A DNA stretch of 64,000 nt from Pyrococcus sp. NA2. Its GTDB lineage: Archaea > Methanobacteriota_B > Thermococci > Thermococcales > Thermococcaceae. Below are positions 1-64,000 of the stretch, piece after piece. The notes under the pieces were generated by a model that made no database searches, had not been told where the DNA came from, and was given only the letters and a program-made list of their open reading frames with translations. Each line of letters opens with the position of its first letter. Position 1 is the first letter of the stretch. The stretch lies in assembly GCF_000211475.1 (NCBI RefSeq), contig NC_015474.1:248001-312000 (forward strand). The letters run 5' to 3'. The translations under genes and the position numbers were made by a program.

Positions 1-14
1 ATCCCTTCATATAA

Positions 15-719
15 TCACCACGAACTCAGGAAATCCATCAATTTCCAGAGGCTGTTGAATTCCTTGATCTCCCCTTTATGATGGAACTCAACTACTCCGT
101 CCGGTCTAAATCTAAGCCCAAAATCATAATCTCCCTTGGCCAACTTCTGTAGGAATACCTCCTTAGGCTTCGGAGGGAGGTAACTTGTCATCATGTCATT
201 TATCATCTCTACTTGGAGCCCAAACTTCTCGCTTAATCGTGGAAATAGGAGAACCGCTGGCGTGTTCATGCAATCAACTAGAACCCTCTTCTCAAGTTTG
301 AAATTATAATGCTTTAGAATATCATGAAGTATGTCTTCGAGTGCATTTGGATAATAAACTGTGGCCCCTATGTCTGTGGGTGCAGCTTCAACGAAAGCCC
401 TGCTTTCCAATATTGTCCTTACTTCCTCAACGTCTATCCCATGGATTTCCACCCTAACGCCACCATAATAGTATACGTAAGCATAGGGGTAACCTTTCTT
501 GGTGGCAAAATCTCTGAGTGCTATTAATGGAATAAGCCTAACGTCCATTATCGTTGAACCTGTGCTAACTATGCCAACGACTAAAGCTCTCTTTCCGTAT
601 CTGGAGATAGCTCTGCCATCCCTACCAACGACTATTGTTCCCTGGGCTATTGTTCCTATGGCCCTTCCAAGGAGTGCAAGTTCTTCAGGATTGAATTTTT
701 CTGAACTATACAATTCCAT
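15..719 (-). CDS. Degenerate phosphohexomutase-like protein, likely non-catalytic
   Basis: About 234 residues. The N-terminal half resembles domain I of archaeal phosphomannomutase/phosphoglucomutase (GTIVVGRDGRAIS, then VSTGSTIMDVRLIP). The second half resembles domain II (KRVLVDCMNTPAVLLFPRL and DYDFGLRFRPDG). The catalytic serine loop, normally TASHNP, is replaced by GVRVEIHG. The metal-binding DGDADR loop is replaced by RFRPDG. Domains III and IV are absent, since family members run about 450 residues. The reading frame is open and it lies 12 bases downstream of the nucleotidyltransferase, so it looks like a maintained pseudo-enzyme rather than a decayed gene. I chose the second ATG because GGTG lies about 7 bases upstream; the first ATG at 722 is also possible. 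A new gene may start with ATG at position 10 just downstream. Confidence 0.75.
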   Translation of the reverse strand: MELYSSEKFNPEELALLGRAIGTIAQGTIVVGRDGRAISRYGKRALVVGIVSTGSTIMDVRLIPLIALRDFATKKGYPYAYVYYYGGVRVEIHGIDVEEVRTILESRAFVEAAPTDIGATVYYPNALEDILHDILKHYNFKLEKRVLVDCMNTPAVLLFPRLSEKFGLQVEMINDMMTSYLPPKPKEVFLQKLAKGDYDFGLRFRPDGVVEFHHKGEIKEFNSLWKLMDFLSSW

Positions 720-731
720 CATCAATCACCC

Positions 732-1817
732 CTAATCAGGAAGTATTACACTACCCTTTCCAACTCTTGAGTCCGGCCATATCTTAATGTTTGCCCCAAT
801 TTTACTGTATTCTTCTATAACGGAATTGTCTCCTATAACACTTCCGGGTTCAATAACAGAATTTCTACCAATGTGAACATTTTCTCCTATTATAGCCTCC
901 CTTATCTCGGCTCCTTCCTCGATTGTAACGTTTGAGAATATTACTGATCTCTCTATCTTCACGTTCCTATCAACCTCAACTTCATCCCCGAGAACAGCGA
1001 AACCTACGATCTTTGGATTTCTAAGTATACATCTGACCCCTGTAAAAAGGCTACCCCCTCTTTCCATACGACCCTTTCCTCTTCCAACATTTATATGGGA
1101 GAGTCCTAACTTTCCAAGGAATACATCCTCTGTTGCTTGGAGGTAAGTTGAGGGCCTACCTACGTCATTCCAGTACTCATCGAACGGAAAGCCATATATA
1201 GGAATTCCCTCCTTCAGCATTCTTGGAAACAGGTCTAAGGAGAAGTCAAAGTTTTCTCCTTTAGGAATCAGATCAAATACCTCCGGCTCGAAGATGTAAA
1301 TGCCTGCATTTACCAAATTACTTGGAGCCTCCTCTGGTCTTGGCTTTTCTTTGAAGTATCGTATTTTGAAATCTTTGTCGAGAACTGCAACACCATAATG
1401 GCTTGGATCTTTGACCTTAGTTAGGGCTATGGTTGCAATGCCACCCTTTTCTTTATGAAACTTAACCAACCTATTAAGGTCTAGATTAGTTAGAACGTCA
1501 CTAGATGCCACGATAAATGTCCCTTCTATGAACTTTTCAACTTTTTTCAATGCTCCAGCTGTTCCTAATCTCAGGTTCTCCTCGTCGGAATACCTTATTT
1601 TAACTCCAAATTCATCCCCACTTCCAAAGTAGCTAATTATCTTTTCCTTTAAGTAGCCAACTAAGACTATGACGTCCTCAACTCCGATTTCAACCAGTCC
1701 ATTCAAAATGTATTCCATCAAGGGCCTATTAAAGAAGGGGATCATAGGTTTTGGTCTGTATATTGTCAAGGGGAGTAGTCTAGTTCCCTTCCCACCGGCG
1801 AGCAATACTGCCTGCAT
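732..1817 (-). CDS. Sugar-nucleotidyltransferase with left-handed beta-helix tail
   Basis: This is a nucleoside-diphosphate-sugar pyrophosphorylase-like protein of about 361 residues. The N-terminal Rossmann-type domain carries the signature MQAVLLAGGKGTRL with RPKPMIPF, followed by the sugar-binding part (NAGIYIF). The last 110 or so residues are hexapeptide repeats (VKIERSVIFSNVTIEEGAEIREAIIGENVHIG) forming a left-handed beta helix. It probably makes a mannose- or glucose-type NDP-sugar from sugar 1-phosphate, but substrate cannot be read from sequence. An upstream TTG would add three residues; the ATG at 1817 is preferred because GGGAG lies 6 bases before it. It is followed closely by a phosphohexomutase-like gene, a pairing that suggests sugar-1-phosphate handling. 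Confidence 0.88.
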   Translation of the reverse strand: MQAVLLAGGKGTRLLPLTIYRPKPMIPFFNRPLMEYILNGLVEIGVEDVIVLVGYLKEKIISYFGSGDEFGVKIRYSDEENLRLGTAGALKKVEKFIEGTFIVASSDVLTNLDLNRLVKFHKEKGGIATIALTKVKDPSHYGVAVLDKDFKIRYFKEKPRPEEAPSNLVNAGIYIFEPEVFDLIPKGENFDFSLDLFPRMLKEGIPIYGFPFDEYWNDVGRPSTYLQATEDVFLGKLGLSHINVGRGKGRMERGGSLFTGVRCILRNPKIVGFAVLGDEVEVDRNVKIERSVIFSNVTIEEGAEIREAIIGENVHIGRNSVIEPGSVIGDNSVIEEYSKIGANIKIWPDSRVGKGSVILPD

Positions 1818-1883
1818 AGTTGCTCCCAATATCTTACAGGGTGGATAAATATTAAATATTTACTGGGAAAAGGAAGAGAAAGG

Positions 1884-3158
1884 CTATTCGGCAAATGTTA
1901 TTACCTTCAAATCAACAGGCCTTCTAACCACGTTGGCTTTCTTTGCTCCTATTAGATACTTTACCCCCTTCTCACTGACGATATCTATTAGCCTCTGCGT
2001 TATTATTCCATTAAACACAATTGCATAGATATTTCCATTCTCCTCAAGTGCATTGAAGAGATCCCTTGTATGAACCTCAGTTACAATATTCTTGTTCTCA
2101 TCCAACAACAGCGCAACTGGATCTTGACTGCTCTTCACCTTCTCAACGAATTCCTCGAACCCTTTATAATCTTGCTTTGGAACGGTTAGTGGCTTTACTA
2201 TCTTCTCATTGGCCTTTATTTGAGGTTTTGGTTGAGGTTGAGGTTGTTCAACTTTTTCTTGGGGAATCTCCTCCTTCTTTCCTTCCCTTTCCTTAACTAT
2301 TTCGTAGAAGCTCTTTCCTTTATTGAAGAGCTCATTGTAAACTTCCTCTGCTGGAACCTTACTTCTCAAAGCCTTTATAATCTCCTTCTTCGTCAGTTCC
2401 TCTACCTCTTTGCCCTCTGGAGCTCTAGCAACATAATCTATGTCGGCCACCTGGAGGAGTTCCTTAAGTATGAGCTCTCCTCCTCTGTCACCGTCTGTGA
2501 AAGCTGTAACTATCCTCTCCTTGCTCAACTTTATTATCGTTTCAGGGATTGAGGTTCCCTCAACGGCTATGGCATTCTTTATCCCATGCCTCAGGAGGTT
2601 TAGAACATCGGCCCTTCCTTCAACGACTATTATTGAATCAGAAAATGGAACATGAGGACCTGCTGGTAACTTTTCTGGCCCATACTCAATCAACTCCATT
2701 TCCCTTACTGCCTTTCTAACTTCCTCAACGAGTTCCTGGGTTTCTGGAATCTCCTCTTCTATTAGGGTTTCCAGGATTTCCTTGGCCCTCTCGATTATGT
2801 ACTTCCTCTTACTCGCCCTCACATCTTCGATCTTAACAACCCTTATCTTGGCCTCACAGGGACCAACTCTATCTATCGTCTCAAGGGCCGCGGCTATTAT
2901 AGCTGTCTCAACCCTATCAAGGCTTGAAGGGACGAGTATTGTTCCATAACTCTTTCCAGCTTTCGTGTGAACTTCAACTTTTATCCTCCCAATTCTCCCG
3001 GTCTTTTGAAGCTCCCTCAAATCCAAATCATCCCCTAGCAAACCCTCAGTTTGCCCAAAAATCGCTCCAACAACATCAGGCCTCTCAACGACACCATTAG
3101 CCTCAAATTCAGCGTGAATGATATATTTAGTTGTTCCAAAATCATCTTTCCCCGCCAT
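1884..3158 (-). CDS. dnaG: Archaeal DnaG primase-like protein
   Basis: About 424 residues. The central Toprim domain contains the conserved glutamate in SIIVVEGRADVLNLL and the acidic pair in VTAFTDGDRGGEL. The N-terminal region (GTTKYIIHAEFEANGVVERPDVVGAIFGQTEG region) is the usual archaeal DnaG start. A proline/glutamine-rich linker (QPQPQPKPQ) separates a C-terminal domain of about 100 residues. In archaea this family has weak primase activity and associates with the exosome in RNA degradation. The ORF could begin at 3239, but ATG at 3158 is preceded by GGGTGATAAT and matches the family start (MAGKDDFGT). It follows a small Toprim gene on the same strand. Confidence 0.93.
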   Translation of the reverse strand: MAGKDDFGTTKYIIHAEFEANGVVERPDVVGAIFGQTEGLLGDDLDLRELQKTGRIGRIKVEVHTKAGKSYGTILVPSSLDRVETAIIAAALETIDRVGPCEAKIRVVKIEDVRASKRKYIIERAKEILETLIEEEIPETQELVEEVRKAVREMELIEYGPEKLPAGPHVPFSDSIIVVEGRADVLNLLRHGIKNAIAVEGTSIPETIIKLSKERIVTAFTDGDRGGELILKELLQVADIDYVARAPEGKEVEELTKKEIIKALRSKVPAEEVYNELFNKGKSFYEIVKEREGKKEEIPQEKVEQPQPQPKPQIKANEKIVKPLTVPKQDYKGFEEFVEKVKSSQDPVALLLDENKNIVTEVHTRDLFNALEENGNIYAIVFNGIITQRLIDIVSEKGVKYLIGAKKANVVRRPVDLKVITFAE

Positions 3159-3235
3159 ATTATCACCCTCTTTTATTTTTTCGAACCTCCTTTTCTCAGA
3201 GATTATATGATGGAGTATTGCCCTCTTTCTTTTCA

Positions 3236-3634
3236 TCAAATTCCCTCCTCCGGGGGCCAGAAACGGAGACTCACCCTAAGATAAAGGTTATAAAGATCCT
3301 CTATGCCCTTAATGTCCTTTTTCGCTATCATCTTTAAGCTCCTCCTGGTTTCCGTATCAACCCTGCATCCATAACCTTCCAAGTACATTGCAAGCTTCTT
3401 GGCAAGCTCCTCGCCCTTCCTGTCGAGATCGGTTAGTATCATTACCTCCTTATATTGAGATGCAATCAATGCAACTTCAGCGAGAGGTAATCGTGATAGC
3501 CTTATTATCTCCGCTCTGACCCCCAATTTTCTAAGGGATACCTCATCTCGCGGGCCTTCTACGATGATTGCGCCATCAAATTCCCGTAATTTGTCTATGA
3601 TAGCTTCAAATATTTTATAGTTTTCGGCATACAT
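3236..3634 (-). CDS. Small Toprim-domain protein (UPF0292 type)
   Basis: A 132-residue protein made almost entirely of one Toprim fold: the catalytic glutamate lies in GAIIVEGPRDEVSLRKLG and the acidic DxD in VMILTDLDRKGEELAKKL. Similar small Toprim proteins are conserved in archaea with no settled function; a nuclease or phosphotransfer role in DNA or RNA repair has been proposed for the superfamily. It lies immediately upstream of dnaG, 77 bases from that gene's preferred start, so the two may be cotranscribed. A TATA-like element (AGATTTATAACC) lies about 35 bases upstream of its ATG. Confidence 0.85.
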   Translation of the reverse strand: MYAENYKIFEAIIDKLREFDGAIIVEGPRDEVSLRKLGVRAEIIRLSRLPLAEVALIASQYKEVMILTDLDRKGEELAKKLAMYLEGYGCRVDTETRRSLKMIAKKDIKGIEDLYNLYLRVSLRFWPPEEGI

Positions 3635-3755
3635 TTTTGCCGTCGTGTTGATGAGAAACCCTTGAGGTTATAAATCTTTTTTGTATCAAGAGGGGTGGAA
3701 TTCAAATATCGTAGGCATTGATTTAGGCAAAAAATAAAAGATAAATTTAAGGAGC

Positions 3756-4106
3756 CTAAAAAGCAGCGAGCTGGGTCGAGGAATTATACTTAAACCTTAT
3801 CCAAAGAACTGTTATCAAACCCAAAATGCCAGCCACTATAAAGTGCCACCAGTATCGAATACTCAGGACTTTGAACAAGGGAGCCCAAATAAACTCCACC
3901 AACGATGCCAAGAGGAAACCTCTAAGAGCACGACCTCTTTTGACCTCTTGAAGTATAACTAGTCCCGGGATTATGCTTATTGCTAGGGTCATTGCTACGC
4001 CAATTTGTATATTTTCTAGGGATATCCCCTCAAACAATCGGCTGTACCCAATAAAGAGGATGGATGATATAATAGCTTCACGTTTCTTTAGCGTTTCATA
4101 TTTCAT
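3756..4106 (-). CDS. Small membrane protein of unknown function
   Basis: I do not recognise the family. It is 116 residues with about four hydrophobic stretches: AIISSILFIGYS, IGVAMTLAISIIPGLVIL, FLLASLVEFIWAPLF and WWHFIVAGILGLITVLWI. The basic segments (KRGR, RFKYN) suit an integral membrane protein. The start ATG is preceded by GGTGATATGCC. The gene stands alone, with nothing clearly coding in the roughly 280 bases upstream. That stretch is AT-rich and holds several possible TATA elements but no RNA gene I can support. Confidence 0.6.
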   Translation of the reverse strand: MKYETLKKREAIISSILFIGYSRLFEGISLENIQIGVAMTLAISIIPGLVILQEVKRGRALRGFLLASLVEFIWAPLFKVLSIRYWWHFIVAGILGLITVLWIRFKYNSSTQLAAF

Positions 4107-4389
4107 GGCATATCACCTATATATCAACACATTGATGACCAAACTTCTTCCCAACAGTCCATGAGGCACCATATACATCTTGTCGTTATACATGTTATAC
4201 AAATCGGATTTGGACATGGTATCTTACAAAGCCCACCACTTACACAACACAACTTTTGACTTCGGGAGTTTTGAAATTTTTAGAGCGTATCCCTTATATG
4301 CCCCAATTAATAGTAATAAACTCACATAAAAATTTCGTAAACCAAAGGTTTAATAGCACTAAGTATAAAATACACAACCTCTAAACATG

Positions 4390-5661
4390 TCAACAAATTT
4401 CCTTAACCTTCCCGTGATAGCTCATTGGTTCCTCGTAAAATTCCTCGATAAGTCTCTGCAACCTCTTAGAAATTTCTATCTGAACACCCCAGGAACCCTC
4501 AATATATCCCTTAGCAGCCATCCTACCCAAGAATTTCTTCATCTCTTCACTTAGAGGAGAAGGCTTACATCTAGCCCAGGGAGTTCCAGGGAGGGGCATG
4601 AAATAGTGGGCTCTAACCTTTCCCCCTTTTCTTATTATCCATTTCATTAACTCTATGCTCTTCCTCTGACTCTCAGGAGTCTCATTGGGCAATCCAACTA
4701 TGAAGTCAACGACTGGTTCCAGCCCATATTCCAAGGCTAGTTCAACAGCATTTACCACATGCTCAACCTTGTGCACCCTATGCATGGCCTTGAGCATGGC
4801 ATCATCTCCACTTTGGGCTCCTATTGCAAGTCTCCTAGTGTCGGTGTAATCTATTAATAGTTCAACAGTCTCCCTGGTGACAAAATCTGGTCTAACCTCA
4901 CTTGGAAATGTCCCATAGAACAATCTTCTGCCTTCTCTCCTTAGAGGCTGGAGAGCCTTTAGGAGGGCTTCAACCTTCTCTACCTTTAATATTCCCCCAG
5001 GACTGCCATAGGCAAAGGCGTTTGGAGTTATATACCTCATATCCTTCATCCTACGTGAGTATTTAACTATCTGATCTATCGGCCTATGCCTCATCCTGAA
5101 TCCCTTTGCATACGGCGTTTGACAGTAGTAGCATCCAAATGGACACCCTCTACTTATCTCCATCGGAGAAACCAGCTTTAATCCCTCTGGATATGGGGGA
5201 AACTTCCAGAAATCCTCAACCTTAGCGAATCCCGTGAATACGAACTGTCCGTTAAGGTAAAAGGCAAGACCCCTTATGTTGGTTAATTCTTTGCCAATCC
5301 TATAATCTAGTCTCTTAAGAGTCACAAGCAGGTTGTATAAAGCTTCTTCCCCCTCACCAATGACAGCGATGTCAAAGCCAAGGACGTTTAGGGTATGCTT
5401 GGGCATTGCCATCACGTGATACCCGCCAGCAACAAGAATTGGGTTGATCTCTTTCCTTAGAATTTCAACCTCCCTCTTTACTTCCTCTACCTCCTGGGAA
5501 TAAAATGAGTACAGAACCACCCTAGGTCTCGCCTTTATTATCTCTTTCAAATCTTTTGTCACAAGAACTTGAGATAAATCATACCCCTGACTTTCCAATG
5601 CGGCCAAGAGATGAACGAATGCATTGTGATTTCTCCTAGTTATTCTAACCGCAACCTCCAC
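4390..5661 (-). CDS. B12-binding/radical SAM protein
   Basis: About 423 residues. A B12-binding-like domain comes first (PRVVLYSFYSQEVEEV, ILVAGGYHVMAMPKHTLNVLGFDIAVIGEGEEAL). The radical SAM core has SRGCPFGCYYCQTPYAKG, giving the CX3CX2C cluster, followed by VVDFIVGLPNETPESQ. This resembles a hyperthermophile-specific radical SAM family often described as a putative methyltransferase; the substrate is unknown. An in-frame ATG at 5727 overlaps the histone gene. I prefer GTG at 5661, because a TATA-like TTTTTAAATT lies about 26 bases upstream, which would give an almost leaderless mRNA and removes a poorly conserved-looking extension. The start remains uncertain. Confidence 0.82.
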   Translation of the reverse strand: MEVAVRITRRNHNAFVHLLAALESQGYDLSQVLVTKDLKEIIKARPRVVLYSFYSQEVEEVKREVEILRKEINPILVAGGYHVMAMPKHTLNVLGFDIAVIGEGEEALYNLLVTLKRLDYRIGKELTNIRGLAFYLNGQFVFTGFAKVEDFWKFPPYPEGLKLVSPMEISRGCPFGCYYCQTPYAKGFRMRHRPIDQIVKYSRRMKDMRYITPNAFAYGSPGGILKVEKVEALLKALQPLRREGRRLFYGTFPSEVRPDFVTRETVELLIDYTDTRRLAIGAQSGDDAMLKAMHRVHKVEHVVNAVELALEYGLEPVVDFIVGLPNETPESQRKSIELMKWIIRKGGKVRAHYFMPLPGTPWARCKPSPLSEEMKKFLGRMAAKGYIEGSWGVQIEISKRLQRLIEEFYEEPMSYHGKVKEIC

Positions 5662-5710
5662 AGAAGAAGGATACCTTAAACAATTTAAAAATATTACAAG
5701 GGGAGAAAAG

Positions 5711-5914
5711 TCAGCTCCTAATTGCAAGCTTTATATCGTCAACCTTAACGGTCTTTCTACCAGCGTGCTTTGCTAAGTCAACTGCCTTCCTTGCAATCTC
5801 AAGGGCCTTCTCCTCAAGGTGCTCTGCAAGTAACTTTGCTGCCTTCTCGCTAACTCTCTGTGCACCTGCCTTCCTTATAAGCCTGTCAACTGGTGCAATT
5901 GGTAACTCTCCCAT
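5711..5914 (-). CDS. Archaeal histone
   Basis: A 67-residue HMf-type histone. It is a single histone fold with the archaeal N-terminus [18 protein letters not shown], the central helix ending in [20 protein letters not shown] and the C-terminal [11 protein letters not shown]. These proteins dimerise and wrap DNA into extended nucleosome-like polymers. Three in-frame Met codons are available; ATG at 5914 gives the usual family N-terminus and sits 7 bases after GGAGGT. A strong TATA-like element lies upstream. Residue composition and length match Pyrococcus histones. It lies just upstream of the radical SAM gene on the same strand. Confidence 0.96.
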
Positions 5915-5956
5915 CATCCACACCTCCTATCAGTCCTTTCATTTCAAAATGAGCGG

Positions 5957-5974
5957 AAAAAGTATATAAACTTT
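5957..5974 (-). promoter_or_regulatory. Histone gene promoter (TATA with BRE)
   Basis: On the minus strand the sequence reads CCGAAAAGTTTATATACTTT. This combines a purine-rich BRE with a strong TATA element. The expected transcription start is near 5940, leaving a leader of about 25 bases that contains GGAGGTG. Confidence 0.7.
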
Positions 5975-6147
5975 TCGGATTTTCTATGCCTCTATACGAG
6001 ATATGGCCCAATAGGATTCCAATGGAGTATAAACAGTGAGACTAATAGGGAATATTTTGTTCATAGAAGGCGTATAGTTATGTATTTAACGAGTGAGGAT
6101 ACCACCTAGGTGGGAGAGTCAATTTGATAGTTTAACAATTTACATCC

Positions 6148-7059
6148 CTAAATCCTAACTATCATAGTTCCCCTCAACTTATATCCTTCAAGAAGTAACA
6201 ATGAGAGCGAAGTTGCCAGGATATCGGCTATGCTTCCTGGGTTTCTTAGATCACCCTTTTCACTCATAAACCTTTGAAATTCTGATAAGCTAATTTTTCC
6301 ATCCAAAACATGCTTGGCCTTTTCCCTAACAAGCTCCGCTTCATGAATTCCAGCCTTTCTCTCAATTAGCGTATCCCTATATTTAGCCAACATGTGTAAA
6401 AACGTTAGTAAAACCGCCTCTTCCAGTGGATTCTCCGAAATGTTTCTCCTAAGAAGTTCCAACCCCTCATAGACCTTTGAATAGTTATTTATCCACTCAC
6501 AAAATACAAGTTCCCTATCACAGCTAAGTTCAGCCAGTTTTGCAAGATTAACTTCATCTCTAATCAATTCTTGAAATGAGGAATCGTCGTAAACATCATA
6601 CTTTACCCCCCTCTTCACTCCTTTAGGATTTGCTATTCTTATCGCCTTGTAGAACTCCACGGAATCCAAGGGCGTTGTTTTTGCTATCAACTCTGTAGCC
6701 CTCTTACCACAATCCTCAACATTATACCCTTCTCCCAAAGCAACAAGGAGGGGAATGCTCAAAGTTATTATCCCAAAGTTTGGATTTGCATCCTGATATC
6801 TTCTAGAGGATGACACAGCTTCCTTAATCAGCTCTCCAATTCCAACTTCTTCCTCGCTAATTATCCCCTCCCCCAGGAGATAGCCCTTCTCAATAGCCCT
6901 TAAGTAGGGAGAAATCAAGGAAGTATTTGCAAAAAGGAAATGATAAATTGTTAAATCCTCAAAATCCCTAACCCTTGAGACGTTGCCTGGTTTTGGGACG
7001 GTAACCTCTATCAAGGGGCCGAGAATGAAGGCCCTTATTATCTCCTCCCTATCAACCAT
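6148..7059 (-). CDS. CitG-like triphosphoribosyl-dephospho-CoA synthase family protein
   Basis: A 303-residue protein of the CitG/MdcB family. The family signature TVPKPGNVSRVRDFEDLTIYHF lies at residues 19-40. Further conserved pieces are YQDANPNFGIITLSIPLLVALG and the C-terminal KGDLRNPGSIADILATSLSLLLLEGY. In bacteria CitG makes the prosthetic-group precursor of citrate lyase from ATP and dephospho-CoA. No citrate or malonate lyase gene is visible here, so the archaeal role is open. The start overlaps the end of the upstream membrane-protein gene by 8 bases, which implies cotranscription. The GC content and codon use look like the surroundings. Confidence 0.8.
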   Translation of the reverse strand: MVDREEIIRAFILGPLIEVTVPKPGNVSRVRDFEDLTIYHFLFANTSLISPYLRAIEKGYLLGEGIISEEEVGIGELIKEAVSSSRRYQDANPNFGIITLSIPLLVALGEGYNVEDCGKRATELIAKTTPLDSVEFYKAIRIANPKGVKRGVKYDVYDDSSFQELIRDEVNLAKLAELSCDRELVFCEWINNYSKVYEGLELLRRNISENPLEEAVLLTFLHMLAKYRDTLIERKAGIHEAELVREKAKHVLDGKISLSEFQRFMSEKGDLRNPGSIADILATSLSLLLLEGYKLRGTMIVRI

Positions 7060-7774
7060 TTACTATCTCCACCCTCCCCATGACATCTTCCAGCTCAACT
7101 TTAACTTTCTTGTCCCCCTTAGCCTCGTTCTTTACATTCCCTAAAACGTCATCAACTTTTAAATCTACACTGTAGTTCCTGGGGACTAGTATCTCTAACT
7201 TCCCAAGGACATCTTCAGCTTTAACAAGCTTTAGAACCTTGACTCTTACCTTCCCCATGATATCGCCACTTTCAAAAACCTCCACCGGGGACAGCACTTC
7301 AACACTTCCCATTACATCACCTATTTTGAGTACCTTTAGCGGAGTTCCAACTTCAACTTTCCCCATTACTTTACCAACTTCTAGTTCACTTAGATTCCCT
7401 CTTACTATCACAATTCCATTCTTATACTTGTAACATTCACTACAGCTTATCACTACCTCATCCCCAAGTTGGGAGACATTTACCGGCAAATTGCTGGAAA
7501 TAACTATCGAGGAATTTCCGCTCTCGACTATTAACTTCCCCGGAACGTTAGATATGTAAACTTTGCTTCCATTGTATACTCCTACTTCTTTAATTTCACC
7601 AGCCTCTAACAGAGGAGAGCATTCGCAATGACAGCTAGATAGCTTGAACCAGTCTCCGTGCCCAAGGGTGAATATCCCCAACAACGCCATGCCAAGGAAG
7701 GCCAACGCTAGCAATCCAACTATTAGTGCTACCACTAGAAATAGTGTTAGACCTAACAATCCACCCTTCTTCAT
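7052..7774 (-). CDS. Membrane-anchored repeat protein with DVMGKVEV-type repeats
   Basis: About 240 residues, family not recognised with certainty; it resembles DUF4097-like adhesin or polymer-forming folds. Residues 5-38 form a long hydrophobic segment (LLGLTLFLVVALIVGLLALAFLGMALLGIF), so the protein is probably anchored with the rest outside the cell. From about residue 128 there are six short repeats: KVMGKVEV, DVMGSVEV, DIMGKVRV, DVLGKLEI, DVLGNVKN and DVMGRVEI, spaced about 18-24 residues. This pattern suits a beta solenoid. Five cysteines lie in SCHCEC and SCSEC, an unusual number for this organism outside metal sites. ATG at 7774 is used because CGGTG precedes it by 6 bases. Confidence 0.75.
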   Translation of the reverse strand: MKKGGLLGLTLFLVVALIVGLLALAFLGMALLGIFTLGHGDWFKLSSCHCECSPLLEAGEIKEVGVYNGSKVYISNVPGKLIVESGNSSIVISSNLPVNVSQLGDEVVISCSECYKYKNGIVIVRGNLSELEVGKVMGKVEVGTPLKVLKIGDVMGSVEVLSPVEVFESGDIMGKVRVKVLKLVKAEDVLGKLEILVPRNYSVDLKVDDVLGNVKNEAKGDKKVKVELEDVMGRVEIVNG

Positions 7775-7827
7775 GTCATACACCGACAAGAGTTAAATGA
7801 AAATAATATAAAAAATTTTTGATTAAA

Positions 7828-8328
7828 CTATCTGAGCAACTTCACGAACTCCCTCATCCATGCATAGAGATCCCCAGGAACCCTAGAGCTTACCCAGTTA
7901 CCATCAACGACAACTTCAGCATCAACCCAATCAACCCCAGCGTTTATCATGTCATCCTTTATCCCTGGGTAGCTCGTTCCTCTCCTGCCTCTCAGAACTC
8001 CCGCCGAAATTAGTATCTGGGGCCCATGGCATATGCTTGCAACTGGCTTTCCCTCACTGAACATCTTCCTCGCTATCTCTACGGCCTTCTCGTTGAGCCT
8101 GACCCTTTCTGGAGCTCTTCCTCCTGGGAGAACTAGTGCATCGAAATCATCCGGATTCACTTCGTCAAAGCTGAGGTCAACGTTCACCTGATATCCATGC
8201 TTCCCAGTTATTACTCCCCTCTTAAAGCTTGCAACGAGAACTTCATGCCCCTCCTCCTTTAGTCTGTGATACGGATAAATCAGCTCTACATCTTCAAACT
8301 GATCTGCACTTAGAATCAGCACCTTCAC
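7828..8328 (-). CDS. pfpI: Intracellular protease PfpI (DJ-1/ThiJ family)
   Basis: A 166-residue DJ-1/PfpI superfamily protein. The nucleophile is Cys100 in VASICHGPQILISAG with His101 beside it, and Glu74 (GGRAPERVR) completes the triad across the oligomer interface in known structures. In Pyrococcus this protein forms hexamers or larger rings and was described as an intracellular cysteine peptidase. Homologues also show glyoxalase III or deglycase activity, so the physiological role is disputed. The length equals that of characterised Pyrococcus enzymes. The start codon is GTG, with GGTGATC just upstream. Confidence 0.95.
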   Translation of the reverse strand: MKVLILSADQFEDVELIYPYHRLKEEGHEVLVASFKRGVITGKHGYQVNVDLSFDEVNPDDFDALVLPGGRAPERVRLNEKAVEIARKMFSEGKPVASICHGPQILISAGVLRGRRGTSYPGIKDDMINAGVDWVDAEVVVDGNWVSSRVPGDLYAWMREFVKLLR

Positions 8329-8447
8329 TCAGATCACCAAAGATAAATCTTAATATCCATTTTTAAGACCTTCTACCCATATTTGTGTACTTTCACAATC
8401 TCAATTCACACTTTAAAAAGGTACACACCTATGTTCAATTAACATTT

Positions 8448-8470
8448 AAAAGGGATAACTTTTAAGACCG
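8448..8470 (+). promoter_or_regulatory. Probable taw1 promoter
   Basis: Two TATA-like elements, ATTTAAAAGG and ACTTTTAAGACC, lie 35-55 bases before the taw1 ATG. The second fits a transcription start near 8488. The intergenic space 8329-8503 contains no gene I can support. Confidence 0.5.
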
Positions 8471-8503
8471 GAATTAGGCGAGCCGAATGAGAGGTGGTGA
8501 GAG

Positions 8504-9523
8504 ATGATAAGCATAAAGCCTGGAAAGATAACAGTTCAAGCTAATCCAAACATGCCCGAAGAGGTTGCCGCACTTTTCAAGAAGCAACATTATGAGATAG
8601 TTGGAAGGCACAGCGGTGTAAAGCTCTGCCACTGGCTAAAGAAGAGCCTAACTGAGGGCAGATTCTGCTACAAGCAGAAGTTCTATGGAATCCATTCCCA
8701 CAGATGCCTCCAGATGACCCCAGTGTTGGCCTGGTGCACTCACAATTGTATATTCTGCTGGAGACCCATGGAGACCTTCCTGGGAACTGAACTTCCAGAG
8801 CCCTGGGATGATCCAGCTTTCATAGTTGAGGAGAGCATAAAGGCACAGAGAAAGCTATTGATAGGTTACAAGGGCAATCCGAAGGTAGACAAGAAGAAGT
8901 TCGAGGAGGCCTGGGAACCTAGGCACGCGGCCATAAGCCTCTCAGGGGAACCGATGCTCTACCCCTACATGGGCGACCTAGTTGAGGAGTTCCACAAGAG
9001 GGGGTTCACCACCTTTATAGTGACCAATGGAACAGTTCCAGAAAGGCTAGAGGAGATGATAAGGGAGGACAAGCTACCAACTCAGCTCTACGTTTCAATA
9101 ACGGCACCGGACATTGAGACATACAACCGCGTTAACATCCCGATGATCCCAGATGGTTGGGATAGGATAGTGAGGTTCCTGGAGCTCATGCGCGATCTAC
9201 CCACGAGAACAGTTGTTAGGCTAACCCTCGTGAAGGGAGAGAACATGCACAGTCCAGAGAATTATGCAAAGCTAATCCTAAAGGCCAAGCCAATGTTCGT
9301 CGAGGCAAAGGCTTACATGTTCGTCGGCTACTCAAGGAACAGGCTAACAATCAATAACATGCCGAGCCACGAGGATATAAAGGAGTTCGCGGAAGCCCTA
9401 GTTAGGCACCTTCCAGGATATCACATAGAGGATGAGTACGAGCCAAGTAGGGTGGTTCTGATAATGAGGGATGACATCGATCCTCAAGGAACTGGCGTCG
9501 AGGGAAGGTTCATAAAGCATTAG
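8504..9523 (+). CDS. taw1: tRNA 4-demethylwyosine synthase Taw1
   Basis: A 339-residue radical SAM enzyme. It converts N1-methylguanosine 37 of archaeal tRNA-Phe to 4-demethylwyosine using pyruvate, the second step of wyosine synthesis. The radical SAM cluster is Cys78, Cys82 and Cys85 (CTHNCIFC). A second cluster is expected from Cys42, Cys55 and Cys68, which is the pattern of this family. Other conserved parts are SLSGEPMLYPY and FIVTNGTVPERL. GGTGGTGAGAG precedes the ATG. Neither the methyltransferase Trm5 nor later wyosine genes are in the window. Confidence 0.96.
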   Translation: MISIKPGKITVQANPNMPEEVAALFKKQHYEIVGRHSGVKLCHWLKKSLTEGRFCYKQKFYGIHSHRCLQMTPVLAWCTHNCIFCWRPMETFLGTELPEPWDDPAFIVEESIKAQRKLLIGYKGNPKVDKKKFEEAWEPRHAAISLSGEPMLYPYMGDLVEEFHKRGFTTFIVTNGTVPERLEEMIREDKLPTQLYVSITAPDIETYNRVNIPMIPDGWDRIVRFLELMRDLPTRTVVRLTLVKGENMHSPENYAKLILKAKPMFVEAKAYMFVGYSRNRLTINNMPSHEDIKEFAEALVRHLPGYHIEDEYEPSRVVLIMRDDIDPQGTGVEGRFIKH

Positions 9524-9540
9524 TTACATTTTTCTTTTGA
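9524..9540 (+). terminator. T-rich likely terminator of taw1
   Basis: Directly after the stop codon the strand reads TTACATTTTTCTTTTG. Archaeal RNA polymerase terminates at such oligo-T tracts without needing a hairpin. Confidence 0.4.
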
Positions 9541-9630
9541 AAGAGTCATCCCTCTTTTTATCCCTCTTGCTAGAAATGTTTGTTTGTGAGTGTTATCATC
9601 ACATCCCAGCGAGGGTGAAGAGAAAAAGAT

Positions 9631-9643
9631 AAACCCTTTAAAC
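9631..9643 (+). promoter_or_regulatory. aIF2 gamma promoter
   Basis: ACCCTTTAAACCA is a TATA-like element about 40 bases upstream of the ATG. The expected start near 9664 leaves a short leader with TGGAGG 9 bases before the ATG. Confidence 0.5.
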
Positions 9644-9678
9644 CACAAACCCACAAACCACTTCTGGAGGCGAGAACC

Positions 9679-10914
9679 ATGGGAGAGGAAAGAAAAACCA
9701 GACAGGCCGAGGTTAACATAGGAATGGTTGGTCACGTTGACCACGGTAAAACCACGTTAACTAAAGCGCTAACCGGAGTTTGGACCGACACTCACAGTGA
9801 GGAGCTTAGAAGGGGGATAACGATAAAGATAGGATTCGCCGATGCCGAGATAAGGAGATGCCCAAATTGTGGAAGGTATTCCACATCTCCCGTGTGTCCA
9901 TACTGTGGACATGAAACGGAATTCATTAGGAGGGTTTCGTTCATAGATGCTCCTGGTCACGAGGCATTGATGACTACGATGCTCGCTGGAGCATCCCTGA
10001 TGGATGGAGCAATTCTAGTTATAGCAGCAAATGAGCCATGTCCAAGGCCTCAAACGAGAGAGCACCTAATGGCTCTCCAAATAATTGGACAGAAGAATAT
10101 AGTCATAGCTCAGAACAAGATAGAGCTCGTGGATAGGGAGAAGGCCCTTGAGAATTACAGGCAGATAAAGGAATTCATCAAGGGGACGGTTGCTGAAAAC
10201 GCTCCAATAATCCCGATATCAGCCTTGCACGGAGCAAACATAGACGTTCTCGTCAAGGCCATCGAAGACTTCATTCCAACACCAAAGAGAGACCCAAACA
10301 AGCCCCCAAAGATGCTCGTTCTTAGGAGCTTTGATGTCAATAAACCGGGAACACCTCCAGAGAAGCTTGTGGGTGGAGTGCTTGGAGGATCGATAGTGCA
10401 AGGAAAGCTCAAGGTTGGGGACGAGATAGAGATAAGGCCAGGGATTCCATATGAGGAGCATGGAAGGATAAGGTACGAGCCAATAACCACTGAGATAGTC
10501 TCACTTCAAGCTGGAGGAAAATTCGTTGAGGAAGCTTATCCAGGGGGGTTAGTTGGAGTTGGAACAAGACTCGATCCCTACCTAACCAAAGGAGATTTAA
10601 TGGCCGGGAACGTCGTTGGAAAGCCAGGGAAGCTACCTCCAGTATGGGACAGCCTAAGGCTTGAGGTTCACCTATTGGAAAGAGTTGTTGGAACCGAGCA
10701 GGAGCTTAAAGTTGAGCCGATAAAGAGGAAGGAAGTTCTCCTGCTAAACGTTGGAACTGCAAGAACCATGGGACTGGTTACAAACCTCGGAAAGGATGAA
10801 ATCGAGATTAAGCTGCAGATCCCAGTCTGTGCAGAGCCTGGAGATAGGGTTGCAATAAGTAGGCAGATAGGTTCAAGATGGAGGCTCATAGGGTATGGAA
10901 TAATTAAAGAATGA
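9679..10914 (+). CDS. eif2g: Translation initiation factor aIF2 subunit gamma
   Basis: A 411-residue GTPase that carries initiator Met-tRNA to the small ribosomal subunit. G1 is GHVDHGKT at residues 18-25, G3 is DAPGH at 90-94 and G4 is NKIE. The zinc-knuckle insertion typical of archaeal gamma is present with Cys61, Cys64, Cys73 and Cys76 ([17 protein letters not shown]). The C-terminal domains II and III contain [24 protein letters not shown]. The length is normal. It is followed by a lipoprotein and an Fcf1-like PIN gene on the same strand. Confidence 0.98.
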
Positions 10915-10946
10915 TTTCTATTTTTAAACCTTCCAAATTTTTTAGC
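10915..10946 (+). terminator. Oligo-T terminator region after aIF2 gamma
   Basis: TTTCTATTTTTAAACC and CCAAATTTTTTAGC follow the stop codon and could end transcription. A new TATA-like CCTTATATACATC lies at about 10949-10961, in front of the lipoprotein gene. Confidence 0.4.
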
Positions 10947-11001
10947 AATCCTTATATACATCACCTTTTCTAAGTTCTAAGTCCGAAATTGGGAGGAAAT
11001 T

Positions 11002-12132
11002 ATGATGGAAAAACTGTTTGCATTCGCCTTGGCCATTCTCGTTTTTGGGGTGGCCATTTCTGGCTGCATTGGAGGAACCCAAACAGAAACTTATTCACAA
11101 AAACCAAGCCCAAGCCCTTCAGAAACATCCCCCCACTCAGAGACGACTACTTCCCCAGAAACAACCCCCTCAGAGACAACAACTCCAGAAACCACGACTA
11201 CACACCAGGAAACAACTACAACCACTCCCCAGGAAACGCCAACTCAAACGGAAACTCCAGTGGAAACAGCATATTGGAGCCCTTGGTCATATGAAAACGT
11301 GAAGATCGATGGAGAGGAATACAAGGTTACCGGATACAAGCTCTATTATAAGATAAGACCATCACCGGATTCAGAAATTTATGAATATGAAATAGAGAAG
11401 AGCGTCGAGAAAACAAGGGTTAGAGTATTCGGTAGATCCATGACAGGAGACAAAGTCGACCTCGGAGAGAAGGATGTCTACGAGTACAAAACGATCATAG
11501 CTCCAATAAAGAGCATCAACATGGAGGATAAGCTCACAATAAGATTTTGGGTAACCGCAGAGTCTGAAGATATGTTCCTCTATCCATGGAACATCGGATG
11601 GGCAGGAGTCCTATCACCCATGGGTAGCTCGGGGGATATCGTTGGAGTTGAATTTGAGTACATGGGAGAGAAATTCACAATAACAAACCCCTCAGCATTT
11701 AGAAATGATCTGTTTCCATACTTCGAGGGGAATAGCGACTGGATAAGTGACCTGAACGATGACCTCGTGAACATATACACAGGCTGGGTTGCCATGGTGA
11801 ACTTGGCCCTTTGGAGCGCATGGAGTGATAAAAACGTTTTAGTTCCACAACATGGAACATGGAGCGATGGAATGCACAGCTGGGAATGGAGCACAAAGCC
11901 AGACGGAGAAACAGTGATCTCCGGATTTAAATTTAGGGTCATTAAAGCGGAGTGGAAATACACCGGAGGTCCTGAGAGCATTGAACTTAGCGGCAGTGGG
12001 AAGTTCGCGCCAGAGATATTCATGCCCCTCGAGGTTAATGGAAAATTCTCAAGTAGGGATCCAGATACCGGTGAAGAGATAGTCATCTATGGAGCATACA
12101 GACTTGAGGAGATAAAGCTGGAGAAAATTTAA
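11002..12132 (+). CDS. Secreted lipoprotein with Thr/Glu/Pro-rich linker
   Basis: 376 residues. The N-terminus is a lipoprotein signal (LFAFALAILVFGVAISGCIGG), so the protein is probably lipid-anchored outside the cell through the cysteine. Residues 27-88 are a low-complexity stalk rich in Thr, Ser, Pro and Glu (ETTTPETTTTHQETTTTTP), a typical site for O-glycosylation. The remaining 285 residues form a soluble domain of predicted beta type with many Trp and Tyr, and WSPWS, WSAWSDKNV and HSWEWS look like a loose repeat. I do not recognise the domain. GGGAGG lies 5 bases before the ATG and a TATA element precedes it. Homologues are likely in Thermococcales. Confidence 0.75.
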   Translation: MMEKLFAFALAILVFGVAISGCIGGTQTETYSQKPSPSPSETSPHSETTTSPETTPSETTTPETTTTHQETTTTTPQETPTQTETPVETAYWSPWSYENVKIDGEEYKVTGYKLYYKIRPSPDSEIYEYEIEKSVEKTRVRVFGRSMTGDKVDLGEKDVYEYKTIIAPIKSINMEDKLTIRFWVTAESEDMFLYPWNIGWAGVLSPMGSSGDIVGVEFEYMGEKFTITNPSAFRNDLFPYFEGNSDWISDLNDDLVNIYTGWVAMVNLALWSAWSDKNVLVPQHGTWSDGMHSWEWSTKPDGETVISGFKFRVIKAEWKYTGGPESIELSGSGKFAPEIFMPLEVNGKFSSRDPDTGEEIVIYGAYRLEEIKLEKI

Positions 12133-12165
12133 AGCCCCCTTCTTTCATTTTTCCTGGGGATTGGG

Positions 12166-12582
12166 ATGAAAAAGGTATGGATAGTCATTCCCGACACGAA
12201 TTTCCTATTCATTCCCGGGCAGTTTAATGTTGATATAATCTCGGAATTTGAGAGAATTCTTGATGTTAAATACCAAGTTGCAATACCAAATGTCGTAGTT
12301 GAGGAGATAAAGAAGATAATTGAGGAAGGAAAGGTTAGGGGAAGGGATTTAATTGCAGCGAGGATGGCCCTAAAAATAGCGGAGAGGTTTCCGACAATAT
12401 ATATTGGTGAGTTTCTCTCCAAGCCAACTGATGAATTGATTTATGACTATGCAATAACCCACGACAATGTGATAGTATGCACGAACGATAAGAAGCTTAG
12501 AAAAAGGTTAAGGGAGGCTGGTGTTCCGGTCATATTTCTGAGACAGAAAAAGAAACTTGAAATCGAGGGAATGTTAGAATGA
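12166..12582 (+). CDS. PIN-domain ribonuclease, Fcf1/Utp24-like
   Basis: 138 residues forming one PIN domain. The acidic residues expected to bind metal are visible: D in VIPDTNFLF, E in VVVEEIKK, and D in DYAITHDNVIVCTNDKKLRKRL. Archaeal members that sit next to aIF2 gamma resemble eukaryotic Fcf1/Utp24, which cleaves pre-rRNA. The neighbourhood with aIF2 gamma upstream supports an rRNA-processing role rather than a VapC toxin, and no antitoxin gene is beside it. The ATG follows GGGATTGGG. The intervening lipoprotein gene breaks a direct operon. Confidence 0.85.
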   Translation: MKKVWIVIPDTNFLFIPGQFNVDIISEFERILDVKYQVAIPNVVVEEIKKIIEEGKVRGRDLIAARMALKIAERFPTIYIGEFLSKPTDELIYDYAITHDNVIVCTNDKKLRKRLREAGVPVIFLRQKKKLEIEGMLE

Positions 12583-12632
12583 CGAAACATTATCCAAAAC
12601 ATTAATTTATTACCATTGCATTCTTGCACCTC

Positions 12633-13418
12633 ATGATAAGGGTGGCCATAATAGGAGCTGGAACGATTGGAAGTGCCCTTGCCAAGGCATTGGCAGAAAG
12701 TGGATACAAGGTTATCGCCACGAGGAGGAACGTTGAGAAGATAAGACATCTAGAAAAACTAGGGGTGAAAGTTGAGAGGGACAACAAACTTGCCGCCAGA
12801 AATGCGGAGATAGTATTCATAGCTGTCAAACCAAACAAGGTGTCCCAGGTGCTTAGAGAGATAAGGGACGAGATCTCAGGCAAGATCGTTGTATCCCTCG
12901 CTGCGGGCATACCATTAAAGTACTTAAAGAAAGAGGCGCCAGAGGCCAAGTTCGTCAGGGCAATGCCAAACATAGCGATACTCGTCAAGGAATCATTTAC
13001 GGCGTACTCTACCGAGGATCTCAGCGAAGAGGAAGTCAAACTGATCGAAGAGATATTCTCATCATTCGGGAAATGCGTTAGGATTGAGGAGGAATACATG
13101 GATGCAATAACAGGATTGAGCGGTTCAGGACCAGCTTACGTTACGGTATTCCTTGAGGCCATGATCTACGGGGGATTAAGGGTAGGACTACCCAGGGAAT
13201 TAGCAAGGATTGCAGCTGCTCAGACCCTCCTTGGCACGGCAAAGTTGCTTATAGAATCAGATAAACACCCAGCAGAGATTAGAGAGATGGTGATAACTCC
13301 AGGAGGAACGACAATAGATGGAATATTCGAGCTGGAAGAGGGAAAGATAAGAACTGCAATAATGAAAGCAATAGATGCTGCAACCAAGAAATCGAAATTA
13401 CTTTCATTGAAGTCTTGA
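12633..13418 (+). CDS. proC: Pyrroline-5-carboxylate reductase
   Basis: About 261 residues. It performs the last step of proline synthesis, reducing pyrroline-5-carboxylate with NAD(P)H. The N-terminal Rossmann motif is VAIIGAGTIGSALAKAL. The family signature near the C-terminal dimerisation domain is PGGTTIDGIFELEEG, and GSGPAYVTVFLEA is also present. ATG at 12633 is chosen over an upstream TTG. No ribosome site is visible, but a TTTATT TATA-like element about 27 bases upstream suggests a leaderless mRNA. No proA or proB is nearby. The catabolic proline dehydrogenase operon lies about 40 kb away in the same window. Confidence 0.93.
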   Translation: MIRVAIIGAGTIGSALAKALAESGYKVIATRRNVEKIRHLEKLGVKVERDNKLAARNAEIVFIAVKPNKVSQVLREIRDEISGKIVVSLAAGIPLKYLKKEAPEAKFVRAMPNIAILVKESFTAYSTEDLSEEEVKLIEEIFSSFGKCVRIEEEYMDAITGLSGSGPAYVTVFLEAMIYGGLRVGLPRELARIAAAQTLLGTAKLLIESDKHPAEIREMVITPGGTTIDGIFELEEGKIRTAIMKAIDAATKKSKLLSLKS

Positions 13419-13432
13419 CATGAACACCTGTC

Positions 13433-13447
13433 CAAATTTTTATAATC
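13433..13447 (+). promoter_or_regulatory. trp operon promoter
   Basis: CCAAATTTTTATAATC combines a BRE-like end and a TATA element in the 54 bases between proC and trpC. The expected transcription start is near 13468, only a few bases before the first candidate GTG of trpC. Confidence 0.6.
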
Positions 13448-13472
13448 TGGGATCAAACATAAGTCAAACTCG

Positions 13473-14177
13473 GTGAATTCAAAGTGGGTGGTGATTTTTG
13501 GGTTAAGTAGAGCCATTAGAAGGAGTTCAAAGAACGCAATTATAGCGGAGCTGAAGGTCTATTCTCCAAAATACGGAGATCTTCTAAGAGGGAGGGATCC
13601 CCTAGAAATTTTGAGAAAGTATGAGAGAGCCGGAGCGGTCGGAATATCATACATAACTGATCCAAAGTACTTTAAGGGAAGTTTTGACTTCTTCAGGAAA
13701 CTTTGCCAGGAAACTGAATTACCCGTGCTCAGAAAGGATTTCATAAAGACTAAGGAGGAGATAGAGAGAACTGCAGAAGCTGGAGGGTCAGCGATACTAC
13801 TGATCACCAGGCTTCTCAAAGATGATTTACCAGAATTCGTTGACTACGCGAGAGAACATGGATTGGACACACTGGTTGAGGTGCATACACTTGAGGAACT
13901 CAGGATCGCCATACAGACGAATTCAACGATGATCGGGATAAACAATAGGGACATTGGAAAGCTTGAACTTGATGATGGTAACGTTTCTTTAACCGAAAAA
14001 CTTGCTCCTCTAATTCCAGATAGGTACGTGAAGGTTAGTGAAAGCGGCATATCAACAATTGAGGACTTAAAGAGGGCCCTAAGGGTTGCAGATGCAGCCC
14101 TAATTGGAACCGCCTTGATGAAGGCAGAAGATCCCGAAGAGCTTCTCAGAAAATTTGTGGAGGTTGAGATATGCTAG
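13473..14177 (+). CDS. trpC: Indole-3-glycerol-phosphate synthase
   Basis: A TIM-barrel enzyme closing the indole ring of tryptophan from CdRP. Conserved residues are visible in IIAELKVYSPKYG (substrate-binding Lys and Ser), PVLRKDFI (catalytic Lys), LLITRLL, LVEVHTLEEL, GINNRD and KVSESGI. The core has about 228 residues, normal for Pyrococcus. The start is uncertain: in-frame GTG codons lie at 13473, 13488 and 13491, and none has a good ribosome site. GTG 13473 would be almost leaderless given the TATA position. It is the first gene of a seven-gene operon and overlaps trpD by 7 bases. Confidence 0.95.
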   Translation: MNSKWVVIFGLSRAIRRSSKNAIIAELKVYSPKYGDLLRGRDPLEILRKYERAGAVGISYITDPKYFKGSFDFFRKLCQETELPVLRKDFIKTKEEIERTAEAGGSAILLITRLLKDDLPEFVDYAREHGLDTLVEVHTLEELRIAIQTNSTMIGINNRDIGKLELDDGNVSLTEKLAPLIPDRYVKVSESGISTIEDLKRALRVADAALIGTALMKAEDPEELLRKFVEVEIC

Positions 14178-15145
14178 AGAAGATAATAAATAAGGAGAAT
14201 CTAACGTTTAAAGAGGCATATGAGCTATTCAACAAGTTAATCGAGGAAGATGAAGTCAGAATAGCTGCATACCTAGCGGCTCTTCAAACGAAGGGATACA
14301 CAGCCGAGGAAATCGCTGGATTCGCAAAGGCCATGAGGGATAATGCAATAAAGGTTGATCTTGGAACTGTATCCGATACCGCGGGAACAGGAGGAGACGG
14401 AGCTTCAACGATAAATGTTAGCACAGCATCCGCACTCATTCTCTCGGCGTTTACGAAGGTTGCAAAGCATGGAAACGTCTCAATAACATCGAAAAGTGGA
14501 TCGGCTAATCTCCTTGAGGCCCTTGGAATAAACATCCGAATAACTCCAGAGAAGGCCAAAGAGATGATTGAGAAGGTTAACTTCACGTTTCTCTTTGCCC
14601 CAATGTATCACCCAGCACTCAAGAGGATAATGCCCGTTAGAAAGGCCCTGAAGATAAAGACGATATTCAACATACTTGGTCCACTTGCAAATCCAGCGAA
14701 TCCGAGATATCAGATAATTGGGGTTAATTCCAGAGATCTCGTTGAGAAAATTGCGAACGCATTGACGTACCTGAACGTTGAGAGGGCCATAGTTGTTCAT
14801 GGAGAGGGACTAGACGAGGTTAACCCGAGGGGAGAGACGATTGTAGCAGAGGTCAATGGAAAGAGCATAGACGTGTACACGGTTACTCCAGAAGACTTTG
14901 GCCTTGAAAGGGTAAAGATCATCCCATGCAATTCTCCACAAGAGAGTGCGGAGAGGGTTAAGGCCGTATTAGCAGGAAAGGGGAGCAAAGAGGACAGGAA
15001 CTTCATAACGATAAACGCGGCGATGGCCCTCTATGCATCAAAGGTAGTGAAAGACATTAAAGAGGGAGCTGAGCTAGTGAGGAACACACTTGGAGAAGAT
15101 ACTATCAGGAGACTGGAGGAGATAGCATGCCTGTCAAAAAGTTAG
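14171..15145 (+). CDS. trpD: Anthranilate phosphoribosyltransferase
   Basis: 324 residues. It transfers phosphoribose from PRPP to anthranilate. The PRPP-binding glycine loop is DTAGTGGDGASTINVSTASA. KHGNVSITSKSGSANLLEALG binds anthranilate and Mg, and KTIFNILGPLANP is a further family motif. The length is typical. It overlaps the start of trpE by 19 bases and trpC by 7, so translation is probably coupled through the operon. Confidence 0.97.
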   Translation: MLEKIINKENLTFKEAYELFNKLIEEDEVRIAAYLAALQTKGYTAEEIAGFAKAMRDNAIKVDLGTVSDTAGTGGDGASTINVSTASALILSAFTKVAKHGNVSITSKSGSANLLEALGINIRITPEKAKEMIEKVNFTFLFAPMYHPALKRIMPVRKALKIKTIFNILGPLANPANPRYQIIGVNSRDLVEKIANALTYLNVERAIVVHGEGLDEVNPRGETIVAEVNGKSIDVYTVTPEDFGLERVKIIPCNSPQESAERVKAVLAGKGSKEDRNFITINAAMALYASKVVKDIKEGAELVRNTLGEDTIRRLEEIACLSKS

Positions 15146-16431
15146 AGTACGTTGATCCTCTCAAGCTTTACAGCGTCTTAAGAGAGCTAAGCTATCCCTT
15201 CATAATTCAATTTGCTGAGAAGGAGAGCAAGAAGATCAAGTTCACATACATCTCCGCAGAACCAGAGTTCATCGTGAAGGTTACGGGCAAGGGAACTTAC
15301 ATGGGAAATGACAAGGTATCCGAGGAGACGAATCCGTTTAAAGCATTAAAAGGCTTCATGAAGGATAAGGTTCCAGGGAAGGGATTTCTGGGAGGCTTCG
15401 TTGGATACATAGCCTACGATGCCGTCCACAATTACATAGAGGGTAGCATAGAGGAACCATCATTTTTTGGCTACTATCCCTGGACCTTCATCTATGATCA
15501 TGAGAGGTCTGAGCTCAGATTCTTCTACCTCAGAGATCCACCATTTGATCCTGAAAGTATCATTGAAAGGGCAAAAAGGGAAGTTATTGAGCTTAAAGAC
15601 GAAGGAGGAGAGATAATAAGGACAGATGCCAACAAGGAGGAGTTCATGAGGATAGTTGAAAAGGGAAAGGAATACATATTTTCTGGTGATGTATTCCAAG
15701 TAGTGCTTTCTAGACAGTACGAGATCAAATCAGGCATTGATCCATTGACCTTCTTTGCAAGGCTTGTGCAGATAAACCCCTCCCCCTACAATTTCATTCT
15801 CGAGTTCGATAAGACAATCGTTGGAGCATCCCCTGAAACAATGGGCTCCGTCGAAGGAAACATAGTTAGGATAAACCCAATTGCGGGGACAGCGCCAAGA
15901 GGAAGAACACCAGAAGAAGATGAAGAGATAAGGAGGAAACTACTAAGCGATGAAAAGGAGAGAGCGGAACACGTTATGCTTGTTGATCTAGCCAGAAACG
16001 ATGTCAGAAAGGTGTCAAAGCCAAGAACCGTTAAACTTGTCAGATTTTTTGACGTCATAAAGTACAGCCATGTCCAGCATATAGAGAGTGAGGTCATCGG
16101 AGAGCTTGCAGAAGATAAGGACATGTTTGACGCGATAGAAGCATCCTTCCCAGCAGGAACCTTGACTGGAGCGCCAAAGATTAGGGCAATGGAGATAATA
16201 GATGAGCTTGAGAAGAGCAGGAGAAAGGTGTACGGAGGAGGGATTGGGTACTTCTCGACAACTGGATACGCCGACTTTGCAATAGCAATAAGGATGGCAG
16301 AGATCGAGGATGACAAGGTCATTGTAAGGGCTGGGGCTGGCATCGTGGCTGATTCAATTCCAGAAAAGGAGTTCTACGAGACCGAGAACAAGATGAAGGC
16401 TGTGCTAAAGGCCCTGGGGGTGGAAGGATGA
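15127..16431 (+). CDS. trpE: Anthranilate synthase component I
   Basis: 434 residues. It makes anthranilate from chorismate with ammonia supplied by TrpG. The chorismate-binding domain is clear: SGDVFQVVLSRQYEIK, GASPETMGSVEG, NPIAGTAPRGRTPEEDEEI, DLARNDVRKV, EASFPAGTLTGAPKIRAMEIIDELE and YGGGIGYFS. The N-terminal domain carries the tryptophan feedback site in this family. It overlaps trpG by 4 bases (ATGA), so the two subunits are probably made together. Confidence 0.97.
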   Translation: MPVKKLEYVDPLKLYSVLRELSYPFIIQFAEKESKKIKFTYISAEPEFIVKVTGKGTYMGNDKVSEETNPFKALKGFMKDKVPGKGFLGGFVGYIAYDAVHNYIEGSIEEPSFFGYYPWTFIYDHERSELRFFYLRDPPFDPESIIERAKREVIELKDEGGEIIRTDANKEEFMRIVEKGKEYIFSGDVFQVVLSRQYEIKSGIDPLTFFARLVQINPSPYNFILEFDKTIVGASPETMGSVEGNIVRINPIAGTAPRGRTPEEDEEIRRKLLSDEKERAEHVMLVDLARNDVRKVSKPRTVKLVRFFDVIKYSHVQHIESEVIGELAEDKDMFDAIEASFPAGTLTGAPKIRAMEIIDELEKSRRKVYGGGIGYFSTTGYADFAIAIRMAEIEDDKVIVRAGAGIVADSIPEKEFYETENKMKAVLKALGVEG

Positions 16432-17000
16432 TACTGATAATAGATAACAGGGATTCATTCGTGTGGAACCTCGCAGAGTATGCATCCTTCTTCGATGAAG
16501 TCAAGGTTGTCTCCAACAGAATAAAACCCCAGGAAGTCAAGAGGATTGATCCAGATGGCATAATAATATCACCAGGCCCAGGACACCCATTGGACAGGAG
16601 AGAGGTGGGAAATTCTCCAGAGATAGTCCTGGAGGCGGAAGTTCCGGTCCTTGGAGTATGCCTGGGACATCAAATAATAGCAACGGTGTTCGGGGGAAAA
16701 GTGGATAGGGTAAAGCCCAGACATGGAAAGGCCAGTCCAGTTAAACATGATGGGGAAGGGATATTCAAGGGGATAAAGAATCCCTTAATGGCCGGAAGAT
16801 ACCACTCCCTGGCCGTAGTTGAAGTTCCGAAGGGATTCAAGGTCACTGCAGTTTCCCTGGACGACAACGTAATCATGGGCATAAGGCACAAAAGAAAGCC
16901 AATTGAAGGCGTCCAGTTTCACCCAGAGAGCGTTTTGACTGAATGGGAGAGCAAAGAGGGACTGAAGATAATAAGGAATTTCGTGGAGATGACGAGATGA
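16428..17000 (+). CDS. trpG: Anthranilate synthase component II (glutamine amidotransferase)
   Basis: 190 residues, class I glutamine amidotransferase. The nucleophile is Cys78 in LGVCLGHQIIA. The His/Glu of the triad lie in GVQFHPESVLTEWE, and the oxyanion loop is ISPGPGHP. It supplies ammonia to TrpE. TrpG and TrpE are separate polypeptides here. The stop codon overlaps the trpF start in ATGATG. Confidence 0.97.
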   Translation: MILIIDNRDSFVWNLAEYASFFDEVKVVSNRIKPQEVKRIDPDGIIISPGPGHPLDRREVGNSPEIVLEAEVPVLGVCLGHQIIATVFGGKVDRVKPRHGKASPVKHDGEGIFKGIKNPLMAGRYHSLAVVEVPKGFKVTAVSLDDNVIMGIRHKRKPIEGVQFHPESVLTEWESKEGLKIIRNFVEMTR

Positions 17001-17626
17001 TGTTCGTTAAGATATGCGGAATAAGAACATTTGAAGAGCTCAGGATAGTGGAGAAGTATGCAGACGCAACGGGAGTTGTGGTAAAAGCGAACTCCAAGAG
17101 GAGAATCCCCATTGACACTGCAAAGGAGATAATAAGGGAAGCAAAGATTCCTGTATTCCTGGTCTCAACGATGACCAGCTATGAGGAATGGGCGAAGGTT
17201 ATAGAGGAGACGGAGGCAAAATACGTTCAAGTGCACTCCGATGTTTCGCCAGAGGTTATTGAAAGGCTAAAATCCGAATATGGAGTTTTCATAATGAAGG
17301 CATTCAAGGTACCCACAACAAGTGAGGAGCCTGAGGAATACGCGGAGAGATTAATTTCCAAGATCTCGGAGTATGACGTTGATAGGGTTCTACTGGATAC
17401 TGGAGCGGGAACCGGGAGGATGCACGACCTCAGGATTAGCAGGATAATCGCTAGGAAAATTCCAATAGTGATAGCCGGTGGGTTAAATCCAGAGAACGTT
17501 AGAAGGGTAATAGAGTTCGTCAGGCCATTTGGTGTTGATGTCTCTTCTGGAGTGGAGAGGAATGGAAGAAAGGATGAGTCACTAATTAGGGAATTCGTGA
17601 GGAGGGCCAAGAATGTGGTTCGGTAA
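16997..17626 (+). CDS. trpF: Phosphoribosylanthranilate isomerase
   Basis: About 208 residues, TIM barrel that isomerises phosphoribosylanthranilate to CdRP. The catalytic Cys is in [12 protein letters not shown] and the catalytic Asp in [14 protein letters not shown]. The phosphate site is [10 protein letters not shown] with [15 protein letters not shown]. An upstream start at 16943 is open but would lie wholly inside trpG. ATG ATG at 16997-17002 overlaps the trpG stop and is the coupled start. It ends 14 bases inside trpB. Confidence 0.96.
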
Positions 17627-18779
17627 ATTTGGAGGTCAATTCGTTCCCGAGACTTTAGTTGAGCCGTTAAAGGAATTGGAAAAGGCATATAAAGAATTGA
17701 AGGACGATGAGGAGTTCAACAGACAGCTGGAATACTACCTGAAGACATGGGCCGGAAGACCAACCCCTCTATACTACGCTGAAAGATTGACGAAGAAAAT
17801 TGGAGGGGCAAAGATATACCTCAAGAGGGAAGATTTACTGCACGGAGGAGCTCACAAGACAAACAATGCAATAGGCCAGGCGTTACTTGCCAAGTTCATG
17901 GGAAAGACCAGGCTAATTGCTGAGACGGGGGCCGGACAGCATGGGGTTGCAACCGCGATGGCAGGGGCATTGCTGGGAATGAAAGTCGACATATATATGG
18001 GTGCTGAGGATGTTGAGAGGCAGAAGATGAACGTTTTCAGAATGAAGCTCCTTGGAGCGAACGTCATTCCAGTTAACGCTGGCTCAAGAACATTGAAAGA
18101 TGCAATAAATGAAGCCCTCAGAGACTGGGTTGCCACATTTGAATACTCCCACTACTTAATTGGTTCTGTAGTTGGCCCCTATCCATACCCAGTGATAGTC
18201 AGGGATTTCCAGTCAGTAATTGGAAGGGAGGTAAGGGAGCAGATATTGGAAGCTGAAGGAACGTTGCCAGATGCAATAGTTGCCTGCGTTGGAGGGGGAA
18301 GCAACGCAATAGGAATATTCTATCCATTTGTTAAGGATAGGAATGTCAGACTCATAGGAGTAGAGGCGGGTGGAAAAGGCCTCGAGACTGGAATGCATTC
18401 AGCATCCCTAAACGCAGGGAAGATCGGAGTATTCCATGGGATGCTAAGCTACTTCCTCCAAGATGAGGAGGGACAGATAAGGACCACCCACAGTATCGCC
18501 CCTGGGTTAGACTATCCTGGAGTTGGACCCGAACATGCCTACCTAAAGGAGAGTGGAAGAGCAGAATACGTGGTTGTAACCGATGAAGAGGCACTAAGGG
18601 CATTTCATGAGCTATCAAGGACTGAGGGGATAATACCGGCCTTAGAATCAGCCCATGCTGTTGCATATGCAATGAAGCTGGCCAAGGAAATGGACAGGGA
18701 CGAGATAATAGTCGTCAACCTCTCAGGGAGAGGGGATAAAGATCTTGATATAGTTCTCAGGGTGAGCAACAATGTTTGA
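17613..18779 (+). CDS. trpB: Tryptophan synthase beta chain (TrpB1)
   Basis: 388 residues. It condenses indole with serine using PLP. The Schiff-base lysine is Lys82 in [10 protein letters not shown]. The phosphate-binding loop is [10 protein letters not shown], and the conserved acidic residue is in [15 protein letters not shown]. The N-terminus [15 protein letters not shown] is typical of the TrpB1 type that works with TrpA, not the stand-alone TrpB2. The length matches the characterised Pyrococcus enzyme but several substitutions show it is not the P. furiosus sequence as I recall it. Confidence 0.98.
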
Positions 18780-19518
18780 AAAGGGCTCGCTGATCCCATA
18801 TTTCACAGCTGGCGATCCATCAAAGAAGGATACCCTCGAATTCCTATTGGCAGTGGAAGACCTAGTTGGGGCCATAGAACTAGGAATACCGTTTAGCGAT
18901 CCGATAGCCGATGGACCGACAATTCAGAAATCCCACTACAGGGCCCTAAAGAATGGATTCAGACTTGAGGATGCCTTTGACATAGTCAGAAACTTTAGAA
19001 AGCACTCCGACAAGCCAATAGTTCTCATGACGTACTACAATCCAGTTTACAGGACAGGATTAAGGAGGTTCATTGAGAAGGCTAAGGATGCTGGAGTTGA
19101 TGGAATGCTCATAGTTGACCTGCCAGTTTTACATTCCCAGGAATTCGTCAATGTCGCTAGGGAGGAGGGAATGAAAACCGTGTTCTTGGCCGCACCAAAT
19201 ACGCCCGATGAGAGGTTGAGGGAGATAGACAGGGTAACAACGGGCTTCGTATATCTAATCTCCCTATATGGAACCACAGGAGCAAGAGAGAGAATTCCAG
19301 AAACGGCCTTCAATTTACTTAAGAGGGCAAGGAAGATATGTAGGAACAAGCTCGCAGTTGGTTTCGGTGTTTCAAAGAGGGAACACGTGAAGATGTTGCT
19401 AGAAGCTGGAGCAGATGGAGTGGTCGTTGGAAGTGCACTCATCAAGATAATAGAGAACGGAGGGGGAAGCAAGGAGATAAGGGAGAAGGTCAAGGAGCTT
19501 GCTATAGATTGGCCATGA
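18772..19518 (+). CDS. trpA: Tryptophan synthase alpha chain
   Basis: 248 residues, TIM barrel that cleaves indole-3-glycerol phosphate to indole for TrpB. The catalytic Glu lies in [23 protein letters not shown], and the Asp in [12 protein letters not shown]. The phosphate site is [10 protein letters not shown] with GVVVGSALI. It is the last gene of the trp operon. It overlaps the converging aroC end by 17 bases, so the two operons terminate into each other. Confidence 0.97.
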
Positions 19519-20578
19519 ACGCTTCCCATGCTTTCCTGGCCAATAGATGATCTGCCAAAACAAAGGACATTACAGCCTCAACAACCGGAACCGCCTTAGG
19601 CACGATGCATGAGTCAAACCTACCCCTAAGCCTTATCTCACTCTCAACCATTTTTTCCAGGTCAACAGTCCTCTGAGGAAGATATATCGATGGGGTTGGC
19701 TTGAAGGCTATCCTCGCAATTATTGGCATACCCGTAGTTATTCCGCCAAGGATGCCCCCATGGTTGTTAGTTTTCGTAACTATCTTGCCATCCTTAATCG
19801 TGTAGTGGTCGTTAACTTCACTCCCCCTACTCTCGGCAAATTTAAAGCCAAGTCCAAATTCAACTCCCTTAACCGCTGGAATCCTGAAGAAAGCTGAGGC
19901 CAAATCAGCCTCAATGTCCTCCTCATATGGACCTCCAAGTCCCGGAGGCACGTTAACCGCAATGGCCTCAATTATTCCGCCAACGCTATCTCCCCTCTTC
20001 CTAGCATCCTCCATCTCCCAAATCATCCTCTCGAAGGCGTCCTCATCAGGACAGTAGGGATGATCTGATTCAATGATCTCCTCTATGCTCAAATCCTTTG
20101 TTTCAACCTTCCCAATCCTCTTTATGTATGCCCTAACTTTTATGTCGTACCTCTCCAGGATCTTCCTTGCAAAATATCCTGCTATCACCATTCCTAAGGT
20201 TAACCTTCCAGAAAAATGTCCTCCTCCCCTGTAATCATTGTAACCGAAGTATTTTATCCTAGCTGGATAATCGGCATGTCCTGGCCTTGGGAGGTTCCTA
20301 ATCTCCTCATAATAGCTTGAATCAACGTCCTTATTCTCCACTACAATGACTATGGGTGCCCCCGTTGTGCGTCCCTTGAAAACTCCCGACAGAATTATTG
20401 GCTCATCAGGCTCCCTTCTCTTAGTGGAAAATCTTGGAATTCCCTTCCTGCGTTCCAGTTCTTTCTTAATCTCCTCAACATTGACCTTGATGCCAGGGGG
20501 TATTCCATCTATTAGAACTCCCACAACTTTTCCATGGCTCTCCCCAAACAGCTTAAATCTAATCATCCTGCCCATCAT
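19502..20578 (-). CDS. aroC: Chorismate synthase
   Basis: About 358 residues. It removes phosphate from EPSP to give chorismate using reduced FMN. Signatures are FKLFGESHGKVVGVLIDGIPPG at the N-terminus, GYNDYRGGGHFSGRLTLGMV in the middle and NHGGILGGITTGMPI toward the C-terminus. ATG at 20578 overlaps the aroA stop (ATGA) and is preceded by GGAGG 8 bases upstream, so I use it over the longer ORF. It is the last gene of the aro cluster and converges on trpA. Confidence 0.97.
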   Translation of the reverse strand: MMGRMIRFKLFGESHGKVVGVLIDGIPPGIKVNVEEIKKELERRKGIPRFSTKRREPDEPIILSGVFKGRTTGAPIVIVVENKDVDSSYYEEIRNLPRPGHADYPARIKYFGYNDYRGGGHFSGRLTLGMVIAGYFARKILERYDIKVRAYIKRIGKVETKDLSIEEIIESDHPYCPDEDAFERMIWEMEDARKRGDSVGGIIEAIAVNVPPGLGGPYEEDIEADLASAFFRIPAVKGVEFGLGFKFAESRGSEVNDHYTIKDGKIVTKTNNHGGILGGITTGMPIIARIAFKPTPSIYLPQRTVDLEKMVESEIRLRGRFDSCIVPKAVPVVEAVMSFVLADHLLARKAWEAFMANL

Positions 20579-21780
20579 TGCAGTATCCTCCATAGATCCT
20601 CAAAGAAGTTAGGATAAGACTTTGAAACAACTTGCTCATCCCTCACAATCGTCTCTCCATCAGCCCCCAACGCCAGAACTGCCATTGCCATGACGATCCT
20701 GTGGTCGTTGAAAGAAACTACCTCAAAACCCTTCGGTTTACCTCCCCAGATCTCAAGCCCATTCTGCAATTCCCTAACCCTAATACCGGCCCTTGCGAGA
20801 TTCACGGCAATTGCATGAATTCTATCGCTCTCCTTGAACCTCAGTTGCCTCCCCGTAATAACACTTTTGCCCTCTGCATACGATGCTAGAACGGCAAGAA
20901 CTGGGAACAAATCTGGAAAATCTGAGCAATCGATGTTCAATGGTCTGAGCTCGTTCCTTTCAACTTCAACATGACTCCTCCCAACTCTAACGTTTGCACC
21001 GAATTCTTCCAGAACATCCAATATCTTGGCATCCGCCTGGGGATCATCCCTTTGCAGATTTTCAACCCTAACTTTCCCATAAAGCGCCCCAGCAGCTAAG
21101 AAAAAGGAAGCTGAAGAATAATCCCCAGGAACATTAAATTTTGTCCCCCTGACCCCAGGATAAACACTGATCTTATTTTCAAACCTTTCGAACTCAACTC
21201 CAAAAGCCTCCATGGTTTTCAGGGTCACCTCTATGTAAGGCCTCGAGACGGGATTAACTATCTCAACCTCCAGACCAATCCTAGATGCTAAAAGTAGAAG
21301 GGCACTTGCGAACTGTGAGGACTTGGAGGCATTGACCTCAACTTTTCTCTTCTCAACACTACCACCGTAAACAACTATTGGTAATCTATTACCAAGAACT
21401 TTGACTCCAAGCGATTGAAGGGCCATAACTAATCCATCAAATGGCCTTTCCCTAAGCCTCCCAATTCCGTCTATGGTGGTCTTCCCCTTTGCTATGGCTG
21501 CTATTGCAACGGAAAACCTTGCGGTTGTTCCAGACTCGAGGGCATTTATGTAACCTGCGGACAGCTCTCCTGGAGGCACAATGGAATCCCTATCAACTAG
21601 AGCACCAAAGGTTTTAATCGCTTCGAGCGTTGCAAGTGTATCCCTGGAGAACAAGGGCTCTAGAACCTTACTCCTACCTTCAGCTAACAATGCAAGGAAA
21701 TAAGCCCTATGGGTGTAACTTTTAGAGGGAGGCGCCTTCAGAGATCCTTTAACCTCATCAACTGGAGCAATCCTGATCAC
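20575..21780 (-). CDS. aroA: 3-phosphoshikimate 1-carboxyvinyltransferase (EPSP synthase)
   Basis: 401 residues. It joins PEP and shikimate 3-phosphate. Motifs are LKAPPSKSYTHRAYFLALLA, LESGTTARFSVAIAA, RERPFDGLVMALQSLG and RFKESDRIHAIA. The start is GTG with no ribosome site. A TATA-like AAAAATAATAAAG lies about 28 bases upstream, which suggests a separate, leaderless transcript for aroA-aroC instead of read-through from the ABC transporter genes upstream. Confidence 0.96.
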   Translation of the reverse strand: MIRIAPVDEVKGSLKAPPSKSYTHRAYFLALLAEGRSKVLEPLFSRDTLATLEAIKTFGALVDRDSIVPPGELSAGYINALESGTTARFSVAIAAIAKGKTTIDGIGRLRERPFDGLVMALQSLGVKVLGNRLPIVVYGGSVEKRKVEVNASKSSQFASALLLLASRIGLEVEIVNPVSRPYIEVTLKTMEAFGVEFERFENKISVYPGVRGTKFNVPGDYSSASFFLAAGALYGKVRVENLQRDDPQADAKILDVLEEFGANVRVGRSHVEVERNELRPLNIDCSDFPDLFPVLAVLASYAEGKSVITGRQLRFKESDRIHAIAVNLARAGIRVRELQNGLEIWGGKPKGFEVVSFNDHRIVMAMAVLALGADGETIVRDEQVVSKSYPNFFEDLWRILQ

Positions 21781-21803
21781 GAGGAGTGATATTGGTGTTT
21801 AGG

Positions 21804-21817
21804 CTTTATTATTTTTG
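21804..21817 (-). promoter_or_regulatory. aroA-aroC promoter
   Basis: On the minus strand CCAAAAATAATAAAGCC is a TATA-like element centred about 28 bases from the aroA GTG. It lies in the 90-base gap after the ABC permease genes and is consistent with leaderless transcription. Confidence 0.5.
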
Positions 21818-21870
21818 GTCAGCTAGTTCTATCTAAACTGACGGAACTTAAAGGGTAATAAAAAAGGAAA

Positions 21871-22779
21871 TCACTCCTTGATGTAAGGCTTCCCTAGGGC
21901 CCTTGGCATCTTAACCTTCTTCATTATCAACGATACTATAATAAGCGTGGCTAGGTAGGGAATTGTCCTGAAAAGGTTTGATTCAGCTGTTATGACCTTA
22001 CCGGTGATTTGCTGTATCTTTATTGGGAGATATATCGCTAACGCATCGAAAAAGCCGAAGATGAAGCCCCCAACTATGGCCATGAGTGGATTCCAGTTGC
22101 TGAAAGCAACGTTTGCCAGTGCTATGAATCCCCTTCCAGCCGATATGAACTTCGTGAACTGCCCTATCCATCCAACCACCAGGTAAGCCCCTCCAAGGCC
22201 AGTTAGAGACGCCCCAATGACGGTGGCATAGAACCTCGTCCTGTGAACGTTAACTCCCATGGCTTCAGCTGCCTTTGGGTCCTCACCGCAAGCCCTAAGC
22301 TTAAGACCGCTGGGCGTCTTGTAGAGCCACCACCATGCGAGTATTCCAACGATTATTGCCAGGGGGGTGAGGGGAGAGATGAAGAATGAGCCCTTACCAA
22401 TCATTGGAATCTTTTCCACGGATGGAGATGAGCCGTGACTGTGCCAGAGGCTCACGAGGGAAAGTATACTGATTCCATAGGCCAAAGAGTTGAATCCGAC
22501 CCCAGCTATTATCTGATCTCCCTTTAGGTAGACGCTTATTGCCCCATGCAAGACCCCTGAAAGTGCCCCAACGATTATTCCAACCAAGAGGCCGAGATAG
22601 GGGTTGCCTGTATAAAATGTAACCACCGTTGACGTAAATGCTGAGAGTATGAATATTCCCTCGAGTCCTATGTTAACGACTCCAGATTTCTCGGTTATAA
22701 TCTCGCCCACCGCAGCCAACGTTAAAGGAACCATAGAGATGAAAGTGTTCGAGAGAACGTTGAGGATATCAGCTATCAT
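21871..22779 (-). CDS. ABC transporter permease, nucleoside/BMP type (second subunit)
   Basis: 302 residues, BPD_transp_2 (RbsC/YufQ-like) family. It has many hydrophobic helices and the family motifs KSGVVNIGLEGIFILSAF, YKTPSGLKLRACGEDPKAAEAMGVNV and GRGFIALANVAFSNWNP. An ORF start 126 bases further upstream is open but covers the previous gene. ATG at 22779 overlaps its stop (ATGA). It probably forms a heterodimeric channel with the neighbouring permease for import of a nucleoside or related ring compound. Confidence 0.92.
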   Translation of the reverse strand: MIADILNVLSNTFISMVPLTLAAVGEIITEKSGVVNIGLEGIFILSAFTSTVVTFYTGNPYLGLLVGIIVGALSGVLHGAISVYLKGDQIIAGVGFNSLAYGISILSLVSLWHSHGSSPSVEKIPMIGKGSFFISPLTPLAIIVGILAWWWLYKTPSGLKLRACGEDPKAAEAMGVNVHRTRFYATVIGASLTGLGGAYLVVGWIGQFTKFISAGRGFIALANVAFSNWNPLMAIVGGFIFGFFDALAIYLPIKIQQITGKVITAESNLFRTIPYLATLIIVSLIMKKVKMPRALGKPYIKE

Positions 22780-23777
22780 GCCCTTCCCTCCCTTATCCTC
22801 TTCATCAACATCCTGTAAGCGTAGGGTATTGCGAGTGCAATCACTATGACTCCTATCAAAGTATCGGCGAGCTCGGGGGGAGCCCCGGTCTTTAGCTCGA
22901 CCCACTGACCACCTATCAGGAGTCCCGAGAGGAAGAGGGATGAAAATATTATCCCAATTGGATGGTTCCTTCCGAGTAGCCCTATTCCTATTCCAGTGAA
23001 TCCCAGGCCGTAGATGGCGGTGAGGGTGTCATCTATGCTGTACGTTACTCCCAGGACTAAGAGCACTCCTCCAAGGCCCGCGGCCATTCCACCCAGGAAC
23101 ATCGAGACCAGTATTGACTTGTTCGGATCGAAGCCTGCGTACCTAGCTGAAGCCGGGGATATCCCAGAGACCCTAAGCTTATAGCCTATATCCGTAAAGT
23201 AGAGGAGGTAGTAATAGGCAATTGCAACGGCAACAGCTATGATGAATATCAAGCTCAAATCTCCGATGCTTGGAATTCTCGCACTCTTTGGAACAGGAAC
23301 TGATTCGTGCGAAACCTCGGGATTGTAGAATCTCGATGCTATGAGATATGCTATCAGATAGTAGAATATCCAGTTGACCATTATCGCTGTTATCACCTCA
23401 TTTATCCCCCTGTAGACCCTTAAGATTCCTATGAAGAGCCCCAAAAGTGCTCCAGCGAGGGAGCCAACTATTATTGCAATTATGGCATTACCCGTGTAGT
23501 AGGCCACTAGTAGGCCTAGAAACGCTCCCACGTAGAGCTGGCTTTCCCCACCGATGTTGAAAACGCCTGCTATTGATGGTATTGAGAAAGCCAATCCAGT
23601 CATTATGAGGGGCGTGCTCTTGTTCAGGAGGTAGTTTATGTTGGTGTAGCCGTATTTAAACAGTATCGAATACACCTCAAGGGGATGATGGCCCAGGAGC
23701 AAGAGGACTACGGCTCCAACGATGAACGCCATTACCACCGATATCAAGACCTCTGTGAGCTTTTCTAGATTAAGCAT
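22776..23777 (-). CDS. ABC transporter permease, nucleoside/BMP type (first subunit)
   Basis: 333 residues, BPD_transp_2 family (YufP-like). Family motifs include ALLGLFIGILRVYRGINEVITAIMVNWIFYYL, GYKLRVSGISPASARYAGFDPNKSI and YGLGFTGIGIGLLGRNHP. About eight to ten membrane helices are predicted by hydrophobicity. It overlaps both the ATPase gene (8 bases) and the second permease (4 bases), so all three are one transcriptional unit. Confidence 0.92.
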   Translation of the reverse strand: MLNLEKLTEVLISVVMAFIVGAVVLLLLGHHPLEVYSILFKYGYTNINYLLNKSTPLIMTGLAFSIPSIAGVFNIGGESQLYVGAFLGLLVAYYTGNAIIAIIVGSLAGALLGLFIGILRVYRGINEVITAIMVNWIFYYLIAYLIASRFYNPEVSHESVPVPKSARIPSIGDLSLIFIIAVAVAIAYYYLLYFTDIGYKLRVSGISPASARYAGFDPNKSILVSMFLGGMAAGLGGVLLVLGVTYSIDDTLTAIYGLGFTGIGIGLLGRNHPIGIIFSSLFLSGLLIGGQWVELKTGAPPELADTLIGVIVIALAIPYAYRMLMKRIREGRA

Positions 23778-25266
23778 TCACACCACCCATCAGGAGGCCG
23801 AGTCTTTCAATTGAAAACTCCTCCGCTTTTCCTATTCCCATTATCCTTCCCTCGTATATCACCGCTATCCTATCGCTCAGCTGAAGTATCTCATCCAGAT
23901 CAGTTGAGATAAGTAGGATGGCCTTTCCCTGGTCCCTAAGCTCTAGCAGGGTTTTCCTTATGAACTCCGTTGCGGCTATATCTAACCCCTGGGTTGGCTC
24001 AGAGACTATTATCACCTTTGGCTCCCTTATTATCTCCCTCCCAACCATCACCTTTTGCTGATTTCCACCGCTCAAATGCTTTACAGGAGTCGAGAGGGAA
24101 GGGACAAGAGCTTCAAATCTCTCAATTATGGACCTAGCGAGATTCTCAGCCTTCTCCCAGGAGATCCTCTTACCCCTCATCACCGATTGCATGTTCGTCA
24201 ACACGGTATTCTCAACTACGTTCATCTCATAGACAAGTCCAACCTTCCTTGAATCTGGAACGTAGGCTATTCCGAGTTTGTACCTTTCATTGGCCTTCAA
24301 ATTCGTTATATCCTTTCCCAAAAATTCTATTTTTCCCTTAACAACTCCCCTTATTCCGGCCAAAGCCTCAGCCAATTCCCTCTGCCCGTTGCCTTGAACG
24401 CCCGCAATTCCAAGTATTTCACCTTCCCTAAGCTCCAGAGAGATTCCTCTAACGGCATCCAATCCCCTGTCATCTTTCACCCAGATATCATTGACCCTAA
24501 GAACTACATCTCCTGGGGTTGCCGGCTTCTTTTCTATCTTCATTACGACTTCCCTCTGAACCATCATCTTCGCCAGCTCCCTCTCGGAGACTTCCCTGGT
24601 GTTGGCAACACCGACGACCTCTCCCCTTCTAAGAACCGTGACTCTATCCGTGACCTCCTTCACTTCCTTGAGCTTGTGAGTAATGAATATTATAGTTATT
24701 CCGTTTTCTTTGAGCTTTTTCAGGGTCTTAAACAGTTCCTTGACCTCTACTGGTGTTAAGACTGATGTGGGCTCGTCTAGAATAAGTATCTTTGCGTTTG
24801 CCATGAGGGCCTTTATTATCTCAACCCTCTGCTGAACTCCAACTGGTAAGTTCTCCACGACCTCATCAAGGGGAACTTCAAGGCCGACCTCCTCCATTTT
24901 ATCCTTCGCAATTCTCCTCACTTCCTCAATGCTTATTCCTGGATTAACTGAGAGCATCGCAAGGTAGAGATTCTCGAGAACTGTGAAGGTGGGTATCAAT
25001 GTGAAGTGCTGATAGACCATTGCTATGCCCTCTTTAATCGCATCCCAGGGACCGTTAAATTGAACTTCCTTACCAAAGACCCTTATTTTACCTTTGGTCG
25101 GTTTAATCTCTCCGTAGAGTATTCTCATTAAAGTTGACTTACCGGCCCCATTTTCGCCAAGAAGACCGTGGATCTCACCTTCCTCAACGCTGAAATTGAC
25201 ACCCCTCAAAGCGACAACCCCATCTGGATAAACCTTGACTATTCCTTCCATCTCAATTGCCTTCAT
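23770..25266 (-). CDS. ABC transporter ATPase with two nucleotide-binding domains
   Basis: 498 residues, RbsA/YufO-like. The first domain has Walker A GLLGENGAGKSTLMRILYG and Walker B KILILDEPTSVL. The second has a modified A region GIAGVQGNGQRELAEAL, signature LSGGNQQKVMVGRE and KVIIVSEPTQGLD, where Ser replaces the usual Asp before Glu. Such degenerate second sites are normal in this family. In known relatives the pair drives import of nucleosides, ribose or similar compounds. The gene sits between bmp and the permeases in the aro cluster. Confidence 0.93.
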   Translation of the reverse strand: MKAIEMEGIVKVYPDGVVALRGVNFSVEEGEIHGLLGENGAGKSTLMRILYGEIKPTKGKIRVFGKEVQFNGPWDAIKEGIAMVYQHFTLIPTFTVLENLYLAMLSVNPGISIEEVRRIAKDKMEEVGLEVPLDEVVENLPVGVQQRVEIIKALMANAKILILDEPTSVLTPVEVKELFKTLKKLKENGITIIFITHKLKEVKEVTDRVTVLRRGEVVGVANTREVSERELAKMMVQREVVMKIEKKPATPGDVVLRVNDIWVKDDRGLDAVRGISLELREGEILGIAGVQGNGQRELAEALAGIRGVVKGKIEFLGKDITNLKANERYKLGIAYVPDSRKVGLVYEMNVVENTVLTNMQSVMRGKRISWEKAENLARSIIERFEALVPSLSTPVKHLSGGNQQKVMVGREIIREPKVIIVSEPTQGLDIAATEFIRKTLLELRDQGKAILLISTDLDEILQLSDRIAVIYEGRIMGIGKAEEFSIERLGLLMGGVNA

Positions 25267-25303
25267 CTAGAACCCCCTCTAAAGGAAAAATAAGAGGAGA
25301 AGT

Positions 25304-26512
25304 TCACTCAACCGAACCCTTCTCGAGGGCTGCGTTTAAGTTGCCCTTCTCAAGTTCTCTTATTATCTGCTCGTACTCCTCGTGCGTCTTTGGAGTCTTG
25401 AAGACTATCTCACCGTTCTTTATCTTCTCCTCAAGCTCATGAACTATGTCCCAGACGTAGGGCTTTATGTACTTCTCCCTCTGCTCCTTGACTATCTGAA
25501 CTACTTCATCAGGAGTCATGTCCTTCAGCTTTCCTGCCTCCTTTGCAAATTCAGCGAATTGCCTCACACCATCCAAGTCCCAGTATCCAACTCCGTTTTC
25601 CTTGAGTCCCAATGTTATTATTCCACCCTTCCAGGTTCCATCGACGACCATCTTTATTGCATCATAAACTGCAACGTCAACCCTCTTAGCACCGCTTATT
25701 GGAATGTACTTTGGAGCGTACCATTCTTGGCTCGCATCTTGACCCATGGCTAGGGCCTTTCCTCTTCCCTGCTCGTTCCAATCCCTAACCGCATCAAACA
25801 TTCCAACGTGGGTCAAACCAGCCAATCCATAGAGAACCTTTGCCCCCTGCTGTAGGAGTTGCATTGCAGTGTTGTATCCCACCTGAGTGTCTCCAAACGT
25901 TCCAGTGTACTGCCAGAGAAGCTTCACTGGTTTTCCTGTCTTCTTCTCGAAGTACTTAGCACCGAAGAGGTATCCTATGTGGAACTTCCAGAGCGGTGGT
26001 ATGTCCATTCCCGCTACAGCCCCAATCGTGTCTCCTCCAAGCTCATAAGCCATTCCAGAGGCTATGACTCCCATAAGGGCGGCAACTTCTTGCTCCCTGA
26101 ATAGTATGTCCACCTCATTCTGCCTAACCTTTCCAGTTGTGGAATCTATGAGGGCAAACTTCTGGTCTGGATACTTGTCCGCAACCTCGTTAAGTGGTGA
26201 GGTCCAGAGGAATCCTACAAGGACTAGTAGATCGTATTCCTTGCTTTGAGCTAACTGCTCAAGCAATGGAACCATGTCCTCCTTTGACTTTGGAGTCATG
26301 TATTCAACTTCAACTCCAAGCTCCTTCTTTGCCCTCTCAGCACCTAGATAGGCCATGTCGTTGAAGCTTAAGTCACCCCTTCCACCAACGTCAAATAGAA
26401 TGGCAACCTTAACCTTCTTTTCCTGGGTTTCGGTTGTTCCCCCTATGCACCCAGCTGCAATTGAAACCAGGAGTAAGCCAACGAGTGACAAAACTAAACC
26501 CATCTTCCTCAT
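25304..26512 (-). CDS. BMP-family substrate-binding lipoprotein of the ABC transporter
   Basis: About 402 residues. The signal MRKMGLVLSLVGLLLVSIAAGCIGG ends in a lipobox cysteine. The mature protein is a Med/BMP-type periplasmic-binding fold: VAILFDVGGRGDLSFNDMAYLGAERAKKELGVEVEY, LVLVGFLWTSPLNEVADKYPDQKFALID and VGYNTAMQLLQQGAKVLYGLAG. BMP proteins of characterised systems bind purine nucleosides. ATG at 26512 has GGTGG 6 bases upstream; the GTG three codons earlier is less likely. It has its own TATA element inside the end of aroK. About 130 extra C-terminal residues are helical and charged. Confidence 0.92.
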   Translation of the reverse strand: MRKMGLVLSLVGLLLVSIAAGCIGGTTETQEKKVKVAILFDVGGRGDLSFNDMAYLGAERAKKELGVEVEYMTPKSKEDMVPLLEQLAQSKEYDLLVLVGFLWTSPLNEVADKYPDQKFALIDSTTGKVRQNEVDILFREQEVAALMGVIASGMAYELGGDTIGAVAGMDIPPLWKFHIGYLFGAKYFEKKTGKPVKLLWQYTGTFGDTQVGYNTAMQLLQQGAKVLYGLAGLTHVGMFDAVRDWNEQGRGKALAMGQDASQEWYAPKYIPISGAKRVDVAVYDAIKMVVDGTWKGGIITLGLKENGVGYWDLDGVRQFAEFAKEAGKLKDMTPDEVVQIVKEQREKYIKPYVWDIVHELEEKIKNGEIVFKTPKTHEEYEQIIRELEKGNLNAALEKGSVE

Positions 26513-26544
26513 GGGTTCCACCTTAATTTTAAGAAGTGGAATGT

Positions 26545-26556
26545 GCTTATAAAAGC
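26545..26556 (-). promoter_or_regulatory. Promoter of the embedded ABC transporter
   Basis: GCTTTTATAAGCAC on the minus strand lies about 38 bases before the bmp ATG, at the end of aroK. The expected start is near 26525. It allows the transporter to be expressed separately from the aro genes. Confidence 0.5.
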
Positions 26557-27377
26557 TACCTAAGCCTGGTCACGATGACTTCCCCGAATTCTTTCCATGC
26601 ATCGACCAGTTCATCAACTTTCTCTGTTAGTGCAAATATCGAGGGACCCTTTCCGCAAAGGCCAACGAAGGCACCCAACTTAAGAGCCTCTCTAATGGGT
26701 CTCGGGTCATATCCCAGGAAAGTTGAATAAACAAGGCCATTTATTACGAGGGCTTTTTTCCATTCCCCATGCATGGCTAACTTGAACGCAACCTCTATAT
26801 AGGGGGAGAGAACCGAGAAGTCTATGCCCTTAAGCTTCTCCGTCAGAACTGTTTGCTCGGGAATTAAGATAACAACATCTTCAACCTCAACTCGCTCTCT
26901 TAGGAGAACTCTGAGGTTGATATTGTCCGTTATGCACAGGCCTCCAAAGTAAGAGGCACATGCATCATCAAATGCCCCGGTTATGGTAACTCCAGCCCTC
27001 TTTGCTATCTCAACTCCCAGTTTTATGATATCAATCTCGCTCAGCTCAAGCTTTAGGGCTTCAGATATTGCAAAAGAAATTGCATTAGCGGCTGCTGAGC
27101 TACTCTTGAGACCCTTACCCACGGGTATATCCGAAGTTATCCTAAATTTGACACCAAACTTCTCTCCCAATAATTCCGTGAAGACTTCGACAGCGGCACT
27201 TACAAGTCTATGATCTTTAAGTTCCCTTCCCCTAACGAAGATCTCCCCTTCTATTCCTTCGCCCGTTATCTCAACTTCAGCCCTCGTCCACATGTCTATT
27301 CCCACGGCTGCGCCCTTTCCCGTTGCAAAGGCATTGATAACTGTGATGGCGCTACCTGCCTCCCCGTAACCCTTCAA
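26556..27377 (-). CDS. aroK: Archaeal shikimate kinase (GHMP family)
   Basis: 273 residues. It phosphorylates shikimate. This is the archaeal type related to homoserine kinase, unrelated to bacterial P-loop shikimate kinase. The GHMP ATP-binding motif is [21 protein letters not shown], and the C-terminal motif is [15 protein letters not shown]. The TTG start overlaps the end of aroE and has GGAGGG 5-6 bases before it. The position between aroE and the transporter completes the shikimate pathway. Confidence 0.94.
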
Positions 27378-28173
27378 GGGCGACCCTCCTCATGAATTCA
27401 ACGTCCACCTCTACTCCCGTCCAGATCTTAAAGCTCTCAGCCCCCTGATAGACCAACATCCACAAACCATCAACAGTAACACATCCCATCGATCTTGCAT
27501 CTCTTAAGAGTCTCGTCAACAATGGCTTGTACACTATGTCCATGACAACTAGACTAGGCCTTAGAAGGTTCTTTGGAACTATACTCCTCTCCTCTCCCAT
27601 CCCAACGGATGTTGCGTTAATTAAGATATCGGCCCACTCGATGTAATAGGGGAGTTCCTCCAGGGAATCCCCTTTAACGCCAAATTTCTCAAGCTCCTTT
27701 GCCTTTTCAAGGGTTCTATTTAGAACTACAACTTCTGCCACTTTGGAAAGTTCGTAAGCTATCGCCCTTCCAGCACCCCCTGCTCCAAGGATTAAAACCT
27801 TTGACCCTTCAACCTCCGTGACTCTCTCCAGAGCCTTTCTGGCTCCTATCCCATCCGTGTTGTACCCAACTAACCTTCCATCTTCATTCGCTATGGTATT
27901 GACGCTACCTATCTCCCTTGCCTCATCCGAAAGTTCATCGAGGAACTTCGTTACCTCAACTTTGTGTGGCATTGTGACGTTAAGACCCATGATTCCCAGG
28001 GCCTTCGCTCCCATTATTGCATCTCTCAATCTACCTAACTCAACTTCGAATGCCAGGTAAACGGCATTAATGTTGTACTTTTCAAAGAGGGCATTGTGCA
28101 TTATCGGACTTAAAGAGTGTCTAACTGGCTTTCCAATGAGTCCATAGACCTTTGTTTTTGCATTTATATCCAT
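27352..28173 (-). CDS. aroE: Shikimate dehydrogenase
   Basis: 273 residues. It reduces 3-dehydroshikimate with NADPH. The substrate-binding region shows [21 protein letters not shown] and [21 protein letters not shown] with the catalytic Lys and Asp. The nucleotide-binding loop is [19 protein letters not shown], followed by [12 protein letters not shown]. It overlaps aroK by 26 bases and lies 2 bases after aroD. Confidence 0.96.
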
Positions 28174-28175
28174 TT

Positions 28176-28817
28176 TTAACCCCCTATTATTCTCATGATC
28201 TCTCTAACTTCTTCCACAGTTAATTGACCTGGAGCGGCACTCTCCTCCAGGGAGGCATATGTGAACGGGGAATAAACAGCGCTGAATATCCTTGACAACC
28301 TTCCCTTGGAACCCATGCAAAAGGCAACGAGATTCTCCGCAATCTCGTATAGCTTTATCACCGTTATGTTATCCTTCATGTCCCTAGCGTACGTGACTAT
28401 CTTCATCACATCGGGGGAATAACCTTCCATGACCTTAACAAGCTCAACTAACCTTTCAAAAGGAGGTGTCTCCCTGAAGTTGTGGTAAGACAGTATAACC
28501 CCCGAACCATGTTTCCTAGCTAAGGCAATTACCTCGTCCCTGATCTCAGAGTTCAGCTCTATATCAACGTATCTCGGCTTCAGCGTTAAGAACTTCTTAA
28601 ATAGTTCAAGCCTTTCCTCCTCCTTAAATTCCCTGAATCCTCCCTCCTCCCTTTTCCTGATCGTTATTATTAACCTGGATGAATAATTTGAGAGATCCTC
28701 TATCCCAGAGAAGTCAACAAGCTTATCAACCCTTAACTCAAAGAGGTCAGCATCGTGCAACCTAATCTTTCTGATTGCATCCTCAATAGTCTCAGCTAGA
28801 ATAACCCCGGCAATCAT
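28176..28817 (-). CDS. aroD: 3-dehydroquinate dehydratase, type I
   Basis: 213 residues, class I enzyme that forms a Schiff base with 3-dehydroquinate. The catalytic His is in GVILSYHNFRETP and the Schiff-base Lys in DVMKIVTYARDMKDN. The N-terminal DLFELRVDKL binds substrate, and the C-terminal GQLTVEEVREI is typical. It overlaps aroB by 4 bases (ATGA). Confidence 0.96.
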   Translation of the reverse strand: MIAGVILAETIEDAIRKIRLHDADLFELRVDKLVDFSGIEDLSNYSSRLIITIRKREEGGFREFKEEERLELFKKFLTLKPRYVDIELNSEIRDEVIALARKHGSGVILSYHNFRETPPFERLVELVKVMEGYSPDVMKIVTYARDMKDNITVIKLYEIAENLVAFCMGSKGRLSRIFSAVYSPFTYASLEESAAPGQLTVEEVREIMRIIGG

Positions 28818-29815
28818 GTGAGATCCTCCAGGGACTTTAAGATTACCTCCTCCGGAACCTCTTCTATTGAAACCTTCCCAATCTCAATGGGAACTATGAA
28901 GACTATTCTTCCATACCAGGCCTTCTTATCCATCTTCATCGCACTTATAACTTTCTCAGGCTCAAATGGTAGCTTTCTTGGCAAATTAAACCTCTCAAGT
29001 AGTTCGATAACCTTTCCAGAATCGAAGCCATAAAGGAATTCACCGACCTTTGCGGCAGCAGCGAGGCCAATTGAAACTGCAAATCCATGCTTTATTTTGT
29101 AGTCCGAGAGCTTCTCAATTGCATGTCCAACGGTATGACCTAGGTTAAGCACCCTCCTCTTCCCACTCTCCCTCAGATCCTCACGGACTATTCTCAGCTT
29201 CACATCAACTGAAGCTTTTATTAGTTCTAGGTTCTTCGTTACTTCCCTGGGATCCCTTATAGCTCTGAGAATTTCATAAACGTTTGCATCGAGAATGGCA
29301 TACTTGACTATCTCAGCAAGCCCGTTTAGAATTTCAACCATTGGTAGCGTTGAAAGCGTTTCTAGGCTAATCAGTATGAAGTTTGGAAGGTAGAAAGTAC
29401 CTATGATGTTCTTTCCATGAAAGTTCACCCCAGTTTTCCCTCCTATGGCGGCATCAACTTGGGCCATTAGTGTCGTTGGAATGAATCCCAGTAATGTCCC
29501 CCTCATGTAAGTTGAAGCGACGAATCCCGCGAGATCCGTTATCACACCTCCACCTAAACCTATTAGAAGCGATTTCCTCGTAAAGCCGAAGTCAAAGAGT
29601 CTATCCCATATGGTTATTGCGGTATCAATGCTCTTCTGCTCTTCCCCTTCAGGAATCACGAGCTTCAGAACTTCATAACCATCCAGAATTTCAAGAACCC
29701 TCGGCAACCACAGCTTTTCAACGTTTTCATCCGTTAACACGGCTATCTTGTAGGGATTCAAACTCTCGACTAGAGATGATAGTTCCGAGAGGGGGGCAAA
29801 TATTGGAGCTTTCAT
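28814..29815 (-). CDS. aroB: 3-dehydroquinate synthase
   Basis: 333 residues. It converts DAHP to 3-dehydroquinate using NAD and a divalent metal. Motifs are the NAD loop GLGGGVITDLAGFVASTYMRG, TTLMAQVDAAIGGKTGVNFHGKNIIG, the metal-binding NLGHTVGHAIEKL with another His in IKHGFAVSIGLAAAAKVG. Many archaea lack this enzyme and start the pathway from aspartate semialdehyde; the bacterial-type route is present here. It abuts the DAHP synthase gene with no gap. Confidence 0.96.
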   Translation of the reverse strand: MKAPIFAPLSELSSLVESLNPYKIAVLTDENVEKLWLPRVLEILDGYEVLKLVIPEGEEQKSIDTAITIWDRLFDFGFTRKSLLIGLGGGVITDLAGFVASTYMRGTLLGFIPTTLMAQVDAAIGGKTGVNFHGKNIIGTFYLPNFILISLETLSTLPMVEILNGLAEIVKYAILDANVYEILRAIRDPREVTKNLELIKASVDVKLRIVREDLRESGKRRVLNLGHTVGHAIEKLSDYKIKHGFAVSIGLAAAAKVGEFLYGFDSGKVIELLERFNLPRKLPFEPEKVISAMKMDKKAWYGRIVFIVPIEIGKVSIEEVPEEVILKSLEDLT

Positions 29816-30607
29816 CTAAGGCCCCCTCCATCCTAAAGCCCTCAGCTCGTCCAGTAGCCTTTTGAATTCTTCGAAGTTCAGTTGTTGCTTTGCATCCGAA
29901 AGTGCACTCTCGGGATTTGGATGAACCTCAACAATTATGCCATCCGCCCCAACGGCGTAGGCGGCCTTTGCAAGGGGTATCACGAGGCTTCTCCTCCCAG
30001 CTGGATGTGATGGATCAACTATAATTGGGAGGTGAGAGAGCTCTTTAACCACTGGAACTGCTGAAATGTCGAGTGTGAACCTGGTCGAGGTCTCAAACGT
30101 TCTTATGCCACGTTCACAGAGTATTACATTCTCATTTCCCTGGCTCATTATGTATTCTGCGGAATAAAGTAGCTCTTGAACTGTATTTCCCATACCTCTC
30201 TTCAATAGCACAGGCTTCTCTTGTCTTCCAACTTCTTTTAACAATTCGAAGTTTTGAGAGTTCCTGGCCCCAATTTGAAGTATGTCAGCATACCTTGAGA
30301 CAAGCTCGACGTGTCTGGTGTCCATGACCTCCGTGACAATTGAAAGCCCATATTCATCAGCCGCCCTTCTCATCCATATTAGCGCCTTCTCACCATGTCC
30401 CTGGAAGGAATAGGGAGAGGTTCTTGGCTTAAATGCACCACCACGCATCAACTTAATTCCAAGCTCGGCCAGGAACTCGGCAACTTTCATTATCTGTTCC
30501 TGGCTTTCAACTGCACAAGGACCAGCTATAATTGTGAATCCTTCTCCGATCTTCACGTCTCCAACTTTAACGACCGTCTTTTCTTTATACTCCTTCATAA
30601 CCTTCAT
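29816..30607 (-). CDS. aroG: DAHP synthase (class I beta, single domain)
   Basis: 263 residues. It condenses PEP with erythrose 4-phosphate, the first step to chorismate. Motifs are IAGPCAVESQEQIMKVAEFL, RGGAFKPRTSPYSFQG, QIGARNSQNFELLKEVG, LLKRGMGNTVQELL and VDPSHPAGRRSLVIPLAKAA. There is no extra regulatory domain (no ACT or chorismate mutase fusion), so feedback control like that of fused bacterial enzymes is not expected. It overlaps the transketolase C gene by 4 bases. Confidence 0.96.
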   Translation of the reverse strand: MKVMKEYKEKTVVKVGDVKIGEGFTIIAGPCAVESQEQIMKVAEFLAELGIKLMRGGAFKPRTSPYSFQGHGEKALIWMRRAADEYGLSIVTEVMDTRHVELVSRYADILQIGARNSQNFELLKEVGRQEKPVLLKRGMGNTVQELLYSAEYIMSQGNENVILCERGIRTFETSTRFTLDISAVPVVKELSHLPIIVDPSHPAGRRSLVIPLAKAAYAVGADGIIVEVHPNPESALSDAKQQLNFEEFKRLLDELRALGWRGP

Positions 30608-31545
30608 TTTAATACCTCCATAATCTTTGAGGAAATTGCCTCGGCGGTCAAGCCATATCTCTCAAGCAAGGATAGGTAATCCCTACTCGATCTTCCAAAG
30701 GTTGACGTGCCTATCCTTATGACCCTCCTTGGAACCTTCTCAGATAATAGCTCAGCAACGGCCCCACCAAGGCCCCCATATATTGAGTGCTCCTCAGCTG
30801 TGACAACCAGGTTAACTTTCCTGGCAAGTCTAGTCAATGTACCTTCATCGAGAGGCTTTACAGTATGTACATCAACTACACCGGCCTCAATTCCTTTACC
30901 TCTCAGAATTTCAGCTGCCCTTAAGGCCATTGAGACCATGACCCCAGCACTTATTATTAGAACGTCGCTTCCCTCCCTTAGAACATTTGCATGTCCGAGC
31001 CTAAGTTCTTCTCCATCGTACACCCTTGGAGCATAGTCCCTTCCAATCCTCATGTACGCTGGCCCTTCATCCTCCACTATCTGCTCCAGGAGAACCCTAG
31101 TTGCATAGGCATCTGCAGGCACCACAACCTTCATATTCGGAAGCACCCTCATTAGGGCTATATCCTCCAGGCATTGATGAGATGAACCATCTAAATAATC
31201 GGAGAAACCTGAATGAGTTGCGATTATTTTAACATTCAGGTTATCCCTTGCAACGGTATTTCTGATCTGCTCCCAGGCCCTCATTAGGAAAACTGCAAAG
31301 GCAGAGACTACCGGAATTTTTCCAGCTATGGCCAACCCTGCCGCCGTTCCTATCATGTCCTGCTCGCTGATTCCAACTTGTATGAACCTTTCTGGGAATT
31401 CCTTTTCAAAGTATATAGTCTTCGTCGACTTCTTAACGTCCGCATCGACCACCACGATCTTCTCGTTTCTCCTGCCAATATCAACTAGGGCTTGACCAAA
31501 GGCTTCCCTAAAGCTTTCCACTTTCATTTTAGCTAGGGCCTCCAT
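30604..31545 (-). CDS. Transketolase, C-terminal subunit
   Basis: 313 residues containing the pyrimidine-binding and C-terminal domains of transketolase. Motifs are IVVVDADVKKSTKTIYFEKEFPERFIQVGISEQDMIGTAAGLA with the catalytic Glu, the substrate-binding SGFSDYLDGSSHQCLEDIALMR, and VVTAEEHSIYGGLGGAVAELLSE. Archaeal transketolase is split in two genes. Together the two parts would make erythrose 4-phosphate for DAHP synthase, which is encoded next. The ATG overlaps the previous stop in TAATG; a later ATG at 31527 has GGAGG upstream and cannot be excluded. Confidence 0.93.
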   Translation of the reverse strand: MEALAKMKVESFREAFGQALVDIGRRNEKIVVVDADVKKSTKTIYFEKEFPERFIQVGISEQDMIGTAAGLAIAGKIPVVSAFAVFLMRAWEQIRNTVARDNLNVKIIATHSGFSDYLDGSSHQCLEDIALMRVLPNMKVVVPADAYATRVLLEQIVEDEGPAYMRIGRDYAPRVYDGEELRLGHANVLREGSDVLIISAGVMVSMALRAAEILRGKGIEAGVVDVHTVKPLDEGTLTRLARKVNLVVTAEEHSIYGGLGGAVAELLSEKVPRRVIRIGTSTFGRSSRDYLSLLERYGLTAEAISSKIMEVLK

Positions 31546-32192
31546 TAGATCTTTGCGATTATAACCTTGGGCTTCCCCTTCACACTATCAAGCTCAATCA
31601 TTGTTTCCTTTATCGTTTCAACATCATTCCTAACCTCTCTAACCTCCCATCCAAAGGCCTTCCATTTCTCTGCTAGAGGTTCCTTCCTCATTATCTCCTC
31701 GGTAGATCCAGTTAGCTGGCCAAAATTCCTATCGACAACTGCTATCACGTTATCCAATCCATAGTGCGAGGCCGTCATGGCCGCCTCCCATATCTGTCCC
31801 TCGTCCAGCTCTCCATCTCCAAGGATCACGAAGACCCTGCCATCATCCCCATCAATCCTCTTTGCAAGTGCTATACCATTCGCTACGGAAAGACCCTGCC
31901 CCAGGGAACCACTCGACACCTCTGCAAATGGAATTTCCCTAGTTATGTGGCTTGGAAGTCCATCTATTTCGGCAAATGTCTCAAGGTCTTCGCTCTTTAA
32001 TAGGCCGAGCTTCCAGAGTATAACGTAAAAAGCTGGTGCTGAGTGCCCCTTGCTTACTATTACCACATCATTTTCCCTCTTAATTTCAAAAATCGCTTGC
32101 ATTATGCTGAGACAGCTCAAAGAAGAGTCTAAGTGAAAGTTGTTTACTGGCCTTAAAACTTCCTTGAGCTTTTCCACTAAAGCCTCACTCAT
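31545..32192 (-). CDS. Transketolase, N-terminal subunit
   Basis: About 215 residues, the thiamine-diphosphate-binding half of transketolase. The ThDP motif is GDGELDEGQIWEAAMTASHYGLDNVIAVVDRN (GDG to NN-like end). Other conserved parts are VVIVSKGHSAPAFYVILWKLG and VSSGSLGQGLSVANGIALAKR. It is shorter than some archaeal N subunits at the start. ATG at 32192 overlaps the end of the winged-helix gene by 8 bases and follows GGTGGTG. Confidence 0.92.
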   Translation of the reverse strand: MSEALVEKLKEVLRPVNNFHLDSSLSCLSIMQAIFEIKRENDVVIVSKGHSAPAFYVILWKLGLLKSEDLETFAEIDGLPSHITREIPFAEVSSGSLGQGLSVANGIALAKRIDGDDGRVFVILGDGELDEGQIWEAAMTASHYGLDNVIAVVDRNFGQLTGSTEEIMRKEPLAEKWKAFGWEVREVRNDVETIKETMIELDSVKGKPKVIIAKI

Positions 32193-32481
32193 TCGCACCA
32201 CCGTCCAAGATGCTTAGAACTAGTTTACCCCCTTCAGTCAGCCTAACGGGTCTTGGATCTTCTCTAGTTCCATAATCTATAAGGCCCAACTCCTTCAGAA
32301 TCCTTGCATTTAGCTTTAAAGTTGATATTGGCTTCTTCTCTTTTTTACTCAACTCCTCAAGAAGGGCATTGAGAGATTTATGCTTTCCATTCACATGTTT
32401 CAATATAAGCCTCTGGTTCTCATTTAGGGCCCTGAAAATTAGCTTCCTTAGAATCTCTAACCCTAAAGAAGGATTTTCCAT
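32185..32481 (-). CDS. Winged-helix regulator candidate heading the aro operon
   Basis: 98 residues, predicted winged helix-turn-helix. The recognisable segment is HVNGKHKSLNALLEELSKKEKKPISTLKLNARILKELGLIDYG, and then a wing EDPRPVRLTEGGKLVLSIL. It resembles small archaeal ArsR/MarR-like DNA-binding proteins. It is the first gene of the operon that runs through transketolase and the shikimate genes, and a TATA element (AGTTTAAAAAGTG) lies at about 32545-32554. Control of aromatic synthesis is a reasonable inference, not shown. Function is otherwise unknown. Confidence 0.78.
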   Translation of the reverse strand: MENPSLGLEILRKLIFRALNENQRLILKHVNGKHKSLNALLEELSKKEKKPISTLKLNARILKELGLIDYGTREDPRPVRLTEGGKLVLSILDGGANE

Positions 32482-32543
32482 TGGTAGGGCATCACCTTCT
32501 TATCCCCGCACATTGGTTTCACCACCATGTTCGATCGCTAAAC

Positions 32544-32556
32544 ACTTTTTAAACTC
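32544..32556 (-). promoter_or_regulatory. aro operon promoter
   Basis: GAGTTTAAAAAGTG on the minus strand is a TATA-like element in the 110-base gap between lysK and the winged-helix gene. The expected transcription start is near 32522, giving a leader of about 40 bases with GGTGATG before the ATG. Confidence 0.55.
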
Positions 32557-32591
32557 TTGGGTAGCTATCCCTATCCATCGCCAAAATTTTG

Positions 32592-33572
32592 TCAATCCAG
32601 GTTACCAAGTTTCGTCAGGACTCTCTTCAGTATCTCTATACTCTTTAGGTATTCAGATATGCTGATCCTCTCCCTGGGGGTATGGTCAAGTCTGGAATCT
32701 CCTGGGCCGTAGGCAACGGCATCAACCCCAAATCTTGGCCCTAGTATGTTCATGTCAGCTGTTCCCATCTTCTTCTTTAACCTAGGCCTAAACCCGGCCT
32801 CTCTTATGCTTCTCACAAAGGCCCTAACCAGGGGAGACCTCCTGTCCACTTCATAGGCTGGAACGAAGTCGATTATATCCCACTCACTGGGAGGAGTGTA
32901 GCCTGGGGGAGTTCTTAAGTTAATTATCATCTCCCCATAGAAATCAAATTCCCTCTCATATGCAACGAATCTAACGATTCTACCGCTCAGCTCGTTGAAA
33001 CCTTCTCCGAAGTTCCTTGAAATTTGGAGCCAGGTCTGGATTAGTTTTTCTGCCGCACCGATCCCTAAGCTCCCGTGCACCTTCTCAATCCTTTCCACGA
33101 ATCTTGCAGTTAAGCTCCCCTTATACCCTATGGTCACCCCATCCACCCCACTAGGTTCCCCCACAATTATGTAGCTTGGCCTCGGAATTTCTAGCTCTTT
33201 GGCCCCCTTAGAGAAACCTTCCTCATCAACTAAGCCTGCAAAGATCACGTTTGCATCACTTTCAAGCATTGCAAATAGCATGGCCGAAAGGGGCCCCTTA
33301 GCATCAACGCTTCCTCTCCCCCACAAGAAATCTCCCTCTATCCTAACTGGAATGTATCCTGGAACGGTGTCAACATGTCCAGCCAAGAGGATAAGTGGTC
33401 CCTCTCCTTCTTTCCTCCCTATAACGTTTCCAACTTTGTCTATGTAAGCCTGGACTCCATACTCCTCCAGTCTCTCCTTTATGAACTTTGCCGCCTCTTC
33501 TTCCCTTCCAGTTGGGCTGTATATCTCAACGAGCTCCTTTAGGAACTTAACTTTCTCTTCCTGAGATATCAT
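32592..33572 (-). CDS. lysK: LysW-lysine/ornithine hydrolase
   Basis: 326 residues, M20-family zinc hydrolase. It releases lysine (or ornithine) from the carrier protein LysW in the last step. Metal ligands are visible in [59 protein letters not shown] and the C-terminal [20 protein letters not shown]. It overlaps lysJ by 26 bases and is the final gene of the lys operon. Confidence 0.95.
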
Positions 33573-34656
33573 TTATAACACCTTCGATAGCTGATTTGAC
33601 CTCTCTCATCTGCTCTTCACTTATTATAAGCGGGGGTAGCATCCTAATGACCCTTTGGCCAGAAGTATGAACGAGGTAACCTCTTCTCTGGAGTTCCTCA
33701 ACGTACCTACCAACGGGCTTCCTTAAAACGACCCCTATCATCAATCCCTTACCCCTGGTCATGACTACGTCACTTGCCTCAATCTTTATGAACTTCTTTT
33801 CCGCCCTTTCAATTAGCTTTTCCCTCCTTAGGATCCTCAGTGTGACCGCAACCGCCTTGCATGCCAGGGGGTTACCTCCAAATGTTGAGCCATGCTTTCC
33901 CCTTTCAACATCAAAGTTCGTCAAGGTCAGGCTCACGGGAACTCCATTCCCTATCCCCTTCCCAAGGGTAACTATATCTGGCTCAATCTTATAGTGCTCT
34001 ATGGCAAGAAATTTGCCAGTTCTTAGTCCTGTCTGAACTTCATCAACTATCAATAGAGCACCAACATCCTCAGTTAGATCCCTTAGCGTCTTCAAGAATT
34101 CCTCCTTTGCCGGAATAACACCGCTTTCTCCCTGTATCGGTTCAACTATCACCGCCGCAGTTTCCCGGGTTATTGCCTCTTTGGCGGCTTCAACGTCGTT
34201 GAAGGGTATATGCCTGAATCCTGGAACTAGGGGTTCAAAGTCCTTCTTGTACTTTGGCTTCCAGGTTGCACTGAGGGCTCCCATGGTTCTACCGTGAAAG
34301 GCGTTTACCATCGCTATTATCTCCTTTCTACCTGTATAGAGCCTTGCAAACTTAAGGGCAGCCTCAACGGCTTCAGTTCCTGAATTGCCCATGTAAACGT
34401 ATTCAAAATTGACGAACTTCGAAAGCTCTTCTAGCATCTCCTCCTTCTCCTCATGATTAAACATTGGACCCGCTACTGTGAGCTTCTTCAGTTGTGAGCT
34501 AAGTTCCTCCGCCCACTCTGGATGGTTGTGACCGAGGACTGCAACTCCTATTCCGGCTATTAGATCCATGTATCTCTTACCCTCTGAGTCCCAAACGTAA
34601 ACCCCTTCTCCCCTCACTATCTTCAACCTCTTCCTGTAGAGACTCATCTCCCTCAC
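33547..34656 (-). CDS. lysJ: LysW-aminoadipate/glutamate semialdehyde aminotransferase
   Basis: 369 residues, class III PLP aminotransferase of the ArgD type. The Schiff-base lysine is in [17 protein letters not shown], and the preceding Asp is in [38 protein letters not shown] binds PLP phosphate, and [15 protein letters not shown] is also conserved. It aminates the LysW-bound semialdehyde. GTG at 34656 overlaps the lysZ stop (GTGA), which supports this start over the ATG three codons later. Confidence 0.95.
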
Positions 34657-35387
34657 GATATCACCGTCCTTCCATTCAACCCTTGAATCACAACTTTCTT
34701 CACCCCACCCTCCACGGCCTTCTTCGCCATCATTAGCTTCTTCTTCATGCCTCCACTGGCATACCTGAGGTAATCGTCCACCTCATCAACTGGAATCCTG
34801 TTAACTACAGTATCATTAACGAGGAATGCCGTGTCAGAGATGAAGAGGAGTTCCTTCGCTCCCATTGCAAGGGCAACGTGATATGCAACCTTATCACCAT
34901 CCACATTCAGTGGAACGTTCTCCATTGGATCGTACGCTATTGGAGCTATCACAGGAACTCCAACCTTTAAATAATTCTTTAGTGCGTTAACGTTAACCTC
35001 CTTTATTATTCCCGAGTAGTCATCCCTTATCGCCATCACCTTCCCATTGATGAGGGCTTTAACGAGTTTCTTCCTTCTGCCGATTATTATATCCTTGACA
35101 CCGCTAACCCCTATGGCCTCTATTCCCCTCTCCCTGAGAAAAGACACCAACTTCGTATTCGCCTTCATTATTGCAGCTATGTAAATGTCCAGGACTTCCC
35201 TCGTCGTTCTCCTAAAGGTCACGCCAGATGGACTTGTTAACTTTTCTATCTTCACTCCAAGCTTCCTTGCAAGCTCGTCAACGTACCTCGAACCACCATG
35301 CACAACTATTGAACTTCTGAAAGCCGAATAATCAAACAGCTTGTCAAGGTTATCAAGCACTGAACCCCCAACTTTGATCACCCTCAT
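34653..35387 (-). CDS. lysZ: LysW-aminoadipate/glutamate kinase
   Basis: 244 residues, amino acid kinase family (ArgB-like). It phosphorylates the LysW-bound side-chain carboxylate. Motifs are [70 protein letters not shown] and [23 protein letters not shown]. The order lysY-lysZ-lysJ-lysK is kept downstream of lysX. Confidence 0.95.
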
Positions 35388-35398
35388 TTCTCCTCACC

Positions 35399-36391
35399 TC
35401 ACACGGGATACAATGGATATTGATCAAGGCCAAGGGTCTCGTCCAATCCGAACATTATGTTCATATTTTGGACGGCCTGACCGGCCCCTCCCTTTATGAG
35501 ATTATCAAGAGCCGAGAACACTATTGCCCTCTCATTCTCAGAGTCATATGCGAATCCAATGTCAACGAAGTTACTTCCTATAACGTATTTTGGATCGGGA
35601 TACCTTTGAAGACCTCCTTTATCCGTGACGAGCCTTATGAATGGCTCATCTTTATATATGAGCAATTTTCTGAGGATGTCTCTCTCGCTACCAGAGAACC
35701 TAAAGTACGAGGTTGCCAGGAGCCCTCTTACTAGATCTACAGAGTGAATCGTGAACATTGCCTTGATTCCAGTCTCCTGGATGACCTCTGCTTCGTGTCT
35801 GTGCTTGAATGGTTTGTATACCCTAACTACGTTGCTCCTCTCAGGATGAATGCTAGGTATATTCTCTCTCCTTCCTCCAGCGGAGGAACTAACCTTTAAG
35901 TCCACTATTGCCTCATTGGTCACGTCCCTGAACGGATACAATGCCAATATAACGGCCGTTGCATTACACCCAGGATTTGCGACGAGTTCGGCTTTCCTTA
36001 TTTCCTCCCTATGCAATTCAGGTAGCCCATAGACAAATTTCTCAATAAGCTCGGGCTTTTCGTGGGTTCCGTAATATTCCTCATACAATTCTCTCCTCAG
36101 CCTGAAGTCGGCACTCAAATCGATTATCTTGGCACTTCCCAGGAATTCATTTATTATCTTCATTGAAGTGCCATGGGGAACGGCCAGGAATATAACATCA
36201 GCGTCGAAGTTGTAATCGTTCGTAAACCTCAAATCTAACCCTCTTAAGTTTGGATGAACCTTGTGAATCTTCTTTCCAGCATGTTCCCTGGATGTTACAG
36301 CAACTATCTCAACCTCGGGATGCATCGAAAGTAGACGTATGAGCTCCCCTCCAATGTATCCACTCCCCCCAACGATTGCCGCCCTTATCAT
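35399..36391 (-). CDS. lysY: LysW-aminoadipyl/glutamyl phosphate reductase
   Basis: 330 residues, ArgC family. It reduces the acyl phosphate to a semialdehyde with NADPH. The NADP loop is AAIVGGSGYIGGELIRLLSMHPEVEIVAVTS. The catalytic Cys is in VANPGCNATAVILALYP, and VDLKVSSSAGGRRENIPSIHPERSNVVRVYKPFKHRHEAEV contains the conserved His. The ATG overlaps the lysX stop (ATGA). Confidence 0.96.
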   Translation of the reverse strand: MIRAAIVGGSGYIGGELIRLLSMHPEVEIVAVTSREHAGKKIHKVHPNLRGLDLRFTNDYNFDADVIFLAVPHGTSMKIINEFLGSAKIIDLSADFRLRRELYEEYYGTHEKPELIEKFVYGLPELHREEIRKAELVANPGCNATAVILALYPFRDVTNEAIVDLKVSSSAGGRRENIPSIHPERSNVVRVYKPFKHRHEAEVIQETGIKAMFTIHSVDLVRGLLATSYFRFSGSERDILRKLLIYKDEPFIRLVTDKGGLQRYPDPKYVIGSNFVDIGFAYDSENERAIVFSALDNLIKGGAGQAVQNMNIMFGLDETLGLDQYPLYPV

Positions 36392-37209
36392 CTCTTGGCC
36401 ACCTCCACGGCGTATTCAACGAGTTTCCTTGCAATGTCAACTCCAGTTACCCTGGCCGCGTTCTTGAACTCCATATTTGGATTAACCTCATTAACCAGCA
36501 GACCATTCTTTCCCTCGAAGATGTCTATGGCCAAAGCACCCTCTCCAAATGCCTCCCAGGCTTTTATTGAGATCTCAACAACATCCTCCCTGTCACATGG
36601 CTCAGCCCTTCCTCCCCTCGCGGTGTTCGTTATCCAATGATCCGAATATCTATAGATCGCGGTGACGAATTCACCTCCGATGACATAACTCCTGATATCC
36701 CTTCCGGGCTTGTCAATGAATTCCTGGAAGTAGTGAATATTGTAGAGGGGGTTCTTCATCCACTTTTTGTGCTCCAACACGTTTTCTAGGGAATCCTCGT
36801 CATTTATTTTAGCCAATAATCTGCCCCAACTACCAAATACGGGCTTGGAAACTAGGGGATAACCCAATTCCTCTGGAATCTTCTTAGCAGACTTCTCGGA
36901 GAATGAAACCCTCCATCGGGGAACAGGAACCTTCTTGGCCAATTTTAGTGTCGCAAAGACTTTATCCCCAGCCTCCAACATTAGGTTGAAAGAGTTTACT
37001 GTTGGTGTTCCTTGTTCTTCGAGTAGTTTTGCTATGTATAGGGCTTTGTAGTGGCTTATGTTTCTGATTATTGCTACGTCTAGGTCGTATTTTTTGGGGA
37101 ATGTTAGGTCGTCCTCGTGGAGCATTACCACTTCACCATACTCCCTAGCCCTATCCCTAATCATCAACTCCTCCTTCCTGAGTATAGTGTAAGTCACCCC
37201 AATCCTCAT
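36388..37209 (-). CDS. lysX: LysW-aminoadipate/glutamate ligase (ATP-grasp)
   Basis: 273 residues, RimK-type ATP-grasp enzyme. It joins the amino group of aminoadipate or glutamate to the C-terminal glutamate of LysW. Motifs are GYPLVSKPVFGSWGRLLAKI, HYFQEFIDKPGRDIRSYVIGGEFVTAIYRYS and LVNEVNPNMEFKNAARVTGVDIA. The NTARGGRAEPC segment binds substrate; in Thermus and related enzymes residues here decide aminoadipate versus glutamate preference. The ORF extends further upstream across lysW, but ATG at 37209 with GGTTGGG just ahead gives the usual MRIGVTY start. Confidence 0.95.
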   Translation of the reverse strand: MRIGVTYTILRKEELMIRDRAREYGEVVMLHEDDLTFPKKYDLDVAIIRNISHYKALYIAKLLEEQGTPTVNSFNLMLEAGDKVFATLKLAKKVPVPRWRVSFSEKSAKKIPEELGYPLVSKPVFGSWGRLLAKINDEDSLENVLEHKKWMKNPLYNIHYFQEFIDKPGRDIRSYVIGGEFVTAIYRYSDHWITNTARGGRAEPCDREDVVEISIKAWEAFGEGALAIDIFEGKNGLLVNEVNPNMEFKNAARVTGVDIARKLVEYAVEVAKR

Positions 37210-37216
37210 CCCAACC

Positions 37217-37384
37217 TCACTCCCCCCAATCCTCCTCAACCTCAGGAACCTCCTCAACTACCAAAGGGTTCAAACTAACAACCTCAAGCTCAACACCACA
37301 AACAGGACACTCCAAAACCTCATGCAACTCTACACTCTCAACCTCAAACTCCCCACCACAAACAGGACACACAATCTTTGGCAT
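37217..37384 (-). CDS. lysW: Amino-group carrier protein LysW
   Basis: 55 residues, read directly from the sequence. A zinc ribbon is formed by Cys6, Cys9, Cys26 and Cys29 (CPVCGG and CPVCGV). The middle is highly acidic, and the C-terminus is EEDWGE, whose last glutamate is the site where aminoadipate or glutamate is attached by LysX in Thermus and Sulfolobus. LysW protects the amino group and hands intermediates to LysZ, LysY, LysJ and LysK. The ATG follows GGAGGTGGTTTAC. It lies between hicdh and lysX in the operon, 7 bases before lysX. Confidence 0.96.
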   Translation of the reverse strand: MPKIVCPVCGGEFEVESVELHEVLECPVCGVELEVVSLNPLVVEEVPEVEEDWGE

Positions 37385-37404
37385 GTAAACCACCTCCTTC
37401 TGTT

Positions 37405-38442
37405 TTAATCCATCCTTATCAGGATCCTTCCAAGTCTAACTTCCTCCATCCATAACTCATCAGCGTCAAGGGGATCGAACTCGTGAATCTCCCTGATTAT
37501 GCCATTGGTTACCTCCATTGTAGTTGCAGTTCCCCCCATGTCGGGGGTGAGATTGCCCTTTGAAACGTAACTCCTCACGGCCTCCCACACTACCTTTCCA
37601 TCTAGACCGAGATAATCCAGCATCATGGCGGCACTCAGTATAGCCCCTATGGGATTAGCTATCCCTTTTCCAGCTATATCGGGAGCGGAACCGTGTATTG
37701 GTTCAAACAGAGCTATATCGTCCCCATAATTTCCACTTGGCACAACCCCTATGCTCCCAGCATGTATGGTGGCTAGATCAGACAATATGTCCCCGAACAT
37801 GTTCTCAGTGAGCACAACCCCAACATTCCAGGGATCCCTAACGAGCTTTATCGTGAAAGAATCAACGATTGCCTCCCTAACATCCACTCCCTCCTCCCTA
37901 GCAACTTCAAGAACAACGCTCCTGAAGAATTTGTCACTAGCTAGAACGTTTGCCTTGTGAACTAGCGTTATAAATGAATTCCTTTCCTTTGCCACTTTGA
38001 CTGCAAACCTTGCTATCCTCTCGGCCCCTTCCCTAGTAATGATCCTGAAGTCTATTGCCTTATCCGAGTATAGAACCCCCTCCCTGCTGTAAAGGCCCTC
38101 ACTGTTCTCCCTAACTATCACTATCTCCCTGTTGTTTTTGAGATCGGGGACTATCCTCAAGTTCGCGTACAATCCAAGTTCACGTCTGAGGGTCAATATC
38201 AAACTCCTGTATCCAGGAACGTTGAATGGCGTTGTAGTTGCCCCGAATAGAACGGCATCCATCCTCTTGATTTCCTCTAGGTCTTCCTCCCTTATCGGTT
38301 TACCGTATCTCTTGAAGACCTCAAGACCTCCCTCAAATTCCTGGAACCTTATCCTATTCGTGACGGCGTTGATAACCTTAATCGCAGCATCTACAACTTC
38401 TGGGCCGATTCCGTCTCCCTTTATGACGGCTACTCTATACAC
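37405..38442 (-). CDS. lysB: Homoisocitrate dehydrogenase (isopropylmalate dehydrogenase family)
   Basis: 345 residues, beta-decarboxylating dehydrogenase. It oxidises homoisocitrate to oxoadipate. Motifs are [104 protein letters not shown]. Its position between lysU and lysW argues for the lysine pathway. Pyrococcus enzymes of this type can also act on other 3-alkylmalates such as isopropylmalate. It overlaps lysU by 13 bases. Confidence 0.92.
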
Positions 38443-38921
38443 AGATCACCCCTCCTTCTTATGTACTCTAGGATTCCACCTTCCCTGACTATCTCAAGAA
38501 GGAAGCCATCCAAGGGCCTAAAGTGGAAGACCTCATTTCCCCTTCTGACCTCTCCGGTTTCCCAGTTCACCGTTATTACATCCCCATCCCTCAGAGGCTT
38601 CGTGTCCCCAACTAGGAGGGGTATGCCCAGATTCACTGCATTCCTGTAAAATATCCTTCCAAAAGATTCGGCTATGATTCCAGAGATGCCACTCGCCTTC
38701 AACGCCAGTGCCGCTGACTCCCTGGAAGAGCCTATACCAAAGTTCCTTCCTCCGACTATGACATCTCCAGGCCTGACGCTCTTGGCAAACTCAGGTCTAA
38801 CCTCGATAAAAGCTATTTTAGCCAACTCCTCAGGATCCTTTGTTAAATTGTACCTCCCTGGGGTTATCTCATCCGTTGAAACATTATCACCGAACTTCCA
38901 AACCCTACCCGTGGTTATCAT
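38430..38921 (-). CDS. lysU: Homoaconitase small subunit
   Basis: 163 residues, LeuD-type swivel domain. The motif [23 protein letters not shown] at the N-terminus and [48 protein letters not shown] are diagnostic. Substrate choice between homoaconitate and isopropylmalate depends on a short loop after the RGN-like region, here VIVGGRNFG. It forms the active site with LysT and overlaps its gene by 4 bases. Confidence 0.93.
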
Positions 38922-40060
38922 ATCGCACCCTCCGGGTTAGTTATCTCGCCATAGAGGGCACTAACAGCTGCAGTTAGTGGGCTGGCAAGATAGATCTCGG
39001 CCGAGGGAGAACCCATCCTACCTCTGAAGTTCCTATTCGTTGTGCTGAGAACAACCTCTCCATCGCCGATGACTCCCATATGCCTGCCAAGGCAGGGGCC
39101 GCAACCAGGTGGAATTATAACCGCACCTGCATCCAGGAAGATGTTGAGTAGTCCCTCCTCAACCATTCTCCTGTAGATGTTCACTGAAGCCGGCCCAATT
39201 ATCGTCCTAACAGCGACTTCTTCTCCCTTGAGGATCTCAGCAGCTCTTCTGAGGTGCTCAAATCTTCCATTCGTGCATGAGCCTATGAACACCTGGTCAA
39301 TCTTCGTCCCTTCAACCTTCTCAACCTCAACGCCGTTCGAAGGGCTGAAGGGCTTAGCCACCATCGGGCTAAGGGATGAGACATCTATGGACACTTCATC
39401 AAGGTAATTCTCACCGGAGTACTCGTCGCCTATCAAAGCCGTTTTTGCATTGGCCTCTACGCTGAAGTTCGTTAGGGTGACCCTTTCATCAAATACAAAG
39501 GGCACATTGAAGAACTCTATGGCCTTGTAGTTCATATCCCTGTCTTTAAAGAGCGTGATTAAGTGTATCATCACATCGGCTGCCATTAGGGCCTTATGGG
39601 GTGCACCTTCAAGTATTACGGAAATGCTCTCGGGAACCCTAAACCACGTCTTTCCCAGGCCTAGGGCCACCGCCACATCAGTGGCACCCATACCCACTGC
39701 AAAAACTCCAAGGGCACCCAAGGTCGGCGTATGAGAATCTCCCCCCACGACGATTTTTGCATTATCAGCCAATCCAAGCTCTATAACCAGTTGATGGCTG
39801 ATGCCCTTCCCCTCTATAACTGGCACTCCATGCTTTCTTGCAAATTCCCTGATCTCTTTTTGGAGATTCGCAACTTTAACCGTCGGCGCAGGATAAACGT
39901 GGTCAAAGAAGATGTAGGCTCTAGCTTTAACCTTCGTAAATATTTTGTTGAATGCCTCAATTATCAAGGGCATTGTTCCATCATGAGCGTACACAAGATC
40001 AACTTCCCTAACAACAACATCTCCAGCCCTTGCATTGAGTATCTCCTCAACCAAAGTCAC
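38918..40060 (-). CDS. lysT: Homoaconitase large subunit
   Basis: 380 residues, LeuC-type aconitase. Iron-sulfur ligands lie in [21 protein letters not shown] and [44 protein letters not shown] is the other diagnostic region. It is shorter than bacterial LeuC and needs LysU for the C-terminal domain. It interconverts homocitrate and homoisocitrate. It overlaps lysS by 4 bases. Confidence 0.93.
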
Positions 40061-41151
40061 GCTCTCAACCTCCTAGCCTCTTCAACCAATCTATCCCATG
40101 TAAAAGGTTCTCTAGAACTTTTGACCTTTCTAAGGACTTTATTAACAATCTCATCATCTCTTATTCCAAATTTCTCAAGATAGTATCTTATCGTGTCCTT
40201 TCCGGCGTATCTATCTACGTATATTGTCCTTTCCCTGCCAAAAACTTCCGCCGGTAAGAACTCATAGAACCTTGGATCCTTCAGAACTGCCGAAACGTGT
40301 AGCCCTGCTTTATGGGTGAACGCATTCTCTCCAACAATTGGATAGTTTGGCTGAGGCGATATTCCAGTTATCCTACTGACTAACCTACTCACCTCGTACA
40401 ACTTTTCCAACCTGTATTTCCTGACACCGTAATGGTAGTATAGAACCGTTATGATCTGTGCTAAATCAACGATTCCAGCCCTTTCTCCAAGACCATTGAC
40501 GGTTGCATCTACCACTGTTGCTCCCGCCTCTATTCCCATGATGGCGTTTGCCAGGGCAAGTCCTAGGTCATTGTGACAGTGAACGTTTACTGGAATCCCG
40601 AAGCTCACCACCTTCTTCACCAACGTGTAGAATCTAAGTGGATGGGTACTTCCAGTCGTGTCCGCAATGCTCACCCTATCAACTTTTAGTTCCCTTGCAA
40701 CCCTTAGTGCCCTCTCTAGGTTCTCCCATTCAGTCCTTGTAGTGTCCTCTGGTGTGAATCTAACTCTTAATCCGTGATCCTTTGCATACTCGATTGCCTT
40801 GCTGATCTTATCAAGTGCATGATCAAGGGAGATGTTGAATCTCTTCTTGAGACAGGCATTGGAGAGACAGAAGAATATTCCCACCCATTCCACGTCAGTT
40901 TTGAGCACATGATCTATGTCCGAGATTAAGGCCCTTGAATGTGCTATTAGATTTGCCCTTAGGTTCTGCTCTGAAATCAGCTTTATTCCCGCAAAGACGT
41001 CTTCACTTACTGCTGGATGTCCAACCTCTATGAAGTCAACTCCGATCTCGTCGAGTGCCATCGCTATCTCTAGCCTTTCCTCAGGCGAATAGTTAACTCC
41101 AGGCGTCTGTTCTCCTTCTCTCAATGTTGAATCCAGTATCATTATTTCCAC
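40057..41151 (-). CDS. lysS: Homocitrate synthase
   Basis: 364 residues, DRE-TIM metallolyase. It condenses 2-oxoglutarate and acetyl-CoA. Signatures are [76 protein letters not shown] and [21 protein letters not shown] and the context distinguish it from isopropylmalate synthase; there is no C-terminal LeuA regulatory domain. The GTG start is 8 bases after GGTGAG and about 40 bases from a strong TATA box. It is the first gene of the lys operon. Confidence 0.94.
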
Positions 41152-41187
41152 GCTTAATACTCACCACCCGCCCCAATCTCTTCTCAC

Positions 41188-41204
41188 CCTTATATAAAAT
41201 TTTC
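41188..41204 (-). promoter_or_regulatory. lys operon promoter
   Basis: CGAAAATTTTATATAAGGG on the minus strand contains a BRE-like CGAAA and a strong TATA element. Transcription should start near 41169, about 18 bases before the lysS GTG. Confidence 0.7.
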
Positions 41205-41281
41205 GATGATCTTGTTGGCTTATCGAATGAAATTCTCAAAATATTATATTTCTAGAAATTTTTTCTTGGAATTCCATAATT

Positions 41282-41344
41282 TACAGAATAATTTTCTGTA
41301 CATCGGAATAATATTTTGCAAAATGCAAGAAATGTTTTTGCAAA
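41282..41344. repeat. Inverted repeat and paired TTTGCAAA palindromes upstream of lysS
   Basis: TACAGAA and TTCTGTA form a perfect 7-base inverted repeat with a 5-base spacer at 41282-41300. TTTTGCAAAA at 41314-41323 is a 10-base palindrome, and TTTGCAAA recurs at 41337-41344, exactly 22 bases after the first copy. This stretch lies about 80-150 bases upstream of the lys TATA box, in the 194-base gap after the EamA gene. It may hold regulator sites, though 3' processing signals of the EamA transcript are also possible. Confidence 0.45.
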
Positions 41345-41345
41345 G

Positions 41346-42212
41346 TTAAATTCCAAAGCTTATCGCCAAAATGCCCAACATCGCCAGCACCATAGAAAGG
41401 GCTAACCTTTTAGTAAATCTCTCCCTAAGGAAAAGTATCGCCATCAAGGATGCCAGTATTGGAGTTGACTCCGTTACGGGGGTAGCAACACTCGAACTAA
41501 CCATGCTAATAGACTTGACAAAGAAATACTGTCCAAGTATCGTTCCCAGAATTGAAATTACGAAGACCAAAAGAAGATCCTTAAATGTCAACCCCTTCAT
41601 TTCCCTGACTATCCTTGGAATAAATGGTACAGCTCCAAGTGCTCCAGAACTAATTCTTAATCCGGTTATTAGAATTGGAGACTCACTGCTAACAAGCCAA
41701 TCTGTGATAACGATGGCAACCGTCCATAGAAGCTCTGCTGAGATGACTAAAAGAACTCCCTTCAAGGATATGTCTCCCAATTCCCTCCCCTCACTTATCA
41801 GTATTATAACACCGAAGACTATGAGGCCAGCTCCCAGAAATATTGGAAAGTTAAGTGGCCTACCAAGGAAATAATGAGCCAAGAACATTGTAAGTATTGG
41901 ATGGGGGGTTACAAGCAAGTTTGCCCTAGAAACCCCAAGAATCTTAACTCCCTCAAGAAAGAGCCAATCACCAACCATAAATCCTATTATGCCCGAAAAA
42001 ACAACGATAACCCACCAATAGAATTCCTTCTGAGGTAACAATCCCAATGCTAATATTAAGGGGAGATAGAAAGCAGATGCAATTGCTAATCTCAAGAAGT
42101 TTAGCGTAAAAGGAGAGATCCTCCTCATTGATATCTTCGAGAGAACCGAACTCAAAGCCCAGGTAAAGGCTGCACCTAGAGCTAAGATAACTCCTAGAAT
42201 CATGTATGGCAT
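41346..42212 (-). CDS. EamA/DMT-family membrane transporter
   Basis: About 288 residues with ten predicted helices in two EamA repeats: ALGAAFTWALSSVLSKISMRRISPFTLNFLRLAIAS and KGVLLVISAELLWTVAIVITDWLVS. The C-terminal half contains SISMVSSSVATPVTESTPILASLMAILFLRERFTKR, a typical end-of-family motif. These proteins export or import metabolites such as amino acids; substrate is unknown. A longer ORF begins at 42329 but overlaps the divergent DUF434 gene; ATG at 42212, just after GGGGAGG, is preferred. It ends 194 bases before the lys operon starts. Confidence 0.88.
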   Translation of the reverse strand: MPYMILGVILALGAAFTWALSSVLSKISMRRISPFTLNFLRLAIASAFYLPLILALGLLPQKEFYWWVIVVFSGIIGFMVGDWLFLEGVKILGVSRANLLVTPHPILTMFLAHYFLGRPLNFPIFLGAGLIVFGVIILISEGRELGDISLKGVLLVISAELLWTVAIVITDWLVSSESPILITGLRISSGALGAVPFIPRIVREMKGLTFKDLLLVFVISILGTILGQYFFVKSISMVSSSVATPVTESTPILASLMAILFLRERFTKRLALSMVLAMLGILAISFGI

Positions 42213-42256
42213 ATCCTCCCCACGCTTTTTAAGGTTATGTGATACAATCTTGAAAG

Positions 42257-42916
42257 ATGGGCAAACTCTACGAGGCATATCTCGATCTAAAGTTCCTACT
42301 AAATAGGGGGTATAGAAAGAAGATCGCACTTGACTTTGTTAGCAACCACTATAACCTACCCTCCGAGTACAGACACTTTCTCGCAAGATGCGTGTTTTCT
42401 GACGACTGGATAATTAGAGTTAGGGAAAAGTTAACCTCTGGAAATGGGAAGACAGTTGGAGTCGACGGATTCAACGTCTTAATAACCCTGGAATCCCTCC
42501 TTGAAGGTAGGGCAATAAGGTGCGAGGATAGTCTAGTTAGGGATCTCAAGTACCAGGGAAAATACAAATTCAGTGAAAAGACGGAGTACGTAGTTTCGAA
42601 GATGTTGGAAGGTTTGAAAATGCTAGATCCAAAAGAGGTCATTATATTCTATGGAAGTCAAGTTCCAAAGAGTGGCATCATCAAAACTCTGACGAAGAAC
42701 ATTATGGAGAGAATTAAATTGAAGGGGGATGTGAAACTTGCGAGAAGTCCAGACTTTGAATTGAAGAAGTTTGACTACGTTGTGACTAGCGATGTTGGAA
42801 TAGTGGAGAAGGCCCAAGGAGTCATTGATGTATTTACTCCCCTTTCAAAGATCATAGGTAGATATCCAACTGAGTTCAGGGAGATGTTAAGGATTCTCGA
42901 CGAAAGGCTTAAATAG
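42257..42916 (+). CDS. DUF434-family protein
   Basis: 219 residues. The N-terminus LKFLLNRGYRKKIALDFVSNHYNLPSEYRHFLARCVFS matches the archaeal DUF434 pattern. The following domain has KTVGVDGFNVLITLESLLEGRAI, EVIIFYGSQVPKSG and DYVVTSDVGIVEKAQGVIDVFTPL, with acidic residues at strand ends that resemble a PIN-like nuclease fold. No function is established. It starts divergently from the EamA gene. A 45-residue ORF follows 20 bases later on the same strand. Confidence 0.8.
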   Translation: MGKLYEAYLDLKFLLNRGYRKKIALDFVSNHYNLPSEYRHFLARCVFSDDWIIRVREKLTSGNGKTVGVDGFNVLITLESLLEGRAIRCEDSLVRDLKYQGKYKFSEKTEYVVSKMLEGLKMLDPKEVIIFYGSQVPKSGIIKTLTKNIMERIKLKGDVKLARSPDFELKKFDYVVTSDVGIVEKAQGVIDVFTPLSKIIGRYPTEFREMLRILDERLK

Positions 42917-42936
42917 TTAAGTGGATAGTCGAAGTC

Positions 42937-43074
42937 ATGCTTAAGATTAAGCCCGAGCCTATGGTGTTGAGACTCAGGAAGGTGGAGATGAGAATTGAAA
43001 ACTGGGAAGAAAACAGAGAGGAAAAAGTTAAGGTGAGGCTTATAACTAACGTGAAGAGAGTTCAGCTTTCATAA
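42937..43074 (+). CDS. Small basic ORF, possible gene
   Basis: A 45-codon ORF, starting MLKIKPEPMVLRLRKVEMRI and ending VRLITNVKRVQLS. The alternating charged and hydrophobic residues look like real short beta-strand coding sequence, and it lies 20 bases after the DUF434 gene. It has no obvious strong ribosome site (GTGGATAG upstream) and overlaps the end of the converging methyltransferase gene by 29 bases. I do not recognise it. It may be a real small protein or chance. Confidence 0.4.
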   Translation: MLKIKPEPMVLRLRKVEMRIENWEENREEKVKVRLITNVKRVQLS

Positions 43075-43630
43075 CATAGACTTCCTCGAAGAAGAACCTT
43101 TCTCTTTTAACTATCTTAGTTAAGAAGCCCCTTTTCTTAAATAAACTCTCAACGTCCCCCGTAAGTGAACTGTAAACGAGTAACACCCTCCCATTTGGAT
43201 TAAGATAATTCCCAACGTTTTCAAGAAATCTCACTATGATCTCGTAACCCCTCTTCCCACCAATCAATGCCTTATCTATGTCATCTCTTATTTCTTCCCC
43301 AGGGAGGTAGGGGGGATTGAATATTATAAGATCAAACGTTCCTCTCACATTCTCGAAGAGGTCGCTAACGACAAAGACAACATTCCTTATTCCATTTATT
43401 CTTGCATTTTTCCATGCAAGATCAACGGCCTTTCTATTTATGTCAACCCCGATGACGAATCTTGCCTTTTTAGCAGCTAACAATGCGAGTATTCCAGTAC
43501 CAGTTCCCATGTCGAGAACTATGTCATCGCTTTTTACTTCTTCAAGAAGGGCCTCAGCTATTAAGAAGGTATCCTCAGCCGGTTCATACACATCCTTGTC
43601 AATTTGAATTTTAATTCCCCGATACTCCAA
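43046..43630 (-). CDS. HemK/Mtq2-like NPPY methyltransferase
   Basis: About 194 residues. A class I SAM-dependent fold: SAM site VLDMGTGTGILALLAAKKARFVIGVDIN, acidic ribose-binding end in VDIN, and the catalytic NPPY in LIIFNPPYLPGEE. The early segment DVYEPAEDTFLIAEAL is characteristic of the archaeal and eukaryotic Mtq2/HemK2 group, which methylates the glutamine of GGQ in release factor aRF1; newer work gives eukaryotic members a histone-lysine role. The longer ORF start lies inside tRNA-Asp and is rejected. TTG at 43630 follows GGGGGC by 6 bases. Confidence 0.87.
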   Translation of the reverse strand: MEYRGIKIQIDKDVYEPAEDTFLIAEALLEEVKSDDIVLDMGTGTGILALLAAKKARFVIGVDINRKAVDLAWKNARINGIRNVVFVVSDLFENVRGTFDLIIFNPPYLPGEEIRDDIDKALIGGKRGYEIIVRFLENVGNYLNPNGRVLLVYSSLTGDVESLFKKRGFLTKIVKRERFFFEEVYVMKAELSSR

Positions 43631-43656
43631 TGTTAAGCCCCCAATAGAATAGATTT

Positions 43657-43734
43657 TGGCGCCCGGGCCGGGATTTGAACCCGGGTCGCGGGAGTGACAG
43701 TCCCGCATGATAGGCCGGGCTACACCACCCGGGC
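43657..43734 (-). tRNA. tRNA-Asp (GTC)
   Basis: A full cloverleaf can be read on the minus strand. The acceptor stem GCCCGGG pairs with CCCGGGC. The anticodon stem GCGGGA/TCCCGC frames a loop with GTC at 43698-43696. The T arm is CCGGGTTCAAATCCCGG. G73 and an encoded CCA finish the 3' end. All stems are nearly pure GC, as expected at high growth temperature. It follows the 5S rRNA by 6 bases and is probably cotranscribed with it. Confidence 0.96.
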
Positions 43735-43740
43735 GCTTAT

Positions 43741-43864
43741 AGCGGCCGGCGGCGTCCCCGGCTTCCCGCCCCCTCTCGGAGGGCAGTACAACCGGGATCG
43801 CTGGGGGGCTTAACTTCCGGGTTCGAAATGAGACCGGGTGTGGCCCCCCCGCTATGGCCGCCGT
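43741..43864 (-). rRNA. rrf: 5S ribosomal RNA, separate from 16S and 23S
   Basis: The minus strand holds the conserved archaeal 5S sequence, including CATTTCGAACCCGGAAGTTAAG in loop B/C region and CCCGGTTGTACTGCC. The terminal helix pairs GGCGGCC near the 5' end with GCCGCC near the 3' end. Ends are approximate to a few bases. A TATA-like TTTTTTAAGG stands about 25 bases upstream. No 16S or 23S rRNA is in the window, so this is an unlinked 5S copy with tRNA-Asp. Confidence 0.95.
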
Positions 43865-43887
43865 GCCGTAACCTACTCAAAACCCAC

Positions 43888-43902
43888 CCCTTAAAAAACT
43901 TT
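43888..43902 (-). promoter_or_regulatory. Promoter of 5S rRNA-tRNA-Asp unit
   Basis: CCGAAAGTTTTTTAAGGGG on the minus strand has BRE and TATA elements. The expected transcription start near 43866 coincides with the 5S 5' end. The element overlaps the stop codon of the phosphatase gene. Confidence 0.65.
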
Positions 43903-44334
43903 CGGTGCCAAGACCCTTTCAAGTTCTAATAAGACATTCAACTGATCTTCAGTTTCGACAGCACTTGGCTTTAACATTCTCACTCTCCTAAGTGCCTCCC
44001 TTAGAGGTAAAGATTTCGAGTACATTAGCCAAGCTACAGCAATGGTTCCACTCCTTCCACTTCCACCATAACAGTGTATGTACACCTTCTTACCCTCTCT
44101 AACTCTTTCCTCTGTCCAGTTGAGTATATTTAAGAGGTCATCCAAGCTTGGAGCGCTGAAATCCGGTATTGGAACATGTAGTACATCTGCACTTTCTTTC
44201 AGTTTCTCAATGTCATAAGCTAATTCAAAATTCTCAACTAAAACTACAAATGCATCAAATTCTTTCAAAAGTCTCTCGAGCTCATCCTCATAGGGCATTC
44301 TTCCAAAAGCCACCATCTCATCAACAAACCTCAT
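43891..44334 (-). CDS. Dual-specificity/tyrosine protein phosphatase
   Basis: 147 residues. The phosphatase loop is VYIHCYGGSGRSGT with nucleophile Cys88 and Arg94, fitting HCxxGxxRS/T. Asp58 in VPIPDFSAP is the likely general acid. The C-terminal helices (LREALRRVRMLKPSAVETEDQLNVLLELE) match cysteine-based archaeal dual-specificity phosphatases. Partners are unknown; no kinase is nearby. A minus-strand promoter is expected in the divergent space 44335-44434 shared with the racemase-like gene. Confidence 0.9.
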   Translation of the reverse strand: MRFVDEMVAFGRMPYEDELERLLKEFDAFVVLVENFELAYDIEKLKESADVLHVPIPDFSAPSLDDLLNILNWTEERVREGKKVYIHCYGGSGRSGTIAVAWLMYSKSLPLREALRRVRMLKPSAVETEDQLNVLLELERVLAPKVF

Positions 44335-44434
44335 GTGAGAGGATTCTAAAGGAAGCTTATAAGTATAGTAACACCTCTTCGTTTCTAACTTAAGATTTTA
44401 AACATTTAGTTCATATGATGTATTGGGTGCTGGT

Positions 44435-45115
44435 ATGAAGAAGATAGGGATCATAGGAGGAATGACACCTGAGTCAACTCTGTATTACTACCAAAAATAC
44501 ATTGAGATAAGCAGAGAAAAATTTGAGAAGTACACATATCCAGAGTTGATAATTTATTCAATAAACTTTAGAGAATTCTTCCAAAACCCTGATGGGTGGG
44601 AAGGAAGAAAGAAGATCCTTATTAATGCCGCAAAAGCCTTAGAAAGAGCTGGTGCAGATATCATAGCCATGTCAGCAAACACTCCTCACATGGTGTTTGA
44701 CGATGTTCAAAAGGAAGTTAATGTTCCAATGGTTAGCATAATAGATGCTGTAGCTGAAAATGTAAAAAGGAGGGGTGTAAAGAAGGTTTTGCTCTTAGGA
44801 ACTAAAACCACCATGAGTTCTGATTTCTACATAAATGCCTTAAAAGAGAGAGGACTCGAAGTTGTTGTTCCCAATGATGAGGAAAAGGAGGAACTCAACA
44901 GGATAATATTCGAAGAATTGGCATTTCACAACTTCAAGAATAGGGGATGGATAATAGAACTAATAAAAAAGTACATTGAAAAAGAAAAAATTGAGGGAGT
45001 AATACTTGGGTGTACAGAACTGCCTCTCGCGATAAAGCAGGGAGACGTCGAGGTTGAGGTGTTTGACTCAGCCGAAATACATATGAGGAAGTTAATAGAG
45101 ATTGCCTCAGAGTGA
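44435..45115 (+). CDS. Aspartate/glutamate racemase-family protein lacking one catalytic cysteine
   Basis: 226 residues, Asp/Glu/hydantoin racemase superfamily: KIGIIGGMTPESTLYYYQKYIE, VLLLGTKTTMSSDFYI and the second catalytic cysteine Cys193 in GVILGCTELPLAI. The first catalytic position, Cys in the usual CNTAH of Pyrococcus aspartate racemase, is Ala81 in MSANTPH. A two-cysteine racemase mechanism would therefore be impaired, so the protein may catalyse a different reaction. GGTG lies 5 bases before the ATG; the in-frame upstream start at 44423 is less likely. Its stop codon lies within the C box of the following sRNA. Confidence 0.88.
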   Translation: MKKIGIIGGMTPESTLYYYQKYIEISREKFEKYTYPELIIYSINFREFFQNPDGWEGRKKILINAAKALERAGADIIAMSANTPHMVFDDVQKEVNVPMVSIIDAVAENVKRRGVKKVLLLGTKTTMSSDFYINALKERGLEVVVPNDEEKEELNRIIFEELAFHNFKNRGWIIELIKKYIEKEKIEGVILGCTELPLAIKQGDVEVEVFDSAEIHMRKLIEIASE

Positions 45116-45165
45116 TGAACCCGCGCAGCGCTGAGTGATGATGAGGATTTTAAGTGCTGACATCC
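45108..45165 (+). ncRNA. C/D-box guide sRNA
   Basis: Box C is GTGATGA (45112-45118), box D' is CTGA (45131-45134), box C' is ATGATGA (45138-45144) and box D is CTGA (45157-45160). The C-D' and C'-D spacers are both exactly 12 bases, the spacing characteristic of archaeal C/D sRNAs, and the D'-C' spacer is 3 bases. The guides are ACCCGCGCAGCG and GGATTTTAAGTG. The D guide would pair with CACUUAAAAUCC and direct methylation of its fifth base, a U. The 5' end overlaps the last codons of the racemase-like gene. Confidence 0.85.
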
Positions 45166-45174
45166 TCTCCATTT

Positions 45175-45912
45175 TTAGAGAGGCTCAAATTCATTGAGGA
45201 GTAAAGTATAATGTTTCTCGTCCAAGGCCCTTTCATCAACAGCCAATATCAGTGCTGAATTCATCATGATTAGATAGTCCTTAAGGCTGGCCAGGAACTT
45301 GAATACGCTTGCAAATTCATTGTACAAGAGAAGGTACTCAAGGCAATCAATAATGACAACCGCGTATCCATTTTCTTTTGCAAACTTGATGGCATAATCT
45401 TGGATTACATGAAGCTTTGTAGGAGGTACTCCATCTTCAGAGGCCTGGGTCACCCAAATTACCTTTACATTTCCACCTAAATTTCGATAGAAGGAGGGAT
45501 ATCTTGTGAATATCAAAATTGGAGCATTTATATCCCTGATCATATTTATTACATCAACTATTCTTGCCCTTGAACCTGAGATGAGGTATGCTCCATGTAG
45601 CTTTGATCCATTTTGACTATTCTTTGCAACTTTTACTTGCTGAACCTTTAATGGGGGCGTTTCGATTGCCCTTATGTACATTGAGAGGGCAACAACAATT
45701 CCAAAAAGTGCTATTGAATATAAAAGCTGGGCCACCTTGACATTTCCATGGAACATTTCAAAACCTTTAATTAGAATCGCCAAACTTATGAGGACAAGAA
45801 CAACTGCTATAAGACTTCTAGCATCTCTGTTTTCTGCTCTCTTAATTCTGATTGCTAGGAATACAAATAGGTACATAAGGGCAAGTATAGAGGGTACAGC
45901 ATTAATGTCCAA
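45175..45912 (-). CDS. Membrane-anchored DUF835 protein
   Basis: 245 residues. The N-terminal third has three predicted membrane helices (VPSILALMYLFVFLAIRI, LIAVVLVLISLAILIKGF, LLYSIALFGIVVALSMYI). The C-terminal 140 residues form a DUF835-type domain: GAYLISGSRARIVDVINMIRDINAPILIFTRYP and YAVVIIDCLEYLLLYNEFASVFKFLASLKDYL. That fold resembles RecA/KaiC-like domains but lacks a clear Walker A. DUF835 proteins are widespread in Thermococcales and unstudied. The start is TTG, 7 bases after GGAGGTG. Confidence 0.82.
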   Translation of the reverse strand: MDINAVPSILALMYLFVFLAIRIKRAENRDARSLIAVVLVLISLAILIKGFEMFHGNVKVAQLLYSIALFGIVVALSMYIRAIETPPLKVQQVKVAKNSQNGSKLHGAYLISGSRARIVDVINMIRDINAPILIFTRYPSFYRNLGGNVKVIWVTQASEDGVPPTKLHVIQDYAIKFAKENGYAVVIIDCLEYLLLYNEFASVFKFLASLKDYLIMMNSALILAVDERALDEKHYTLLLNEFEPL

Positions 45913-46011
45913 TTAAATACACCTCCGATGATTATGAATAATTTCCGCTAATATTAATCTCTCCATCATAACCTTTAGTCCCTATTTAAATATTTTATGA
46001 AAGAAAAAGGG

Positions 46012-46347
46012 TCAAGAAATTTTACTCTTTTCCCTCTTAATTGAATACGTTAAACCATAAGCAGGCCAAAGACCCGGAGGCTGAGAATAGTGATGGATAT
46101 TCCTCAGGATCTTCTCTGCCTCGTGTCTAGATGGTGCTTTGATGATCAACTTTTTTGGATTTAGTATTACTTCCGCCTTTGGCAGGTGAACTATAATTTC
46201 AGAACCTTTAATTTCTGGCTTTGCTCTCATTAAAAGTGTCTTGAGCTCTTCGTAAACATCCTCAGTTATTCTCTGCTCAAGAACTTCTTCTTTATTTCTT
46301 CTTCTGAATATTCTACCCCAAAAACTATTCGACTCATCTTCCTCCAT
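46012..46347 (-). CDS. Conserved-looking hypothetical protein
   Basis: 111 residues, family unknown to me. The N-terminus is charged (EEDESNSFWGRIFRRRNKEE). The rest is predicted alpha/beta: ITEDVYEELKTLLMRAKPEIKGSEIIVHLPKAEVILNPKKLIIKAPSRHEAEKILRNIHHY. There is no signal or membrane helix. It lies on the same strand between acdB and the DUF835 gene, but with about 80-base gaps on both sides, so it is probably transcribed separately. Confidence 0.65.
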   Translation of the reverse strand: MEEDESNSFWGRIFRRRNKEEVLEQRITEDVYEELKTLLMRAKPEIKGSEIIVHLPKAEVILNPKKLIIKAPSRHEAEKILRNIHHYSQPPGLWPAYGLTYSIKREKSKIS

Positions 46348-46425
46348 CGGTATTCATAACCTCCCTCTACTCTTTTTCATTATTAGTTCTAAAATATGTT
46401 TTTTAAGCTTTCCGGAAAAATAAAA

Positions 46426-47124
46426 TTAGAGAAGCATTCTAGCATCTACGGCAACTGCTTCGTCTTCATATGCAAATATTGGATTAATATCGAGCTCCCT
46501 TATCTCTGGTAATTCGAGTGCTAGCTCACCAACCTTAACTATTATGTCAGCCAGGGCATCTATATTGACTGGCTTCTCTCCCCTCGCTCCAGCCAATATT
46601 GGATAGGCCTTAATCTCTTTTATCATTTCTAAAGCATCTTCCTTTGTAATCGGGGCAACTCTAAAGCTGACATCCTTGAGTATTTCAACGAAAATTCCAC
46701 CTAAGCCAAACATCACCGCAGGACCAAATTGGGGATCCCTGATCATTCCAACTATCACTTCTCTACCCAAGGGTAGCATCCTGTAAATTATTACACCCCA
46801 TAAGTCTGCATCTGGCTTGTACTTCCTCACGTTCTCCATGATTGTTCTAAACGCTTCTCTCGCCTCGTCGTCATTCTTTATGTTTATTTTAACTCCACCT
46901 GCATCGCTCTTGTGAATTATGTGAGGAGATACTATCTTCATTACTACGGGATAACCAATTTCCCTTGAAAACTTCACAGCCTCTTCCTCGTCCCTGGCAA
47001 CCTTAAATTCAGGGACAGGAATTCCGTAGAGTTTGAGTATCTCCTTGGCCTCTGGCTCCACTAAGGGTCTGTTTTCAGCCTTTGCTTTTTCAATAATTTC
47101 CTTAGCTCTTGCTATTCTATCCAT
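46426..47124 (-). CDS. acdB: ADP-forming acetyl-CoA synthetase beta subunit
   Basis: 232 residues, ATP-grasp domain. The enzyme converts acyl-CoA, ADP and phosphate to acid, ATP and CoA, the main energy-conserving step of peptide and sugar fermentation in Pyrococcus. Motifs are EAKEILKLYGIPVPEF, GYPVVMKIVSPHIIHKSDAGGVKINI and VMFGLGGIFVEILKDVSFRVAPI, with LDINPIFAYEDEAVAVDARMLL at the end. The alpha subunit is not in the window, as expected for Pyrococcus, where subunit genes are scattered. ATG at 47124 has GGAGGG 7 bases ahead and gives the usual length. Confidence 0.94.
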   Translation of the reverse strand: MDRIARAKEIIEKAKAENRPLVEPEAKEILKLYGIPVPEFKVARDEEEAVKFSREIGYPVVMKIVSPHIIHKSDAGGVKINIKNDDEAREAFRTIMENVRKYKPDADLWGVIIYRMLPLGREVIVGMIRDPQFGPAVMFGLGGIFVEILKDVSFRVAPITKEDALEMIKEIKAYPILAGARGEKPVNIDALADIIVKVGELALELPEIRELDINPIFAYEDEAVAVDARMLL

Positions 47125-47235
47125 CTTTCTTCCCTCCAGTAAGCTTGACATTCATCAATACCTGAAAGTAGTTAAAAGGGTTTCCATGGGAGACCTTTTA
47201 AGGTTTCAGAAATAGGTATAATAGGTGAAAACTAA

Positions 47236-48474
47236 ATGAAAAAGGGTGCCACTCTCCTTATATTAACGGCTTTACTTGGAACGCTCCTCTCTTACAGCTC
47301 CATAGGTCAAGCTAATTCTGAAAATACTACAGTATTACTATACAACCAATTTGCACTCATAGAAGTAGAGAAAACTGTTGATCTGAAAGCTGGATATAAC
47401 GAAGTGCCACTCAAAATGGGATATCCAGGAGATGTTACAGTACTAATTAATGGTGCAAACTTCCTGGGGCTCAGCAAAGATATCGAGGGGTATGCTTTGG
47501 GAATTCCGATTGGAAGCACCGTGACGATAATGCTAAAAGACAGAACCCAGATTTCAGGAAAGATCCTGGGATATAGAAACAACCTCTTAGTTGTTAAAAG
47601 GGGTGAACAAGAGACACTTGTTAATCCAAACGAGATCCTATATGTCGCGATAACGAAAGAGCCAGAAGATTCTAGAAAATTAAAGATATATGCAGAGAGT
47701 CCTGGAAAATACAACCTTACATTGATTACCAAAATTGATGGAATTAAATGGAACGTTGAATACATCCTCATCCTGAAAGAAGATGAATTCACACTCCAGG
47801 GAACTGCAAAAATAAGCAATCCAACCCCCTTGAACCTCAAAGGTAGAGTATACCTCGTAACGGGGGATGTTTCTGGAAGGGAAGTACCAATAAAAACGGA
47901 GATAAGTGGTACAGGAAGTTATGAAAAGAGGGAGCATGTAACTGTGTTTTCCCTTGGAACCCTAGAAATAAGAGGGAGATCTGAGAATGCCGTGAAGTTC
48001 CTGGAAGAGACAAATAAATGGGAAAAGGTGTACCTTTATGAGAGTCTTCCATATAGGGAAGAGGGACCAGTATATGAGGTTATAAGGTTTAAAACTTATG
48101 TTCCATTGCCACCAGGAACCGTAAAGGTATTCAAGAAAGATTATGACAAGCTGGTGCTTCTTAGCGAAGCGAACATAGAAGAGAAGGCCAGAGGAGATAC
48201 CGTTGAAATAATCCTAGGAAGGGAATATGAACTCAAAGGTGAGACTAGAGTTTTGCAGGTAACAAAAATTGGAGACAAGACTAAATACAAGGTGGAGATA
48301 ACAATAGAGAATCTCGGAGAGGAACCCAGAGAAATCATTATAAGGCACTACAAGACAGGTCTTGTAACTTATTCTTCAGTAAAGCCGATTGAAGAAACTG
48401 CAAACTATGTTATCATGAAAATCAAAGTCGGGCCCAGAGAAAAGAAAAGCGTAATTATAGAATACGAGACTTGA
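47236..48474 (+). CDS. Secreted beta-rich protein, DUF4139-like
   Basis: 412 residues. A signal peptide covers about residues 1-26 (ATLLILTALLGTLLSYSSIGQA) with no lipobox cysteine. The mature protein is beta-rich. The segment WNVEYILILKEDEFTLQGTAKISNPTPLNLKGRVYLVTGDVS and the end VEITIENLGEEPREIIIRHYKT resemble DUF4139, a domain of unknown function found in secreted proteins. Residues 80-130 (GSTVTIMLKDRTQISGKILGYRNNLLVVKRGEQETLVNPNEIL) look like an Sm-like or LSM-type barrel. It ends 20 bases inside the convergent galE. Confidence 0.7.
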   Translation: MKKGATLLILTALLGTLLSYSSIGQANSENTTVLLYNQFALIEVEKTVDLKAGYNEVPLKMGYPGDVTVLINGANFLGLSKDIEGYALGIPIGSTVTIMLKDRTQISGKILGYRNNLLVVKRGEQETLVNPNEILYVAITKEPEDSRKLKIYAESPGKYNLTLITKIDGIKWNVEYILILKEDEFTLQGTAKISNPTPLNLKGRVYLVTGDVSGREVPIKTEISGTGSYEKREHVTVFSLGTLEIRGRSENAVKFLEETNKWEKVYLYESLPYREEGPVYEVIRFKTYVPLPPGTVKVFKKDYDKLVLLSEANIEEKARGDTVEIILGREYELKGETRVLQVTKIGDKTKYKVEITIENLGEEPREIIIRHYKTGLVTYSSVKPIEETANYVIMKIKVGPREKKSVIIEYET

Positions 48475-49375
48475 ACCAGGAAAATGTCTCCTTGAGGCCT
48501 TCCTCAAGTGAATACTTAGGCTTAAAGCCCAACTTTCTTATTTTTCCTATATCGGCAACGCTTCTCTTTATATCACCAGGCCTAGGAGGATAAAATATGA
48601 TTTGAGAGGGGGAGGATGAGAGTTCTATTACCTTTAGTGCTAAATCAATTATCATTGTCTCCCTCCCCGTTGCCACATTAAAAACTTCACCGTTTGCCCT
48701 CTCCTTTTTGGCGACCAAGAGGTTAGCATCCACAACATCCTTTACAAATATAAAATCCCTCGTCTGTTTTCCATCTCCGTATATTATTAATGGTTCTCCC
48801 CTTATCGCCCTCTCCATGAATATGCTTATCACTCCAGCATATGCTGAACTCTGTCTTGGGCCATAAACGTTGAAATACCTTAGCACAACTATTGGAACCC
48901 CATAGAGTTCATAGTAAACCCTACAATAGTGCTCTCCTGTGAGCTTTGTTATCCCATAGGGAGATATTGGTCTCAACTCTGAATCTTCCTTAATTGGCAA
49001 CTCTATAGGATCACCGTACACGGCTGCCGAAGATGCGAATATTAACTTTCCCTCTCCCTCTGCCAAAGCTCTTAAGACATTTATAGTTCCGATTACGTTA
49101 ACTTCTTCAGTAAACACTGGATCCCTTATGCTCTCTTCAACACTTATCTGGGCCGCTTCATGAAAAACGTAGTCAGCCTCTCTGATTATATCCGCAATTT
49201 TTTCATAATCCCTAACATCCGCCTCAACAAACTTAACATTCTCGGGAATGTTCTCCAATTTCCCAGAGTACAAGTTGTCTATCACGACGACATCATTGTC
49301 TTCAGCCAAAGCCTCAGCTAGATGAGAACCTATGAACCCCGCTCCTCCCGTTATAACTACGAGCTTATTTCTCAT
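48455..49375 (-). CDS. galE: UDP-glucose 4-epimerase family protein
   Basis: 306 residues, extended SDR family. The NAD motif is VVITGGAGFIGSHLAEAL. The catalytic Ser and YxxxK are in FASSAAVYGDP and SPYGITKLTGEHYCRVYYELYG. VVLRYFNVYGPRQ and DFIFVKDVVDANLLV are typical of GalE. It interconverts UDP-sugars for glycan synthesis; strict substrate cannot be read. The ATG start at 49375 is the only good candidate. Confidence 0.92.
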   Translation of the reverse strand: MRNKLVVITGGAGFIGSHLAEALAEDNDVVVIDNLYSGKLENIPENVKFVEADVRDYEKIADIIREADYVFHEAAQISVEESIRDPVFTEEVNVIGTINVLRALAEGEGKLIFASSAAVYGDPIELPIKEDSELRPISPYGITKLTGEHYCRVYYELYGVPIVVLRYFNVYGPRQSSAYAGVISIFMERAIRGEPLIIYGDGKQTRDFIFVKDVVDANLLVAKKERANGEVFNVATGRETMIIDLALKVIELSSSPSQIIFYPPRPGDIKRSVADIGKIRKLGFKPKYSLEEGLKETFSWFKSRIL

Positions 49376-49422
49376 GCTAACTATTTAAACTTGCCAAGAT
49401 TTAAAGAATTTGGGGAGGGCCA

Positions 49423-50079
49423 ATGATCAAGGCTATAATCTTTGACGTTGATGAGACTCTAGTTTACTACGAAGGCTACACACTTAAGGAGTGGTATGAA
49501 AGTGTTGGATTGCCAGCAATGAAAAAGTTTGGCCTAATAATTGACTGGGATACCTTTAGAAAAATGGCGAAAGGCGAATTGCCAAGAAGTTACGTTGAGA
49601 ATTTTGGAGTAGATCACGTAGAATTCTGGAAGGCCATGGATAGAGCTAACCGAGTGTACAGGGAGAGATTACTTAGGGAGGGGAAGATCCATGCATTTGA
49701 AGATGTTGATGCACTAAAAGAGCTTAAAAAGATGGGGATAAAACTTGCAGCAGTGAGTAATGCATCCCAAGATAATACGGAGTTAGTTCTTAAAGCATTC
49801 AATCTTCTCGACTGTTTCGATGTTGTTTATGGAAAAGATTACTCATATTTAGATGGTGTAAAGCCAAATCCATATTTAATTAACAAGGCTTTGAGAAAAC
49901 TTGAGGTTGATGCAAAGGAGGCGGCGTTAGTTGGGGATAGTGAGCTAGATGTAAAAGCAGGTAAAAATGCAGGAGTCATAGTAATCCAAGTTATGAGGGA
50001 AAAAAGAGTTGATGGAGCAGATTACTACATTAAATCCCTGTGGGAACTAGTAGACTTAATTAGAAGAGGTGAGCTTTGA
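49423..50079 (+). CDS. HAD-superfamily hydrolase
   Basis: 218 residues. HAD motif I is IIFDVDETLVYY, motif II AAVSNASQ, motif III the Lys in VKPNPYLINKALRKL and motif IV VGDSELDVKAGKNAG. A helical cap lies between motifs I and II, so it is a subfamily I phosphatase acting on a small phosphorylated metabolite not identifiable here. GGGAGGG precedes the ATG. It converges with the next small gene with 20 bases overlap. Confidence 0.9.
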   Translation: MIKAIIFDVDETLVYYEGYTLKEWYESVGLPAMKKFGLIIDWDTFRKMAKGELPRSYVENFGVDHVEFWKAMDRANRVYRERLLREGKIHAFEDVDALKELKKMGIKLAAVSNASQDNTELVLKAFNLLDCFDVVYGKDYSYLDGVKPNPYLINKALRKLEVDAKEAALVGDSELDVKAGKNAGVIVIQVMREKRVDGADYYIKSLWELVDLIRRGEL

Positions 50080-50329
50080 AGTTCGCTAGCTCATTTAGCC
50101 ATTCCACCAAGTTTTCTGGAACATTAATATCACTCTCTGGGTCTAGCGTTTCTATCTCTCTTCTCAAGTTTCTGAGCTTATCTAACTCATCCTCAAGCCT
50201 AAATGTACTTTGGATAAACTCTAACGAAGTGTAAGGACTTTCATTTATCCTGGAAGAGAACGTTACTATCGCTATCTTCACATTGGCCTCTGCCTCATTA
50301 ATAAGCTTCAAGAGCTCCCTAACTTTCAT
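50060..50329 (-). CDS. Small hypothetical protein divergent from phr
   Basis: 89 residues, not recognised. The predicted structure is mostly helical with a short strand (AIVTFSSRI): VRELLKLINEAEANVKIAIVTFSSRINESPYTSLEFIQS and EDELDKLRNLRREIETLDPESDI. There is no membrane segment. The gene starts 88 bases from phr in the opposite direction, so its transcription may be influenced by the same operator. Its 3' end overlaps the HAD gene. Confidence 0.6.
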   Translation of the reverse strand: MKVRELLKLINEAEANVKIAIVTFSSRINESPYTSLEFIQSTFRLEDELDKLRNLRREIETLDPESDINVPENLVEWLNELANFKAHLF

Positions 50330-50346
50330 TACCTGGAATTATTAGA

Positions 50347-50360
50347 AAATATTTTTAAGC
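50347..50360 (+). promoter_or_regulatory. phr promoter TATA element
   Basis: AAATATTTTTAAGCC is a TATA-like element. It predicts transcription from about 50380-50385, so the palindrome at 50364-50386 would cover the start site. Confidence 0.6.
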
Positions 50361-50363
50361 CTT

Positions 50364-50386
50364 TTTTCTAACCCTATGTTAGAAAA
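50364..50386. promoter_or_regulatory. Perfect palindrome, probable Phr operator
   Basis: TTTTCTAAC and GTTAGAAAA are 9-base perfect inverted repeats around CCTAT. The site begins 4 bases after the TATA element and spans the predicted transcription start of phr. P. furiosus Phr is known to repress its own gene by binding near the start site, so this is the likely autoregulatory operator. Confidence 0.65.
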
Positions 50387-50417
50387 TGTTAAAATAGCCT
50401 GGCGAGAGGTGATGAAG

Positions 50418-51023
50418 ATGAGTGAGGAACTCAACAGGCTCCTTGATGTGTTAGGGAACGAAACGCGGAGGAAAATACTATTATTACTCACGAAAAGGCC
50501 TTACTTTGTAAGTGAACTCAGCCAAGAACTTGGAGTTGGACAAAAAGCCGTATTGGAGCACTTAAGGATACTCGAAGAAGCGGGACTCGTTGAGAGCAGA
50601 ATTGAGAAGATTCCAAGGGGGAGACCAAGGAAGTACTACATGATAAAGAGGGGCCTAAGGCTTGAAATACTACTAACGCCGACTCTCTTCGGATCTGAAA
50701 TGTACGAGCCCAAAGAGATAAGGAGGAGTCCGGAATATGAACAGGCTAGAGAACTGATAAAGTCCGTTGAACCATTAGATGTAAAAATGAGAGAATTGGC
50801 AGAGTTCCTCCATGAGCTAGATGAGAGAATAAAGGAGATAGTGGAGGAGAAAAGGGAGTTAGAAGAGGTAAGATTGCTCGTTGAGACTTATATAGAAAAC
50901 GTGATGAGAAGGGTTTCGGAGGAGAACAGAGAGATGTTTGAAAGAATATTTAGGGAGATTGAGAAGGTACTCCCAGAGGAGTACGTTAAAAGGATAAAGT
51001 GGAAGTTCATGGAAAACCTTTAA
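50418..51023 (+). CDS. phr: Heat-shock transcription regulator Phr
   Basis: About 201 residues, ArsR-type winged helix followed by a coiled-coil dimerisation region. The HTH is in RPYFVSELSQELGVGQKAVLEHLRILEEAGLVESR. The C-terminal half is heavily charged and helical (MRELAEFLHELDERIKEIVEEKRELEEV). The order of segments matches P. furiosus Phr closely, including PRGRPRKYYMIKRGLRLEILLTPTLFGSEMYE. Phr represses hsp20, an AAA ATPase and itself at normal temperature. ATG at 50418 with GAGGTG 6 bases upstream is chosen over starts at 50376 and 50412. Confidence 0.93.
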   Translation: MSEELNRLLDVLGNETRRKILLLLTKRPYFVSELSQELGVGQKAVLEHLRILEEAGLVESRIEKIPRGRPRKYYMIKRGLRLEILLTPTLFGSEMYEPKEIRRSPEYEQARELIKSVEPLDVKMRELAEFLHELDERIKEIVEEKRELEEVRLLVETYIENVMRRVSEENREMFERIFREIEKVLPEEYVKRIKWKFMENL

Positions 51024-51049
51024 GAACATCTTAAGGGATGTGATATTCG

Positions 51050-51325
51050 ATGAAGAGGCTTGGAAAAGTTTCACACTATGCAAAGCAGGGATTATTGATA
51101 GTCAGAACTAACTGGGTTCCCTCCCTAAATGATCCCGTAGTGGATAAAGATCTAAAGTTTGTGGGGATAGTTAAGGACGTTTTTGGCCCAGTAAGAATGC
51201 CCTATGTTGCCATCAAACCAAAAGTTGAGAATCCTGAGAGATATGTTGGTCAAATCTTATATATTGATGAAAGGAGAAAAACAAGGAAGAAAGGAAAGAA
51301 GATGAGGAGAAAATCAAAGAGCTGA
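51050..51325 (+). CDS. gar1: H/ACA RNP protein Gar1
   Basis: 91 residues, Gar1 family beta barrel: MKRLGKVSHYAKQGLLIVRTN, DPVVDKDLKFVGIVKDVFGPVRMPYVAIKPKV and RYVGQILYIDERRKTRKKGKKMRRKSKS with a basic tail. Gar1 binds Cbf5 and speeds substrate loading in pseudouridylation RNPs. It lies 26 bases after phr. An H/ACA-type RNA gene is found 1.3 kb further along. GGGATGTGAT lies before the ATG. Confidence 0.93.
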   Translation: MKRLGKVSHYAKQGLLIVRTNWVPSLNDPVVDKDLKFVGIVKDVFGPVRMPYVAIKPKVENPERYVGQILYIDERRKTRKKGKKMRRKSKS

Positions 51326-51350
51326 ATTGTGATGAGAGGGGACCTCGCCG

Positions 51351-51842
51351 ATGTTGATTGGAGTTTTGAGCGATACTCATTATCCAAAGGCATATTTTCC
51401 TGAAAAGATACTTGAATTTTTTGAAAAGAGAGGAGTTAGATACATAATCCATGCTGGAGATGTTACCGAGAAACAGCTTCTAGAGAAACTTGAGAATATC
51501 GCACCGGTTATAGCGGTAAGGGGAAATGCCGACAAAATTAACCTTCCAGAAGAAGAAACACTGAACGTTATGGAGAAGAAGATATTGATCTTGCATGGTC
51601 ATAATTTCCTCTCCCTGAATACCCAGAATTTAACTTATAAGGCTCTTGAAGAGGATGCAGACATTCTAATTTTTGGACACACTCATAGACCTTACTATAA
51701 TGAAGTTACAACAATGGGAAGAAGAATCATACTACTCAATCCTGGGTCACCAACATTGCCAAGGATGAGCGAACCCACATTTGCGATCATAAGAATTGAG
51801 AAGGAGATAGACGTAAGGTTCAAAAGGGTATGGATGCTCTAG
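51351..51842 (+). CDS. YfcE/MJ0936-type metallophosphoesterase
   Basis: 163 residues. Metal-binding motifs are IGVLSDTHYP (D and H), IIHAGDVTEKQ (GD), VRGNADK (GNxD), ILHGH and LIFGHTHRPYY (GHTH), then LNPGSPTLPR. The family acts on phosphodiesters such as bis-p-nitrophenyl phosphate; natural substrates are unknown. It follows gar1 by 25 bases and overlaps the end of the converging Cas4-like gene by 4 bases. Confidence 0.93.
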   Translation: MLIGVLSDTHYPKAYFPEKILEFFEKRGVRYIIHAGDVTEKQLLEKLENIAPVIAVRGNADKINLPEEETLNVMEKKILILHGHNFLSLNTQNLTYKALEEDADILIFGHTHRPYYNEVTTMGRRIILLNPGSPTLPRMSEPTFAIIRIEKEIDVRFKRVWML

Positions 51843-52456
51843 ATGAAGTCATTAATAGACTTTGAGGAGCAGATATAGTTATAGGGGCAGAACTTGCAAT
51901 GGGGTCCCTTCCATGCTGGAGGTAGCTCATCTTCCTCCAAGTGGAGTTTTATTTCATAGAAAAACTTAACAGTCTCCTTAAATAGTGTTCCATCGTATGG
52001 AACTTCAAACACCTTAAACCCTTTCCCCTTTATAATGGGAAAATCATCAAACGTCAATCTCTTTATCATCTCTCTTGGATCATCGTCCAATCTAACATAA
52101 TATAGATAACCGTATTCGGCCTTCACACCCCTTAGATATATGTTTAGCTGGGCCAAGTGATACTCGTTGGGAAGCTTGGGAATACGGGATCTACCCTTGA
52201 TCTCTATGGGATATTCTTTGTAAGCGTCTATTCTCCCATGTATCTCCATTCCAAGTCTAGGCAACCTTATTATCACTTCTTTCTCTAATTCAACGTTAAA
52301 CATGTCTTTTAAAACAGAACCAAGGGTTTCATGAATGTCAGTACCCTTCTCGAGCCTTGGTTTTGCAATCTCTGGCCATCTCTCTGGAAGACCTTTAAGT
52401 CTGAACCAGACTCTCCTGGGACATATGAGGGCTTCACTAGCGTAAAATTCTATCAT
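51839..52456 (-). CDS. Orphan Cas4-like iron-sulfur nuclease
   Basis: 205 residues, PD-(D/E)XK fold. The nuclease residues are His42 (TDIHETLG), Asp77 (GRIDAY), Glu85 and Lys87 (PIEIKGRS). Four cysteines, Cys12 and C-terminal Cys187, Cys190 and Cys196 (CKFCPYNYIC), are placed as in Cas4/AddB-type [4Fe-4S] nucleases. The N-terminal SEALICPRRVWFRLKG is a Cas4 feature. No CRISPR array or other cas gene is in the window, so it may serve DNA repair or a remote CRISPR locus. The ATG lies 21 bases from the second C/D sRNA on the same strand. Confidence 0.88.
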   Translation of the reverse strand: MIEFYASEALICPRRVWFRLKGLPERWPEIAKPRLEKGTDIHETLGSVLKDMFNVELEKEVIIRLPRLGMEIHGRIDAYKEYPIEIKGRSRIPKLPNEYHLAQLNIYLRGVKAEYGYLYYVRLDDDPREMIKRLTFDDFPIIKGKGFKVFEVPYDGTLFKETVKFFYEIKLHLEEDELPPAWKGPHCKFCPYNYICSSKSINDFI

Positions 52457-52476
52457 GGAAGCACCTCCAACAACAG

Positions 52477-52535
52477 GGCGTCAGCTAATACCGACGTCAT
52501 CATCAACTCAGGGCTGGGCAAGGATCGTCATCCGC
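52477..52535 (-). ncRNA. C/D-box guide sRNA
   Basis: On the minus strand box C is ATGACGA (52530-52524, one change from RTGATGA), D' is CTGA (52511-52508), C' is ATGATGA (52503-52497) and D is CTGA (52484-52481). Both guide spacers are exactly 12 bases: CCTTGCCCAGCC and CGTCGGTATTAG. The D'-C' spacer is 4 bases. These fit archaeal C/D sRNA rules. Targets would be GGCUGGGCAAGG and CUAAUACCGACG, not identified here. It lies just upstream of the Cas4-like gene and may share its transcript. Confidence 0.75.
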
Positions 52536-52554
52536 CATCAATTCTTAGGAGCAA

Positions 52555-52567
52555 TGCTTTTTAAATC
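52555..52567 (+). promoter_or_regulatory. Promoter of H/ACA-like RNA
   Basis: GCTTTTTAAATCATT is a TATA-like element about 30 bases before the GC-rich RNA. It fits a start close to 52586-52590. Confidence 0.5.
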
Positions 52568-52587
52568 ATTTATCTAGAATATAAATG

Positions 52588-52744
52588 CCGACAGCGAGGG
52601 TACAGTCCCTCGCAAGGGCTCGGTCAACCCGCCCCCGCAAGAATTGGGTCTCGATGAGCGGGGTGTGCTCACGCCGAGCCCACAGGGCCGGTTCCCCTCG
52701 CCCGCGGGAGCAGTGACCGACGGGTCTCTGTACCGGCCCACAGC
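52588..52744 (+). ncRNA. Two-hairpin H/ACA-like guide sRNA with 5' stem-loop
   Basis: The roughly 155-base island is far more GC-rich than its surroundings. Hairpin one pairs GGGCTCGG (52616-52623) with CCGAGCCC (52674-52681) and is followed directly by ACA (52682-52684). Hairpin two pairs GGGCCGGT (52685-52692) with ACCGGCCC (52732-52739) and is followed by ACA (52740-52742). Inside hairpin one CCCCGC pairs with GCGGGG, leaving two unpaired flanks that form a pseudouridylation pocket and an apical GA-rich K-turn-like loop. A smaller 5' hairpin GCGAGGG/CCCTCGC stands at 52594-52613. It is similar in type to the high-GC hgc RNAs of P. furiosus. T-poor flanks and a following AAAAATTTAATA end it. 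Confidence 0.85.
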
Positions 52745-52789
52745 AAAAATTTAATATCCTCTTCTTAATAAATAAGTGGAGGCCTATCT

Positions 52790-53368
52790 ATGGTAATAAT
52801 TCCAAAGCCAATCGATCCCAGGGATATAAAGAAAATCAGAAAAGCATTAGGTATTACACAGGAAGAACTTGCACGAAAGGCTGGAGTTACTCAGGCCTAC
52901 ATAGCCAAGCTAGAGGCGGGAAAAGTTGATCCAAGGCTCTCAACTTTTAACAGAATTCTAAGAGCCCTTCTCGAATGCCAGAAGACAAGGGTAACAGCAA
53001 AAAACATAATGTCTTCTCCGATAATTTCGGTGGGGCCTGATGACAAGATAGAGAAAGTTGTCCGTCTCATGGAGAGGTACAACATCTCCCAGGTTCCAGT
53101 AATGGATAAGGACAAGGTTATAGGGTCGATAACTGAAAGACTTCTGGTGAGGAAAAGTCTTGAAGAGGAGGACATATACTCAAAGAAAGCCAAAGAGATT
53201 ATGGAAGAACCGTTTCCATCCGTTTCTGAAGATGAGGATCTTGAAGTAATAAAATACTTATTAGAAGATCATCAGGCAGTCATAGTACTTGGGAAAAATG
53301 GCAAACCTATGGGCATAATCACGAGGTCTGACATATTCAAATTTGGCAGAGAAACCAAAGGTGAATAA
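52790..53368 (+). CDS. XRE-type HTH and CBS-pair regulator
   Basis: 192 residues. Residues 10-64 are a Cro/CI-type helix-turn-helix (DIKKIRKALGITQEELARKAGVTQAYIAKLEAGKVDPRLSTFNRILRALLE). Residues 68-185 are two CBS domains (AKNIMSSPIISVGPDDKIEKVVRLMERYNISQVPVMD and AKEIMEEPFPSVSEDEDLEVIKYLLEDHQAVIVLGKNGKPMGIITRSDIF). CBS pairs bind adenine nucleotides, so it may sense energy state or SAM. The target genes are unknown; the proline dehydrogenase operon follows on the same strand. GGAGG lies 7 bases before the ATG. Confidence 0.9.
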   Translation: MVIIPKPIDPRDIKKIRKALGITQEELARKAGVTQAYIAKLEAGKVDPRLSTFNRILRALLECQKTRVTAKNIMSSPIISVGPDDKIEKVVRLMERYNISQVPVMDKDKVIGSITERLLVRKSLEEEDIYSKKAKEIMEEPFPSVSEDEDLEVIKYLLEDHQAVIVLGKNGKPMGIITRSDIFKFGRETKGE

Positions 53369-53427
53369 CCTTTTTATTAAAAAATTTTCAAAATTTCACA
53401 CATTAATATTCCTTTTAGGTGAAACCT

Positions 53428-54864
53428 GTGAGAATAAGGGAGCATCCAATTCTAGACTTCAAAGATAAGAGAAAGAAAAAGGTTACCATATACTACAAAG
53501 GACAACCAATTGAAGCTTACGAGGGGGAAACAATAGCTGCAGCACTTCACGCCGCAGGAATCAGGGTTTTGAATTATTCGAGAGTTAAGAAGAGACCCAG
53601 GGGTCTCTTCTGTGCGATAGGAAAATGTTCCTCTTGTCTAATGACAGTTAATGGTATTCCAAACGTTAGAACTTGCATAACTTTGGTTGAAGATGGAATG
53701 GTTATAGAGGAAAATAAAGCCGAACTCCCAAAGAATAAGGAAGGAGGTAAAAAGAAAGAAATCAAGAAAGTGAGGAGTGATATCATCGTAATAGGGGGCG
53801 GACCAGCAGGCATGATGGCGGCAATAAGTGCAAGTGATACTGGAGCCAAGGTTGTACTGATTGACGAGAATCCAATCCTAGGAGGACAACTTGTAAAACA
53901 AACTCACAAGTTCTTTGGAAAGAGAAGTCAATTCGCTGGAATTAGGGGAATTAAAATAGCCGAAATCCTTGAGGAAGAGATAAGAAAGAGAGACAATATA
54001 GACGTCTTTCTCCAAACTTCCGCAGTTGGAATATTTCAGAACGGAAATGAAAAACTTGTAGTGGGGGTTAGGAACGAAAGAGAACTAATAGAATTCTATG
54101 GAAGAGCAGTTATTGTAGCGACAGGAGCAATGGAAAGGACAATTCCATTTGAGAACAACGACCTCCCAGGAATCTATGGAGCTGGAGCGATTCAAACACT
54201 CATGAACACGTATGGAATTAAACCTGGAGAGAGATGTCTTATAGTTGGAGCTGGAAACGTTGGACTAATACTTGCATACCAATTAATTCAAGCTGGAGTC
54301 AAGGTTGAAGCAATAGTCGAGGCAATGCCAAAGATAGGAGGATACTTCGTTCATGCAGCGAAGGTCAGAAGGCTGGGAGTTCCAATATTAACTAGGCACA
54401 CGATAATAAAAGCAGAGGGGAAAGAGAGAGTTGAAAGAGCTATAGTGGCAGAGATAGACGAAAATTGGAATCCAATACCTGGGACGGAAAAGGTTTTTGA
54501 TGTCGATTTAATAGCGATAGCCGTCGGACTTAGACCAAGTGTAGAGTTATTGCAACAGGCTGGTTGTCAAATAAAGTATGTGAGGGAACTCGGAGGATAC
54601 GTTGCCATTAGAGATGAGTGGATGGAAACCACAGTAAGAGGGATTTTCGTAGCTGGAGATACGGCAGGAATAGAAGAGGCAACAACAGCCATGTTAGAAG
54701 GAAAAATAGCAGGGCTTGCAGCATCTTTAAGACTAGGAATTGCCGATGAAAAGTGGATAGAAGAGATAGAGAAAGCCGAAAGAGAGTTAGAGGAGTTCCG
54801 TTCTGGACCATTTGGAAAACACATATTGGAGGGCATTAGAAAACTTCTGGAGGGTTCAAAATGA
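53428..54864 (+). CDS. pdhA: Dye-linked L-proline dehydrogenase alpha subunit
   Basis: About 478 residues. It starts with a [2Fe-2S] domain like that of sarcosine oxidase alpha: Cys62, Cys67, Cys70 and Cys83 (CAIGKCSSC, then C). A flavoprotein disulfide-reductase fold follows, with FAD loop VIGGGPAGMMAAISASDTG and a second nucleotide loop CLIVGAGNVGLILAYQLI. In P. furiosus and Thermococcus the alpha subunit passes electrons from proline to NAD or acceptors. GTG at 53428 has AGGTGA 5 bases upstream, better than the GTG at 53419. It overlaps the ferredoxin-like gene by 4 bases. Confidence 0.9.
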   Translation: MRIREHPILDFKDKRKKKVTIYYKGQPIEAYEGETIAAALHAAGIRVLNYSRVKKRPRGLFCAIGKCSSCLMTVNGIPNVRTCITLVEDGMVIEENKAELPKNKEGGKKKEIKKVRSDIIVIGGGPAGMMAAISASDTGAKVVLIDENPILGGQLVKQTHKFFGKRSQFAGIRGIKIAEILEEEIRKRDNIDVFLQTSAVGIFQNGNEKLVVGVRNERELIEFYGRAVIVATGAMERTIPFENNDLPGIYGAGAIQTLMNTYGIKPGERCLIVGAGNVGLILAYQLIQAGVKVEAIVEAMPKIGGYFVHAAKVRRLGVPILTRHTIIKAEGKERVERAIVAEIDENWNPIPGTEKVFDVDLIAIAVGLRPSVELLQQAGCQIKYVRELGGYVAIRDEWMETTVRGIFVAGDTAGIEEATTAMLEGKIAGLAASLRLGIADEKWIEEIEKAERELEEFRSGPFGKHILEGIRKLLEGSK

Positions 54865-55367
54865 ATGAAATCCCAAATTATCTCAGGCATGGATTTATAA
54901 CTGTTGAGGAGCTTTTCTCAATTATACCAAAGCCAAGTGAAGAGAGACTAAGAAAAGGACCAGTTGCAATTCCGGAATGCCCACAGAGAATTCCATGTAC
55001 ACCTTGTAAAGAAGTATGCCCAACAAATGCAATAAAGATGGAAACACCAAATGATATTCCAATAGTCGACTATGAAAAGTGCATTGGTTGCTCCCTCTGT
55101 GTTCAGATATGCCCCGGACTCGCATTCTTCATGGTTCATTATATAGGGGATAAAGCAAGAGTAACGCTTCCCCATGAGCTTCTACCCCTTCCGAAGAGGG
55201 GAGAAAGTGTAAGGTTGCTAAACAGAAAAGGAGAAGAGGTTGGGATTGGCAAGGTTGTATCTGTGGTTCCAAGGGAGAAAACCAAGGGAGACACCCCAAT
55301 AGTTACCGTTGAGGTTCCAATAGAATTGGCCTGGGAAGTTAGAGCCATAAAGGTGGTGAGAGAATGA
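54861..55367 (+). CDS. pdhF: Ferredoxin-like subunit of proline dehydrogenase complex
   Basis: 168 residues. Iron-sulfur motifs are CPQRIPCTPCKEVCP and CIGCSLCVQICP, enough for two [4Fe-4S] clusters. The C-terminal part is a small domain without cysteines (GEEVGIGKVVSVVPREKTKGDTPIVTVEVPIELAWEVRAIKVV). In the alpha4beta4 or alpha-beta-gamma-delta proline dehydrogenases this delta subunit moves electrons between subunits. It overlaps both neighbours by 4 bases. Confidence 0.88.
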   Translation: MNEIPNYLRHGFITVEELFSIIPKPSEERLRKGPVAIPECPQRIPCTPCKEVCPTNAIKMETPNDIPIVDYEKCIGCSLCVQICPGLAFFMVHYIGDKARVTLPHELLPLPKRGESVRLLNRKGEEVGIGKVVSVVPREKTKGDTPIVTVEVPIELAWEVRAIKVVRE

Positions 55368-55627
55368 GAATAGTTTGTAGGTGCAATGACGTCACGGTTG
55401 AGGAAGTCGAGAAACTTATAGACGAAGGAGTAACTGACTTAGAGGAATTGAGGAGGTTACTTAGGATCGGCATGGGGCCTTGCCAAGGAAGAACTTGCAT
55501 CCCCCTGGTCATCTCAATTCTTGCGAGAAAAACTGGGAGAAGAGTGGAGGATATTGAACTTCCAAACGCTAGGTTTCCAACAAGACCCGTTAGGGTTGAG
55601 GCCTTTGTAGAGGAGGGAGAGAAATGA
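55364..55627 (+). CDS. pdhX: BFD-like [2Fe-2S] subunit of proline dehydrogenase complex
   Basis: 87 residues. Cys5, Cys7, Cys40 and Cys45 (CRC, GPCQGRTC) form the BFD-type [2Fe-2S] site. It corresponds to the gamma subunit of Thermococcales proline dehydrogenase. It is a free-standing version of the domain fused in bacterial sarcosine oxidase-like enzymes. The ATG overlaps the previous stop (ATGA), as does the next gene. Confidence 0.9.
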   Translation: MRIVCRCNDVTVEEVEKLIDEGVTDLEELRRLLRIGMGPCQGRTCIPLVISILARKTGRRVEDIELPNARFPTRPVRVEAFVEEGEK

Positions 55628-56757
55628 TTGGAATAATAGGAGGAGGAATAATAGGAGTTGCAACTGCATACGAGTTGGCAAAACTTGGAGAAGACGTTAT
55701 CGTCTTTGAGAAGAGGTATTTTGGCTCTGGCTCCACATTCAGATGTGCAAGTGGAATAAGAGCACAATTCACGGATGAGGCAAATATAAAGCTCATGAAG
55801 TACTCAATAGAAAAGTGGAAGAAGCTTAGCGAGGAGCTTGAGTATAACGTAATGTTCCAACAAACTGGTTATCTCTTCCTGGCGACCAGTGAAGAGGAAG
55901 TTGAAGCCTTTAAGAGGAACATAAAACTTCAAAATAAGTTTGGAGTTCCAACAAGATTAATATCACCAGAGGAAGCAAAAGAGATAGTACCACCTCTTAA
56001 CGAGAATGCATTTCTTGCAGGAGCCTGGAATCCTGAAGATGGAAAGGCAAGCCCATTTCACGCACTATATGGCTATAAGAAAGCTGGAGAGAGGCTCGGA
56101 GTGAAGTTCTACCCATATACAAAGGTTATCGGAATTGAGAAAGATGAAAAATGGATAATAAAAACTACAAGGGGAGAGTTTAGGGTTGATATAATTATTA
56201 ACGCCACGAATGCTTGGGGAAGAGAGATAAATGCTATGATAAACCTTGATGTCATTCCAATAAGACCATTCAAGCATCAACTTGTCAAGACGGAACCAAT
56301 CAAGAAAGGACAGATAGAACCTCTCGTTTGTCCTCCAGCCTGGAATGATAGTTACGTTATTCAGGATGGAGAAGACGGTGGTGTTATCTGTGGTACAGCT
56401 TTAGAATATGAGAGCAATCCAGATGATGTAACTCCAACCTACGATTTCGTGAAAGAAGTACTCAAATGGGCCGTAAAGATAATTCCAGCTCTAAGACACG
56501 TTCACGTTGTAAGACAATGGGCCGGTCACTATGCAAAGACTCCTGACAATAATCCGGCAATTGGAGAGTTGACTGAGGATTTCTATGTAGCCATTGGCTT
56601 CTCCGGACATGGATTCATGATGGCACCGGCAGTTGCTCAGGCTTTAGCTGAAAGAATAGTTAAGGGAAGAACAAAAGTTCCACTAGATTGGGAATGGTTC
56701 GATCCATGGAGGTTTGAGAGAGGCGAGCTTAGGACATCGGCATTCCAAATTGGTTAA
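55624..56757 (+). CDS. pdhB: Dye-linked L-proline dehydrogenase beta subunit (FAD)
   Basis: 377 residues, DAO family. FAD-binding GIIGGGIIGVATAYELAKLG lies at the N-terminus, followed by GSGSTFRCASGIRAQFTDEANIK. The substrate-side end is RQWAGHYAKTPDNNPAIGELTEDFYVAIGFSGHGFMMAPAVAQALAERIV. This is the proline-oxidising subunit; related sequences oxidise sarcosine or glycine derivatives, so substrate is inferred from the four-gene operon. It ends 4 bases inside the converging DUF106 gene. Confidence 0.9.
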   Translation: MIGIIGGGIIGVATAYELAKLGEDVIVFEKRYFGSGSTFRCASGIRAQFTDEANIKLMKYSIEKWKKLSEELEYNVMFQQTGYLFLATSEEEVEAFKRNIKLQNKFGVPTRLISPEEAKEIVPPLNENAFLAGAWNPEDGKASPFHALYGYKKAGERLGVKFYPYTKVIGIEKDEKWIIKTTRGEFRVDIIINATNAWGREINAMINLDVIPIRPFKHQLVKTEPIKKGQIEPLVCPPAWNDSYVIQDGEDGGVICGTALEYESNPDDVTPTYDFVKEVLKWAVKIIPALRHVHVVRQWAGHYAKTPDNNPAIGELTEDFYVAIGFSGHGFMMAPAVAQALAERIVKGRTKVPLDWEWFDPWRFERGELRTSAFQIG

Positions 56758-57281
56758 GCCATGTCCAATATCTTCCTTAATATTGAGCCTACTACATAGC
56801 TCGTTAGGAAGTACCATCCAAAGTAACCTAACTCATCAGGCTTGAGGGCCGAATGGTGCATCCTATGGAATATGTCAAATAGGAAGAAATTGAACGGATA
56901 CTTAACTATGGCAACCTCAAAGTACCATCTCCTCAGCCAACCCCAGAATATTATTACCAGTGGCCAAGAAATTAGCATTGGCTTGAAGAATGCATCCTTC
57001 ATTATCTCATTTTGCAATCTTAACAACTCGAGTTGCTTCTGTTGCAACTTTCTTAATTTTTTCTCGTCTCCTTTTTCTCTTGCCTTTTTAAATTCTTCCT
57101 GGAGCTCTTTGGCCATTTTTTGAAGTCTCTTCATTTTCTCCTGATCGACGAAGATGTAATTTAAGAACACAAAGAATGCTCCAAGTATTATTCCTGCCAC
57201 CGTTACTACCCACATTGGATGTGTATTCTCAAGTAAAGGGCCGAATATTTCATCCAAGGCAACATAAATCTCCTCAAGCAT
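56754..57281 (-). CDS. DUF106/EMC3-like membrane insertase
   Basis: About 175 residues with three predicted membrane helices: [39 protein letters not shown] and [20 protein letters not shown] charged coiled coil follows the first helix ([46 protein letters not shown]). This is the archaeal Oxa1-superfamily protein related to EMC3, TMCO1 and Get1, thought to insert membrane proteins. Its place after secY and adk fits such a role. ATG at 57281 overlaps the end of adk and follows GGTGG by 6 bases. Confidence 0.88.
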
Positions 57282-57864
57282 TTTCATCCACCGCCAAGTC
57301 CAGTATTTTCACCAATTCATTAACGGCCTCTTCAAGACCTTTATCTTCATGGTTCTCTATGATCTTTATCAGGGCATTCGAATGCATTGCGTAGGCTATT
57401 GCCGCAGCCCTATTTAAATCTTGATGTCTCTGTATTTGCTCTTCAGTTTCAACGTCTCTGTCCCTCTTTAGATCCCTGAGTCTCCTTCCCAATATTTCAG
57501 CAGGAGTAGCCTCGATTATAACTATAAAGTTTGGATTCAACGTCTTTATAACCTCGTATGGCAATCCAAGGAGGTAACCATGGGGGGTCTTTATGGTCGC
57601 ATGAGTATCGACAAGTATCGGCTGTTCTTTGGACATCGCAACGATCTTTTCAGCAACCTTCATCTGAAGCTTTCTTTGAATTTCAAGGGGCAGCTTTCTC
57701 ATCTCATCCCTATGCTTCACAAGTCCCTCCTTAACTGCCTCCTCGAACATTAGGTCACCAAAGTTTACTAATTTAAATTTAGCCTTTGTCCTCTGTAATG
57801 CTAACTTCGTGATAGTACTTTTACCAACTCCCGGTATACCAGTGATTATCACAACAAATGACAT
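57274..57864 (-). CDS. adkA: Archaeal adenylate kinase
   Basis: 196 residues, archaeal type. The P-loop is [39 protein letters not shown] and [44 protein letters not shown] are conserved. It interconverts AMP, ADP and ATP. Archaeal adk genes usually lie with secY, as here. ATG at 57864 has GGGTG 5 bases upstream. It overlaps the DUF106 gene by 8 bases and lies 53 bases after secY. Confidence 0.95.
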
Positions 57865-57917
57865 CAAACACCCCCAAGAAGTGAAGAGTTAGGAGGCTTA
57901 AAATTATTATGGAAAAA

Positions 57918-59324
57918 TCAAGATGCAAAGAATCTTCTAAGCGCTGGGAACATTTCGCTTATCTGCTCCCTTGCGATCTCCTCATAGAACCTGTATAGTA
58001 TACCCACCGTAAGTAAGATTCCCGTTCCCGTACCTAGGGCCCCGAGGAAGTCTGCAAGCACTGCAATTAGAGCAACCGTCAATGATCCCCAGAATGTTAC
58101 ATAGGGTATGTACTTCTGGAGCACTCTCTCCAATGTCCTTGGATCCCTTCTGAATCCTGGAATCTGAAGCCCAGCCCTCTGGAGTTGTCTCGCTATGCTC
58201 TTTGCATTTAAACCAGTAAGCTCAACCCATAGGAATCCGAAGAGTAGGCTGAACATTACCGTTAGTAAAAGATAAACTATGGCCCTTACCGGATTATCAA
58301 TTACCGTGAATATGCTCCTTGGTGGTATTACATAAAGGACGAATCCACCTATTGGATTCCCTGTCGTTGGATCAAAGGTACCTAGCCAGGGGTGGCCAAG
58401 CCTATCTAGAACTCTAGCCCAGAGCTGGATGTTGGCGTAGAGAGCAAAGGTCAGAATTATTGGGATGTTGCTAACGTAGAGGAACCTTATTGGATACCTC
58501 CCCCTGATTGTTACTCCCCTGTATCCTAGGGGAATTTCAACACGCATGCTCTCAAAGTAAACGACAACTAGGAATACTATTATCGTTGCTATGACCGCCA
58601 TCATGTCCGGAGCTGCGCCACCCCTGTAGAATGCTCCCTTTAAATCTCCATTGAGTATGTGCTGAATGAAATATGGAATCGCACCCACTATAGCAGGCTT
58701 TCCTGTTAGGGGATCGATTATGTTGGGATCCGTGAGGGGATTTAGACTTCTTGTTAATATTCTCTGTGAAACTCCAGCTGCTATGAATAGGCTTATTCCA
58801 CTTCCTATACCCCACTTACTAACAAGTTCATCAAGTATTATCAGGATGATGCCACCAAGGGCCAACTGAATTATCATTAAGATCGCTATTGCATATGTCA
58901 CGTCCACTCCCACTCTACCGAAGGCTCCGCCAAGCACCCATATGGCCGCCTCAAAGAAGCACATGAATACGGAGAACACTCTCTGCAGTGCTTGATAAAA
59001 TCTCCTATCCTCTGGATTTGCCAAGTCAAGCTTAATTATCTCAGAACCCACCAATAGTTGAAGGATAATACCTGCAGTTACGATGGGCCCTATACCTAGG
59101 GTCAATAGCGAACCATTCCTACCAGCGAGAACGACTCTCAAGAACTGAAAGTAGTCTTGAATTCTCTGAGGAATACCATAAACGGGAATCTCTGCCAAGA
59201 TATAATACAAGATCAGCGCGAGTCCCGTCCACATGAATTTCTCCTTTAATGGGACGTGCCTTCTTGGTCTTTCAACCTCGGGAAACCACTTTTCCAGGGC
59301 ATACACTATTTCCCTTGCACCCAT
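57918..59324 (-). CDS. secY: Preprotein translocase SecY
   Basis: 468 residues, ten predicted membrane helices, forming the protein-conducting channel with SecE and Sec61 beta. Recognisable parts are [84 protein letters not shown] and GIQ-like [39 protein letters not shown] at 59324 follows GGTG by 6 bases. It is downstream of uL15 in the standard spc order. Confidence 0.97.
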
Positions 59325-59361
59325 AGCCAACACCTTAAGTTATAAATTCAAAAAAATAAAG

Positions 59362-59805
59362 TCATGCCAAGATTGCTTCTCCACCCGCAGCTTTTATTTT
59401 CTCTTCAGCCTTAGCTGAGAAAGCCTTTGCCTTGATGATCAAAGGCCTAGTTAACCTACCCGTACCAAGAACCTTATCTGCAAACTGGGTTGTATCGACT
59501 ACTATCTTGCCCTCTTCCTCATAGGCAATTCCCATCTGCATTAGCTCATCTAAGTGCTCGTCAATGAACTTTAGGTTCACAGTTCTAACTTCCCTCTGTA
59601 CTTCTGGAGGTCTTGAGAATCCTCTCTTACCTAAATGGTCTGGAGCATATTTTATCGTCCATGTCCATTTAGTTTTGTTTCTCTTACCCGTACCTGCCAT
59701 TCCTCTACCGCCCTTGCTTCCACCACCTCTGTGCTTCTTCTTACATCCCCATCCATGAGTGTGACTTCCACGAAGCTTTCTAACTTTCTTTCTCCTCCTG
59801 ATCAT
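59362..59805 (-). CDS. rpl15: Ribosomal protein uL15
   Basis: 147 residues. The archaeal/eukaryotic pattern is clear: [45 protein letters not shown] at the N-terminus and [35 protein letters not shown] at the end. The start is ATG at 59805, 6 bases after GAGGTG; the longer frame lies in uL30. Confidence 0.97.
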
Positions 59806-59815
59806 CTTTTTCACC

Positions 59816-60283
59816 TCATAGCATCCTCTCAATTAACTCGTTTATCTTCTCGCCTCTATATCCCAAAGCTCCTCCCTCTTGGAATGATCTCTTCTTGCTT
59901 CCCCTGAATCCTCCCCTTGGTGGGTGTAGCCTAAACACGGGCTTTAGATTTGGAAGATCCTTGAGGCTCATCTCACCTTTTACTACCTTTTCAGCGAACT
60001 CCTCAATCGTCATTCCCAGCTTCTCCTTAACGTATTCATCAGTGACTGGCTTGTTTCCTATCAACCTACCTCTCTTTCTTATCAACTTTGCAAGGGTTTC
60101 AGCGTTTATTTCACCCCACGTTATGTAATCCTTAGCCTTCCTCAACATTCCTAGGTAACTGGGAGTATCATCAACTATGACACAATGGTTAACCCTATGG
60201 AGCCTAAGCATTGCCAATGTATCCCTAATTGGCTTCTTAACATTAACCCTGCCTCTTATTCTTATCACTGCAAGCTTTGCCAT
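59816..60283 (-). CDS. rpl30: Ribosomal protein uL30
   Basis: 155 residues, longer than bacterial uL30 as is normal in archaea. Motifs are [37 protein letters not shown] and the archaeal C-terminal extension [29 protein letters not shown] at 60283 follows GAGGTG by 6 bases. Confidence 0.97.
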
Positions 60284-60293
60284 TATTATCACC

Positions 60294-61004
60294 TCACTCT
60301 AAAGTGAAGGTTGTTGGCATCGCTCTTCCAACCACTATTCCATATCTCTCAATCATCTCAGGAGTTATGGCAACCCTATTCGTATTGTAGAGGGCATTGA
60401 ATACCGCCTTAGCAAAGTTGACCGTAGTTCTGGTCTCACCAAATGTTTGAGACCAGACATCGTTTATTCCTGCAAGCCTTAGTATCTTCTTTCCGACGTC
60501 ACCTATAACCAATCCAAGTCCTCTTGGTCCAGGGATAAGCCTGACTCTAACGCTACCTTCCTTTCCTTCAACTGTGAATGGAACAGAGTGTGGTCTTCTA
60601 CACCTGCACTCCCAGGAGCCACAGCCTCTCTTTATCTCAATTATGTTGAGCTTGGCATAGTTTATTGCTTTCCTTATGGCCACTCCAACCTCTCTTCCGT
60701 GGCCAATTCCCAGACCGACGTATCCATCTCTGTTTCCAACTGCCGCAAGCACCCTGAATCTAACCCTTCTACCACTGTCCGTCATTCTAACTGTTAATGC
60801 AATGTCGATGATTTCCTGGTTTTCTCTTGCATTAACCTCAGGTAATAGCACATCAATTATCTCTGGCTCTTTGATCTGATAACCTCTTCTGAATATCTCG
60901 TGAATGTCAGTGATATGGCCCTCCTTAACCATCATACCTAATTTTGTCTTTGGTTGCCATTCATCCAAAACCCTCTTAGCGTATTCCTTCCACTCCTGGC
61001 TCAT
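60294..61004 (-). CDS. rps5: Ribosomal protein uS5
   Basis: 236 residues. The double-stranded RNA-binding and S5 regions are visible in [105 protein letters not shown] is an archaeal/eukaryotic feature. It overlaps uL18 by 4 bases. Confidence 0.97.
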
Positions 61005-61612
61005 TCTCTCGCCCCCTCACCTTCAAATTTTTCAATTATTCTCGCCTTAACCTCCTCAAAATGCTCGGGGAGTTTTTCAGGATCAAGTCCCTTCTCGAGG
61101 TATCCTCCAAATTGCCTCCTAAACTTTTCTTCATCTTGCTCTTTCAACATCTTAGCATATTGAGCAATGTGCTCTCCCCTGATCCTATAATCATCTGGAA
61201 ATATCTCAGGACTGTGCGGAACGTTAAGTCCAGCATCCACTGCACCCTTCAGGACTGCGAATACTGAACTTCCCCTGACAGGCGGATGTAGGCCTATGTC
61301 GAGTATTGCCTCTTCAATTCCAGCCTTCTTAGCCTTGTAACCGATGAGCAAACCTAGGAGATATGCTGAGGGCGTGTTTCCACAGTGTCCCTTCCATCCG
61401 AAGTCCCTTATGAGTTCTCTGGTATGCGCTGAAACGAGTGTCCTGTCTCCCTTTGGATCGTAAACTATTATCTGAGCTATGTGATGGTTAAGGCTTTTCC
61501 TAACCACCAATCTGGGCTTTCCTGATTTGAGTAGCTTAAGCCTCTTCCTGTAGTTGGTTTTTCCCTCTCTTCTCCTCCTGAAGGGAACCCTATACCTAGG
61601 ACCGTGAGCCAT
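61001..61612 (-). CDS. rpl18: Ribosomal protein uL18
   Basis: 203 residues; binds 5S rRNA. It has the N-terminal [46 protein letters not shown] and the archaeal C-terminal extension [34 protein letters not shown] region. ATG at 61612 after GAGGTGAAAGAG is chosen over one three codons earlier. Confidence 0.97.
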
Positions 61613-61622
61613 CTCTTTCACC

Positions 61623-62075
61623 TCACTTCTTTAATAAACCGTGCTCTTCAAGGAACAGATAAAGCTGGTGCTTGTTCTTGAACTGTCCACCTTTAGCCCT
61701 TATGTAGAGCATTCTGTAGGTCTTCCTGTCAATCTTCTTCTGCTCCTTCAACTTTCTCAACTCCTTCCTGAGAGCTCTTATCGTCTTTATCCAAAGCTCC
61801 TTCTTACCCATCCTAGCTGTCTTCTTACCCTTTCTGCTTCCAGGACCCCTGTGTCTACCTTTCTTCTTCTGTTCATGCCTAATCCTCGCTCTATACCTAC
61901 TCTGTCCCTTTATTGGCTTCTTTTTAATGACGCCTTCCTTGATGAGCCTTCTAATATCTTCTCTTGTGATCGCGGATGCTACCTCATCAACCCTCTCAGG
62001 GTCAATCCAAATCCTATTCTCACCACACTTTAACAGTTCAGCGGCAATTCTCCTCTGCATTTTAAGCGTGTTCAT
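61623..62075 (-). CDS. rpl19e: Ribosomal protein eL19
   Basis: 150 residues, an archaeal/eukaryotic protein without bacterial counterpart. Motifs are [40 protein letters not shown] and the basic [43 protein letters not shown] precedes the ATG. Confidence 0.97.
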
Positions 62076-62084
62076 AATCTCACC

Positions 62085-62477
62085 TCACAATCTTGGATTC
62101 AGAACCTTAATGCCCAGCTCCTCGGCCCTCTTAAGTATCTCAATCCTCTTCTTCTTACCAACAGTGTGGGCTATTCTAGCTGCCTGTCTCTTTGGATCAA
62201 GTTTCTCTAATTCCTTGACGTTGTGGATGAGGACTTCCTCATAACCACTTGGATGGAGGCCTCTAACAAGCCTTGGAGAGCTCCAACCAATGCTCGGTGA
62301 CCTTGGTTTGCCCTTTAGCTTAAGCCTCATCTTGCTGTCTATACCCTTTGGTCTCCTCCACTTTGGATCGTTCTTGAACTTTGGATACCTCCACCACTCC
62401 TGCCTAAGGAATCTTGGCTTCTTTCTTTTCAGCTTCGCCCTAACCCTAAGGAGCCTCCTAAATTCCCTCTCGTCCAT
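62085..62477 (-). CDS. rpl32e: Ribosomal protein eL32
   Basis: 130 residues. Archaeal/eukaryotic L32 signature: [75 protein letters not shown]. The start follows GAGGTGAGATAA-type spacing. Confidence 0.97.
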
Positions 62478-62487
62478 TTATCTCACC

Positions 62488-63042
62488 TCAGAACGTTATG
62501 GGCTTTCCAGCCTTCTCAACTATGTAAATACCGTCCTGGAATACTCTCCTATCCCACTTCGTTATTCTCGTTGCCTGCTCGATGTTTGCTGCAGTTTGTC
62601 CAACGGCCTCCTTGTCTATTCCCTCAACTATTATCTCCTGGCCCTTAACCTTGACTGTGACTCCAGGAAGTATTTTGGCCTTTCTTGGAGCTTTCTCACC
62701 TAAGAAGTTCTCTATTATAACCTCATCTCCCTGAACCTTAACCGTTATTGGGAAGTGGCTGTAAACAACTTTAAGCTTGTAAGTGAAACCCTCAGTAACT
62801 CCCTTGATCATGTTGTTTATGTGAGCCTTGAACGTCCTAACTATTGCCACGTCCTTCCTCCTTGGAAAGTCCTTGTATATTACTACTTTTCCATCCTCCG
62901 TGAATATCTTAACTCCTGGCCAGAAGAACTTCCTCTCTAGCTCGCCCTTTGGGCCCTTAACCTTAACGGTATAATCTTGGACTGTAACCTCAACACCCTC
63001 TGGAATCTCAATCTCCTCTCTAATCCATGCATCCACTGGCAT
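62488..63042 (-). CDS. rpl6: Ribosomal protein uL6
   Basis: 184 residues, two repeated alpha/beta domains. Motifs are [53 protein letters not shown] and [39 protein letters not shown] at 63042 lies after GAGGTG; a start three codons earlier is possible. Confidence 0.97.
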
Positions 63043-63052
63043 CTTTCCCACC

Positions 63053-63445
63053 TCAGTAGACGTAAGCTATCAATCTCCCTCCAATTCCCTTCTCTCTAGC
63101 TTCCTTATGACTCATAACTCCCTGGGACGTGGAGACTATTAAGATTCCAAAGTCGAAGGCAGGCAAGAACCTCTTCTCCCACTTCTCGTATTCGTCAGCC
63201 TTTACTGGAAATCTTGGCTTTATTGCGCCGGCCTTGTTTATTCTTCCCAATAGCTGAACTCTGTAAACTCCAGCCCTTCCATCGTCTATGAACTCAAACT
63301 CTCCGATGTATCCGTATTTCTGCATCACTCTGAGTACCTCACCTATTAGCTTTGACGCTGGCTTAATGTATATCTCCCTCTTTCCAACCCTCTCACTGTT
63401 CGTTATGTGTGATAAGGCATTTGCAAGTGGATCGAGTAGCGTCAT
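63053..63445 (-). CDS. rps8: Ribosomal protein uS8
   Basis: 130 residues. [77 protein letters not shown] and the C-terminal [34 protein letters not shown] are diagnostic for archaeal S8. Confidence 0.97.
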
Positions 63446-63456
63446 CTTTTTTCACC

Positions 63457-63627
63457 TCACTCATACTTCCTGAAGCCCAATTTTGGAGCTACCTCTCTAA
63501 AGCAGTGCCTACAGAGCATTAAGCCATGAATTCTGATGATAGGACCATATTGACCACACCTAATACATCTCCTCGCTCCCTTCCCAAATTTCCTTGGCTT
63601 CCTCTTATTATAATCAGCCTTAGCCAT
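63457..63627 (-). CDS. rps14: Ribosomal protein uS14 (zinc form)
   Basis: 56 residues, read directly from sequence. It begins [20 protein letters not shown]. Four zinc-ligand cysteines lie in CIRCGQYG and LCRHCFRE. The end is [21 protein letters not shown] precedes the ATG, and it sits between uL5 and uS8 in the standard spc order. Confidence 0.96.
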
Positions 63628-63630
63628 ACA

Positions 63631-64000
63631 TCACCCCTCCTCTTCAACTATCTCAACCCCAAACTCTTCCATCATGTATAACATTCCCTCCTCTCTCGTT
63701 AACTTGTGCCTCGTGGGTATTTTAGCTCTCTTCCTCTTTCTCCTCTTAACCCTAAAGCCTGGCCTCTCAAGTGTTACACAGACATCCATTCCAAATATGC
63801 CGATTTCTGGATCGTACTCAACTCCTGGGATGTTGATGTGCTCATCTATTCCAAAGCAAACATTACCGTGTTCGTCAAAGCTTGAAGCTTTTAACTTGTA
63901 ATCAACGGCAGCGAGCAATCTCTTGAGCATCTCATAGGCTTTCTTACCCCTTAAAGTAACCTTGACAGCTATCGGCTCTCCTCTCCTAATTCCAAAGTCC
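63631..64000 (-). CDS. rpl5: Ribosomal protein uL5, C-terminal part
   Basis: The gene is cut by the window end; the N-terminus lies beyond 64000. The visible 122 residues include [76 protein letters not shown] and the end GVEIVEEEG. uL5 contacts 5S rRNA in the large subunit. It lies 3 bases before uS14. Confidence 0.95.

Follow-up and report, generated by a model that had tools for sequence, protein, structure and literature searches.

A C/D box sRNA overlaps the 3' end of a racemase gene

The window, that is, the whole 64-kb stretch of DNA analysed here, belongs to a genome of Pyrococcus sp. NA2 (G000) that consists of a single contig of 1,861,320 bases. On its forward strand lies an open reading frame for an Asp/Glu racemase (44423..45115, +; Pfam Asp_Glu_race, E 2.4e-44), the end of which runs into a short sequence proposed earlier, on inspection of the letters, as a C/D box sRNA at 45108-45165. 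Direct reading of the boxes and a match in the Rfam database bear out this proposal, with the core of the sRNA spanning 49 bases (45112..45160, +) and the remainder consisting of a few flanking bases. The core begins with the C box GTGATGA (45112..45118), followed by the D' guide ACCCGCGCAGCG (45119..45130), the D' box CTGA (45131..45134), a spacer of three nucleotides (GTG), the C' box ATGATGA (45138..45144), the D guide GGATTTTAAGTG (45145..45156) and the D box CTGA (45157..45160), all on the forward strand. Both guides measure exactly 12 nt, as had been stated, and the arrangement GTGATGA-12-CTGA-3-ATGATGA-12-CTGA conforms to the order C, D', C', D with guides of 10-12 nt.

A strict search for the C/D'/C'/D pattern returned this sRNA as its single occurrence in the 64-kb window and gave no occurrence in any of 100 simulated 64-kb sequences generated with the trinucleotide statistics of the window. 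The Rfam family snoPyro_CD (RF00095) matches positions 45108-45163 (+) with 45.7 bits (E 2.4e-6), narrowly above the gathering score of 45. Box arrangement and spacing are alike in this family and the sRNA; the family covers Pyrococcus C/D sRNAs in general and is uninformative on the target. Judged by its sequence, the stretch 45112-45160 is a textbook example of an archaeal C/D box sRNA. The genes for fibrillarin (PF01269, G000:C1:495393-496055) and Nop5 (PF01798, 496181-496858) adjoin each other in the window genome. A scan for terminators 3' of the sRNA found none and the fold downstream is unremarkable. A search of a plasmid collection gave no match. A match to HgcC on the opposite strand was dismissed as chance (20.1 bits against a threshold of 50).

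The TGA that ends the racemase reading frame (45113-45115) lies inside the C box, as the original prediction had noted. This overlap is real but a common feature: about 25% of archaeal C/D sRNA genes include an upstream stop codon, and in nearly half of these cases it is the C box that contains it (PMC7994747); both stop-codon overlap and modular movement are already known for C/D sRNAs in general (PMC7994747; PMC4644070).

Both guides find their best match in tRNA-Leu(UAA)

Targets were sought among 43 tRNA species and the 16S, 23S and 5S rRNAs of the window genome, gathered as loci; the set contained neither the intron-containing tRNA-Trp nor every tRNA with a CAU anticodon, and no 7S RNA, RNase P RNA or mRNA. 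Within it, both guides match best to the same molecule, tRNA-Leu(UAA), encoded at G000:C1:97652-97736. The D guide, whose complement CACUUAAAAUCC is as given in the original prediction, pairs through positions 2-12 with GACUUAAGAUCC in the anticodon arm, forming 11 contiguous pairs of which 10 are Watson-Crick and one, at G37, is G-U. Its fifth position, five bases ahead of the D box, pairs with U34, which is the predicted target. The wobble U34 of this tRNA had been suggested as a possible target of the D guide before any comparison with the tRNAs and rRNAs of the genome; the comparison supports this proposal and suggests that it can be extended to the D' guide, for which no target had been named. 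The latter pairs through positions 2-12 with GGCUGCGCGGGU of the same tRNA (11 contiguous pairs, all Watson-Crick), and its fifth position, five bases ahead of the D' box, pairs with a G. This G, at base 59 and two positions ahead of the T stem, corresponds to position 47 of the tRNA, and G47 is the predicted target. Position 1 of either guide is unpaired with tRNA-Leu(UAA) in this genome.

To put these matches in proportion, each guide was shuffled 1500 times. None of the shuffled D guides equalled the observed match, whether to any tRNA or to tRNA-Leu(UAA); for the D' guide, 5 of 1500 did so for any tRNA and 0 of 1500 for tRNA-Leu(UAA). Against tRNA-Leu(CAA) the D guide would meet an A-C mismatch at the methylation site and should therefore discriminate between the UAA and CAA isoacceptors.

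The guide pair is conserved in two genera of Thermococcaceae

Both guides occur together in 14 of 94 Thermococcaceae genomes, namely in seven of the nine of the window's genus and in all seven of the genus g5. All 14 share the same letters 2-11 of the D' guide, and those of the D guide vary solely in one genome (G008), where a C replaces the T opposite G37 and turns the G-U into a G-C pair; guide position 12 and the spacer between D' and C' boxes drift. In all 14 genomes letters 2-11 are still complementary to tRNA-Leu(UAA), which for G006 follows from its tRNA-Leu(UAA) being identical to the reference. The conservation of these ten letters fits the maximum of 10 nt that C/D guides are reported to recognise (Yang et al., 2016).

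Within the window's genus, the UAA guide pair was not found in G009, an incomplete genome (77%), nor in the complete genome G011, which is also without a close racemase orthologue (best match 35% identity). In the groups g2, g3, g4 and g6, the search for the UAA pair returned only a CAA-type guide and weak matches with three mismatches. The tRNA itself carries a G at position 47 in 14 of the 14 genomes with the sRNA versus 39 of the 76 without it (counted by eye; Fisher p 3e-4), an association that is weak evidence because only two clades carry the sRNA. Sister Thermococcus groups without the sRNA keep the same anticodon arm, so that decoding in the presence of the predicted Um34 can be compared, as in a natural experiment, with decoding in its absence.

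The CAA-type guide belongs to a sister C/D sRNA (L078, at G000:C1:714505-714526 in the window genome) of the same architecture, whose D guide GGATCTTGAGTG differs from the UAA guide by two bases and is aimed at C34 of tRNA-Leu(CAA), and whose D' guide is a different one. Nearly all genomes of the family have the sister sRNA, while the search located the UAA guide in no more than two genera. The D guide of the sister sRNA could also form a duplex with tRNA-Leu(UAA) in which the target base sits in a G-U pair, and this might be the reason that the UAA guide can be dispensed with. The D' core CTCGGCAG is common to the four copies of the sister sRNA that were read (L078, L092, L093 and L094); for this D' guide no strong target was found, but there is a partial match to the D arms of tRNA-Leu.

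The sRNA is found in different gene contexts

The sRNA resides at the 3' end of the racemase gene in G000, G004 and G006, at one intergenic site in G005 and G008, and at another intergenic site in G007 and G010. The genus g5 has it at the 3' end of a DUF371 gene. BLAST similarity between different contexts is confined to about 48-71 bases around the sRNA, apart from one match of 94 bases, and the racemase orthologues of G005, G007, G008, G010, G086 and G092 end without this sRNA. In G004 and in g5 the reading frame of the host gene includes the D' guide and ends within the D' box (SDEPAQR*, DDPAQR*), unlike in the window, where it stops in the C box. The D' guide is thus kept both where it is coding and where it is noncoding, and protein coding is no explanation for its conservation.

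The 3' end of the DUF371 gene also carries a C/D-like sequence overlapping the stop codon in G000, G006, G008 and G011 (L140, L144, L145 and L147), but a different one with other guides, while no C/D-like sequence was found at this position in G005, G007 and G010. The second guide of the copy in G008 matches best to the variable arm of tRNA-Ser, as tested on the tRNAs of the window genome.

As a tentative reading, possible rather than probable, the sRNA may be a mobile cassette of about 50 bp, with both guides for one tRNA, that moved within two genera among no fewer than four gene contexts, including the DUF371 3' end that holds an unrelated C/D-like sRNA in several Pyrococcus; whole guide pairs may be exchanged by way of C and D boxes that also serve as the last codons of genes. 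The sRNA also illustrates how a C/D guide pair can be retained when its gene changes place, the C or D' box at times supplying a stop codon.

Relation to known guides

A guide to the first anticodon position of tRNA-Leu(UAA) was reported in three Pyrococcus species (d'Orval et al., 2001, cited in PMC7994747); compared by description, it shares with the present sRNA the target tRNA and the wobble position. In P. furiosus, moreover, G47 of tRNA-Leu(UAA) was predicted as a site from snoRNAdb (PMC7668247). Taking the two reports together, the sRNA is most likely the orthologue of the described Pyrococcus guide to position 34. The description of that guide in the review (PMC7994747) mentions no second target on the same tRNA, whereas the present sRNA has a predicted one. 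The C/D RNA sR50 likewise serves two sites of a single tRNA, the wobble base among them (Cm34 and Um39; PMC7994747); it is encoded within the intron of the pre-tRNA-Trp that it targets, while the gene of the present sRNA is separate from that of its target. In S. acidocaldarius tRNA-Gln(UUG), two guide-predicted sites, U34 and G18, were observed (PMC7668247). The tRNA-targeting sRNAs of Pyrobaculum, in contrast, are said to use one guide only (PMC7994747) and differ in this from the present sRNA, both guides of which fit one tRNA. We regard it as mildly new that both guides serve the same tRNA, that the cassette relocates and that the 3' end of one gene has different sRNAs in different species.

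Predicted function and alternative explanations

The pairing and conservation data argue strongly that the sRNA is a box C/D sRNA of the archaeal type that serves a single tRNA, very probably guiding 2'-O-methylation of tRNA-Leu(UAA) at U34 through the D guide and at G47 through the D' guide. The racemase gene would be the probable source of the transcript, the sRNA being transcribed with the racemase mRNA and trimmed from its 3' end, and it would bind L7Ae, Nop5 and fibrillarin. The predicted Um34 would stiffen the wobble base that reads the leucine codon UUA (possibly UUG), and Gm47 would lend rigidity at high temperature to the junction between variable arm and T arm. One small RNA is thereby tied, concretely and in a form open to experiment, to two predicted methyl groups on a single tRNA.

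Against the assignment of the D' guide, mass spectrometry detected no methylation, in the P. furiosus tRNAs analysed, at predicted positions including G47 of tRNA-Leu(UAA) (Wolff et al., PMC7668247). This would be accounted for if the D guide alone directed methylation and the D' guide paired with tRNA-Leu(UAA) to capture or fold it as a chaperone, leaving G47 unmethylated. We consider such a division of labour unlikely, since the D' guide keeps its letters 2-11 unchanged across 14 genomes and these form Watson-Crick pairs with the tRNA, and since their register obeys the fifth-nucleotide rule and agrees with the published prediction of G47.

The majority of archaeal C/D guides target rRNA (PMC7994747), and the sRNA could in principle do the same, its match to the tRNA being incidental. 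Candidate rRNA targets were rejected, as the best rRNA match of the D' guide contains two mismatches and a G-U, and the twelve best matches of the D guide include none to rRNA, which makes an rRNA guide highly improbable. That the locus is a chance C/D-like motif at a gene end, unexpressed, might be argued from the TGA stop supplying part of the C box; the architecture, the Rfam score, the joint complementarity to one tRNA and the conservation of a cassette of about 50 bp in four unrelated contexts leave this explanation scarcely credible. Dual guidance on tRNA-Leu(UAA) is the reading we prefer.

Other RNA elements

Three further guide RNAs lie close together in the window according to Rfam, namely sR52 (51295-51353, +), a second snoPyro_CD member (52478-52535, -) and the H/ACA RNA HgcF (52587-52753, +). 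At 43657-43865 (-) of the window, a tRNA-Asp gene adjoins a 5S rRNA gene, apart from the 16S-23S genes at G000:C1:653681-658493. Another C/D-like element, TGATGAGGACCTTAGGGGCTGA, is located at G000:C1:701279-701300 and is also present in G006, G008 and G088.
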